Assembly: GCA_002733715.2 (NCBI GenBank)
Contig: NVWQ02000009.1
Location: 29,945-64,055, forward strand
Length of the DNA: 34,111 bases
Direction of reading: 5' to 3'
Source of the DNA: Methylophaga sp.
GTDB lineage: Bacteria; Pseudomonadota; Gammaproteobacteria; Nitrosococcales; Methylophagaceae
In this document: in pieces, positions 1 through 34,111 of the stretch
How the letters are laid out: every line of letters starts with the position of its first letter
Numbering within the stretch: the first letter of the stretch is position 1
Notes under the pieces: model-generated
Seen by the model: the letters and a program-made list of their open reading frames with translations, nothing else
The model's database searches: none
What the model was told of the DNA's origin: nothing
Translations under genes and position numbers: made by a program

Positions 1-56
1 AGTGCAGCGAAGCGGAACGGCGTATAAATGACCGGGTTGAGCTAATTGTTAGAAGC
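1..56 (-). repeat. attC site, 5' part, cut by window edge
   Basis: On the minus strand the brnA stop codon lies inside GCTTCTAACAATTAG, an R''-type attC box, followed by GCTCAACCCGG, which fits an L'' box. The R'' box is the exact complement of the first bases of the same cassette (GTTAGAAGC at 582-590), as expected for a cassette excised by an integron integrase. The right half of this attC lies outside the window. Confidence 0.65.
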
Positions 57-278
57 TGTTTTCTCTAAGCGCTCTGCCAACCAAACTTTTATAATAGATT
101 GACGTGTAACACCCAAATGCTTTGCTTCTTTATCCAGTGAAGTAACCATCCAGGCTGGAAAATCGACATTAACTCGTTTTTGTTCTTGATTAGGTCTCCT
201 TGCTTTTGATAAATCAAAAGCGTCTAGAATGTCTTCTTTGTTATCATCAAATTTTTTATCTAGTATTTTAGCTTTCAT
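42..278 (-). CDS. brnA: BrnA-type antitoxin (CopG/RHH)
   Basis: A 78-residue protein that should neutralise the BrnT toxin and repress the operon by binding DNA through a ribbon-helix-helix fold. The C-terminal half (KRVNVDFPAWMVTSLDKEAK, then HLGVTRQSIIKVWLAERL) is the typical BrnA/CopG pattern of a short strand followed by two helices. It overlaps the 3' end of the upstream toxin gene by 11 bp, the usual BrnT-BrnA order, which implies translational coupling. The stop codon lies inside an attC R'' box, so the pair is carried on an integron gene cassette. The family call rests on the pairing and on visible sequence pattern. Confidence 0.85.
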   Translation of the reverse strand: MKAKILDKKFDDNKEDILDAFDLSKARRPNQEQKRVNVDFPAWMVTSLDKEAKHLGVTRQSIIKVWLAERLEKTASNN

Positions 279-534
279 AGAAATTCACCTCGTCAATTCT
301 TGAGCGACGAACAGATATAATGCGAATATTGTTACCGCGATATGTGATTATTGCAGACCAGTGCTTGTGATTGATAGTGCCTATTACTAAAAATCTTATT
401 TCAGTAGTTGCTTTCTTGGATGGGAGTTCGAGCATACTAGGGTCATCCCATAGTAATTGGGCGACATCAAAATCGATGCCATGCTTGGCAAGATTTTGTT
501 TGCTTTTATTCTCATCATATTCAAAAGACAGCAC
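268..534 (-). CDS. brnT: BrnT-type ribonuclease toxin
   Basis: An 88-residue BrnT family toxin. In the family this is a RelE-fold ribonuclease that cuts mRNA and arrests growth. Family marks are the N-terminal FEYDENKSKQNLAKHGIDF, a central RFLVIGTINHKHW strand pair, and the C-terminal IRIISVRRSRIDE. The length matches family members of about 90 residues. The start is GTG with no clear Shine-Dalgarno sequence. A TATAAT-like -10 (555-560, minus strand) and an inverted repeat (535-551) sit directly upstream, so the cassette seems to carry its own autoregulated promoter, as toxin-antitoxin cassettes usually do. Confidence 0.88.
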   Translation of the reverse strand: MLSFEYDENKSKQNLAKHGIDFDVAQLLWDDPSMLELPSKKATTEIRFLVIGTINHKHWSAIITYRGNNIRIISVRRSRIDEVNFYES

Positions 535-560
535 GGTATAGAATATATACCTATATTATA
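535..560 (-). promoter_or_regulatory. brnTA promoter and operator candidate
   Basis: A perfect inverted repeat GGTATA-GAATA-TATACC (535-551) touches the brnT start codon. A TATAAT hexamer on the minus strand (560-555) lies just upstream of it. This placement fits a repressor site for the BrnA-BrnT complex. No good -35 hexamer is visible. Function is inferred from position only. Confidence 0.45.
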
Positions 561-583
561 CTTTTTGCAATGTTTTTTGTGGC

Positions 584-667
584 TTCTAACGATCATAATA
601 AGGGGCTCGCGGTGCTTTTCCGCGAGTCCCAGTGAGCACAGCGAACGGCTTGATGCACTTGTTATGC
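584..667 (-). repeat. attC site between two cassettes
   Basis: Read on the minus strand it runs from R'' GGCATAAC, through an L''-like GCATCAAGCCG, a strong hairpin (GGGACTCGCGG / CCGCGAGCCCC with one G-T pair, loop AAAAGCA), to R' GTTAGAAGC at 590-582. The outer boxes do not match each other, but each matches the other end of its own cassette: GGCATAAC complements GTTATGCC at 1060-1067. That is what a site joined from two different cassettes should look like. L' is poorly conserved. Confidence 0.65.
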
Positions 668-1045
668 CTTGGCATTTCTACTCAAGATAGCCAAAACCAC
701 CCACGAACCAACTAAAGCCCCGAGAAAAGCAAACAGGGCAATCCCTCGCATGGCATTCATATCCCAAGACTTCAAATATTCTACAAACCCAAGGTCATAC
801 AAATTAATGGATATAGGTGCAACCACCGAAGTGATTGGTACAGCAACAACTGTTACTACGAAGAATTTATACTTCTCCAATCCTGCCGCTGAGACAACTA
901 ATGCAACTGCGGCGAATAGCGCAAAGTTTTGAATGAAAAACTGCGTTAACACCAAAAGAAGATCTAGCCCCATTAATACGGGTCTTATTGATGCGGTAAC
1001 TGCGAACACCAATGCGCCCGCGATAATTGCTTTAGACTGATTCAT
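662..1045 (-). CDS. Small multi-pass membrane protein on a gene cassette
   Basis: A 127-residue hydrophobic protein that I do not recognise. Three to four membrane segments are visible: about residues 8-26 with 28-50, 60-80, and 103-122 (RGIALFAFLGALVGSWVVLA). There is no signal peptide pattern distinct from the first segment and no catalytic motif. The gene fills a typical cassette: GTTATGCC lies about 15 bp before the start codon and the stop codon falls inside the attC R'' box. No homology-based function can be given. Confidence 0.6.
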   Translation of the reverse strand: MNQSKAIIAGALVFAVTASIRPVLMGLDLLLVLTQFFIQNFALFAAVALVVSAAGLEKYKFFVVTVVAVPITSVVAPISINLYDLGFVEYLKSWDMNAMRGIALFAFLGALVGSWVVLAILSRNAKA

Positions 1046-1054
1046 ATCATTTTA

Positions 1055-1090
1055 ATGAGGCATAACTTGTTATTAACGGGAAAGGATTTT
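1055..1090 (-). repeat. First-cassette junction, attI- or half-attC-like
   Basis: On the minus strand AATAACAAG-TTATGCC precedes the membrane-protein cassette. The crossover G-TT and the TTATGCC tail match the R'' box of that cassette's attC. No R'' box is visible to the right, so this is either a degenerate attI or the end of a broken attC. A small GGGAAA-ATCC-TTTCCC hairpin lies next to it at 1078-1093. No integrase gene follows. Confidence 0.4.
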
Positions 1091-1235
1091 CCCTGTAATT
1101 CCTATACATATACGGACAGTTTTTCCTAGTAAGTAGATAATCAAGACTAAACAAGGCGCCCTGCCTAAAACTATTTCTTAGATGAAGTATGCCACAAATT
1201 TAATTTTTTAGAAGCTGAGTTCAAGTCAGTAGTTT

Positions 1236-1922
1236 TCATTTATCAATAGTCTTCAGTTTTCGGGCAGGAATGCCGCCCCAGATCTCATTATCAGCAATAA
1301 CCGTATTCATGGTGACAAGCGACATGGCGTTGACCATTGCGCCATTGCCTATTTTTACGCCGGGCATAATGGTGGATTTAGCGCCGATCATGGCATTTTC
1401 ACCAATGATGATTTTGCCGATGTAAAGTTTATTGTCTGAGGTGACGGCATGTGGCGTTAGCATGGCATCTTCACCAATATGACTGTTGCTGCCAAGTGTT
1501 ATTAGGTGAGGATCAAGCAATTGACCAGAAATAGGGATAATGCCTCCACCAACTTGCGCCCCCATCAGTTGATAAAAGCCTTTGCGAAAGGGGATCGGCA
1601 ATAATATTTTGTCATAAAACAAATTGAGGTGGGTGATACAAAGAAAGCCATATAGATTCCAGCCAAAACATTCTAGTGGGTGGGTTTGGTAGCTATAAAT
1701 ACCCTCTTCCATGGGTAGAAATAGGCGAAGTATCTTGAGTGCGATTAGGGTGAAAATGGTCTGGAATATAAAGAAGGATACAAAACAAAGAAAGCTATCG
1801 AGTGCAAAGCGTTGATAGAGTAGCCACGTAACTAAAACGGCTAGGGCAATAATAGTAGCAGATACCAGTGGCGTAAAAACCATATCTCGCCATGACATAA
1901 AGCGGTTTTCTTGTGTGGACAT
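1236..1922 (-). CDS. Membrane-anchored hexapeptide-repeat acyltransferase
   Basis: A 228-residue protein with two N-terminal membrane segments (about residues 15-35 and 40-66) and a C-terminal left-handed beta-helix. The hexapeptide pattern is visible from about residue 140: ITLGSNSHIGEDAM, LYIGKIIIGENAMIGAKSTI, VKIGNGAMVNAMSLV, ending in a typical IWGGIPARKL coil. Such proteins transfer acetyl or other acyl groups; the acceptor cannot be told from sequence. The closing GGIPAR motif is common in sugar and polysaccharide O-acetyltransferases. It stands alone, with a palindromic repeat and a fragment resembling its own coding region downstream of metE. Family is sure, substrate unknown. Confidence 0.8.
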   Translation of the reverse strand: MSTQENRFMSWRDMVFTPLVSATIIALAVLVTWLLYQRFALDSFLCFVSFFIFQTIFTLIALKILRLFLPMEEGIYSYQTHPLECFGWNLYGFLCITHLNLFYDKILLPIPFRKGFYQLMGAQVGGGIIPISGQLLDPHLITLGSNSHIGEDAMLTPHAVTSDNKLYIGKIIIGENAMIGAKSTIMPGVKIGNGAMVNAMSLVTMNTVIADNEIWGGIPARKLKTIDK

Positions 1923-2037
1923 TGCATTTCCCTTTTATCAAATTGACCACATTACTTTAAATTAAAGTTTAGTTGTGTGACGAGCTAGTGATTATGCATA
2001 TACCTGTGGCCATTGGAGCTGCAGATTTTATTCACCC

Positions 2038-2107
2038 GTCACTCCCGCATGTTTTTAGCGGGAGTCTTGCTTATGTCCAGATTCCGGCTAAAAGCTACCG
2101 GAATGAC
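2038..2107. repeat. Palindromic intergenic repeat (two hairpins)
   Basis: It contains ACTCCCGC / GCGGGAGT (2041-2065) and ATTCCGG / CCGGAAT (2081-2104), with GTCA...TGAC ends. The second hairpin recurs near 17458-17483, and the GTCA-TGAC ends recur at 15091-15170. It resembles the dispersed GTCATTCCCGC-type repeats of many gammaproteobacteria. It may also serve as a terminator between the two minus-strand genes. Confidence 0.55.
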
Positions 2108-2142
2108 GAAGAAGTAAAAGCTACAGATTGATTTCACTTAGG

Positions 2143-2173
2143 TATATATTCCAGCCAAAACATTCCAGCGGGT
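2143..2173 (-). pseudogene. Fragment resembling the acyltransferase gene
   Basis: These 31 bp match 1651-1681, inside the acyltransferase gene, with three mismatches. In the same reading frame they encode PLECFGWNIY against PLECFGWNLY in the intact gene, then run to a stop. It looks like the relic of a second copy, but it is very short. Confidence 0.35.
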
Positions 2174-2177
2174 ATAA

Positions 2178-2207
2178 CTGCATCTGGACGATTTTTCCCA
2201 GATGCAG
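2178..2207. terminator. Hairpin just after metE
   Basis: A perfect 10-bp stem (CTGCATCTGG / CCAGATGCAG) with a 10-nt loop lies 11 bp past the metE stop codon. No T-run follows on either strand, so it is at best an atypical terminator or an mRNA 3'-end stabiliser. Confidence 0.4.
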
Positions 2208-2217
2208 CTTAGATTCA

Positions 2218-4497
2218 TTATTCTGGCAGGCTATTTCGCAAAATTAGACTGGCAGTGACCATGGCGGTTAATGCCGGTTTAACCTCTTTCCAGCCACGTG
2301 TTTTCAAACCGCAATCAGGGTTGACCCATAAGCGCTCAGCGGGAATGCGTTGTGATGCTTTTTTCATTAGCAATACAATTTGTTCTACCGTGGGGATATT
2401 CGGTGAGTGAATATCATATACGCCCGGTCCAATTTCATTGGGATAGTCGAACTCTTTAAACACATCGAGCAATTCCATATCAGAGCGTGAAGTTTCAATG
2501 GTGATCACGTCGGCATCCATATCGGCAATGGCCTCGATGATATCGTTAAACTCGGAGTAACACATATGAGTATGGATCTGCGTTTCATCACTGACACCGT
2601 TGGCACTAATTTTATAGCTGTTCACCGCCCAATCTAGATACGCCTGCCATTGTGATTGACGTAGCGGCAATCCTTCTCGTAATGCGGCCTCGTCAATTTG
2701 AATAATGCTGATACCCGCTTGTTCTAGATCTTGCACTTCATCTCGTATCGCTAAGGCTATTTGCTGACAGGTTTGTGAACGTGGTTGGTCATCACGCACA
2801 AATGACCAGTTTAGAATGGTTACGGGACCGGTGAGCATGCCTTTTACGGGTTTATCACTTAATGATTGTGCATAGACAGCCCAGTCTACTGTCATCGGTT
2901 TAGGACGTGAAATATCACCATAAATGATAGGTGGTTTTACACAGCGAGAACCATATGATTGTACCCAGCCAAATTGACTAAAGGCATAACCATCGAGTTG
3001 TTGACCGAAATATTCGACCATGTCGTTACGCTCGGCTTCGCCGTGCACTAATACATCTAACCCGATAACTTCTTGTTGTTCAATGGCATATTTAATTTCA
3101 TTCTTAATAAATTGTTGATAGTCGCTTTCTTCAAGCTTGCCTAAGCGGTAGCGTTTTCGAGCTTGGCGTATTTCTGCTGTTTGAGGGAATGAACCTATTG
3201 TGGTGGTAGGAAATAACGGTAAATTAAAGCGCTGTTGTTGTACTTTGGCTCTTTGTTGATAAGTGCTTTGTCGGTTGGCTAGTGCAGGCTCAATGGCTTT
3301 GACGCGTGCTTTTACTTTTGAATTATGCACGCGAGAAGAGTTTTGGCGTGATTGAAGCGCAAAGGCATTTAATACTAGTTCTTCGGCCACGGCTTCACGA
3401 CCTTCATTAAGAGCGGCAGCTAATATCGAGAGTTCATCTAATTTTTGAACTGCAAATGCAAGCCAAGATTGGATTTCATCATCGAGCTCATTTTCGCTAT
3501 CAAGATCGACAGGCACATGAAGTAAGGAGCATGAAGGTGCCAACCATAAGCGAACTTTTAAGCGGGCTTGTAATGGCTCTAACCAATCTAAAGTGGCATT
3601 GAGGTCTGTTTTCCAGATATTACGACCATTAATTACGCCTAGCGATAGAACCTTATGGGGTGCCAACCAGTCCACTACGTTTGTGACTTCGGTGAAAGCA
3701 TTAATGGCATCAATATGCAGACCTGCAACTGGCAGTTCACAAGCAAGGTGTAAATTTTCTTTTAGCTCACCAAAATAGCTAGTTAGTAGTAATTTAACGG
3801 GTGCTTTGTTCAGGGCGAAATAGGCTTGCTTAAGCGCGTGTTGCCACTGCTGATCAAGTTCGGTCACTAAAATGGGTTCATCAATTTGTACCCACTCGAT
3901 GCCTTCTTTATCTAGTGCTAGCAACAGTTGTTCGTAAGTTGCAACCAAGTCATCAAGCAGGTCGAGTTTATTGCTGCCGTCTTTGCTTTTCCCAAGCCAT
4001 AAATAACTGACGGGACCCACAATAACCGGCTTAACCTTAATGCCTTGTTGTTTGGCTTCGCTTATTTGTGATAACAAGCGCGAAGCATGAAGTGAAAAAG
4101 ATGTATCAGCATCAAACTCGGGCACGATGTAATGATAGTTAGTATCAAACCATTTAGTCATTTCACCAGCAGAAATATGTTGGCAGGCACTTTCTGATTG
4201 AGATTGACCGCGTGCAACTTGGAAGTATTTATCTAAATCATTAGCCTGATCATTAACCCGGGAGGGAAAGTTACCCAACAAAGCTGAGGCATCTAATACA
4301 TGGTCATAGAAAGAGAAATCTCCTACAGGCAAATAATCCAGTTGGTTTTGTGCTTGCCAGTGAGTTTGTCGCAATGTTTGCCCGGTTTGTTGTAAAGCTT
4401 GTTGTGATGAGTCGCCTCGCCAAAAAGATTCTAATGCAAATTTGAGCTCTCGGTTTTTGCCAATTCTAGGAAAGCCGAGATTATGAGTGGTTGCCAT
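2218..4497 (-). CDS. metE: Cobalamin-independent methionine synthase MetE
   Basis: MetE transfers the methyl group of 5-methyltetrahydropteroyl-triglutamate to homocysteine, the last step of methionine synthesis, in the cytoplasm. The start is set at the ATG giving [19 protein letters not shown], the family N-terminus; an in-frame ORF reaches 50 codons further but would cross the metR start. At 759 residues it matches the usual length of about 755. The zinc-binding C-terminal half is intact: HTHMCYSEF supplies His and Cys, and NPDCGLKTR the second Cys. The gene is divergent from metR, its expected activator, with 97 bp between start codons. Very confident. Confidence 0.97.
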
Positions 4498-4571
4498 GGT
4501 AATGCCTTTCGTGATTTTGTAAAAAGAAGCTATTGTAAAGAAGCTTAACCATGAGGGATAATGATGATTTT

Positions 4572-4589
4572 TATCTAATCTATAAGATA
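4572..4589. promoter_or_regulatory. Candidate MetR site between metE and metR
   Basis: A TATCT-N8-AGATA inverted repeat lies six bases before the metR start codon in the divergent metE/metR spacer. It has the spacing of a LysR-type site but does not match the E. coli MetR consensus TGAA-N5-TTCA. Assigned by position and symmetry only. Confidence 0.3.
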
Positions 4590-4594
4590 TCCTC

Positions 4595-5473
4595 ATGATT
4601 GATCGAGCCCATTTAAAAATTATCCGAGCGCTTGCCGATAATGGCACCTTGACCGCCGCGGCTAATGCTTTGTTTTTAACGCAGCCCGCACTGTCGCATC
4701 AAATGCGTTATTTGGAAAAGAAGTTAGGTGTATCTCTATGGCAGCGTGAGGGGCGGCAATTACGCCTGACGCAAGCAGGTGAGGTGTTGTTACAAACAGC
4801 AAGACAGGTACTGCCGGTGCTGGAGCAAACAGAAAAAACCTTGCAAGCTTATGGCGAAGGCAAACAAGGTATTTTACGTATTGGCGTTGAATGTCATCCT
4901 TGTTATGAATGGCTAAAAAGTATCTTGACTGATTTTTTGATTGCTTTGCCTGATATGGATGTTGATATTGTTAATAAATTTCAATTTTCAGGATTAGAAG
5001 GGCTAATGAATCATCATGTTGATTTGCTCGTTACGCCTGATATAGTGAAAATAAAAGGGGTCAATTATGAGCCTTTGTTTGATTATGAACTGGTATTGTT
5101 AACAGCAGAAGCACATGTGCTGGCAGCAAAGGAATATATTGAGGCAGGACAGTTAGCGGCTGAAATATTGTTCACTTTTCCAGTGGCTCACGAGAGGTTA
5201 GATGTTTTTACTCAGTTTTTATTGCCTGCGGCTATTAATCCGCAAACAAAGGCAATAGAATCTTTGGATATTATGATACAAATGGTGGGGCTAAATCGAG
5301 GGGTGACGGTGTTGCCAAGATGGCTGGCGGAAGAATATTGTCAAAAATTAGCTGTCTCTATAGTGCGACTAGGCAAGAAAGGTTTAAAGAAAACTTTATT
5401 TGCTGCAATGCGACAGCAAGATGTTGAGATTCAATACATACAAGCCTTTGTGGCGCTAGGCAAGAGGACGTAA
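4595..5473 (+). CDS. metR: LysR-type activator MetR
   Basis: A 292-residue LysR-family regulator, in the family a homocysteine-responsive activator of metE. The N-terminal winged helix ([17 protein letters not shown], then [20 protein letters not shown]) matches MetR closely, and the effector domain keeps the MetR marks [11 protein letters not shown] near residue 100, FDYELVLL and [17 protein letters not shown]. The divergent position next to metE supports the name. No strong Shine-Dalgarno sequence precedes the ATG. Autoregulation from the shared spacer is likely but inferred. Confidence 0.93.
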
Positions 5474-5501
5474 TAATTTTGAGCGCGCTGTAGATAATTA
5501 G

Positions 5502-6059
5502 TTAGCGGCTACCAGCTAAACCTATTTCGACATTAAGCCGAGTAGTTTTATCTGTTAAAAACTCAATAATAGCTAACGCAAAGTCGATAGCTGTGCCGGG
5601 GACTTTTGATGTTAATACCTTGCCATCTATAACTACAGCATCTTCTTTTAAGGTAATTTCTGGCCAGTCATCAGCCTGTAAAGTGCCGGGATAACAGGTG
5701 GCTGATTTGCCCGCTAACAAACCTGCATTAGCTAACACTATAGGAGCTGCACAGATGGCCGCTACGGCTTTGCTGGCTTGGGATAATCGTTTTAAAATTG
5801 CATGGATGTGCGGGTCAGCATTTAGATTGTCGGTGCCAGGCTGGCCACCGGGCAACACGATCATGTCAAAGTCATCAAATATAAGCTCTTCAAGCGTTAA
5901 GTCAGCAACCAGTTGAACACCACGGCTAGCCTTTATTTGACGTTGCTCTGTCAGACTAGCGGTGATGACCGTAATGTCGGCTCGACGCAGCAGATCAATT
6001 AATGTTACCGCCTCTAGTTCTTCACAGCCTTGAGCAAGCGGTATGAGTACTTTTGGCAT
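5502..6059 (-). CDS. DJ-1/PfpI family protein (YajL-like)
   Basis: A 185-residue DJ-1/PfpI-superfamily protein, probably a YajL-like stress or deglycase-type protein. The fold markers are a conserved Glu in CEELEAVTLIDLLRRA and the nucleophile-elbow cysteine in AAICAAPIVLANAG. PGTAIDFALAIIE near the C-terminus also matches YajL. I chose the ATG giving MPKVLIPLAQG; a TTG two codons upstream is possible. It follows ctpA after 17 bp and is probably the last gene of the gpmI-envC-ctpA transcript. The biochemical activity of this family is debated, so only the family is firm. Confidence 0.85.
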   Translation of the reverse strand: MPKVLIPLAQGCEELEAVTLIDLLRRADITVITASLTEQRQIKASRGVQLVADLTLEELIFDDFDMIVLPGGQPGTDNLNADPHIHAILKRLSQASKAVAAICAAPIVLANAGLLAGKSATCYPGTLQADDWPEITLKEDAVVIDGKVLTSKVPGTAIDFALAIIEFLTDKTTRLNVEIGLAGSR

Positions 6060-6076
6060 CGACAAATTTCAATATC

Positions 6077-7405
6077 TTAACGCGAAGGGGTTAAAATATT
6101 GACTCCTTTCAGCATATTTAAAGCTTCGGATAAGGCATAGTCAGTAATAGCAAGAGGTAGAGCTTCTTCCTCTTCTTCGCCTTCAGCGTTATCGTCTAGC
6201 GCCCCGGACTCTACTTTTGCCACATTGTTTTCAAGATGCTTGCTTAGATCTTTTTCTCGTAATAGCGCAATATTTTCAGGATCTAATGCAGAGATTTTCA
6301 CAGGATCTAATTCTATATCTGGCACGATGCCTTCAGCCTGAATAGAGCGACCTGACGGTGTGTAATAGCGAGCAGTTGTCATTTTTACGGCTGTATTATT
6401 GGTAAGTGGCATAACGGTTTGCACAGAACCTTTACCGAATGTTTTTGTACCCAAAATAACAGCGCGACGATGATCTTGTAGCGCACCAGCGACAATTTCA
6501 GAGGCCGAAGCTGATCCACCATTCACTAGCACAACCATAGGAGCGCCTTTTAAAAGGTCATTTGGTTTAGCATTAAATTTCTGGTTAGAATTTTGAACAC
6601 GCCCTTCAGTATAGACAATTAGACCTTTGGCGATAAAGGCATCAGAAACATCAACAGCGGCATCAAGTAGGCCGCCTGGGTTATTTCGTAAATCAAGCAC
6701 TAAACCTTTTAACTTGCCACCATTTTCAGTTTTTAAACTGCTTAAAGCTTCTTTTAAACTGGCACCTGTGCGCGATGCAAAGGTGCTAATTCTAACGTAA
6801 CCATAACCGGGTTCAAGCATCCTATTTTTAACGCTTTTAACTTTAATAATGGCGCGAACTATTTCTATTTTAAGTGGCTTAGCTACACCTTCCCGAATAA
6901 TAGTTAGTAAGAGCTTACTCTCAGGCTCGCCTCTCATTATGTCTACCGCATCACTTAGAGATAGCCCTTTAACAGGTGTTTCATCTAAACGAATAATTAA
7001 GTCGCCGGCTTTAACGCCAGCTTCTGCGGCAGGGGTATCATCAATGGGCGAAACTACTTTTACAAAGCCGTCTTCCATAGTAACTTCGATACCAAGACCG
7101 CCAAATTCACCGGATGTGCCTTCACGTAAATCTTTAAAGTCATCCAAATCGAGATAAGTAGAATGAGGATCTAAGCCGGAAAGCATTCCGCGAATGGCAT
7201 TGTTAAGCAAGTCTTTATCATCTACTTCTTCGACATAATTATTTTTTATTCGGCCGAATATTTCTGAAAAAGCACGTAGCTCTTCTAAAGGCAGGTCAGG
7301 TTTTGCCGGCGGCTTTTCAGCGAAGACCATTTGGCCAAAAATCAGTGTGGCGCCTATGATTGCTCCGGCAGTCATTAGCCCAGCGTCGCGTGATATAAAA
7401 CTCAT
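6077..7405 (-). CDS. ctpA: C-terminal processing peptidase (S41, CtpA-type)
   Basis: A 442-residue periplasmic serine protease of family S41. It has an N-terminal signal/anchor segment (about residues 9-29), then a PDZ domain (GLGIEVTMEDGFVKVVSP, later AGVKAGDLIIRLD), and the S41 core with the catalytic serine in GGSASASEIVAG and the lysine in GTKTFGKGSVQ. The acidic tail includes a run of glutamates. The start is MSFISRDAGL, preceded by AAAGGAA at good spacing; a longer in-frame start would lie in an inverted repeat. Its place directly after envC is a conserved gammaproteobacterial order. It is expected to trim cell-envelope proteins or cell-wall hydrolases. Confidence 0.92.
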   Translation of the reverse strand: MSFISRDAGLMTAGAIIGATLIFGQMVFAEKPPAKPDLPLEELRAFSEIFGRIKNNYVEEVDDKDLLNNAIRGMLSGLDPHSTYLDLDDFKDLREGTSGEFGGLGIEVTMEDGFVKVVSPIDDTPAAEAGVKAGDLIIRLDETPVKGLSLSDAVDIMRGEPESKLLLTIIREGVAKPLKIEIVRAIIKVKSVKNRMLEPGYGYVRISTFASRTGASLKEALSSLKTENGGKLKGLVLDLRNNPGGLLDAAVDVSDAFIAKGLIVYTEGRVQNSNQKFNAKPNDLLKGAPMVVLVNGGSASASEIVAGALQDHRRAVILGTKTFGKGSVQTVMPLTNNTAVKMTTARYYTPSGRSIQAEGIVPDIELDPVKISALDPENIALLREKDLSKHLENNVAKVESGALDDNAEGEEEEEALPLAITDYALSEALNMLKGVNILTPSR

Positions 7406-7468
7406 TTTTATTCCTTTATTTCGGATTGCCACAAGGCTGTGACAAACGTCGTTAACTTTTTTACTTTG

Positions 7469-7516
7469 GGGAGGCTTTGAACAGCTCAATTATACTTCAG
7501 CTGTTCAAAGCCTCCC
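7469..7516. repeat. Perfect 18-bp inverted repeat at the envC 3' end
   Basis: GGGAGGCTTTGAACAGCT (7469-7486) pairs perfectly with 7499-7516 across a 12-nt loop. One arm includes the last codons and stop of envC. On the minus strand the loop contains TATAAT. No T-run follows, so it is not a clean intrinsic terminator. It may be an attenuator, an mRNA-processing hairpin or a regulator target before ctpA. Confidence 0.65.
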
Positions 7517-8650
7517 TAACCATTTTAATGGATTTCTAGGATTGCCTCTGTGTCTTAGTTCAAAATAAAGACCAGCATATTGACGAATACCTTTATCGCC
7601 GCTTTGTGCAATCCGTTCTCCTGAGACAACATTGTCGCCTACTTGTTTCAATAATGTTGCATTGTTGCCATATAATGTCATGTATTGATCGCCATGATCA
7701 ATAATCATTAACAAACCGAAGCCTCTTAACCAGTCAGAGAATACAACTCGGCCGGGTGCGCTGGCTACAATATCTTTGCCTGAAGGGCTGGCGATCATAA
7801 TACCTTGCCACTTGAGTTTGCCAAGTTTACGCGTGCTGCCATAGCGGGCAAGCAGTTTGCCTTTTACGGGCCATGTTAGCGAGCCAACACGCTTAGAAAA
7901 TGCCTTATGCGTATTTGTATTTGGGCTGATGTTGGCTTTGGGCTTGCTGATAGATTGGAGTAAGGATTGTAGCGATTGTTCTTGTTCTTTTAGTAACGCA
8001 ATGCGTGCATCTTGACCGGCAATTTTTTTATCGAGAGCCGCTAAGGTTGCTTGGCGTTGCTGTGTTTGCTGTTGTAAGGCTTGTTGCTTTTGCTGTTGTT
8101 GATTATAGAGTTGTTGCTGTTTCTTTTGGACTGCAAGTAGCGCTTTTTGATCGGCGGTTAGATTTTGTAAGATGGAGCTAATATCGGTCAGTTGCTGCTG
8201 TCGTGCTTGATTAAAATAATCAAAATAAACCGAAGAGCGACTAAAACTTGCGGGATCTTGCTGGTTTAGTAAGACTTTCACAAAATTAGGCTGACTGGTG
8301 TTGTAGGCGGCTCGAATTTGCTTATTTAGTGCGGTTAATTCAAAGTTATGGGATCGCTGCTCTTGTTGCTGGCGTCTTTCTATTTGTATGAGTTCGGCAG
8401 CTTGTTTTTGGAGTTGCAGCTTAATCTCTAGGAGTGTTCTATTTAATTTAGAGACAGCGCGGCTTTGCTGCTTTAATTGCTGGAATAATTCAGATTGTGA
8501 GCTTTTATCCGTTGCCACATGCTCACTTAAATTATGGATTTCTGTTTTTACATCTTCAAGCTGTTGAATGGCGGCAGGATCTTTTGCCGCCCAAAGTGCT
8601 GTTGAGCTTAAACAAGTAAGCAAAGTAATAAGAAAATAACGAAGAGGCAT
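7505..8650 (-). CDS. envC: EnvC-like murein hydrolase activator
   Basis: A 381-residue periplasmic protein: signal peptide (about residues 1-21, cut after LWA), a long glutamine-rich coiled coil (about 25-225) and a C-terminal LytM domain (about 260-381). The LytM domain has lost the metal ligands of active M23 peptidases: WQGIMIA stands where an HRGID-type motif would be, and YFELRHRG where HxH would be. That is the EnvC pattern; EnvC activates the septal amidases AmiA/AmiB rather than cutting peptidoglycan. The start is the ATG 4 bp after gpmI; a TTG one codon upstream is possible. The gene lies between gpmI and ctpA, as in many relatives. Confidence 0.9.
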   Translation of the reverse strand: MPLRYFLITLLTCLSSTALWAAKDPAAIQQLEDVKTEIHNLSEHVATDKSSQSELFQQLKQQSRAVSKLNRTLLEIKLQLQKQAAELIQIERRQQQEQRSHNFELTALNKQIRAAYNTSQPNFVKVLLNQQDPASFSRSSVYFDYFNQARQQQLTDISSILQNLTADQKALLAVQKKQQQLYNQQQQKQQALQQQTQQRQATLAALDKKIAGQDARIALLKEQEQSLQSLLQSISKPKANISPNTNTHKAFSKRVGSLTWPVKGKLLARYGSTRKLGKLKWQGIMIASPSGKDIVASAPGRVVFSDWLRGFGLLMIIDHGDQYMTLYGNNATLLKQVGDNVVSGERIAQSGDKGIRQYAGLYFELRHRGNPRNPLKWLGRL

Positions 8651-8654
8651 CAAT

Positions 8655-10199
8655 TTATTTTAGTGTAACCAGTAAATGATTGCCCATTTCCGCAGGAATA
8701 GGCTGATCAATTAATGACAAAATGGTGGGCGCAATATCAGCCAATGAGCCAGATTCTATTTGCGCCACTTCACGGCCGGCATAAATAAGAGGGACAGGAT
8801 TGCTAGTATGTGCAGTATGTGGTTGCCCGGTTTCTTTGTTGCGCATTAATTCCGCGTTACCATGATCCGCGGTAACAATCATCTCGCCACCATTTTGTTT
8901 TAGGGCTGACCATACGCGACCTAGGCAATTATCCAAAACTTCGACGGCCTTGATTGCGGCTTCATAATCACCACTATGGCCGACCATATCTGCATTTGCA
9001 AAGTTGCAAATAATGACATCATATTTATTGGATTGGATGGCTTTAATAAGTTCACTGGATATTTCTGATGCGCTCATTGCAGGCTGCTGATCATAGGTAG
9101 AAACTTTGGGCGAAGGAATTAAGATACGATCTTCTCCTTCAAAAGGTTCATCCCGGCCACCATTAAAGAAAAAGGTAACATGTGCGTACTTTTCAGTTTC
9201 AGCAATACGTAATTGACGCAAACCAAGTGAAGAAAGGTGCTCGCCGAGAACATTGTTTAATTTTTCTGAAGGGAAAGCAACAGGCGTCGCAAAATCTTCT
9301 TTATACTCTGTTAAGGTAACAAACTCTGCCAATTTAATGGTTCGGGGCCGTTCAAAGCTCTCAAAATCAGCTTCAATAAAGCTTTTTGTTAATTCACGGG
9401 CACGATCACTGCGAAAGTTCATAAATACGACAACGTCATCATCGTTAATTTTAACGGCTTTTTCGCCATCAGCAATGATGCTAGTCGCTTTTACAAATTC
9501 ATCGGTTTCGTCACGTTGGTAGGCCATGTCTAATGCGGCAAGTGCAGATGATGCTTGATATTCCCCATCCCCTTCTGTCAGAAGGCGATACGCTTTTTCT
9601 ACTCGGCTCCAGCGCTGATCGCGATCTAAAGCATAATAACGACCAATAATTGAGGCAAATTGGCCGCCACCCAATTCTTCAAATTTTGTTTCCATTGCCG
9701 CAAGAGAAGCATGAGCGCTTTTTGGCGGTGAGTCACGCCCATCAAGAAAAGCATGAAGATAAACATTGTTTGCACCACGTCGTACAGCGAGCTCGATCAT
9801 TGCATGAATATGATCTTCGTGACTGTGAACACCGCCAGGGGATAGCAAGCCAAAAATATGAACCGCCGCGTCTTTTTCTACGGCAAGATCGACCGATTTA
9901 GTTAAGGTGTTGTTGGTAAAAAATGAACCTGTGCGGATTGCGCGCGTGACGCGCGTAAACTCTTGGTAAACAACGCGACCAGCCCCCATATTTAGATGGC
10001 CTACTTCGGAATTGCCCATTTGTGTGCCAGGCAGGCCAACGCCAGCACCAGAGGCGGTGATGAGAGTGTGAGGGTAATCTTGCCAGAGATGATCCCATAC
10101 AGGTGTGTTTGCAGCAACAATCGCATTATAATAGGAATCTTCACTATAACCCCAGCCGTCTAAAATAATTAGCGCAAGCGGGCGGTGAGGGTGACTCAT
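8655..10199 (-). CDS. gpmI: 2,3-bisphosphoglycerate-independent phosphoglycerate mutase
   Basis: A 514-residue cytoplasmic glycolytic enzyme that interconverts 3- and 2-phosphoglycerate with two manganese ions and a phosphoserine intermediate. Visible are the first metal motif LIILDGWGYSE, the catalytic serine in MGNSEVGHLNMGAGR (about residue 64), the long insert domain beginning near GVHSHEDHIHA, and the C-terminal metal motifs NFANADMVGHSG and VTADHGNAE. The start is MSHPHRPLAL, with AAGGA seven bases upstream; the longer ORF adds 13 unsupported codons. First gene of the minus-strand operon with envC, ctpA and the DJ-1 gene. Confidence 0.97.
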   Translation of the reverse strand: MSHPHRPLALIILDGWGYSEDSYYNAIVAANTPVWDHLWQDYPHTLITASGAGVGLPGTQMGNSEVGHLNMGAGRVVYQEFTRVTRAIRTGSFFTNNTLTKSVDLAVEKDAAVHIFGLLSPGGVHSHEDHIHAMIELAVRRGANNVYLHAFLDGRDSPPKSAHASLAAMETKFEELGGGQFASIIGRYYALDRDQRWSRVEKAYRLLTEGDGEYQASSALAALDMAYQRDETDEFVKATSIIADGEKAVKINDDDVVVFMNFRSDRARELTKSFIEADFESFERPRTIKLAEFVTLTEYKEDFATPVAFPSEKLNNVLGEHLSSLGLRQLRIAETEKYAHVTFFFNGGRDEPFEGEDRILIPSPKVSTYDQQPAMSASEISSELIKAIQSNKYDVIICNFANADMVGHSGDYEAAIKAVEVLDNCLGRVWSALKQNGGEMIVTADHGNAELMRNKETGQPHTAHTSNPVPLIYAGREVAQIESGSLADIAPTILSLIDQPIPAEMGNHLLVTLK

Positions 10200-10309
10200 A
10201 TAATCGTCCTTATGGCGTGAAAAGGGAGTTAAAGGCATATATATTAGCTAATACATGCAAATCATTGATATTATATTACCTTTTGTAGCACATTGTTGCT
10301 ATGTAACTG

Positions 10310-10642
10310 ATGGTAATTATTGTGTCTCAAGCAGAAACATCATTTCTCATCGCTCACGATGATGATATTGAGCGGGCTGCACACGCGCTTAAAGCGATGT
10401 CGCATCCGTTACGATTGAAAATTTTATGTGCCGTAGGTGAAAATGAGCTTGCAGTGCAAGAAATCGTTGAATGTGTGGGCACTACGCAAAGTAATGTTTC
10501 ACAGCATTTGGCAAAATTAAGAGACAAAAATGTGCTGGCGTCGCGTCGCGATGCTAATCGAATTTATTATCGAGTTAAAGATGCAAGAACATTAAGCTTA
10601 GTTGAAATGATGCGCGATGTTTTTTGCTCTAGCGAGAATTAA
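10310..10642 (+). CDS. ArsR-family regulator, possible persulfide sensor
   Basis: A 110-residue ArsR/SmtB winged-helix repressor. The recognition region is TQSNVSQHLAKLRDKNVLASRR. It lacks the CxC metal site of arsenic sensors. It has Cys40 (LKILCAVGE) and Cys106 (DVFCSSEN), 66 residues apart; that spacing equals the persulfide-sensing pair of SqrR/BigR regulators as I remember it. The next gene is a rhodanese, which fits a sulfane-sulfur response. The start may instead be the GTG four codons downstream; the cysteine spacing is unaffected. ArsR family is firm; sulfide sensing is inference. Confidence 0.8.
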   Translation: MVIIVSQAETSFLIAHDDDIERAAHALKAMSHPLRLKILCAVGENELAVQEIVECVGTTQSNVSQHLAKLRDKNVLASRRDANRIYYRVKDARTLSLVEMMRDVFCSSEN

Positions 10643-10659
10643 AAAATTAAAGGTTAAAT

Positions 10660-11079
10660 ATGGAAAATTTAGGAGAGTTCTTAGTTAATCACTGGGTATT
10701 GGCGACGTTGTTTGTTGTGTTGTCATCAATACTTATGTCTGATTCTCTCAATCAAAGAATATCAGGCATGACGCCAATCACTACCGCACAGGCGGTTCAA
10801 TTGGTTAATCAACAAAAAGGCCTATTCTTAGATATAAGAGAAAAAGATGAGTTCAGCAAAGCACATATTGCGGAGTCAACAAGTATGCCGTTATCAACAC
10901 TATCAGATAATTTAGGCTCACTAAAAAATAAAACTCAACCCATAATAATAATTTGTGCCAGCGGTCAGCGTTCACGCGCGGCGGCAAAACAATTAAGCAA
11001 GAATGAGTTCACCGAAGTATATGTATTAACAGGCGGCTTAAATTCTTGGAAAGAAGCCAAGCTACCATTATTTAGTTAG
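10660..11079 (+). CDS. Membrane-anchored rhodanese (YibN-like)
   Basis: A 139-residue protein with one N-terminal membrane helix (about residues 11-26) and a single rhodanese domain. The active-site loop is CASGQR with the catalytic cysteine at residue 99, and GLFLDIREKDEF supplies the conserved DIR motif. Rhodaneses carry sulfane sulfur as a cysteine persulfide. The order rhodanese-grxC-secB-gpsA equals the yibN-grxC-secB-gpsA cluster of E. coli, so this is the YibN counterpart. It lies 17 bp after the ArsR-type gene, suggesting co-transcription. The acceptor of the sulfur is unknown. Confidence 0.87.
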   Translation: MENLGEFLVNHWVLATLFVVLSSILMSDSLNQRISGMTPITTAQAVQLVNQQKGLFLDIREKDEFSKAHIAESTSMPLSTLSDNLGSLKNKTQPIIIICASGQRSRAAAKQLSKNEFTEVYVLTGGLNSWKEAKLPLFS

Positions 11080-11097
11080 CTAAACGGATTAATCAAA

Positions 11098-11355
11098 ATG
11101 GCTAAAGTTGAAATTTATTCTACGGGAATATGCCCGTATTGCACGATGGCAAAACAATTGTTTGATCGCAAAGGTGTTGAATACACGGAGGTTCGAGTCG
11201 ATCTAGAGCCGGCTAGGCGTCAGGAAATGATGCAAAAAAGTCGGCAAAGAACAGTGCCGCAAATTTTTATAAATAACGAAGCCATCGGTGGATATACCGA
11301 TCTGGTGGCTATTGATAGAGAAAAGAAATTAGATAATTTATTATCTGCATCGTAA
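11098..11355 (+). CDS. grxC: Glutaredoxin 3
   Basis: An 85-residue glutaredoxin that reduces disulfides and glutathione mixed disulfides with glutathione in the cytoplasm. The redox motif CPYC is at residues 12-15, the cis-proline stands in RTVPQIFIN, and the glutathione-binding GGYTDL follows. Length and motifs match GrxC. Position between the rhodanese and secB is the conserved arrangement. Confidence 0.95.
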   Translation: MAKVEIYSTGICPYCTMAKQLFDRKGVEYTEVRVDLEPARRQEMMQKSRQRTVPQIFINNEAIGGYTDLVAIDREKKLDNLLSAS

Positions 11356-11376
11356 TTACAATTTTAAGGAACCATC

Positions 11377-11850
11377 ATGGCCGAAGAAAAAGCAGCAGAA
11401 CAACAACAAGCACAATTTGTTATTCAAAAAATTTACACAAAAGACATTTCTTTTGAAACACCCAACAGCCCAGAAATCTTTCGGGACGAATGGAAGCCGC
11501 AATTAGATCTTCAGTTAGGCAATGAATATAAACGTATCGATGATGATAATCATGAAATCACATTAACCGTTACCGTTACTGCGAAAGTAGAAGATAAAGT
11601 GGCTTTTTTAGCAGAAGTTAAACAAGCAGGTATTTTTTCATTAACGGGCTATAGCGATCAAGAAATGGGTCCATTAGTAGGCAGTTACTGCCCAAATACC
11701 TTGTTCCCTTTTGCGCGTGAAGTGATTTCAGATATTGTATTGAAAGGTGGTTTCCCACAATTAGTGCTTGCGCCAGTGAATTTTGATGCCTTATATATGA
11801 ATCAAATTGAACAGGCGAAAAAACAAGCTGCAGATAAAGCAAAACACTAA
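11377..11850 (+). CDS. secB: Protein-export chaperone SecB
   Basis: A 157-residue SecB, the tetrameric cytoplasmic chaperone that holds preproteins unfolded and hands them to SecA. The N-terminal QFVIQKIYTKDISFETPNSP and the central GPLVGSYCPNTLFPFAREVI are near-diagnostic, and FPQLVLAPVNFDALY is the SecA-contact end. AAGGA stands seven bases before the ATG. Length is normal for the family. Confidence 0.97.
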   Translation: MAEEKAAEQQQAQFVIQKIYTKDISFETPNSPEIFRDEWKPQLDLQLGNEYKRIDDDNHEITLTVTVTAKVEDKVAFLAEVKQAGIFSLTGYSDQEMGPLVGSYCPNTLFPFAREVISDIVLKGGFPQLVLAPVNFDALYMNQIEQAKKQAADKAKH

Positions 11851-11880
11851 GATACCAATCAGGTATTTGTAATCAGTCAA

Positions 11881-12909
11881 ATGAACACATTGTTTCCAAC
11901 CTTAGTCATCGGTGCAGGCGCTTGGGGCACGGCGCTAGCCATTGCTATTGCTAGAAATGGCAATGATGTGTTGTTGTGGGGAAGAGATGCTGAGCATGTA
12001 AGTGAAATGCAAGCATCATCAAGCAATGAACGTTATTTGCCGGGTTTAGATTTCCCGACAAGTTTAAATGTGATAGCCGATTTTGGGCAGGCATTAACAT
12101 TGACAAAGCATGTTCTGATTTCCGTACCAAGCACTGCGTTTTCAGCCATGTTAAATGACATGAAGCCTTTAATTGACGATGATCTCCCAGTGAGTTGGGC
12201 GACAAAAGGCTTAACACCAGAAACGGGGCAGTTTCTCTACGACACGGCGATTGAAATATTGGGCGACACACATCCTTTAGCGGTTATATCAGGGCCATCT
12301 TTTGCTGCTGAAGTTGCAAAAAACTTGCCTACAGCAATAACCATTGCGGCCCGAGATGAAACTTTTTCAGCTGCTTTGGCGTCTGCAATGCATAGCCCTA
12401 CGTTGCGGGCTTATACTACGACCGATGTTTTAGGTGTGCAACTGGGTGGAACCGTTAAAAATGTAATGGCTATTGGCGCAGGCATTGCCGACGGCTTGGG
12501 GTATGGTGCAAATACGCGAGCAGCATTAATTACACGTGGCATGTCAGAAATTTTGCGTTTAGCGACAAGCTTAGGCGCACAAACAGAAACATTATTTGGA
12601 TTATCAGGAATAGGTGACTTAATTTTAACCTGTACAGATGACCAAAGCCGAAATCGTCGGCTGGGTTTGGCGATAGGGCGAGGCTTAACCGTTGAGCAGG
12701 CTGTTGCTGAAGTAGGAAAAACAGTTGAAGGAATGCATGCTGCTCGTGAAGTAATGATGCGAGCACAACAAGCAGGCATTGAAATGCCTATTGTAGAACA
12801 GGTTTGCAAAATATTATTTGAAGGATACGATCCACGTAAAGCGGTACAAGAATTACTGAGTAGAGACCAAAAATCTGAAACTCATACGATAGAAGTTTCG
12901 AAAAATTAA
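11881..12909 (+). CDS. gpsA: Glycerol-3-phosphate dehydrogenase [NAD(P)+]
   Basis: A 342-residue soluble enzyme that reduces dihydroxyacetone phosphate to sn-glycerol 3-phosphate, the entry into phospholipid synthesis. The N-terminal Rossmann motif is VIGAGAWGTALA. The family signature ISGPSFAAEVA and the catalytic lysine region GGTVKNVMAIGAGIADGLG are present, followed by NTRAALITRGMSEI. It follows secB by 30 bp in the conserved order. The product feeds PlsB/PlsC, or PlsY encoded at 16827 in this window. Confidence 0.97.
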   Translation: MNTLFPTLVIGAGAWGTALAIAIARNGNDVLLWGRDAEHVSEMQASSSNERYLPGLDFPTSLNVIADFGQALTLTKHVLISVPSTAFSAMLNDMKPLIDDDLPVSWATKGLTPETGQFLYDTAIEILGDTHPLAVISGPSFAAEVAKNLPTAITIAARDETFSAALASAMHSPTLRAYTTTDVLGVQLGGTVKNVMAIGAGIADGLGYGANTRAALITRGMSEILRLATSLGAQTETLFGLSGIGDLILTCTDDQSRNRRLGLAIGRGLTVEQAVAEVGKTVEGMHAAREVMMRAQQAGIEMPIVEQVCKILFEGYDPRKAVQELLSRDQKSETHTIEVSKN

Positions 12910-12922
12910 AGAGGAAAGTTTT

Positions 12923-13831
12923 ATGCGACAGATTGTTAAATATAGCGGTATTTTAGCTATGAGTGTGTTGTTATCAGCAGGTTTGACAGGCTGCGGTGGT
13001 GGCTTATTTACCGCAGATGGGCCCGAAACAGAAGCTGAAATACTGCAAGGCCAAGAAGGGGGTACATTGTGGGAAGCGCAGGCACACCTGCAATATGTAG
13101 AGATTGCTCGCCGTGACACACCAGGTCTTCCGAATGAGCATCCTACAGTAATAGCGGCAGAGGAGTTGCGTGCTGTTCTTGGCTCGATATATGTAAATGA
13201 GCTTTTTGGAATAACTAGGAGGGATGTGCCTCTATTTTCTCCTGGAGAATTACAAATATTAGGTGTTGCACTAGCGAATGGTTTAAGCCAAGCTGAAGAA
13301 AATGAAGATATTAATTATGTACTCAACGGCAAACATAGAGGTTTGATTGCCAGCGAAACGAAAACCAACACAGGCCGAGTATTTATTGGTAATGATGGGC
13401 GTTTAAATATTATCTTTGGTTTAATTCATGAAGAATTTAGAACGCATGAAAAGTCAACAGGACAACCTATTGACCGTCGACTTCATCCGATGAACCCCGG
13501 TAAACGTGGCTTTGATTCTAAGCCAGGTGTGCGTGTGGCGATAGATAAGGGACAGGCATATTATCTTGATCCTAAAACAGGTAAAGAGCGTACGGATTGG
13601 ATCGTTATTGATATTGCAACCGTGTTGGCTAACGTGAAAAACCGCAAGAGTGATGGTGATGGTACGGTGAGCCCTGAATTATTAGAAGATGTTGCGCGTA
13701 ATAAGCAAGAAACAGGTAATTTACGTGACGATGTTAGCGGCATGAAAGAGATAATATTTGAAATGAGCGATGAAATCGAACGCTTGAAAAGACAAATTGA
13801 AGACATGAAGGTGGTTACGCCTACACCATAA
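12923..13831 (+). CDS. Lipoprotein of unknown function
   Basis: A 302-residue protein with a type II signal peptide: positively charged start MRQIVK, a hydrophobic stretch and the lipobox LTGC with Cys24, so it should be acylated and held in a membrane. Residue 25 is glycine, which does not call for inner-membrane retention, so the outer membrane is likely. The middle (about 90-235) shows no motif that I recognise. The C-terminus (about 250-298) is a predicted coiled coil rich in charged heptads. AGAGGAA stands before the ATG. It closes the secB-gpsA operon, 13 bp after gpsA and just before a strong terminator. Confidence 0.8.
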   Translation: MRQIVKYSGILAMSVLLSAGLTGCGGGLFTADGPETEAEILQGQEGGTLWEAQAHLQYVEIARRDTPGLPNEHPTVIAAEELRAVLGSIYVNELFGITRRDVPLFSPGELQILGVALANGLSQAEENEDINYVLNGKHRGLIASETKTNTGRVFIGNDGRLNIIFGLIHEEFRTHEKSTGQPIDRRLHPMNPGKRGFDSKPGVRVAIDKGQAYYLDPKTGKERTDWIVIDIATVLANVKNRKSDGDGTVSPELLEDVARNKQETGNLRDDVSGMKEIIFEMSDEIERLKRQIEDMKVVTPTP

Positions 13832-13852
13832 GTTAAAATTGTTGGAAATTAG

Positions 13853-13877
13853 AAGGGGGGCAAATGCTCCCCTTTTT
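13853..13877 (+). terminator. Intrinsic terminator after the lipoprotein gene
   Basis: AAGGGG[G]GC-AAAT-GC[T]CCCCTT forms a nine-pair stem including one G-T pair and runs into six Ts. It ends the regulator-to-lipoprotein operon. The A-rich opposite side may also act on the convergent methyltransferase gene. Confidence 0.85.
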
Positions 13878-13886
13878 TATGCCTGT

Positions 13887-15044
13887 CTATAGGGTGTAAC
13901 GTCGGTCAGCTAGTTGGCAGCGAGAAAGTAATTGCTCAAGGTTTTTGCTCAAGGTGAGCACTTTAAAGCTTTCCCCCATTGCAGAAGGCAGTGTAAGTTG
14001 TTTAATTTCAGTTGCCTGTTGCAGCATTGTGAGCTCATCACGTTTTCCCGCGTCATACAGCTCTGCTATACCGCCGGCAAGTAAGAAGTCAGCCTGTGAT
14101 TGAAAGCCTGTAACTTCAAGGTTATTGTCAATGGCTGCTTGTGCTAATAGTGTGAAATCTACATGAGAGGTGATGTCTTGCAAGCCTTGCAAAATAAGCG
14201 GATCAGCATGACCTTGATGTTGGAAATAACACATTAATGTGCCTTCACTACGCTGTGGGTGATAGTAGTCTGCTTTTGGATAGCCATAATCACAAATAAA
14301 TATAGCGCCCTGTTGCAGGCCATCAGCAATACTACACAACCATGACTCAGCTGCTAAATTTACTTCAGTAATATAATCGTCATCATTGATTAGCGTTTGA
14401 ATTTCAGTTGCATGAGAAGTTAGAGCAGCTTGAGACAATTCATCGTCACACCATTGTAAGCTAGCCTCATTGTGCTCAACATAGCGCTCAAAAACTCCAC
14501 CCTGTTTGAAATGTAGCAAATGTATCGGCATGGCAACACATACTTCATTTGCCAGCACAACGCCGGAAAAGTTAGCGGGGAAAGACGCTAGCCAGACTAC
14601 TTTATCTGCAAGGTCGGGAATAAGTCTAGATATAGTGTTACACTGCCTTTCACGTAAGTCAGCACTTACTTCAATAATGTAATACTTCTCTGGAAGAAGG
14701 TTGAGGGAGGCAAGCTCTAATAAAATATCGGCTGCCATTTTACCACTGCCAGCGCCAAACTCTATGATAGAGGGCTGTTCCAGCTGAACTAATACATCTT
14801 TAATATGATGCGCAAAGGTGCGAGAAAATAAAGATGAAATTTCGGGTGCGGTAGTGAAATCACCATGCCGTCCTAGTTTTTGACTGCCCGCACTGTAATA
14901 CCCTAAGCCGGGAGCATAAAGGCATAGGTGCATATATTCGGCGAAAGTAATCTTGCCGCCAGCACGATCTATTTCGTCATAGATTAACGATAACAATTGC
15001 TTGCTATGCTGTTGTGCAATACTATCTGGCTTAGGTAATGTCAC
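13887..15044 (-). CDS. MidA/NDUFAF7-type SAM-dependent methyltransferase
   Basis: A 385-residue member of COG1565. The eukaryotic relative NDUFAF7 methylates an arginine of a complex I subunit. The N-terminal ITFAEYMHLCLYAPGLGYYS, the motif GRHGDFTTAPEISSLF and the SAM-binding IIEFGAGSGKMAADIL (about residues 93-108) are diagnostic. Where family members usually read NEVLDALP, this protein has NEVCVAMP, so an acidic residue commonly seen there is missing. The start is GTG without a clear Shine-Dalgarno sequence. It stands alone, convergent to the lipoprotein operon. Family is firm; the bacterial substrate is unknown. Confidence 0.85.
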   Translation of the reverse strand: MTLPKPDSIAQQHSKQLLSLIYDEIDRAGGKITFAEYMHLCLYAPGLGYYSAGSQKLGRHGDFTTAPEISSLFSRTFAHHIKDVLVQLEQPSIIEFGAGSGKMAADILLELASLNLLPEKYYIIEVSADLRERQCNTISRLIPDLADKVVWLASFPANFSGVVLANEVCVAMPIHLLHFKQGGVFERYVEHNEASLQWCDDELSQAALTSHATEIQTLINDDDYITEVNLAAESWLCSIADGLQQGAIFICDYGYPKADYYHPQRSEGTLMCYFQHQGHADPLILQGLQDITSHVDFTLLAQAAIDNNLEVTGFQSQADFLLAGGIAELYDAGKRDELTMLQQATEIKQLTLPSAMGESFKVLTLSKNLEQLLSRCQLADRRYTL

Positions 15045-15090
15045 TTATTTATTGGCCTGAATGCTGGATAAGAGAATTTAGTTTATTTTT

Positions 15091-15170
15091 CGTCATCCTC
15101 GCGCATGCGGGGATCCATGGGCTGTTCAAATACCCACTATCGTTGGATTCTCGCGTTCGCGGGAATGACC
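15091..15170. repeat. GTCAT...ATGAC palindromic intergenic repeat
   Basis: Outer ends CGTCATCCTCGCG and CGCGGGAATGACC are inverted copies with minor differences, around a centre holding GCATGC and GGATCC-type palindromes. It is a dispersed-repeat type common between gammaproteobacterial genes and lies between the methyltransferase gene and folM. Confidence 0.55.
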
Positions 15171-15208
15171 GGCTTTTTGTATAATCATGGTTATTTTAAT
15201 GATAATGG

Positions 15209-15940
15209 GTGTATCGAGTGTTAAAAAATGCAATTTTAGTTACAGGAGCCGGTCGTCGCATTGGCTATCATATCGCAAAACGACTGCATGAAGATGGTCG
15301 AAGCGTTATTGCACATTATCGTACGTACACTGCTCAAATCCAAGAATTAGCTGATCTTGGGGTAAAAACAATTCAGGCAGATCTGGCTAATTCCCCCGCT
15401 ATTTTAGAATTTGTACAGGCATTAAAGTCACAATGTACCAATTTAAGAGGCGTTATTCATAATGCCTCATCTTTTGAGCCGACTTCGATAGATTTAGAGG
15501 AGGCGGCACAACAGTATGAACAGTTTTTCTATATCCATATGATGGCACCGTTCTTGATTAACCAAGGCTTGCAGTCGATATTGAAGGGTGAGGGTGGTGA
15601 TCCCGCGGACATCATTCATATTACTGACATCAATGCTGAAAATCCGACACCAGATTTTGATGTGTATGGTACAACAAAAGCGGGCCTGCATAATATGACC
15701 TTAGCGCTGGCAAAAAAATATGCGCCAACTATAAAGGTGAATGCGGTTGCGCCGGGGCCAGTGCTTTTTACCGATCTTCATTCGGAAGAGACAAAAAACA
15801 AGATGCTGGCAGAAACTCCTTTGGCACGAGAAGGTGGAGCAGAACCTGTTTATTTGGCGGTAAAAAGTTTGTTAGATAATCCGTTTATTACGGGTGTCAG
15901 TTTGCCGGTGGATGGTGGTCGCCGTTTGTCCAAACGCTAG
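15209..15940 (+). CDS. folM: Pteridine/dihydromonapterin reductase FolM-like SDR
   Basis: A 243-residue short-chain dehydrogenase/reductase. The cofactor motif is TGAGRRIGYHIAKRL, with the double arginine typical of pteridine reductases that use NADPH. LHNAS-type NAG variant IHNASSF, ITDINAENP, and the catalytic YGTTKAG (Tyr and Lys) follow; the end TGVSLPVDGGRRLSK matches FolM. FolM reduces dihydromonapterin or dihydrofolate in pterin metabolism. Initiation is uncertain: GTG 15209 or GTG 15218, neither with a strong ribosome site. Its last 69 bp overlap the convergent folK gene, a functional partner in folate synthesis. Confidence 0.85.
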   Translation: MYRVLKNAILVTGAGRRIGYHIAKRLHEDGRSVIAHYRTYTAQIQELADLGVKTIQADLANSPAILEFVQALKSQCTNLRGVIHNASSFEPTSIDLEEAAQQYEQFFYIHMMAPFLINQGLQSILKGEGGDPADIIHITDINAENPTPDFDVYGTTKAGLHNMTLALAKKYAPTIKVNAVAPGPVLFTDLHSEETKNKMLAETPLAREGGAEPVYLAVKSLLDNPFITGVSLPVDGGRRLSKR

Positions 15941-16399
15941 GTTCACGTTCATTAAGGCAACACCTTCTTGTTCAACAGAAATATGTTTGCCAGAAACATA
16001 GGCTGCAATTTCATCTAATAATGGGTAAAGAAAATATTCATCGGTAATTGTGTGGCTAGCGCGTTCACCATCTTTAGGGAATTGTGCAGGGCTAAGAATA
16101 TCTAAGTCAGCAGGGCGGTCTTTAGTTTTTCGGGTTGGATCTGTTCGATCGCGCCCTTGGCTAGTTTCGATAGCATTACAAATTTCTTTGAGCTCTTCTT
16201 CGGCCATTGCGGTTTCAATAAACACCACCACATTTAGAAAATCATACTGACTATTCATGCCTATAGGTGGCAGCAGCAGAACACGACTTAATGTGATCTT
16301 AGAGAAGTATTCGAGTAGCTGATCAATAATGGCGACCAGGTTATCGTGTGGCTCGATATTACTTCCAATGCCGATTAAAAAGCCAGATTGTGAATTCAT
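15872..16399 (-). CDS. folK: HPPK (6-hydroxymethyl-dihydropterin pyrophosphokinase)
   Basis: A 175-residue FolK-family enzyme that transfers pyrophosphate from ATP to 6-hydroxymethyl-7,8-dihydropterin, a step before dihydropteroate. Visible are FLIGIGSNIEP at the start, the pterin-loop region, FLNVVVFIET, and the signature ending in RPADLDIL with the metal-binding Asp-Leu-Asp. The HPPK signature is somewhat divergent (GRDRTDPTRKTKDRPADLD). The start overlaps the folB stop by four bases (ATGA), so the two are translationally coupled. The C-terminal 22 codons overlap folM on the other strand. Confidence 0.87.
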   Translation of the reverse strand: MNSQSGFLIGIGSNIEPHDNLVAIIDQLLEYFSKITLSRVLLLPPIGMNSQYDFLNVVVFIETAMAEEELKEICNAIETSQGRDRTDPTRKTKDRPADLDILSPAQFPKDGERASHTITDEYFLYPLLDEIAAYVSGKHISVEQEGVALMNVNLAFGQTATTIHRQTDTRNKRII

Positions 16400-16749
16400 T
16401 TTTTGCTTCGTTCAATCACAATTTTAGCGAGATTATTGCCATGCAATGCCACCGGCTTGCTCAATGTTAATTTAAGCTTAGGAATAGGAAATTTATTAAG
16501 TAATAAAGTGCATAAATCTTCAGCGAGCGTTTCGATTAATTGATAACGGCTAGCCTCAACAAATTTCACAATTGTTTCGGCAACCGCACCATAATCAAGC
16601 GTATCGGCAATATCATCGCTGGTGGCCGCTTTGCGGATATCCCAATCCATTTCTAAATCGAAACCTAGTGTTTGTAGGGTTTCTCGTTCCCAATCATAAA
16701 TACCGATGATGGTTTCAACTTTTAGATCATTAAGAAAAATCTTGTCCAT
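16396..16749 (-). CDS. folB: Dihydroneopterin aldolase
   Basis: A 117-residue FolB that cleaves dihydroneopterin to 6-hydroxymethyl-dihydropterin and glycolaldehyde; its product is the FolK substrate. Motifs are VETIIGIYDWERE near the N-terminus, LDYGAVAETI, LIETLAEDLC, and the active-site lysine in LSKPVALHG. I chose the ATG giving MDKIFLNDLK; a TTG five codons upstream is the other option. It is the first gene of a folB-folK pair and is divergent from plsY, the same arrangement as in E. coli. Confidence 0.92.
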   Translation of the reverse strand: MDKIFLNDLKVETIIGIYDWERETLQTLGFDLEMDWDIRKAATSDDIADTLDYGAVAETIVKFVEASRYQLIETLAEDLCTLLLNKFPIPKLKLTLSKPVALHGNNLAKIVIERSKK

Positions 16750-16826
16750 AGTACGCGCGCTCAAAGGTGAAAAATAGTTTATTATCCCTCATAATAGGAT
16801 GAATAATAACAAGGTGGCATCATATC

Positions 16827-17420
16827 ATGCTTGAAACACTTACTTTATCAATACTAGTGCTCATTGGCGCTTATTTAATCGGCTCATTATCCAGTGCGAT
16901 TATTCTCTGTAAATTAGCGGGGTTGCCCGATCCGCGCAGCGAGGGCTCAGGCAACCCCGGTGCGACAAATGTACTTCGAATTGCGGGTAAAAAGCTGGCG
17001 GCTACGGTATTAATACTTGATGTGGTTAAAGGCATCATTCCTGTAGTCATTGCAACGTTATTAGGTTTTAGTACTACTTGGATTGCAGCCACAGCATTTG
17101 CTGCGTTCTTAGGTCATCTGTACCCCGTATTTTTCCAATTTAAAGGTGGTAAAGGTGTTGCCACAGCATTAGGTGGTTTTCTGGCCTTATCATTACCGTT
17201 AGCGGGCGCAATATTATTAAGCTGGCTAGTCATGTTTGCAGTTAGTCGAGTTTCATCATTGTCGGCGATTACGGCTGCGGCGTTAGGCCCAGTTTATAGT
17301 TTATGGCTAATTGATAGCATCAACGCTCGTTGGATAATTTTAGTAATGGCGGTGATGCTTTTATATCGTCATCGTAGCAACATCCAGCGATTAATTTCTG
17401 GTGAAGAAGGAAAATCGTAA
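16827..17420 (+). CDS. plsY: Acyl-phosphate:glycerol-3-phosphate acyltransferase
   Basis: A 197-residue integral membrane enzyme that makes lysophosphatidic acid from acyl-phosphate and glycerol 3-phosphate. Five hydrophobic segments are visible. The three conserved cytoplasmic motifs are present: GSLSSAIILCKLAGLPDPR-type motif 1 with SGNPGATNVLR, FKGGKGVATALGG as the phosphate-binding motif, and the C-terminal YRHRSNIQRL. AAGGTG stands ten bases before the ATG. Divergent from folB. Confidence 0.95.
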   Translation: MLETLTLSILVLIGAYLIGSLSSAIILCKLAGLPDPRSEGSGNPGATNVLRIAGKKLAATVLILDVVKGIIPVVIATLLGFSTTWIAATAFAAFLGHLYPVFFQFKGGKGVATALGGFLALSLPLAGAILLSWLVMFAVSRVSSLSAITAAALGPVYSLWLIDSINARWIILVMAVMLLYRHRSNIQRLISGEEGKS

Positions 17421-17457
17421 TAGAACATCGTAGCCCCGGCACTTCATAAAACCACAG

Positions 17458-17490
17458 CGTCATTCCGGTAGCTTACCCGGAATCTAGCGT
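17458..17490. repeat. Short palindromic repeat
   Basis: ATTCCGG / CCGGAAT stem with an eight-base loop, preceded by CGTC. The same hairpin type occurs at 2081-2104. It lies between plsY and the DUF2058 gene. Confidence 0.5.
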
Positions 17491-17515
17491 TAAAACTTAG
17501 CTTAAAGAGGCAACA

Positions 17516-18067
17516 ATGGCAGGTTCACTACAAGATCAGCTACTCGGCATTGGCGTGATTGATAAGAAAAAAGCCAAAAAATCGCAGCATCAAAAACATC
17601 AGGCGAAAAACAAAGCGATAAAAGCTACAAAATCAGGCAAAAAAGTTGAATCGCAGCAAGATACGCAGAAAATAGAGCAAGCTAACCGAGAAAAACAGCA
17701 AAGAGATTTAGCGCTAAATAGACAACGTGATGCAGAACGAGCAGAAAAAGCCTTGCTTGCTGAAGTGCGCGATATTGTTCAACAACATTCAGTGGCTATT
17801 CCCGAAGATGCTGATACTGCATATAACTTCAGCCACAATAATAAAATCAAAAAATTCTATGTAACAACTGAACAACAGCAACAGCTAACACTAGGCCAAT
17901 TGGCAATCGTGGTGTTGGGTGAAAAACACACACTTGTCCCCGATAAAATTGCTGAAAAAATCGAGAACCGCCTACCTGAGAAAGTGGTGCGAGTTCAATC
18001 TGATGAAGCATCGGATAAAGATGATCCTTATGCCGACTATCAGATTCCTGATGATTTGATGTGGTGA
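17516..18067 (+). CDS. DUF2058 (YaiL-like) protein
   Basis: A 183-residue protein of the DUF2058/YaiL family, recognised by the start MAGSLQDQLLGIGVIDKKKA, a strongly basic, lysine- and glutamine-rich stretch (about residues 17-80) and a small C-terminal domain with YNFSHNNKIKKFYV and LTLGQLAIVVLG. The basic helix suggests nucleic-acid or ribosome contact, but no function is known to me. AGAGG stands seven bases before the ATG. It ends just before an inserted yefM-yoeB module. Confidence 0.8.
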   Translation: MAGSLQDQLLGIGVIDKKKAKKSQHQKHQAKNKAIKATKSGKKVESQQDTQKIEQANREKQQRDLALNRQRDAERAEKALLAEVRDIVQQHSVAIPEDADTAYNFSHNNKIKKFYVTTEQQQQLTLGQLAIVVLGEKHTLVPDKIAEKIENRLPEKVVRVQSDEASDKDDPYADYQIPDDLMW

Positions 18068-18094
18068 AGAATTGCTTTTATTGCGATTGTTGGA

Positions 18095-18110
18095 GTACAA
18101 TATCTTGTAC
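18095..18110. promoter_or_regulatory. YefM operator candidate
   Basis: Perfect inverted repeat GTACAA-TATC-TTGTAC, 26 bp before the yefM start. The E. coli YefM-YoeB operator is built on TGTACA core motifs, which this resembles. It lies at the start of the toxin-antitoxin transcript, as an autorepression site should. Confidence 0.6.
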
Positions 18111-18135
18111 GTTTAATGTGGTAAGGATAATAATC

Positions 18136-18408
18136 GTGGAAGCAATAACATACTCAGTCTTTCGTCAGTCATTAGCCAGTGTGCTTGATAAAGTGAATGA
18201 TGACTCCGTTCCTGTACAGATCACTCGCAAAGGAAATAAAGGCGCAATCGTAATGAGTATTGAAGACTATGATCAGCTCACAGAAACGCTTTATGTATTG
18301 CAAAACAAATCGCTTTCAGCTCAAATAGAGCAATCTATAAAAACGCATGAAGCTCGTACAGGTCATCAAGCAAGCCAGCATACGCTAAATGAAATCACTA
18401 GTCTTTGA
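18136..18408 (+). CDS. yefM: YefM/Phd-family antitoxin
   Basis: A 90-residue antitoxin and DNA-binding autorepressor. AITYSVFRQSLASVLDKVNDD, VQITRKGNKGAIVMSIEDY and DQLTETLYVLQN match YefM. The start is GTG with AAGGAT seven bases upstream; the open frame extends 25 codons further but those codons do not resemble the family and cover the operator. The 3' end overlaps the toxin gene by 20 bp. Confidence 0.93.
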   Translation: MEAITYSVFRQSLASVLDKVNDDSVPVQITRKGNKGAIVMSIEDYDQLTETLYVLQNKSLSAQIEQSIKTHEARTGHQASQHTLNEITSL

Positions 18409-18664
18409 AGGCAGCACGTGGGAACAATACGAAAACCTTCGCAGAGATAATAAAGCGTTGCACACGAAGTTATGCAAACTTATAAAAGAAATGTTGCGCG
18501 GCAATCCTGCCGTTGGCATAGGAAAGCCTGAGCCCTTAAAGCACCAATATCAATGCTTATGGTCACGCCGGTTTTCAGCAGGAGATAGGGTTATTTATCG
18601 TTTTGATGACGATGCTGTTTATTTGTTTGCGATTGGTGGTCATTATGACCAGATCCAGAAATAG
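18389..18664 (+). CDS. yoeB: YoeB-type toxin (ribosome-dependent mRNase)
   Basis: A 91-residue RelE-superfamily toxin. GKPEPLKHQYQCLWSRRFSA, then GDRVIYRFDDDAVYLFAIGGHY, is the YoeB core, with the conserved Glu (KPEPLKH), Arg (WSRR) and terminal His-Tyr. In E. coli the toxin cuts mRNA in the ribosomal A site. It has about seven residues more than the E. coli protein at the C-terminus. It ends one base before the convergent tsaD stop codon, so the module was inserted tightly between DUF2058 and tsaD. Confidence 0.92.
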   Translation: MKSLVFEGSTWEQYENLRRDNKALHTKLCKLIKEMLRGNPAVGIGKPEPLKHQYQCLWSRRFSAGDRVIYRFDDDAVYLFAIGGHYDQIQK

Positions 18665-19672
18665 TTAAGGTGGGCTAAGCTCATCCAAAGGCCAACGAGG
18701 TCTAGCTGAAAAAGTAGGTTGATCTTGCATCACCATAGCTGAATGTCGCATCGCGCCAGTAAACGCAATCATCGCACCATTATCACTACAAAATTCAGGT
18801 CGTGGGTAGTACACATTAAGTTGTGAAATCGAATCTAATCGTGCTCGCAAGGCTTTATTGGCACTCACGCCACCGGCCACTACCAATGTTTTATGCCCCG
18901 TCTTTTTTAATGCGCGTTTGCACTTAATCGCTAAAGTTTCAACAGCGGCCGTTTGAAAAGCTAAGGCGATATCAGCTTGATCTTGCTTGGTTTGATCGCT
19001 GGCTTTCCAGGTATTCATTGCAAATGTTTTTAGGCCGCTAAAGCTAAAATCTAAACCGGGTCGATTGGTCATGGGGCGAGGGAACAGATATTTATCAGGA
19101 GTTCCTTTTTCAGCCAATGCCGCTAATATAGGCCCGCCGGGATAATCTAGCCCCAGCATTTTCGCTGTTTTATCAAATGCCTCACCTACTGCATCATCAA
19201 TTGATTCCCCCAACAATTTATATTCGCCAACACCTTGCACATCAACCAATAAGGTATGACCGCCCGAAACGAGTAGCGATACAAACGGGAAGCTAGGCGG
19301 ATTTTCTTCTAATAAAGGTGACAGCAGATGGCCCTCCATATGATTAATAGCTAGCGCGGGAATATCGAGTGCCCAAGCAAAGCTACGTCCAATGGCGCAG
19401 CCGACTAATAATGCTCCTACCAAGCCGGGGCCGGCTGTGTAGGCAACGGCATCAATATCGGTGCGGTTTAGGTTTGCCTTGTTTAATACTTCATCAATTA
19501 GCGGTAGGGTTTTACGAATATGATCACGAGAAGCCAACTCAGGCACCACGCCACCATATTCTGCATGCAGTGCAACTTGGCTATAAAGTGCGTGTGCTAA
19601 CAAGCCTTTTTCGCTATCATAGAGCGCAATTCCTGTTTCATCACATGATGATTCGATACCCAAAACTCGCAT
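18665..19672 (-). CDS. tsaD: tRNA N6-adenosine threonylcarbamoyltransferase TsaD
   Basis: A 335-residue catalytic subunit of the bacterial t6A complex, which transfers the threonylcarbamoyl group to A37 of ANN-decoding tRNAs. The N-terminal [19 protein letters not shown] and the metal-binding NHMEGH (His111, His115) are diagnostic. The ASKAE-fold ATP-binding glycines appear in [14 protein letters not shown] and [13 protein letters not shown]. Divergent from rpsU across a 135-bp spacer, the conserved arrangement. The ANN-decoding tRNA at 24332 is a plausible substrate. Confidence 0.97.
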
Positions 19673-19742
19673 ATTTATTAACCTAAAGCTGTAAAGTTAG
19701 GGATATTTTATGCTATTTATGAAAGAAATGTGATCTAACTCT

Positions 19743-19770
19743 TTGCTTTTCTATCAATATTTCGTACAAT
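19743..19770 (+). promoter_or_regulatory. Promoter candidate for rpsU
   Basis: TTGCTT (19743-19748) and TACAAT (19765-19770), spaced by 16 bp, lie upstream of rpsU. The start of transcription would fall about 30 bp before the rpsU ATG. No LexA box is obvious here, unlike in E. coli. Based on hexamer match only. Confidence 0.45.
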
Positions 19771-19807
19771 TACCGGCTCTTTTAAGAAAAGTTTTAGGAA
19801 TATATTA

Positions 19808-20023
19808 ATGCCATCAGTTCGCATAAAAGAAAACGAACCATTTGATATTGCGCTACGTCGCTTTAAACGTGCTTGTGAAAAAGCAGGTACAGTTGCAGAA
19901 GCACGTGCTCGTGAGCAATATGAAAAACCAACTACAGTGCGCAAACGCGCGGCAGCAGCAGCTGTTAAACGTCATCAAAAGAAAGTATCTCGTGAAAGCG
20001 CTCGTCGCGTTCGCATGTACTAA
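19808..20023 (+). CDS. rpsU: 30S ribosomal protein bS21
   Basis: A 71-residue bS21, very basic: [20 protein letters not shown], then the lysine/arginine-rich helix ending in SARRVRMY. The protein sits near the anti-Shine-Dalgarno region of the small subunit. TAGGA lies ten bases before the ATG. It leads the macromolecular-synthesis cluster rpsU-yqeY-dnaG-rpoD. Confidence 0.98.
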
Positions 20024-20038
20024 GATAGACGATTAATC

Positions 20039-20500
20039 ATGCCCCAAGCATCTAGTCCTCTCAAGGATCTAATTCAAGACAACGTCAAAGCCGCTATGCG
20101 CGCTAAAGAAAAAGACCGTCTTTTAACACTGCGCCAAATTACCGCATCAATTAAACAAATTGAAGTAGATAAGCGTATTGATCTGGGTGATGAAGAAATC
20201 ATCGCAGTGATGACTAAGATGTGTAAACAACGCCGTGATTCATTAAGCCAATTTGAAGATGCAGGGCGTGATGATTTAGCTGCGATTGAAATTGCTGAAT
20301 TAGCCATCATCGAAGAGTTTATGCCAACGGCTATGACCGACGATGAGATTGCAGAGGCGATTAAAGCCGCCATTGCCGAATCGGGCGCATCTAGCCCGCG
20401 CGATATGGGAGCAGTAATGAATGCATTACGCCCAGTATTGCAAGGACGAGCAGATATGGGCCCAGTAAGTGGTCTTGTTAAGGCGGCGCTAACTGCTTAG
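20039..20500 (+). CDS. GatB/YqeY domain protein
   Basis: A 153-residue YqeY-family protein, related to the tail domain of the amidotransferase subunit GatB that touches tRNA. Family features are the N-terminal LKDLIQDNVKAAMRAKEKDRL, KQRRDSLSQFEDAGRDDLAA, EFMPTAMTDDEIAEAI and the ending MGAVMNALRPVLQGRADMG. Its role is not established. Position between rpsU and dnaG is common in gammaproteobacteria outside the enterics. Confidence 0.9.
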   Translation: MPQASSPLKDLIQDNVKAAMRAKEKDRLLTLRQITASIKQIEVDKRIDLGDEEIIAVMTKMCKQRRDSLSQFEDAGRDDLAAIEIAELAIIEEFMPTAMTDDEIAEAIKAAIAESGASSPRDMGAVMNALRPVLQGRADMGPVSGLVKAALTA

Positions 20501-20561
20501 TTAAACCGGATATGGTTCTTATATCCGTAATAATTGATTCCTAGTTTTTAGACTATAAACT

Positions 20562-20654
20562 CCGTTCGCCCTGAGTCCTGAGCTTGTCGAAGGATCGAAG
20601 GATGGCTGGATCGTCATGGTTCAGCTCAGGACAATCGGGGCTCACCACGAACGG
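20562..20654. repeat. CCGTTCG-type imperfect inverted repeat
   Basis: The ends CCGTTCG (20562-20568) and CGAACGG (20648-20654) are inverted, with imperfectly paired CTGAG- and GCTCA-containing arms in between. It includes CTGAGCTTGTCGAAGGATCG, a piece of a dispersed intergenic repeat often seen in gammaproteobacteria. It separates yqeY from dnaG. Confidence 0.55.
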
Positions 20655-20709
20655 TATAAATAGAAAATGTAGTTTAGCGTTCCCAACAATTTGAAGTATC
20701 ATGGGCACT

Positions 20710-22437
20710 ATGGCCGGTCAAATTCCCCCCCAATTTATTGATGATCTATTAACGCGTGTCGATATCGTTGATGTAGTGGATGTGCGCGTACCATTAAAAA
20801 AAGCGGGTAAAAACCTGCAAGCTTGCTGCCCTTTCCATAATGAAAAAACACCGTCATTTACGGTGAGTCCCGATAAACAGTTTTATCACTGTTTTGGTTG
20901 TGGCGCACATGGCACGGCGATTGGCTTTTTGATGGAATATGATCAGATGAGTTTTCCTGAGTCCATTCAGGAGCTGGCGGATTTGGTTGGCATGACCGTT
21001 CCAACCACCAGTTTTGCACCAGCACAGCCTTCAAAACAAAACTTGTATGACTTAATGGATAAAGTCAGCCAGTATTATAGTCATCAATTACAAAATCATC
21101 CGCAAAAAACTGCATTTGAAAATTATTTGCAGCAGCGAGGCTTATCTCCACAGATTATTGAACATTTCAATATTGGTATGGCGCCAGATGGTTGGGATAA
21201 TATTTTAAAGACATTTGGTGGTAATGATGAAGCTCGCAAGCAATTAGATGAAGCCGGCTTATTAAGTAGCAATGATAAAGGCCGACAATATGATAGGTTC
21301 CGAAATCGCGTTATGTTTCCAATCCGAGATCGCCGCGGTCGCGTTGTAGGATTTGGCGGTCGAGTACTGGATGACAGTACACCAAAATATCTTAATTCAC
21401 CTGAAACGCCGCTTTTTCACAAAGGTAGTGAGTTATACGGCTTATTCCAAGCGCGCAAAGCTAATCGAAAATTAGAGCGAGTTATCATTGTTGAAGGTTA
21501 TATGGACGTGATTGCTTTAGCTGAATATGGAATCACCAATAGCGTAGCAACACTAGGCACCGCAACGACGCCAGATCATTTACGCCAATTATTACGCAGC
21601 TCACCAGAGTTAGTCTTTTGTTTTGATGGTGACAGGGCAGGGCGAGAAGCGGCATGGCGAGCAGCAGAAAATGCGATGCCATTATTAGGCGGAAATCATC
21701 AGTTAAAATTTATGTTTTTGCCTGACGGAGAAGACCCCGATAGTGTGGTGAGACAACAAGGTGCAGATCAATTTAATGCCTTAGTTGATCAGGCACAAAA
21801 TTATTCAGACTTCTTTCTTGCCACGCTTGAGGCACAAGTTGATATTAGCTCAATGGATGGTCGAGCACGATTAATTGAAATTGCTAAACCCTATCTTAGA
21901 CAGATCCCCACAGGCATTTATCGTGACATGTTAGAAAAAAGATTAGCTGAAAAAGCAGAGGCCAGCTCTACCATGTTGCACAAACATCTAGGAAAAGCAG
22001 CTGAAAACATCACTAAAAGACACAAAAAGTCGATAAAGTCAGCATCGGGTATTTCTCCGGTTAGAATGGCAATCACTATTTTACTGCAATATCCAGCGCT
22101 ACATGCTGAGGTCGGAGCTTTCGATAAACTGGCATCATTAGAGCGCCCAGGCCTAACTATTTTAGTGCAAATACTTGAAACTTTAACTGAGAATCCTCAT
22201 CTAACTACTGCAATGTTACTAGAGCGCGCTAGAGGTGCTAAGCATGAAGGGCATTTACAGCAATTAGCGCAACAATCATTAACGCTAAGCGCTGATGAGT
22301 TGCAACATGAGCTAAGTGGAATTGTTCAGCAACTGCAGCAACAAGCCGTTGAGCAACGTCATACATATCTAGTAGCAAAGGGTTTAAGCAACTTAACAGC
22401 CGAAGAGCGGATAGAAATTAACAACCTAAATAGTTAA
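20710..22437 (+). CDS. dnaG: DNA primase
   Basis: A 575-residue primase that makes RNA primers at the replication fork. The N-terminal zinc finger is CCPFHNEKTPSF and FYHCFGCGAHG (Cys40, His43, Cys61, Cys64). The catalytic core has VIIVEGYMDVIAL and the TOPRIM acidic motif CFDGDRAGREA. The C-terminal part (about 440-575) should bind DnaB helicase. I chose the ATG giving MAGQIPPQFI, as in relatives; an ATG three codons upstream is possible. A palindromic repeat lies directly before it. Confidence 0.97.
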   Translation: MAGQIPPQFIDDLLTRVDIVDVVDVRVPLKKAGKNLQACCPFHNEKTPSFTVSPDKQFYHCFGCGAHGTAIGFLMEYDQMSFPESIQELADLVGMTVPTTSFAPAQPSKQNLYDLMDKVSQYYSHQLQNHPQKTAFENYLQQRGLSPQIIEHFNIGMAPDGWDNILKTFGGNDEARKQLDEAGLLSSNDKGRQYDRFRNRVMFPIRDRRGRVVGFGGRVLDDSTPKYLNSPETPLFHKGSELYGLFQARKANRKLERVIIVEGYMDVIALAEYGITNSVATLGTATTPDHLRQLLRSSPELVFCFDGDRAGREAAWRAAENAMPLLGGNHQLKFMFLPDGEDPDSVVRQQGADQFNALVDQAQNYSDFFLATLEAQVDISSMDGRARLIEIAKPYLRQIPTGIYRDMLEKRLAEKAEASSTMLHKHLGKAAENITKRHKKSIKSASGISPVRMAITILLQYPALHAEVGAFDKLASLERPGLTILVQILETLTENPHLTTAMLLERARGAKHEGHLQQLAQQSLTLSADELQHELSGIVQQLQQQAVEQRHTYLVAKGLSNLTAEERIEINNLNS

Positions 22438-22526
22438 AATTTGCGCAAACAAAAACGTGCATTATTATGGGCTTATAGTTATAATGTTCGGCTAGGTAAA
22501 ATACATATGACGAATAAAGAGGTCCA

Positions 22527-24326
22527 ATGAAAGATCAACAATCACGCATTAAAGAGCTCATCACCCTAGGAAAGGAACGTGGTTATCTTACTTACGGTGA
22601 GATCAATGATCACCTGCCTGAAGATCTGATTGACGCGGATCAAATCGAAGATATCATCAGCATGTTCAGCGATCTAGGCATCATGGTTCATGAAGATGGG
22701 ATGGATACTGATGAAATGGAGCGTTTGGCAGAAGCAGCATCTTCTAATGATGATGTTTCAGCAGATGAAGCCGCTGCCGTATTAGCTAGTTCAGATGGCG
22801 AGTTTGGCCGCACAACGGATCCTGTTCGTATGTATATGCGAGAAATGGGTTCAGTCGAGCTGCTAACACGTGAAGGCGAAATTGTTATCGCAAAACGTAT
22901 CGAAGCGGGTCTGCGTGAAAGCTTACGTATATTATCGACTTACGAGCCTTGCATCATTACTTTCTTGGCGCAATGTGATGCCGTAGAAGCAGGTGATATG
23001 CGTCTAACTGATTTAATCAAGGGCTTTATTCTTCCTGAAGATATCAATGCTGAGATTGTTATTCCTACGCCAGTAATAAAAACAGACAGTGACTCTTCTG
23101 ATGAAGAGGAAGATACTGGACCTGTAGGGCCGGATCCAGAAGAATCGAAAGAACGATTTGATGCTTTACGCAAAGCTTATATGGATGGAAAAAATGCGTC
23201 AGAAGAAAACTTTGTTGCTGCACAAGAGCAAGTTACCAGTTTGTTTTTGGAGTTTAAATTAACACCAAAAACATTGATACTTCTTAATAGTTTAATGCGT
23301 GATACCGTTTCAGTTATTCGCCAGCAAGAACGTACAATTTCAAAAATTGTTGTTGATACTGCCCGCATGAATCGTCGTGATTTTATCGACTCATTCACCG
23401 GCAATGAAGTGAACCTTCAATGGACCGATAAACATATCCGTGCGAAAAAACACTACTCATCAACAATTAAGAAAAATCTTGATACCATTCTAGCGGCCCA
23501 AACTACTCTGGCTGATCTTGCAGAAGAACGTGGGATCAACATTACTGCAATTAAAGAAATTAACCGTCAAATGTCGATTTCTGAAGCTAAAGCACGTCGT
23601 GCCAAGAAAGAAATGGTCGAAGCAAACTTACGACTGGTTATTTCGATTGCCAAAAAATACACAAACCGAGGTTTACAATTCTTAGATTTAATTCAAGAAG
23701 GTAATATCGGCTTAATGAAAGCAGTTGATAAATTTGAATATCAGCGTGGTTATAAATTTTCAACGTATGCGACATGGTGGATCCGCCAAGCAATCACACG
23801 TTCGATTGCTGACCAAGCGCGTACAATTCGTATTCCAGTTCACATGATTGAAACAATCAACAAACTGAACCGAATTGCACGTCAAATGCTACAAGAAATG
23901 GGTCGTGAGCCAACACCGCAAGAATTGGCAGAACGTGTTGAGATGCCAGAAGATAAAGTGCGTAAAGTACTTAAGATTTCTAAAGAACCTATTTCAATGG
24001 AAACACCGATTGGTGATGATGAAGACTCGCATCTAGGTGATTTTGTAGAAGATGTAAACGTAATATCGCCACAAGATTCAGCGATGAACGAAGGCCTGAG
24101 AGAAGCAACACAAGGTATTCTAGGTGGATTGACAGAGCGTGAAGCAAAAGTATTGCGTATGCGTTTTGGTATCGACATGAACACCGATCACACACTAGAA
24201 GAAGTGGGCAAACAATTTGACGTAACACGTGAACGTATTCGTCAAATTGAAGCGAAAGCATTACGTAAATTACGTCACCCAACACGATCTGACCAATTAA
24301 GAAGCTTCTTAGATTTAGACAATTAA
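22527..24326 (+). CDS. rpoD: RNA polymerase housekeeping sigma factor RpoD
   Basis: A 599-residue sigma-70. Region 1.1 opens the protein ([18 protein letters not shown]), then region 1.2 ([20 protein letters not shown]), a shorter non-conserved acidic insert with SSDEEEDTG, region 2 with [20 protein letters not shown] for -10 recognition and melting, and region 4.2 [20 protein letters not shown] for -35 recognition. GAGGT stands five bases before the ATG. It is followed after five bases by a tRNA gene, as in E. coli. Confidence 0.98.
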
Positions 24327-24331
24327 AATAT

Positions 24332-24408
24332 GGGCCTGTAGCTCAGCTGGTTAGAGCAGGGGACTCATAATCCCTTTGTCCGGGGTTCAAGTCCCTGCAG
24401 GCCCACCA
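24332..24408 (+). tRNA. tRNA with CAU anticodon, probably tRNA-Ile2
   Basis: A 77-nt cloverleaf with a perfect GGGCCTG/CAGGCCC acceptor stem, D-loop GCTCAGCTGGTTAGAGC, anticodon loop CTCATAA, T-loop GTTCAAG and encoded CCA. CAU can be elongator Met or lysidine-modified Ile2. The strong resemblance of the anticodon and variable arms to E. coli ileX, and the place right behind rpoD as for ileX, favour Ile2. The integrase gene 3' of it suggests that this tRNA end served as the integration site. Confidence 0.93.
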
Positions 24409-24416
24409 TATAAAAC

Positions 24417-24455
24417 AATAGGTTAGCATGTTTCATGCTAGCCTATTTTGTTTTT
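24417..24455 (+). terminator. Terminator after tRNA
   Basis: AATAGGTTAGCATG / CATGCTAGCCTATT forms a 14-bp stem with one G-T pair and a TTT loop, followed by TTGTTTTTG. It should end the rpoD-tRNA transcript. Confidence 0.85.
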
Positions 24456-24466
24456 GATTGCCAAGT

Positions 24467-24507
24467 CAGTACAATTTCAGTACAGTCAACAATAATACGC
24501 ACTGTAC
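24467..24507. promoter_or_regulatory. CAGTACA repeats before the integrase gene
   Basis: CAGTACAAT and CAGTACAGT are direct repeats 11 bp apart (24467 and 24478), and ACTGTAC (24501-24507) is an inverted copy, all within 60 bp of the integrase start. They may be integrase arm sites or an operator. Function is inferred from clustering. Confidence 0.4.
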
Positions 24508-24516
24508 GGAGACATT

Positions 24517-25608
24517 ATGGCAACATTAGTTAAGACACCATCAGGGACATGGAAAGCAGTCATACGAAAGACAGGTTTTCCAACATCAGCAAAAACATTT
24601 AGAACCAAGCGAGACGCAGAAGACTGGTCTAGGCGTACCGAAGATGAAATGGTTAGAGGTGTTTATATCCAACGAGGCTCCGCAGAGCGAATGACTGTTG
24701 CTGTAGCGCTTAAACGCTATTTAGCTGAAGTATCCCCAACTAAACGACCATCATCGGCTGCAAGTGATATTCGCCGCTCAAAATCATTAATACAGTCTCT
24801 AGGTAAATATTCTCTGGCAGCATTAACTCCAGAAATTATTGCTAAATATCGTGATGAGCGTCTAGCCGGTCTGGATAGAAAAGACTTTAATGGTAAGTCG
24901 TCTCCTAAGCCTCGTTCAGCTAATACTGTACGGCTTGATTTAGCATTGCTAGGACATCTGTTCAATGTAGCGATTAAAGAGTGGGGAATAGGTCTGGCAA
25001 TCAATCCTGTTCAAAGTATACGCCGACCAGCTCCTGGTGCTGGGCGTGAACGGCGACTTAGCCTAGAGGAAGAAAGGCGCTTATTTGTTGCTGTTGATAG
25101 TCATTCGAATCCCATGCTTGGCTGGATTGTCCGTATCGCATTACAAACAGGTATGAGATCGTCTGAAATAACAACATTACGCATAGGCCAAGTTGATCTT
25201 GAACGTAGAGTTGTAAGGCTTGTTGATACAAAAAATACCCAGCCTCGCACGGTACCCTTAACTAATATTGCGACAGAAATTTTCAATCAAGCAATTGATA
25301 ACCCGACCCGGCCAACGGAAACAAACCTTATTTTCTTTGGTGAACCAGGAAAAGACGGTCAACGTCGAGCCTATAATTTCAATAAGATATGGATAAAAAG
25401 TAAGGAAAAAATTGGATTAAAAGATCTGCGTTTTCATGATCTTCGTCATGAAGCGGTAAGCCGCCTTGTTGAGGCTGGATTAAGCGATCAAAAAGTAGCC
25501 GCCATCAGTGGGCATAAATCTATGCAAATGTTGCAACGATATACTCACCTTAGGGCTGAAGATCTAGTTGAAGAATTGGATGCGATTTCAGCACGAAGAG
25601 AAGATTAG
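24517..25608 (+). CDS. Tyrosine recombinase/integrase of a tRNA-targeting element
   Basis: A 363-residue site-specific recombinase with the full catalytic set: Arg214 (TGMRSSE), His307 and Arg310 (FHDLRHE), His333 (SGHKS) and the nucleophile Tyr342 (LQRYTHL). The N-terminus (TWKAVIRKTGFPTSAKTFRT) is an arm-binding-type domain and residues about 60-160 form the core-binding domain. The gene starts 108 bp after the tRNA and points away from it. This is the integrase of the following mobilizable element. It is not an integron integrase: the extra IntI helix motif is not apparent and it is far from the attC sites. Confidence 0.93.
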   Translation: MATLVKTPSGTWKAVIRKTGFPTSAKTFRTKRDAEDWSRRTEDEMVRGVYIQRGSAERMTVAVALKRYLAEVSPTKRPSSAASDIRRSKSLIQSLGKYSLAALTPEIIAKYRDERLAGLDRKDFNGKSSPKPRSANTVRLDLALLGHLFNVAIKEWGIGLAINPVQSIRRPAPGAGRERRLSLEEERRLFVAVDSHSNPMLGWIVRIALQTGMRSSEITTLRIGQVDLERRVVRLVDTKNTQPRTVPLTNIATEIFNQAIDNPTRPTETNLIFFGEPGKDGQRRAYNFNKIWIKSKEKIGLKDLRFHDLRHEAVSRLVEAGLSDQKVAAISGHKSMQMLQRYTHLRAEDLVEELDAISARRED

Positions 25609-25699
25609 TAGATACAACTTGATAGGCTTGACGAAGCGGTGCCTTTATTAGCTTCTAAACCTTGTGTTTGAGGGTGTAGCTCTGTTTCTATATTACTGT

Positions 25700-27025
25700 T
25701 TAAAAGGAAATTTCTTCGTAAGATATTTTACCTGAAGGGTAAAGAGTAATATAGCTTTCATCTTCTGCACCGTAGCTTCTAAAATTTTTCAGTAAGCTAT
25801 CCATTACTTCTTTTTCTGTGAGGTCAGATATTTTATATAAGCTAATATAAAACTCTCGTAGCTCTTTTAATAATTGTGGAATATCTATCCTTAAGTGTTG
25901 AAGCTCATTTTCGTCTGCAAACCCATATGATGAACTGTTAATTATATTTTCAAACAACTCGGTTAAAACATATGGTGGATTGTTAATAAAATAAGCACCA
26001 GGGATAGGATCAAACTTTATACCAAGCGCCTTTTTCTTAGCTACAATGTTTTGTTTATGTTTCTGACGTTTTATCCGATTTTCATACGACCAACAGTCGT
26101 TATAATAATATTCATCCACGAGGAAAAACAGCTTCAATATGCTTGTCCCAACATCATCATTTTGAATGAAAGTCACCCTTCCAGCTTGCTTAGAGACAAG
26201 AAAATGAGCACAGTTTAATACGGACAAAAAATCTAAAAAAAGATCATGCTTATAGTTTGAGTCATCATCAGCACCTAAACACAGGAGACAAAACATATAA
26301 GGTACTATTGATAACGGGTTCCCCTCTTGGTACATATTGGAAATGCCTTCAGGAATAAGGCTGTCTACATAAGAGGCGGGACCAAGGCTAAGATCGTATT
26401 TTATCTTAGCTTTAATCTTACATTCAGCCAAAAAAGCTGCATTAGACTCTGGCATGAACATTTCGGCTGTTACGTGTTGCTCTATATCGTATCCATTACG
26501 TTTTTTAGGACCACTAATTTTTAAACGATTAGATCTTTTAGGTTTCCAGTCCTCTATAATTTTATCAATAATAGAAGATGCTTCATTATGGGCATAATTA
26601 CTGTCCTTGCTATCGATATAATGTAAGTCTAAGGTCGCAAGATGTAGCTGAAAACGATTAGAAAAATTGCAGCGGTCAAACCATTTAGCAGCAAGGTTAG
26701 GGAAAGCTTTTTCAATATCAACTTGTTTTTTTGGCTCAGGAATTGATTTTCCGTGCCACCAATCACTGAGCCTAGATTTCGATATAAATTCATCAGAGGT
26801 TTTAGACTTACCGTTAATTTTATATGAAAAGTCTACTTCCGCCTTGAACATCGCCTCATTTAATGCATCAATATATTTACGATATTCCTGCTTTTTAAGG
26901 TTTACTCGGTCTTCGTCAGGAAATAATAGAACCTTTAATTCGCGGGCGAATGATTTCGCTCTGAACTCTTGTGTCGGGAAAGGTTTATTTCGCTTTTTTT
27001 TTGCAATAATTCTATTGTACATCAT
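25700..27025 (-). CDS. Unknown protein of the integrative element
   Basis: A 441-residue protein that I do not recognise. The N-terminus is very basic (KKKRNK). A stretch at about residues 78-112 (SKSRLSDWWHGKSIPEPKKQ) has the look of an HTH DNA-binding segment, a weak inference. The rest is mixed alpha/beta with no membrane helix and no catalytic motif that I can name. It is transcribed against the integrase and against the replication/mobilization genes, with a 117-bp divergent spacer to the HTH gene at 27143. Possible roles are regulator or cargo such as a defence protein. AT-rich codon use matches the neighbouring element genes. Confidence 0.6.
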   Translation of the reverse strand: MMYNRIIAKKKRNKPFPTQEFRAKSFARELKVLLFPDEDRVNLKKQEYRKYIDALNEAMFKAEVDFSYKINGKSKTSDEFISKSRLSDWWHGKSIPEPKKQVDIEKAFPNLAAKWFDRCNFSNRFQLHLATLDLHYIDSKDSNYAHNEASSIIDKIIEDWKPKRSNRLKISGPKKRNGYDIEQHVTAEMFMPESNAAFLAECKIKAKIKYDLSLGPASYVDSLIPEGISNMYQEGNPLSIVPYMFCLLCLGADDDSNYKHDLFLDFLSVLNCAHFLVSKQAGRVTFIQNDDVGTSILKLFFLVDEYYYNDCWSYENRIKRQKHKQNIVAKKKALGIKFDPIPGAYFINNPPYVLTELFENIINSSSYGFADENELQHLRIDIPQLLKELREFYISLYKISDLTEKEVMDSLLKNFRSYGAEDESYITLYPSGKISYEEISF

Positions 27026-27142
27026 TGAAGTTTAACAAAGTTCCGTTTTATTTTGAAATTAATATAAAAACCTATCTCGCTTTGATCTTGAAATATGAAC
27101 AATACTTCCTAAGTAGTAAGTAGCCAAAAGGAAGAGCAAATA
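27026..27142. promoter_or_regulatory. Divergent control region of the element
   Basis: AT-rich spacer between two divergent genes of the integrated element. It has the tandem repeat TAAGTAG-TAAGTAG near 27107-27120 and AAGGAAG as ribosome site for the gene at 27143. It could hold an operator, an iteron or an origin; nothing decisive is visible. Confidence 0.35.
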
Positions 27143-27373
27143 ATGAAAACCACGATTAATTTATTGCAAGAAAAATATGGTCCATTAATGACGCTAGAGG
27201 CATTAGCAGAGACGCTAAACCGATCAAGCGAAGGGTTGAGGGTATCACTGCGTATCCGGTCAGACTTATCAACAGTTATTAACTTAACTAAACGAAAACT
27301 AGGCCGACGTATTTATTTCAAAACGGAGGGTATCGCCAAGATAATTGATGGTGAGGTGACAAGCAATGAATAG
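27143..27373 (+). CDS. Small HTH-like protein of the element
   Basis: A 76-residue protein. MTLEALAETLNRSSEGLRVSL followed by a basic GRRIYFKTEG wing resembles a small winged-helix or AlpA-like DNA-binding domain that reads as a helix-turn-helix with a short beta wing. It has a good ribosome site and overlaps the next gene by eight bases. Likely a regulator or accessory to replication of the element; inference only. Confidence 0.55.
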   Translation: MKTTINLLQEKYGPLMTLEALAETLNRSSEGLRVSLRIRSDLSTVINLTKRKLGRRIYFKTEGIAKIIDGEVTSNE

Positions 27374-28172
27374 GAATAAATCGACCACTATTTTCAGAAT
27401 TGAAAAATCAAATAATTACACTCAAATTCATCGCTTCATTGCTGAGGATGATCGCCTTAGCTGGGAAGCAAGAGGCCTCCTCATATTTTTGCTGGTTAAG
27501 CCTGATGATTGGATCGTAATTTTTACCCACTTAATAAATAGTAGCCCAGCTGGAAAAGATAAAGTGCGGCGGATAATACAAGAGTTAATTAAGTATAACT
27601 ATATTGTTAAAAATCAGGTCAGATCTGAACATGGGCGATTTTCCTCTCCTGAATATATCGTATATGAATTACCCTATGATGGGTATTTTGATTCCTTAAT
27701 AAATGAAGCAATAAAAATAAAGGCTGAAAAGACCGTGTCGGTAAAACCGACACGTGATTTACCGGCACGTGTAAATCCTCCACTACTAAATATACAAACA
27801 ATACCAAGTAAACAAATAACTAATAAAACAACTACAACAACAGAAAAGTTTATTTGGTCGCACAAGCTCAGCAGTAAACACCAAGCATCCATAACATCTT
27901 TGATATCTCAGATTGATCATGAGCCTGCCCAGCTATTGCTCGATGAGCTTTCAGGTCAAATTGACAATATCAATAATCCCGTTGGCTATTTTCGAACCCT
28001 GCTTAAAAGCTATCTTGCTGGTGACTTCATTCCCGCTAAAGCAATCCAAATGCAAACTGAGCGTGAAGCTAGGCATAAAAATGAGCTTGCAGTAGCACGA
28101 TCAAACCAATTAGCCGAAGAAAGAATTCAACGTCAAATCGAAGAGCAAAGGAGAGCTAACCATGAAAATTAA
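27366..28172 (+). CDS. Replication-initiator-like winged-helix protein
   Basis: A 268-residue protein. The first about 110 residues have the pattern of phage/plasmid replication proteins with an N-terminal winged helix: YTQIHRFIAEDDRLSWEARG, LLIFLLVKPDDWIV, GKDKVRRIIQELIKYNYI. The middle is a low-complexity linker rich in threonine (TTTTTE), and the end is a charged helix rich in arginine and glutamate. GAGGTG precedes the ATG. It overlaps the coupling-protein gene by 11 bp, so the four element genes are one transcript. An origin-binding role, possibly in the excised circle, is inference. Confidence 0.6.
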   Translation: MNRNKSTTIFRIEKSNNYTQIHRFIAEDDRLSWEARGLLIFLLVKPDDWIVIFTHLINSSPAGKDKVRRIIQELIKYNYIVKNQVRSEHGRFSSPEYIVYELPYDGYFDSLINEAIKIKAEKTVSVKPTRDLPARVNPPLLNIQTIPSKQITNKTTTTTEKFIWSHKLSSKHQASITSLISQIDHEPAQLLLDELSGQIDNINNPVGYFRTLLKSYLAGDFIPAKAIQMQTEREARHKNELAVARSNQLAEERIQRQIEEQRRANHEN

Positions 28173-29910
28173 TCAATTACTGAGCTTTCTGGAATATTAC
28201 ATCGATCTAGGATTTTACCATTGGGTAACAACCGTCTTTAGTTTCTGGTGGATATTTGGAATAATCGGTGGATGGTTTTTTATTTTGTCAGTATTCACAA
28301 AGAATAAGAATAGAGGTCTAGCTACGCTCTTTTTTGTGATTGCCGTACTCACCATTATTGCCCAACCAATACTGTATATATTCTTACCTGAATGGTCACA
28401 AGCACTCTGGCAAAAAACGTATGCCTTACCTATCAAGCATCTCTATGCCTATGCCAGTGGATTTGTTATTTCAGGCATTTCTGCCTTCTTCTTTTACAGA
28501 AAAGCAGCATCATGGTTTGATGGTGTGAAAGATAAATTTCATAAAACCACATCGTTAAAACGTGATACCAATACCGATATCAGAAACCTTGAAGATATCC
28601 TACCCAAACAAAGAGCAGCTTATAAGGTTGAAAAATATTTCAAACAAAACCAAATGTTTATTGGAAAATCTGCAAATAAGGAACCTATATTTATTCCACG
28701 TGATAAATGGCTATCAAGCCATATCGATTTAGTAGGCACCACAGGTTCAGGAAAAGGCGTTGCCGCAGGTGTGATGCTTACACAAGCAGCATTGCTAGGT
28801 GAAGCTGTTATCGTAATTGATCCCAAAGAAGATGAATACTTGCCTCATGTATTAGGACAAGCAGCCAATGATGCACAAGTACCGTTTTATCATATCGACC
28901 TAACAGGTGAATCTGGACAATGGAACCCTATACTAAACAAATCACCTATGCAGATAGAAGAAGTACTCGGTGCAGCTTTTGGCCTATCTGAAAAAGGCAC
29001 AGATGCAGACTTCTACCGATTGAATGACAGAAAAGCAGCTCGTTTATTTTCAACCACTAAGACAGAAAGCAATAGCTTTCCCGAACAAGCAGTTCAGTTC
29101 TTTAGTGAAAATAACGAAGCTTTAGAAAATGCCCCCAAGTTTAAAGATGATCTTGAAGAAGTTGCTTCACTACCCGTAGTGAATATCAATGGTGGATTAG
29201 ATCTTGATAAAGCCATCAAAGATGGTGCAGTGATTTACGTACGTGGATCAATGCGTAATCCTCGTATACTAAAACTACAAAGAATGTTTGTATTAGCCGT
29301 TATCCAATCTTGTGAAAGCAGAAACAGGGAAGGAGCCCGACATGTCTGTATTTTCCTAGATGAGTTTAAATACCTGATTAGCCGACCTACTTTAGAAGCA
29401 TTAGGTGCTATTAGAGATAAGCATGCACATGTCATCTTAGCGCATCAAAGCTTAGGCGATCTAAAAGACTGCCCCAATGATATTAATCCTGATTCAGTCG
29501 TATCATCAATCAATGAAAACTGTTCAATCAAACTCACCTATAAAGTAAACGATCCTGACACGGCTGATTGGCTAGCTAGAATGAGTGGCAAAATACAAGT
29601 TGATCAGGAATCTCGACGCTTTGACACCAATACCGCACTAACCGAATTAAAAACATCAGAAAGAACATTAAGGCAAGCTGAGCGCTGTTTAATTGATACC
29701 AATATGCTGCAATCCTTACCTTCAGGCTGTGCAGTATTGTTTGGCAATGGACTAGCTGACTTTGTATTTACATCACCTATCAGCGTAACCAAGCAATCAA
29801 AATGGCTACAACCGACTCAATTTACTTCAGATAGCGTAGAAAAACATCAAGACAGTTCAACACCCACAAACTCAAAAACCTTCAGTGAAGGATTACTGGA
29901 TGTTGATTAG
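28162..29910 (+). CDS. Type IV coupling protein (VirD4/TraD-like ATPase)
   Basis: A 582-residue ATPase that should link a relaxase-DNA complex to a conjugation channel. Membrane segments lie at about residues 24-45, 53-75 and 95-113. Walker A is GTTGSGKG (192-199), VIVIDPKEDEYLPHVLG follows, Walker B is VCIFLDEF (395-402), and HVILAHQS is the downstream motif of TraG/TraD proteins. AGGAG stands eight bases before the ATG. It is followed with overlap by a small PD-(D/E)xK-like protein, the same pairing as MobB-MobC of CloDF13. No other conjugation genes are in the window, so the element would depend on a helper. Confidence 0.85.
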   Translation: MKINQLLSFLEYYIDLGFYHWVTTVFSFWWIFGIIGGWFFILSVFTKNKNRGLATLFFVIAVLTIIAQPILYIFLPEWSQALWQKTYALPIKHLYAYASGFVISGISAFFFYRKAASWFDGVKDKFHKTTSLKRDTNTDIRNLEDILPKQRAAYKVEKYFKQNQMFIGKSANKEPIFIPRDKWLSSHIDLVGTTGSGKGVAAGVMLTQAALLGEAVIVIDPKEDEYLPHVLGQAANDAQVPFYHIDLTGESGQWNPILNKSPMQIEEVLGAAFGLSEKGTDADFYRLNDRKAARLFSTTKTESNSFPEQAVQFFSENNEALENAPKFKDDLEEVASLPVVNINGGLDLDKAIKDGAVIYVRGSMRNPRILKLQRMFVLAVIQSCESRNREGARHVCIFLDEFKYLISRPTLEALGAIRDKHAHVILAHQSLGDLKDCPNDINPDSVVSSINENCSIKLTYKVNDPDTADWLARMSGKIQVDQESRRFDTNTALTELKTSERTLRQAERCLIDTNMLQSLPSGCAVLFGNGLADFVFTSPISVTKQSKWLQPTQFTSDSVEKHQDSSTPTNSKTFSEGLLDVD

Positions 29911-30631
29911 TAACTATCAAGAAAGGCAACAGCGAACGGCAGACAAACAACAACGCCTACTCACGCTGTTAAGAGATGAAACATGGAGTGCAGCACCCAT
30001 GATGGCACAATGGCTTAACCTGTCCATCTCAGCGACATACAAAACCTTATCAAGGCTTGAACAACAGCACTTAATAAAGGTTTACTATGTAGAAGACCTA
30101 AAATACAAAATATGGGGCATTACCCCAGATGGATTATTAATGGCATGGCAACAAGATGAAGTCATGCAGAACAGGCCTTATTTTCAACCATCAAAAATAA
30201 AGCCAGTGATGATGCAACATCATCTTGATTTACAACAAGCCAGACTCAATGCAGAACAAGCAGGCTGGCAAAACTGGTATTTGGGAAGTCTATTACCCAG
30301 ACAAATTGGCAAACGACCTGATGCCATTGTCACCAGTTTAAATGAACAAATAATTGCAGTAGAACTAGAAAGAACCGTTAAAACTAAAAAGCGTTATGAA
30401 GCGATTTTTTCTTATTACTTACAAGCTATCAAACAAGGGCAATATCAGAGTGTGCATTATGTTTGCCCATCCCCAGAATTTGCCACTCGCCTTAAACGAC
30501 TTTTTAACTTAATTGAATCCGTTCCCGTGGCAGGCGAACGTGTAAAAATACAAGACAAGCATCGACAAAAACTGCCTGTTTTTAGCTTAAATAATTGGCC
30601 ACCAAAGCCTGAAAAACATTTGATCCGATGA
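29900..30631 (+). CDS. Candidate MOBC-type relaxase
   Basis: A 243-residue protein. The N-terminus (about residues 15-80) is a winged helix (APMMAQWLNLSISATYKTLS, then RLEQQHLIKVYY). The C-terminal half has a nuclease-like core: RPDAIV with Asp141, a strand, then AVELERTVKTKKRY with Glu155, Glu157 and lysines, the arrangement of a PD-(D/E)xK site. This fits the replication-relaxation/MOBC relaxase type, which has a restriction-endonuclease-like fold instead of a HUH fold. I chose ATG 29900, with GAAGGA seven bases upstream; a GTG at 29885 is possible. Nicking activity is inference from fold pattern and gene order. Confidence 0.65.
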   Translation: MLISNYQERQQRTADKQQRLLTLLRDETWSAAPMMAQWLNLSISATYKTLSRLEQQHLIKVYYVEDLKYKIWGITPDGLLMAWQQDEVMQNRPYFQPSKIKPVMMQHHLDLQQARLNAEQAGWQNWYLGSLLPRQIGKRPDAIVTSLNEQIIAVELERTVKTKKRYEAIFSYYLQAIKQGQYQSVHYVCPSPEFATRLKRLFNLIESVPVAGERVKIQDKHRQKLPVFSLNNWPPKPEKHLIR

Positions 30632-30676
30632 AAACGTCGATGAACACAATGGAAAATACAGATCTTCCAGTGCGTT

Positions 30677-30702
30677 CCCCCATGTTATTCATCTATTGGG
30701 GG
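30677..30702. repeat. Inverted repeat after the relaxase gene
   Basis: CCCCCA and TGGGGG enclose 14 bases, 45 bp past the relaxase stop codon. Inverted repeats of this kind occur at transfer origins close to mobilization genes, so it is a place to look for oriT. A weak terminator is the alternative, but no T-run follows. Confidence 0.35.
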
Positions 30703-30758
30703 ATAAGGAAGAAGCTCGCCAATGATAAATAAACTCATATTATTGCTAGGGCACTAAT

Positions 30759-30860
30759 ATGAAAAAGGAGCCATCCTCTTGTCTTTATAATCGTGCTGAA
30801 CGCCCGATGAAAAGCCAATTCACCTCACAGCACTTCCCTGAACGTCCAGTACTTGGTTAA
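30759..30860 (+). CDS. Possible 33-residue ORF
   Basis: ATG to TAA, with MKKEPSSCLYNRAERPMKSQ at the N-terminus. A weak TAGGG lies about 10 bases before the ATG. The stop codon lies directly before GGCTAACGCCC, just as cassette genes end at an R'' box. There is no further support for translation. Confidence 0.25.
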   Translation: MKKEPSSCLYNRAERPMKSQFTSQHFPERPVLG

Positions 30861-31252
30861 GGCTAACGCCCTCTTTTATAAACTGCAGCACTGAACATGC
30901 TGCACATTATAAAATTCACCCGTTCGTCGTCTCCGCTGGCGCTCGACTCCCGATGTTACTGGTTGCAAAAGCACTTATCTAGCGATAAATTCTTTTTTAC
31001 CCCTGCGGGTTTCGCTGAACGCTTCACATCAACCTCGGGAGTCGAGCGCCAGCTAGGGCTGCCTTCGACGACGAACACAAGCAACGCATCAAATGTTCTA
31101 GGGAACATTCAATACTTGTCAGCGCTTGGGCGCTGCCATGCTTGTAGGTTGCCCTCTGAACGAGGACAATTCTGCACGCTAAGGCGCACAGAACAGAGCC
31201 GATAATTTTTACGCTGGGGCGTAAATTTATCTTCCCTGACTGGAGTCAGGGA
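30856..31252. repeat. Array of short tetraloop hairpins
   Basis: At least ten small hairpins: GTTA-AGGC-TAAC (30856), TGCAGCA / TGCTGCA (30884), TTATC-TAGC-GATAA (30975), ACCC-CTGC-GGGT (30999), CAGC-TAGG-GCTG (31050), AATGTTC-TAGG-GAACATT (31092), CAGCGC-TTGG-GCGCTG (31120), CCTC / GAGG (31153), CGC-TAAG-GCG with outer TCTG/CAGA (31171), TTTACGC-TGGG-GCGTAAA (31208) and TCCCTGAC-TGGA-GTCAGGGA (31233). Many loops follow T-N-R-G. Stem sequences differ, so this is repeated structure rather than repeated sequence. Confidence 0.75.
30922..31076. repeat. Long-range inverted repeat, 10 + 19 bp
   Basis: 30935-30953 pairs perfectly with TCGGGAGTCGAGCGCCAGC at 31035-31053, and GTTCGTCGTC (30922-30931) pairs perfectly with 31067-31076. 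The intervening loop of about 80 bases holds two of the small hairpins. As RNA or single-stranded DNA this would form one large branched structure. Confidence 0.75.
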
Positions 31253-31314
31253 TTCTGCGAAAACTCAGGCTCTTTTCGCTTCGCTCAGTTTGGCCCACAA
31301 TTTTTAGCCTGTTA

Positions 31315-31328
31315 ATTGGGCGTTATGT
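31315..31328 (+). repeat. attC R'-type end
   Basis: AATTGGGCGTTATG has the form of the 3' end of an attC site, with the G-TT crossover at 31322-31323. Its GGGCGTT is complementary to AACGCCC at 30865-30871, but the distance of about 450 bp is far beyond a normal attC. It may be a truncated site or one end of a giant structured site. Confidence 0.45.
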
Positions 31329-31336
31329 TTAAAAAA

Positions 31337-31765
31337 TTAAGTTAAGCGAGACAGAATATTATTACAAACACTTATTAGTTGTTTCTGTTCATTGGAGCTT
31401 AGTTTAATTCTACATTCCATATCTTCAAATATATGTGATGTTTTATCCCTCAAGCTCTTACCCAGTTTAGTTAGTTTAATTACTTTAGCTCTTTTATCTA
31501 AATGTGACAGATTAATTTGGATATACTTCTTATTTTTTAGCCTTTTCAAAATTGCAGTCAATGTGGCTGCATCAAGAAGAATTTTCTTGGTTAGTTCCTT
31601 GATAGAAACAGAGTCCTTATTCCACAAGCTCATCATCACTAAGAACTGAGGATATGTAAGTTTAAATTCATCTAGTTGAGGTCTGTACTCACGGATCATT
31701 GCATTGGATGTTGAATACAGAGAAAAGCAAACCATTTTTGTAAAATTAAAAGATTGTGTTGTCAA
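31337..31765 (-). CDS. OhrR-like MarR-family regulator
   Basis: A 142-residue MarR-family repressor. The N-terminus MVCFSLYSTSNAMIREYRPQ with Cys13 and the following LTYPQFLVMMSLW match OhrR, whose N-terminal cysteine is oxidised by organic hydroperoxides. The winged helix is SIKELTKKILLDAATLTAIL and the wing holds LDKRAKVIKLT. The usual partner ohr is absent; instead a cupin and an arylesterase gene are divergent from it. Peroxide sensing is inferred from the cysteine and the subfamily pattern. The gene runs against the cassette direction of its neighbours. Confidence 0.85.
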   Translation of the reverse strand: MTTQSFNFTKMVCFSLYSTSNAMIREYRPQLDEFKLTYPQFLVMMSLWNKDSVSIKELTKKILLDAATLTAILKRLKNKKYIQINLSHLDKRAKVIKLTKLGKSLRDKTSHIFEDMECRIKLSSNEQKQLISVCNNILSRLT

Positions 31766-31813
31766 AATAGACTCCTAAATAGTGGCAATAAATATATTAT
31801 GCACACAAAGTAG

Positions 31814-31857
31814 TTGACGCGCCAGGTCTGGTCTTGTATGTTTGATTTGCGCGCAAA
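31814..31857 (+). promoter_or_regulatory. Promoter and palindromic operator of the cupin gene
   Basis: TTGACG (31814-31819) and TATGTT (31837-31842), spaced by 17 bp, form a good sigma-70 promoter. The perfect palindrome TTTGCGCGCAAA (31846-31857) covers the expected transcription start. This is where a repressor such as the divergent OhrR-like protein would bind. Confidence 0.6.
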
Positions 31858-31876
31858 CTAAATATAGGGGCTTTAT

Positions 31877-32203
31877 ATGAAAGAAGAACTAAATTTTAAA
31901 GGGATTACCTCAAAAAATTGGAAAAAAATACAAGGTAATAAATTCGCAGAAGGTATATCAGAACGTACTGTTTGGGAAGGTGGAAATGGGAAAAAAGCAA
32001 TTATTTTTGAGTTCAGCCCTGGTTCAAAATTTCCAGGAATTGATAAACACGAAACAGGTCCAGAGCAAATATACGTGATTTCAGGTATATTCAACGATGG
32101 TAGAGATGATCATCGTGAAGGAACCTTCATCAATAATCCCATTGGTACTTCACACATACCACAATCATCACATGGTTGTGTGGTTATGCTTTATAATTCG
32201 TGA
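31877..32203 (+). CDS. ChrR-like cupin-domain protein
   Basis: A 108-residue single-domain cupin. Potential metal ligands are His58 and Glu63 in KHETGPEQIYVISG, and His93 in GTSHIP; EGTFINNPIGTSHIPQSSHG is the second cupin motif. Similar domains occur in ChrR-type anti-sigma factors and small stress-linked cupins. AGGGG is the ribosome site. Its stop codon TGA is followed at once by the ATG of the arylesterase gene, so the two are coupled. Substrate unknown. Confidence 0.75.
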   Translation: MKEELNFKGITSKNWKKIQGNKFAEGISERTVWEGGNGKKAIIFEFSPGSKFPGIDKHETGPEQIYVISGIFNDGRDDHREGTFINNPIGTSHIPQSSHGCVVMLYNS

Positions 32204-32857
32204 ATGGCAAACAACATAAAGCAAATTCTCGTGTATTCGGATTCCCTTACTTGGGGAATTATCCCCAATACAAGAAAACGGCTACCTTTTGAAAAAAGAT
32301 GGACTGGAGTTTTTGAAAGTGCTCTAAATACAAGAGGCAATAATGTTCGTGTTATCGAGAATTGTCTCAATGGCAGGAGGACAGTATGGAGCGATCCATA
32401 TAAAGAAGGTCGGGATGGCTCGCAAAGTTTAGCGCAAGTTATTGAAATGAACTCACCGTTAAAACTAGTCATTTTGATGCTAGGTACAAATGATTTTCAG
32501 TGTACACATGAAAATAATGCATGGCTATCAGCTCAAGGTACAGTAAAATTGATTAATATTATTCGTCAAGCACCCATTGAACCTGGGATGTTAGTGCCGG
32601 AAATAATGATTATAGCGCCACCAAAAATTATTAAGCCAAAGGGTGTTATTTCCAATAAATTTAAAGATTCTGAAAACAGGTCAAAAGGTTTAGCGGAAGA
32701 GCTTGAAAAAATTGCTAAAGAAAATTCGGTTTATTATTTTGATGCAGGAAGTGTTACTGAAGCAAGTAAAGTAGATGGTATTCATTTAGATGACGAACAA
32801 CACAAAAAGCTTGGTGAGGCTATATCTAATGCAGTATCAAATAGCACACCCTTTTAA
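32204..32857 (+). CDS. SGNH hydrolase, arylesterase/perhydrolase-like
   Basis: A 217-residue cytoplasmic SGNH hydrolase (no signal peptide). The four blocks are visible: Ser14 in YSDSLTWG (a variant of GDSL with Ser for Gly), NGRRT near residue 57 for the Gly block, LMLGTND with Asn96, and DGIHL with Asp191 and His194. The sequence resembles octameric mycobacterial arylesterase, a type known for perhydrolase activity. It is coupled to the cupin gene and under the promoter facing an OhrR-like regulator, which suggests a link to peroxides or peracids (inference). Confidence 0.82.
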   Translation: MANNIKQILVYSDSLTWGIIPNTRKRLPFEKRWTGVFESALNTRGNNVRVIENCLNGRRTVWSDPYKEGRDGSQSLAQVIEMNSPLKLVILMLGTNDFQCTHENNAWLSAQGTVKLINIIRQAPIEPGMLVPEIMIIAPPKIIKPKGVISNKFKDSENRSKGLAEELEKIAKENSVYYFDAGSVTEASKVDGIHLDDEQHKKLGEAISNAVSNSTPF

Positions 32858-32878
32858 CAAATTACTTTCAGTTGACCG
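32850..32878 (+). repeat. Possible decayed attC half-site
   Basis: TTTTAACAAATTACTTTCAG followed by TTGACCG resembles the R''-L'' half at 33853-33880 (GTATAACAATC... with the same TTGACCGT) and again overlaps a stop codon. No matching R' half exists before the GNAT gene 7 bp on, so the site is at best a remnant. Confidence 0.3.
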
Positions 32879-32884
32879 TAAAAA

Positions 32885-33328
32885 ATGACAAGTATTAGAA
32901 ATACCCATTTCAAAGAATTAAAAAACATATATGAAATGGGTTACCAAAGTCATATCGGTGAGTTTCTAAGTATTAAATCACTTGAAACACACGAGATTGA
33001 TTTTAAAAAGGACAGTGTTATTTATCTAAGCATAATAAGCACATCTGGCCTACTTGCAGGTTACATTATTCTTTGTAAAGAAAAACAATCAAAAACAGTG
33101 CAGTTGAAGAGAATACTAATTGATGAAAAATATCTAGGGAAAGGTCAAGAAGCAATGATTTCTTTAGAAAGTCACTGTATTAGAGAATTAAAGAGCAATC
33201 ATATATGGCTAGATGTATATAAAACAAATTCAAAAGCAATATATGTTTATGAGAAGCTAGGCTATAAAAAGTTTAAACAAAATATACAAAACTCAAAATT
33301 AGTACTGTTTTATGAAAAAAAGCTATAA
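32885..33328 (+). CDS. GNAT N-acetyltransferase
   Basis: A 147-residue GNAT-family protein. The acetyl-CoA pyrophosphate loop is LKRILIDEKYLGKGQEAMIS (about residues 73-92, a weak Q/RxxGxG/A version), and the C-terminal part WLDVYKTNSKAIYVYEKLGY is the standard fourth motif. The acceptor cannot be predicted. The stop codon lies inside the attC R'' box at 33322-33329, so this is a cassette gene. Low GC compared with the core genes. Confidence 0.85.
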   Translation: MTSIRNTHFKELKNIYEMGYQSHIGEFLSIKSLETHEIDFKKDSVIYLSIISTSGLLAGYIILCKEKQSKTVQLKRILIDEKYLGKGQEAMISLESHCIRELKSNHIWLDVYKTNSKAIYVYEKLGYKKFKQNIQNSKLVLFYEKKL

Positions 33329-33371
33329 CAATTGCTTGCACGCTGACTGCCGGTGAAGCAGGCGTTATACG
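33322..33371 (+). repeat. attC site, short and well formed
   Basis: R'' GCTATAAC pairs with R' GTTATA of GCGTTATAC (33362-33370). The inner boxes TGCTTGCA and TGAAGCA pair except for one unpaired G, the extrahelical base expected in attC sites. The top loop is small. The next cassette begins at the crossover G-TTATACGC, whose complement CGTATAAC is that cassette's own R'' box (33853-33860). This agreement makes the site convincing. Confidence 0.8.
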
Positions 33372-33391
33372 CTACAAGGATTAAGCATCAT

Positions 33392-33859
33392 ATGAAATAC
33401 AAGATCATCGATAATTCACAATCTGAAGAAATAGCTAAACTTGCGGTGTGTCTTACTAATGAAATTATTGAGCGTACTGGAATAAAGCACTTTGATGTTG
33501 ATGTGCCATTAGCCTTAAGTTTATGCCAAACTTATGTTTCTAATGGTCTATATAATGTAATTGCGGCTTTTGACGAAAATAAAATAATTGGGTTTGGTGC
33601 TTTATGTGAAAGTCATTCACTATACGCTGAAGGTTCATTTGGTATTATCCAAGAGTTTTATGTTATGCCTAATTATAGATCTCAAGATATAGGCAGAGAG
33701 CTTATTAATGAAATCGTTAATTTTGCTAAAAATAAGCAATGGAAAAGGCTAGAATTGTGTACGCCACCTCTACCTGAATTTGATCGAACAGTGAAATTTT
33801 ATCAAGCGAATGGTTTTGAGATCACAGGTGGTTATAAAATGAAGTATGCAATCGTATAA
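33392..33859 (+). CDS. GNAT N-acetyltransferase (cassette gene)
   Basis: A 155-residue GNAT protein. IIQEFYVMPNYRSQDIGREL is motif A with the R/QxxGxG/A-type loop (RSQDIG), and WKRLELCTPPLPEFDRTVKF followed by YQANGFEITGGYKMKY is the C-terminal part. The start is the ATG giving MKYKIIDNSQ; the longer frame begins at a GTG inside the attC site. AAGGA lies upstream. The stop codon falls in the R'' box of the next attC. Acceptor unknown; a resistance role would be speculation. Confidence 0.87.
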   Translation: MKYKIIDNSQSEEIAKLAVCLTNEIIERTGIKHFDVDVPLALSLCQTYVSNGLYNVIAAFDENKIIGFGALCESHSLYAEGSFGIIQEFYVMPNYRSQDIGRELINEIVNFAKNKQWKRLELCTPPLPEFDRTVKFYQANGFEITGGYKMKYAIV

Positions 33860-33880
33860 CAATCAAATCCACTTGACCGT
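33853..33880 (+). repeat. attC 5' half, interrupted by an insertion sequence
   Basis: CGTATAACAATC is an R'' box matching the start of the same cassette (GTTATACGC). It continues as AAATCCACTTGACCG and then passes into the IS3-like end, so the right half of the site is missing. Confidence 0.6.
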
Positions 33881-33983
33881 GATCATCCCCCGTTAAAGTA
33901 GACACCAAAATCTAACAACAAAGATGAGGTGTAATATGCCAAGGTATAATAATTCACGAAAAACATGGCGCTATTCGGATGAG
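33880..33983 (+). mobile_element. Left end of an IS3-family-like insertion sequence
   Basis: An IS3-type end (TGATCATCCCCC, then GTTAAAGTAGACACC) is followed by GAGGTG and the start of an OrfA transposase. The exact outer boundary is uncertain by a few bases. After 48 coding bases the element is broken by another insertion. Confidence 0.6.
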
Positions 33984-34004
33984 TGCGTATTCTTACGAAC
34001 GTGA
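33936..34004 (+). pseudogene. IS3-type OrfA transposase, N-terminal fragment
   Basis: The first 16 codons read MPRYNNSRKTWRYSDE, a typical start of IS3-family OrfA (HTH) proteins. The frame then enters foreign sequence (CVFLRT) and stops at 34004. The remainder should lie beyond the second insertion if that element is complete. Confidence 0.65.
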
Positions 34005-34111
34005 ACACCCAATCTTATGATCGTGAACACCTAACAAACCAGACATTGGGCTTGGCGTATTTTTACACTAAGTGTTCACGATCAGTCAAGTTATCGCTTG
34101 TAATTTCCGCA
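33984..34111 (+). mobile_element. Left end of an IS21-like insertion, cut by window edge
   Basis: TGCGTATTCTTACG begins right at the break in the transposase gene. It has two direct repeats of the type TCTTA(C/T)GA(A/T)CGTGAACACC (33991 and 34013) and an inverted GTGTTCACGATCA (about 34069-34081). Repeated terminal blocks with GTGAACAC are typical for IS21-family ends. No transposase is reached before the window ends. Confidence 0.5.

Follow-up and report, generated by a model that had tools for sequence, protein, structure and literature searches.

A non-coding array of hairpins in a chromosomal contig of the gammaproteobacterium Methylophaga sp. lies beside the mobilization genes mobB and mobC, and its structure is conserved in MOBC elements of several bacterial families. 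The array occupies positions 30,716 to 31,258 of the window, i.e. the whole stretch of 34,111 nucleotides that was analysed, and its motifs are read on the minus strand; homology and covariation with two further occurrences, together with its folding energy, support it. Judged from its sequence and its neighbours, it is probably the oriT (transfer-origin) region of an integrative mobilizable element of MOBC type, on which it would act in cis. The original prediction had recognized a genuine array but placed it at 30,856–31,328, whereas hairpins of the same kind continue to the left of that interval (30,735–30,762 and a block at 30,764–30,926), where our limit is approximate. On the right, since the array of the window and that of a related gammaproteobacterial genome (G406) both end at the common motif ATTCTGC, the boundary is set near 31,258, the end of the homology with G406.

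The mobilization module that adjoins the array consists of a MobC-family relaxase gene and a coupling protein gene of its own. MobC (29,885–30,631, plus strand), annotated as a replication-relaxation protein of the MOBC relaxase family, matches the NCBIfam model NF041423 (MobC_subf) at E 2.1e-71 and 240 bits, above the cut-off of 200, and shares 41.6% identity with a Klebsiella plasmid MobC, while a Pfam search with it was without match; the adjoining mobB encodes a MobB-like type IV coupling protein (28,162–29,910, plus strand; Pfam T4SS-DNA_transf, E 1.5e-16). The array follows directly, in the order mobB-mobC-array. Further upstream lie an ORF of the element resembling a replication protein (27,366–28,172, plus strand), whose match to the NCBIfam STY4528_fam is weak and below cut-off (E 3e-4), and a tyrosine integrase (24,517–25,608, plus strand; Pfam Phage_integrase) that adjoins a tRNA-Met predicted by ARAGORN at 24,332–24,408. 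With its integrase next to tRNA-Met, the element is probably an integrative mobilizable element; a repeat of the tRNA end, which would mark its right end, was searched for within the window and not found. Between the integrase and the replication-like gene there is also a 441-residue ORF (25,700–27,025, minus strand) that matches nothing in Pfam or NCBIfam.

Read on the minus strand, the loops of the array follow two formulas, C[NYNA]G and C[GTTCA]G, and the hairpins that bear them are arranged around two long-range stems. The series opens with a hairpin at 30,735–30,762 (loop C[CCTA]G), whose stem CATATTA/TAATATG is compensated in a second copy of the array as CATGGTA/TACCATG. The module on which covariance model R1 was built follows at 30,764–30,926, with three GTTCA-pentaloop hairpins, a repeated linker GGTGAATT and a conserved ACTGGACGTTCAGGGA; it includes a small local hairpin at 30,860–30,872, earlier supposed to be the R'' of an attC site, and a GTTCA-loop hairpin at 30,874–30,914 whose stem is rebuilt with other bases in each relative. 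The outer long-range stem pairs 30,922–30,931 with 31,067–31,076 over 10 bp and has covarying counterparts in an enterobacterial alignment (A7), and the inner stem pairs 30,935–30,957 with 31,031–31,053 over 23 bp at 96% complementarity, so that the long-range inverted repeat first noticed by inspection is real. To the right stand hairpins at 31,092–31,109 (loop C[CCTA]G), 31,120–31,135 (C[CCAA]G; GATTACGCTAGGGCGTAATC in G406), 31,153–31,165 (C[GTTCA]G), 31,170–31,193 (C[CTTA]G, with G-T pairs on the minus strand), 31,201–31,231 (C[CCCA]G) and 31,233–31,252 (C[TCCA]G), the last of the array; all are drawn on the minus strand. The many short perfect hairpins that had been described are thus present, with plus-strand loops TAGC, TAGG, TTGG, TAAG, TGGG, TGGA and TGAAC.

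Neither the density of these hairpins nor their loops are typical of the surrounding DNA. Counting only stems of 5 bp or longer, there are 8.9 tetraloop hairpins per kb in 30,700–31,262 (5 hairpins) against 1.9 per kb in positions 1–30,600 (58 hairpins); across 11 arrays the loop is NYNA in 26 of 39 such hairpins, with closing pairs mostly C-G and some G-C, against 8 of 58 on the plus strand and 5 on the minus strand in the control region 1–30,600. Among the pentaloops of the same 11 arrays 6 of 27 read GTYCA, but as the arrays were oriented by this very motif only the NYNA count is independent of orientation. The comparison with shuffled sequence that had been proposed, on both strands, gave a result far beyond chance: against dinucleotide shuffles, 30,856–31,328 reached z -8.6 (RNA, plus), -10.0 (DNA, plus), -15.7 (DNA, minus) and -13.7 (RNA, minus), the minus strand being the best-folding strand, and in each of these four tests none of 100 shuffles folded as well. 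A GC-corrected scan in 200-nt tiles likewise found the best tile of the window inside the array (30,901, z -4.5), and the array of G406 reached z -9.2 on both strands with 20 shuffles.

The comparison with close relatives reveals that it is the structure rather than the sequence that has been kept. A second copy in the source genome (locus L006, at a contig end; also found in genome G017 as L009) is 88% identical to the array of the window and has its start within a leftover of the mobC end; in both genomes the same IS-like sequence cuts it off at the identical base. At this place (L006 9390–9970; L009 1–540) the decayed element end lies beside a gene for a PQQ-dependent dehydrogenase. In G406 (locus L028), whose MobC is 61% identical and whose mobB is truncated, the same array stands right behind mobC; loops and linkers are conserved, stems differ, the outer long-range stem is kept and the inner one is not, only its arm at 31,031–31,053 being conserved there in sequence. 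Within the A4 block (163 columns, three sequences) each sequence forms the GTTCA-loop hairpin from different base pairs. The suggestion that selection acts on structure, with variable stems and conserved loops, is confirmed by the homologues, whose stems covary; a covariance model was built from them, as had been recommended. Behind the G406 array, at L028 10020–10200, two long palindromes between two ORFs form the strongest folding tile of that locus.

This covariance model, R1, was derived from A4 with 37 pairs and run on 14 loci, on a 13-locus repeat, on 5 loci and on 19 loci. Beyond its sources and L009 it matches genome G244 (L032, E 1.1e-9), a 5.5-kb Klebsiella MOBC plasmid (L020, 2.2e-5) and CloDF13 (L042, 2.2e-6, at 9777–9887), with weak matches (E 0.4–1.2) to V. 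owensii pva2; a non-coding region adjoining the mob genes is in this manner common to the window and to CloDF13. In an R1-fitted alignment of 6 rows, which favours the model by construction, both partners have changed in 29 of 37 pairs and 92.9% of cells are paired, none of 500 shuffles reaches any of these measures, and slid controls give 37–55%. The reach of the model is nonetheless limited: it returned no match on the MobC-bearing loci L021, L029, L030, L031, L035, L036 and L038 and none on the set of 19 loci, of which 8 have arrays of the enterobacterial type and 11 do not, and in 369 genomes of the class, searched with stricter filters, only the source genome and G406 were reported at E 0.001, G244, presumably in the sample, not being reported. 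Searches by other routes were similarly sparse. MobC was found in only G406 among 54 genomes of its order; a profile search of genome contigs found nothing with a single MobC and two loci, one apparently the G406 contig, with alignment A2; viral contigs gave no match with MobC or with two DNA patterns; DNA similarity searches gave no array match between the window array and plasmids or between the L028 array and plasmids and phages; and the mobC DNA of L028 had none in E. coli genomes.

Arrays of the same architecture are widespread on plasmids. In MOBC plasmids of Enterobacterales and Vibrio, mobB is preceded by a long structured region: a BLAST search with the Buttiauxella region found 276 plasmid records, about half of the query being covered in most matches listed, and a 385-base Klebsiella core found 277, of which 261 match over at least 80% of the core. 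RNAalifold on 15 enterobacterial examples, several of them nearly identical, predicts 112 pairs, 45 with at least one change on both sides, including the outer (columns 232–240/407–416) and inner (288–310/374–397) long-range arms. The order, established by eye, is that of the window: NYNA-type hairpins, outer arm, inner arm, inner arm, outer arm, pentaloop hairpins. Because R1 misses all eight enterobacterial-type loci, along with L021, L038 and Spongiibacter, we infer common descent of the window-type and the enterobacterial/Vibrio arrays from architecture, loops and position. The Spongiibacter array is tied to that of the 5.5-kb Klebsiella plasmid by an 80-base BLAST match (83.8%), and in L030 (MobC 33% identical; a 2.1-Mb genome of another family) outer and inner arms are visible by eye at 3365–3535 on the minus strand, with GCGTAGCG between them. 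The remaining distant MobC loci L029, L031 and L035 are characterized by a fold-energy scan only, in addition to the R1 search that they failed to match. A finder of long inverted repeats picked up the outer arms of the G406 and CloDF13 arrays, but in V. owensii the repeat that it picked up was an unrelated one. The array of V. parahaemolyticus pLH214-1 is followed by a palindromic repeat (L021 3980–4060) similar to two long ones that stand beside the array in a 2.4-kb plasmid of E. ludwigii (L059 800–970).

The association of the array with the mob genes is close, although the arrangement varies. In a tblastn survey of 25 fetched loci with three MobB and four MobC queries MobB was found in 23, so that with the window 24 loci have both array and mobB; the array lies upstream of mobB in 22 of these and downstream of mobC in two, the window and G406, while in G244 it stands between divergent mobB and mobC. 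It is antisense to mobB in the window, G406, CloDF13, the 5.5-kb Klebsiella plasmid and Spongiibacter, and sense in G244 and the enterobacterial/Vibrio group; 13 enterobacterial stretches end inside mobB, which places mobC outside the view. In pMET-1 (NC_010726) the array occupies 14744–15141, just upstream of mobB. The CloDF13 record yielded no MobC with MobC queries from four sources, its MOBC status being taken from the literature, and no gene named mobB or mobC is annotated for it in PLSDB (L042, NC_002119), its MobB corresponding by tblastn to 'Mobilization protein A'.

Two small plasmids carry the array with neither mobB nor mobC detected by tblastn with the seven Mob queries. A K. pneumoniae plasmid of 4195 bp, for which a near-identical E. 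coli plasmid is listed, encodes Rep_1, TrbL/VirB6, an EexN-like protein and one unknown protein, and an E. ludwigii plasmid of 2398 bp has Rep_1 and a 79-residue ORF annotated. Both arrays are of the colinear enterobacterial type, and R1 is without match to them; that of E. ludwigii was identified through a 45-base BLAST match and through arms and loops visible by eye, and because it has diverged it is not a fresh fragment. Plasmids that carry only an oriT are a recognized class according to an excerpt of PMC11389934. The occurrence of the array on two mob-less plasmids points to a cis-acting site, and a cis-acting transfer site explains these plasmids best, an RNA gene doing so less well.

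Of the three readings originally offered for the array, a transfer-origin-like region is the one that these results support, a structured RNA survives as a rival and a giant recombination site is rejected. The original claim that no named element has this form does not hold for the region itself, which matches the putative oriT of the MOBC plasmids pMET1 and CloDF13, but it does hold for the covarying hairpin architecture, which is undescribed in the literature searched. In the portion of PMC2262945 consulted, the region upstream of mobB in pMET1 is presented as a putative oriT whose nic sites fall inside an inverted repeat, the order oriT-mobB-mobC is stated for CloDF13 as well, and pCRY, HPI-ECOR31 and ICEKp1 are named among MOBC plasmids and ICEs. 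The array resembles these oriT regions in lying beside mobB/mobC, in being non-coding and in containing inverted repeats; CloDF13 has an array that R1 matches, and pMET-1 has a colinear one. Unlike theirs, the array of the window is downstream of mobC and on a chromosomal contig.

If the array is an oriT region, one strand, once exposed by relaxation, by cruciform extrusion or as the transferred strand, would fold into a scaffold. Its long-range arms, once paired, would position the nick region, and the loops C[NYNA]G and C[GTYCA]G, repeated from hairpin to hairpin, would be putative sites at which MobC, the coupling protein MobB or both dock. A candidate nick neighbourhood, chosen by eye and by sequence conservation only, might lie between the inner and outer 3' arms, where GCGTAGCG stands in the enterobacterial, V. 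owensii, 5.5-kb Klebsiella and L030 arrays, being absent from the window, G406, G244 and CloDF13. MobB takes part in the relaxation of CloDF13, as stated in an excerpt of PMC7431656 citing Nunez and de la Cruz 2001. An excerpt of PMC12857230 describes MOBC relaxases as related to PD-(D/E)XK nucleases, with no covalent intermediate observed, and reports that TraX of pAD1, a Gram-positive MOBC relaxase, binds five direct repeats 70–120 bp from nic. Compared by description only, pAD1 and the element of the window have in common a MOBC relaxase and repeated units, which are direct repeats in the former and hairpin loops with unlike stems in the latter; by analogy, repeated binding units distant from nic would fit the array if hairpins had replaced the direct repeats.

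Several observations count against the oriT assignment. The side and orientation of the array relative to mobBC vary, R1 misses the enterobacterial type, the inner stem is lost and mobB truncated in G406, and no MobC was found in the CloDF13 record with our queries. Moreover, at about half a kilobase and with a dozen or more hairpins, the array is larger than an oriT usually has to be. A broader proposal, which we put forward tentatively and regard as possible rather than likely, is that MOBC transfer systems share a half-kilobase nucleic-acid scaffold, be it RNA or an exposed DNA strand, of a dozen or more hairpins with one loop alphabet (C[NYNA]G, C[GTYCA]G), which docks the nuclease-type relaxase. 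Were this the case, MOBC relaxation would be directed by recognition of structure and not of a short nick sequence.

The location of the MOBC origin has been proposed before and is not new; what appears to be new is a covarying, loop-conserved array that extends from CloDF13 to chromosomal elements and is carried by relaxase-less plasmids, the titles, abstract openings and best-matching passages of the literature searched holding nothing on a hairpin array in MOBC origins. The relaxases concerned, those of CloDF13 and pMET1, are described in an excerpt of PMC12857230 as poorly understood, non-canonical and restriction-enzyme-like. A searchable hairpin scaffold, present in CloDF13 and chromosomal elements and colinear in 277 BLAST-matched plasmid records, hence offers a handle on where and how MOBC transfer starts and a route to relaxase-less plasmids that ride on MOBC systems, and its stems are a clean set for compensatory-mutation tests of structure.

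The strongest alternative, which we consider unlikely though it deserves weight, is that the array encodes, on its minus strand, a large structured non-coding RNA on which MOBC mobilization would depend in the way SGI1 depends on its sgm-sRNA; the RNA gene might overlap oriT. Strong covariation and conserved loops speak for such an RNA, although covarying stems are also expected of folded single-stranded DNA, and the evidence on strand is suggestive only. In all 8 arrays compared the motif strand is the better-folding one, and raw minimum-free-energy wobble counts favour it in the window (19 vs 4), the second copy (23 vs 3) and G406 (18 vs 11), but they do not favour it in 6 of 8 arrays. A strand-neutral helix count gave 45 G-T against 17 A-C pairs (ratio expected from composition 0.75–1.39) in nine arrays, namely eight outside the enterobacterial BLAST group and that of V. 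parahaemolyticus, whereas ten enterobacterial arrays show no strand bias (22 vs 20) and a second neutral count, made on alignments, is mixed (188:111, 37:38, 21:7, 67:71). A consensus promoter scan of the minus strand of the window and of G406 found no promoter-like site, no Rfam family matches the array (mir-5391, at E 0.16, is far below cut-off and was taken as chance), and its carriage by small mob-less plasmids suits a cis site better. The precedent is SGI1, an integrative mobilizable element that, as an excerpt of PMC9299015 relates, encodes beside oriT an RNA needed for transfer, the sgm-sRNA, situated between mpsA and oriT; likened to the array by description only, SGI1 uses the tyrosine-recombinase-like MpsA/MpsB, unlike a MOBC element. 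An RNA of the CsrA-sponge type was considered on account of the GGA-like loops of the plus strand and dropped by eye, few loops holding GGA.

It is considerably less probable that the array serves replication or single-strand initiation, as an oriV, sso or ssi. Such sites typically contain hairpins, the element has a replication-like ORF and both mob-less plasmids encode a Rep_1 replication protein; on the other hand, the constant partner of the array is mobB, the replicon types differ (IncFII, IncFIB, ColRNAI, rep clusters) and the replication RNAI of CloDF13 maps elsewhere, at L042 770–872, apart from the array.

We give almost no credence to the idea that the array is a giant single-stranded recombination site resembling attC, or an attC split by an insertion. 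The attC sites of integrons are folded single strands used in DNA processing, as is here proposed for the array, and two facts speak for the idea: the outer arms do pair over 8 bp (TAACGCCC/GGGCGTTA), and a real attC half adjoins the array at 31,262–31,330 (plus strand). These arms, however, do not form one unit. The left arm is not conserved, being a local hairpin that reads GGGCGTTGCCC in G406 and GGTTGAAATCC in the second copy, and the right arm belongs to the 3' half of a separate, neighbouring attC-like site outside the array, which is why the reading fails. With a 491-base query, 7 of 95 related genomes match, yet the hairpins are matched only in the source genome (in two places) and in G017, while G002, G020, G025, G027 and G032 match only within query bases 411–486, over 29 to 59 bases each, in what we take, judging attC anatomy by eye, to be the 3' half of attC-like sites that can be seen complete in those genomes. 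Four plasmids also match this piece. Two of them were inspected: in one it lies between cassettes behind an annotated integron integrase, and in the other among small genes arranged in a row. The attC of the window lacks its 5' half, the end of the array being in its place, no R''/L''/L'/R' architecture bounds a single hairpin, and no attC is seen beyond the common motif at which the G406 array stops; membership in the attC class is refuted for the array.

An origin in chance palindromes, terminators or repeat debris, compatible with the position of the second copy in a decayed element end cut by IS-like sequence, is refuted by covariation across families and z values down to -15.7. A protein-coding array was also rejected, as the seven arrays examined have stops in every frame (1 to 13 per frame), and the homologues thus conserve no protein frame in place of the stems; the 102-codon frame of the window aligns only partly in two relatives, and gaps in the DNA alignment break it. 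To the right of the array, the attC half is followed by cassette-like genes (MarR, cupin, GDSL and two GNAT) up to the end of the window, which is also the end of the contig, and no integron integrase is found in the window; the half attC and these genes, at 31,262–34,111, lie inside or beside the mobile element.
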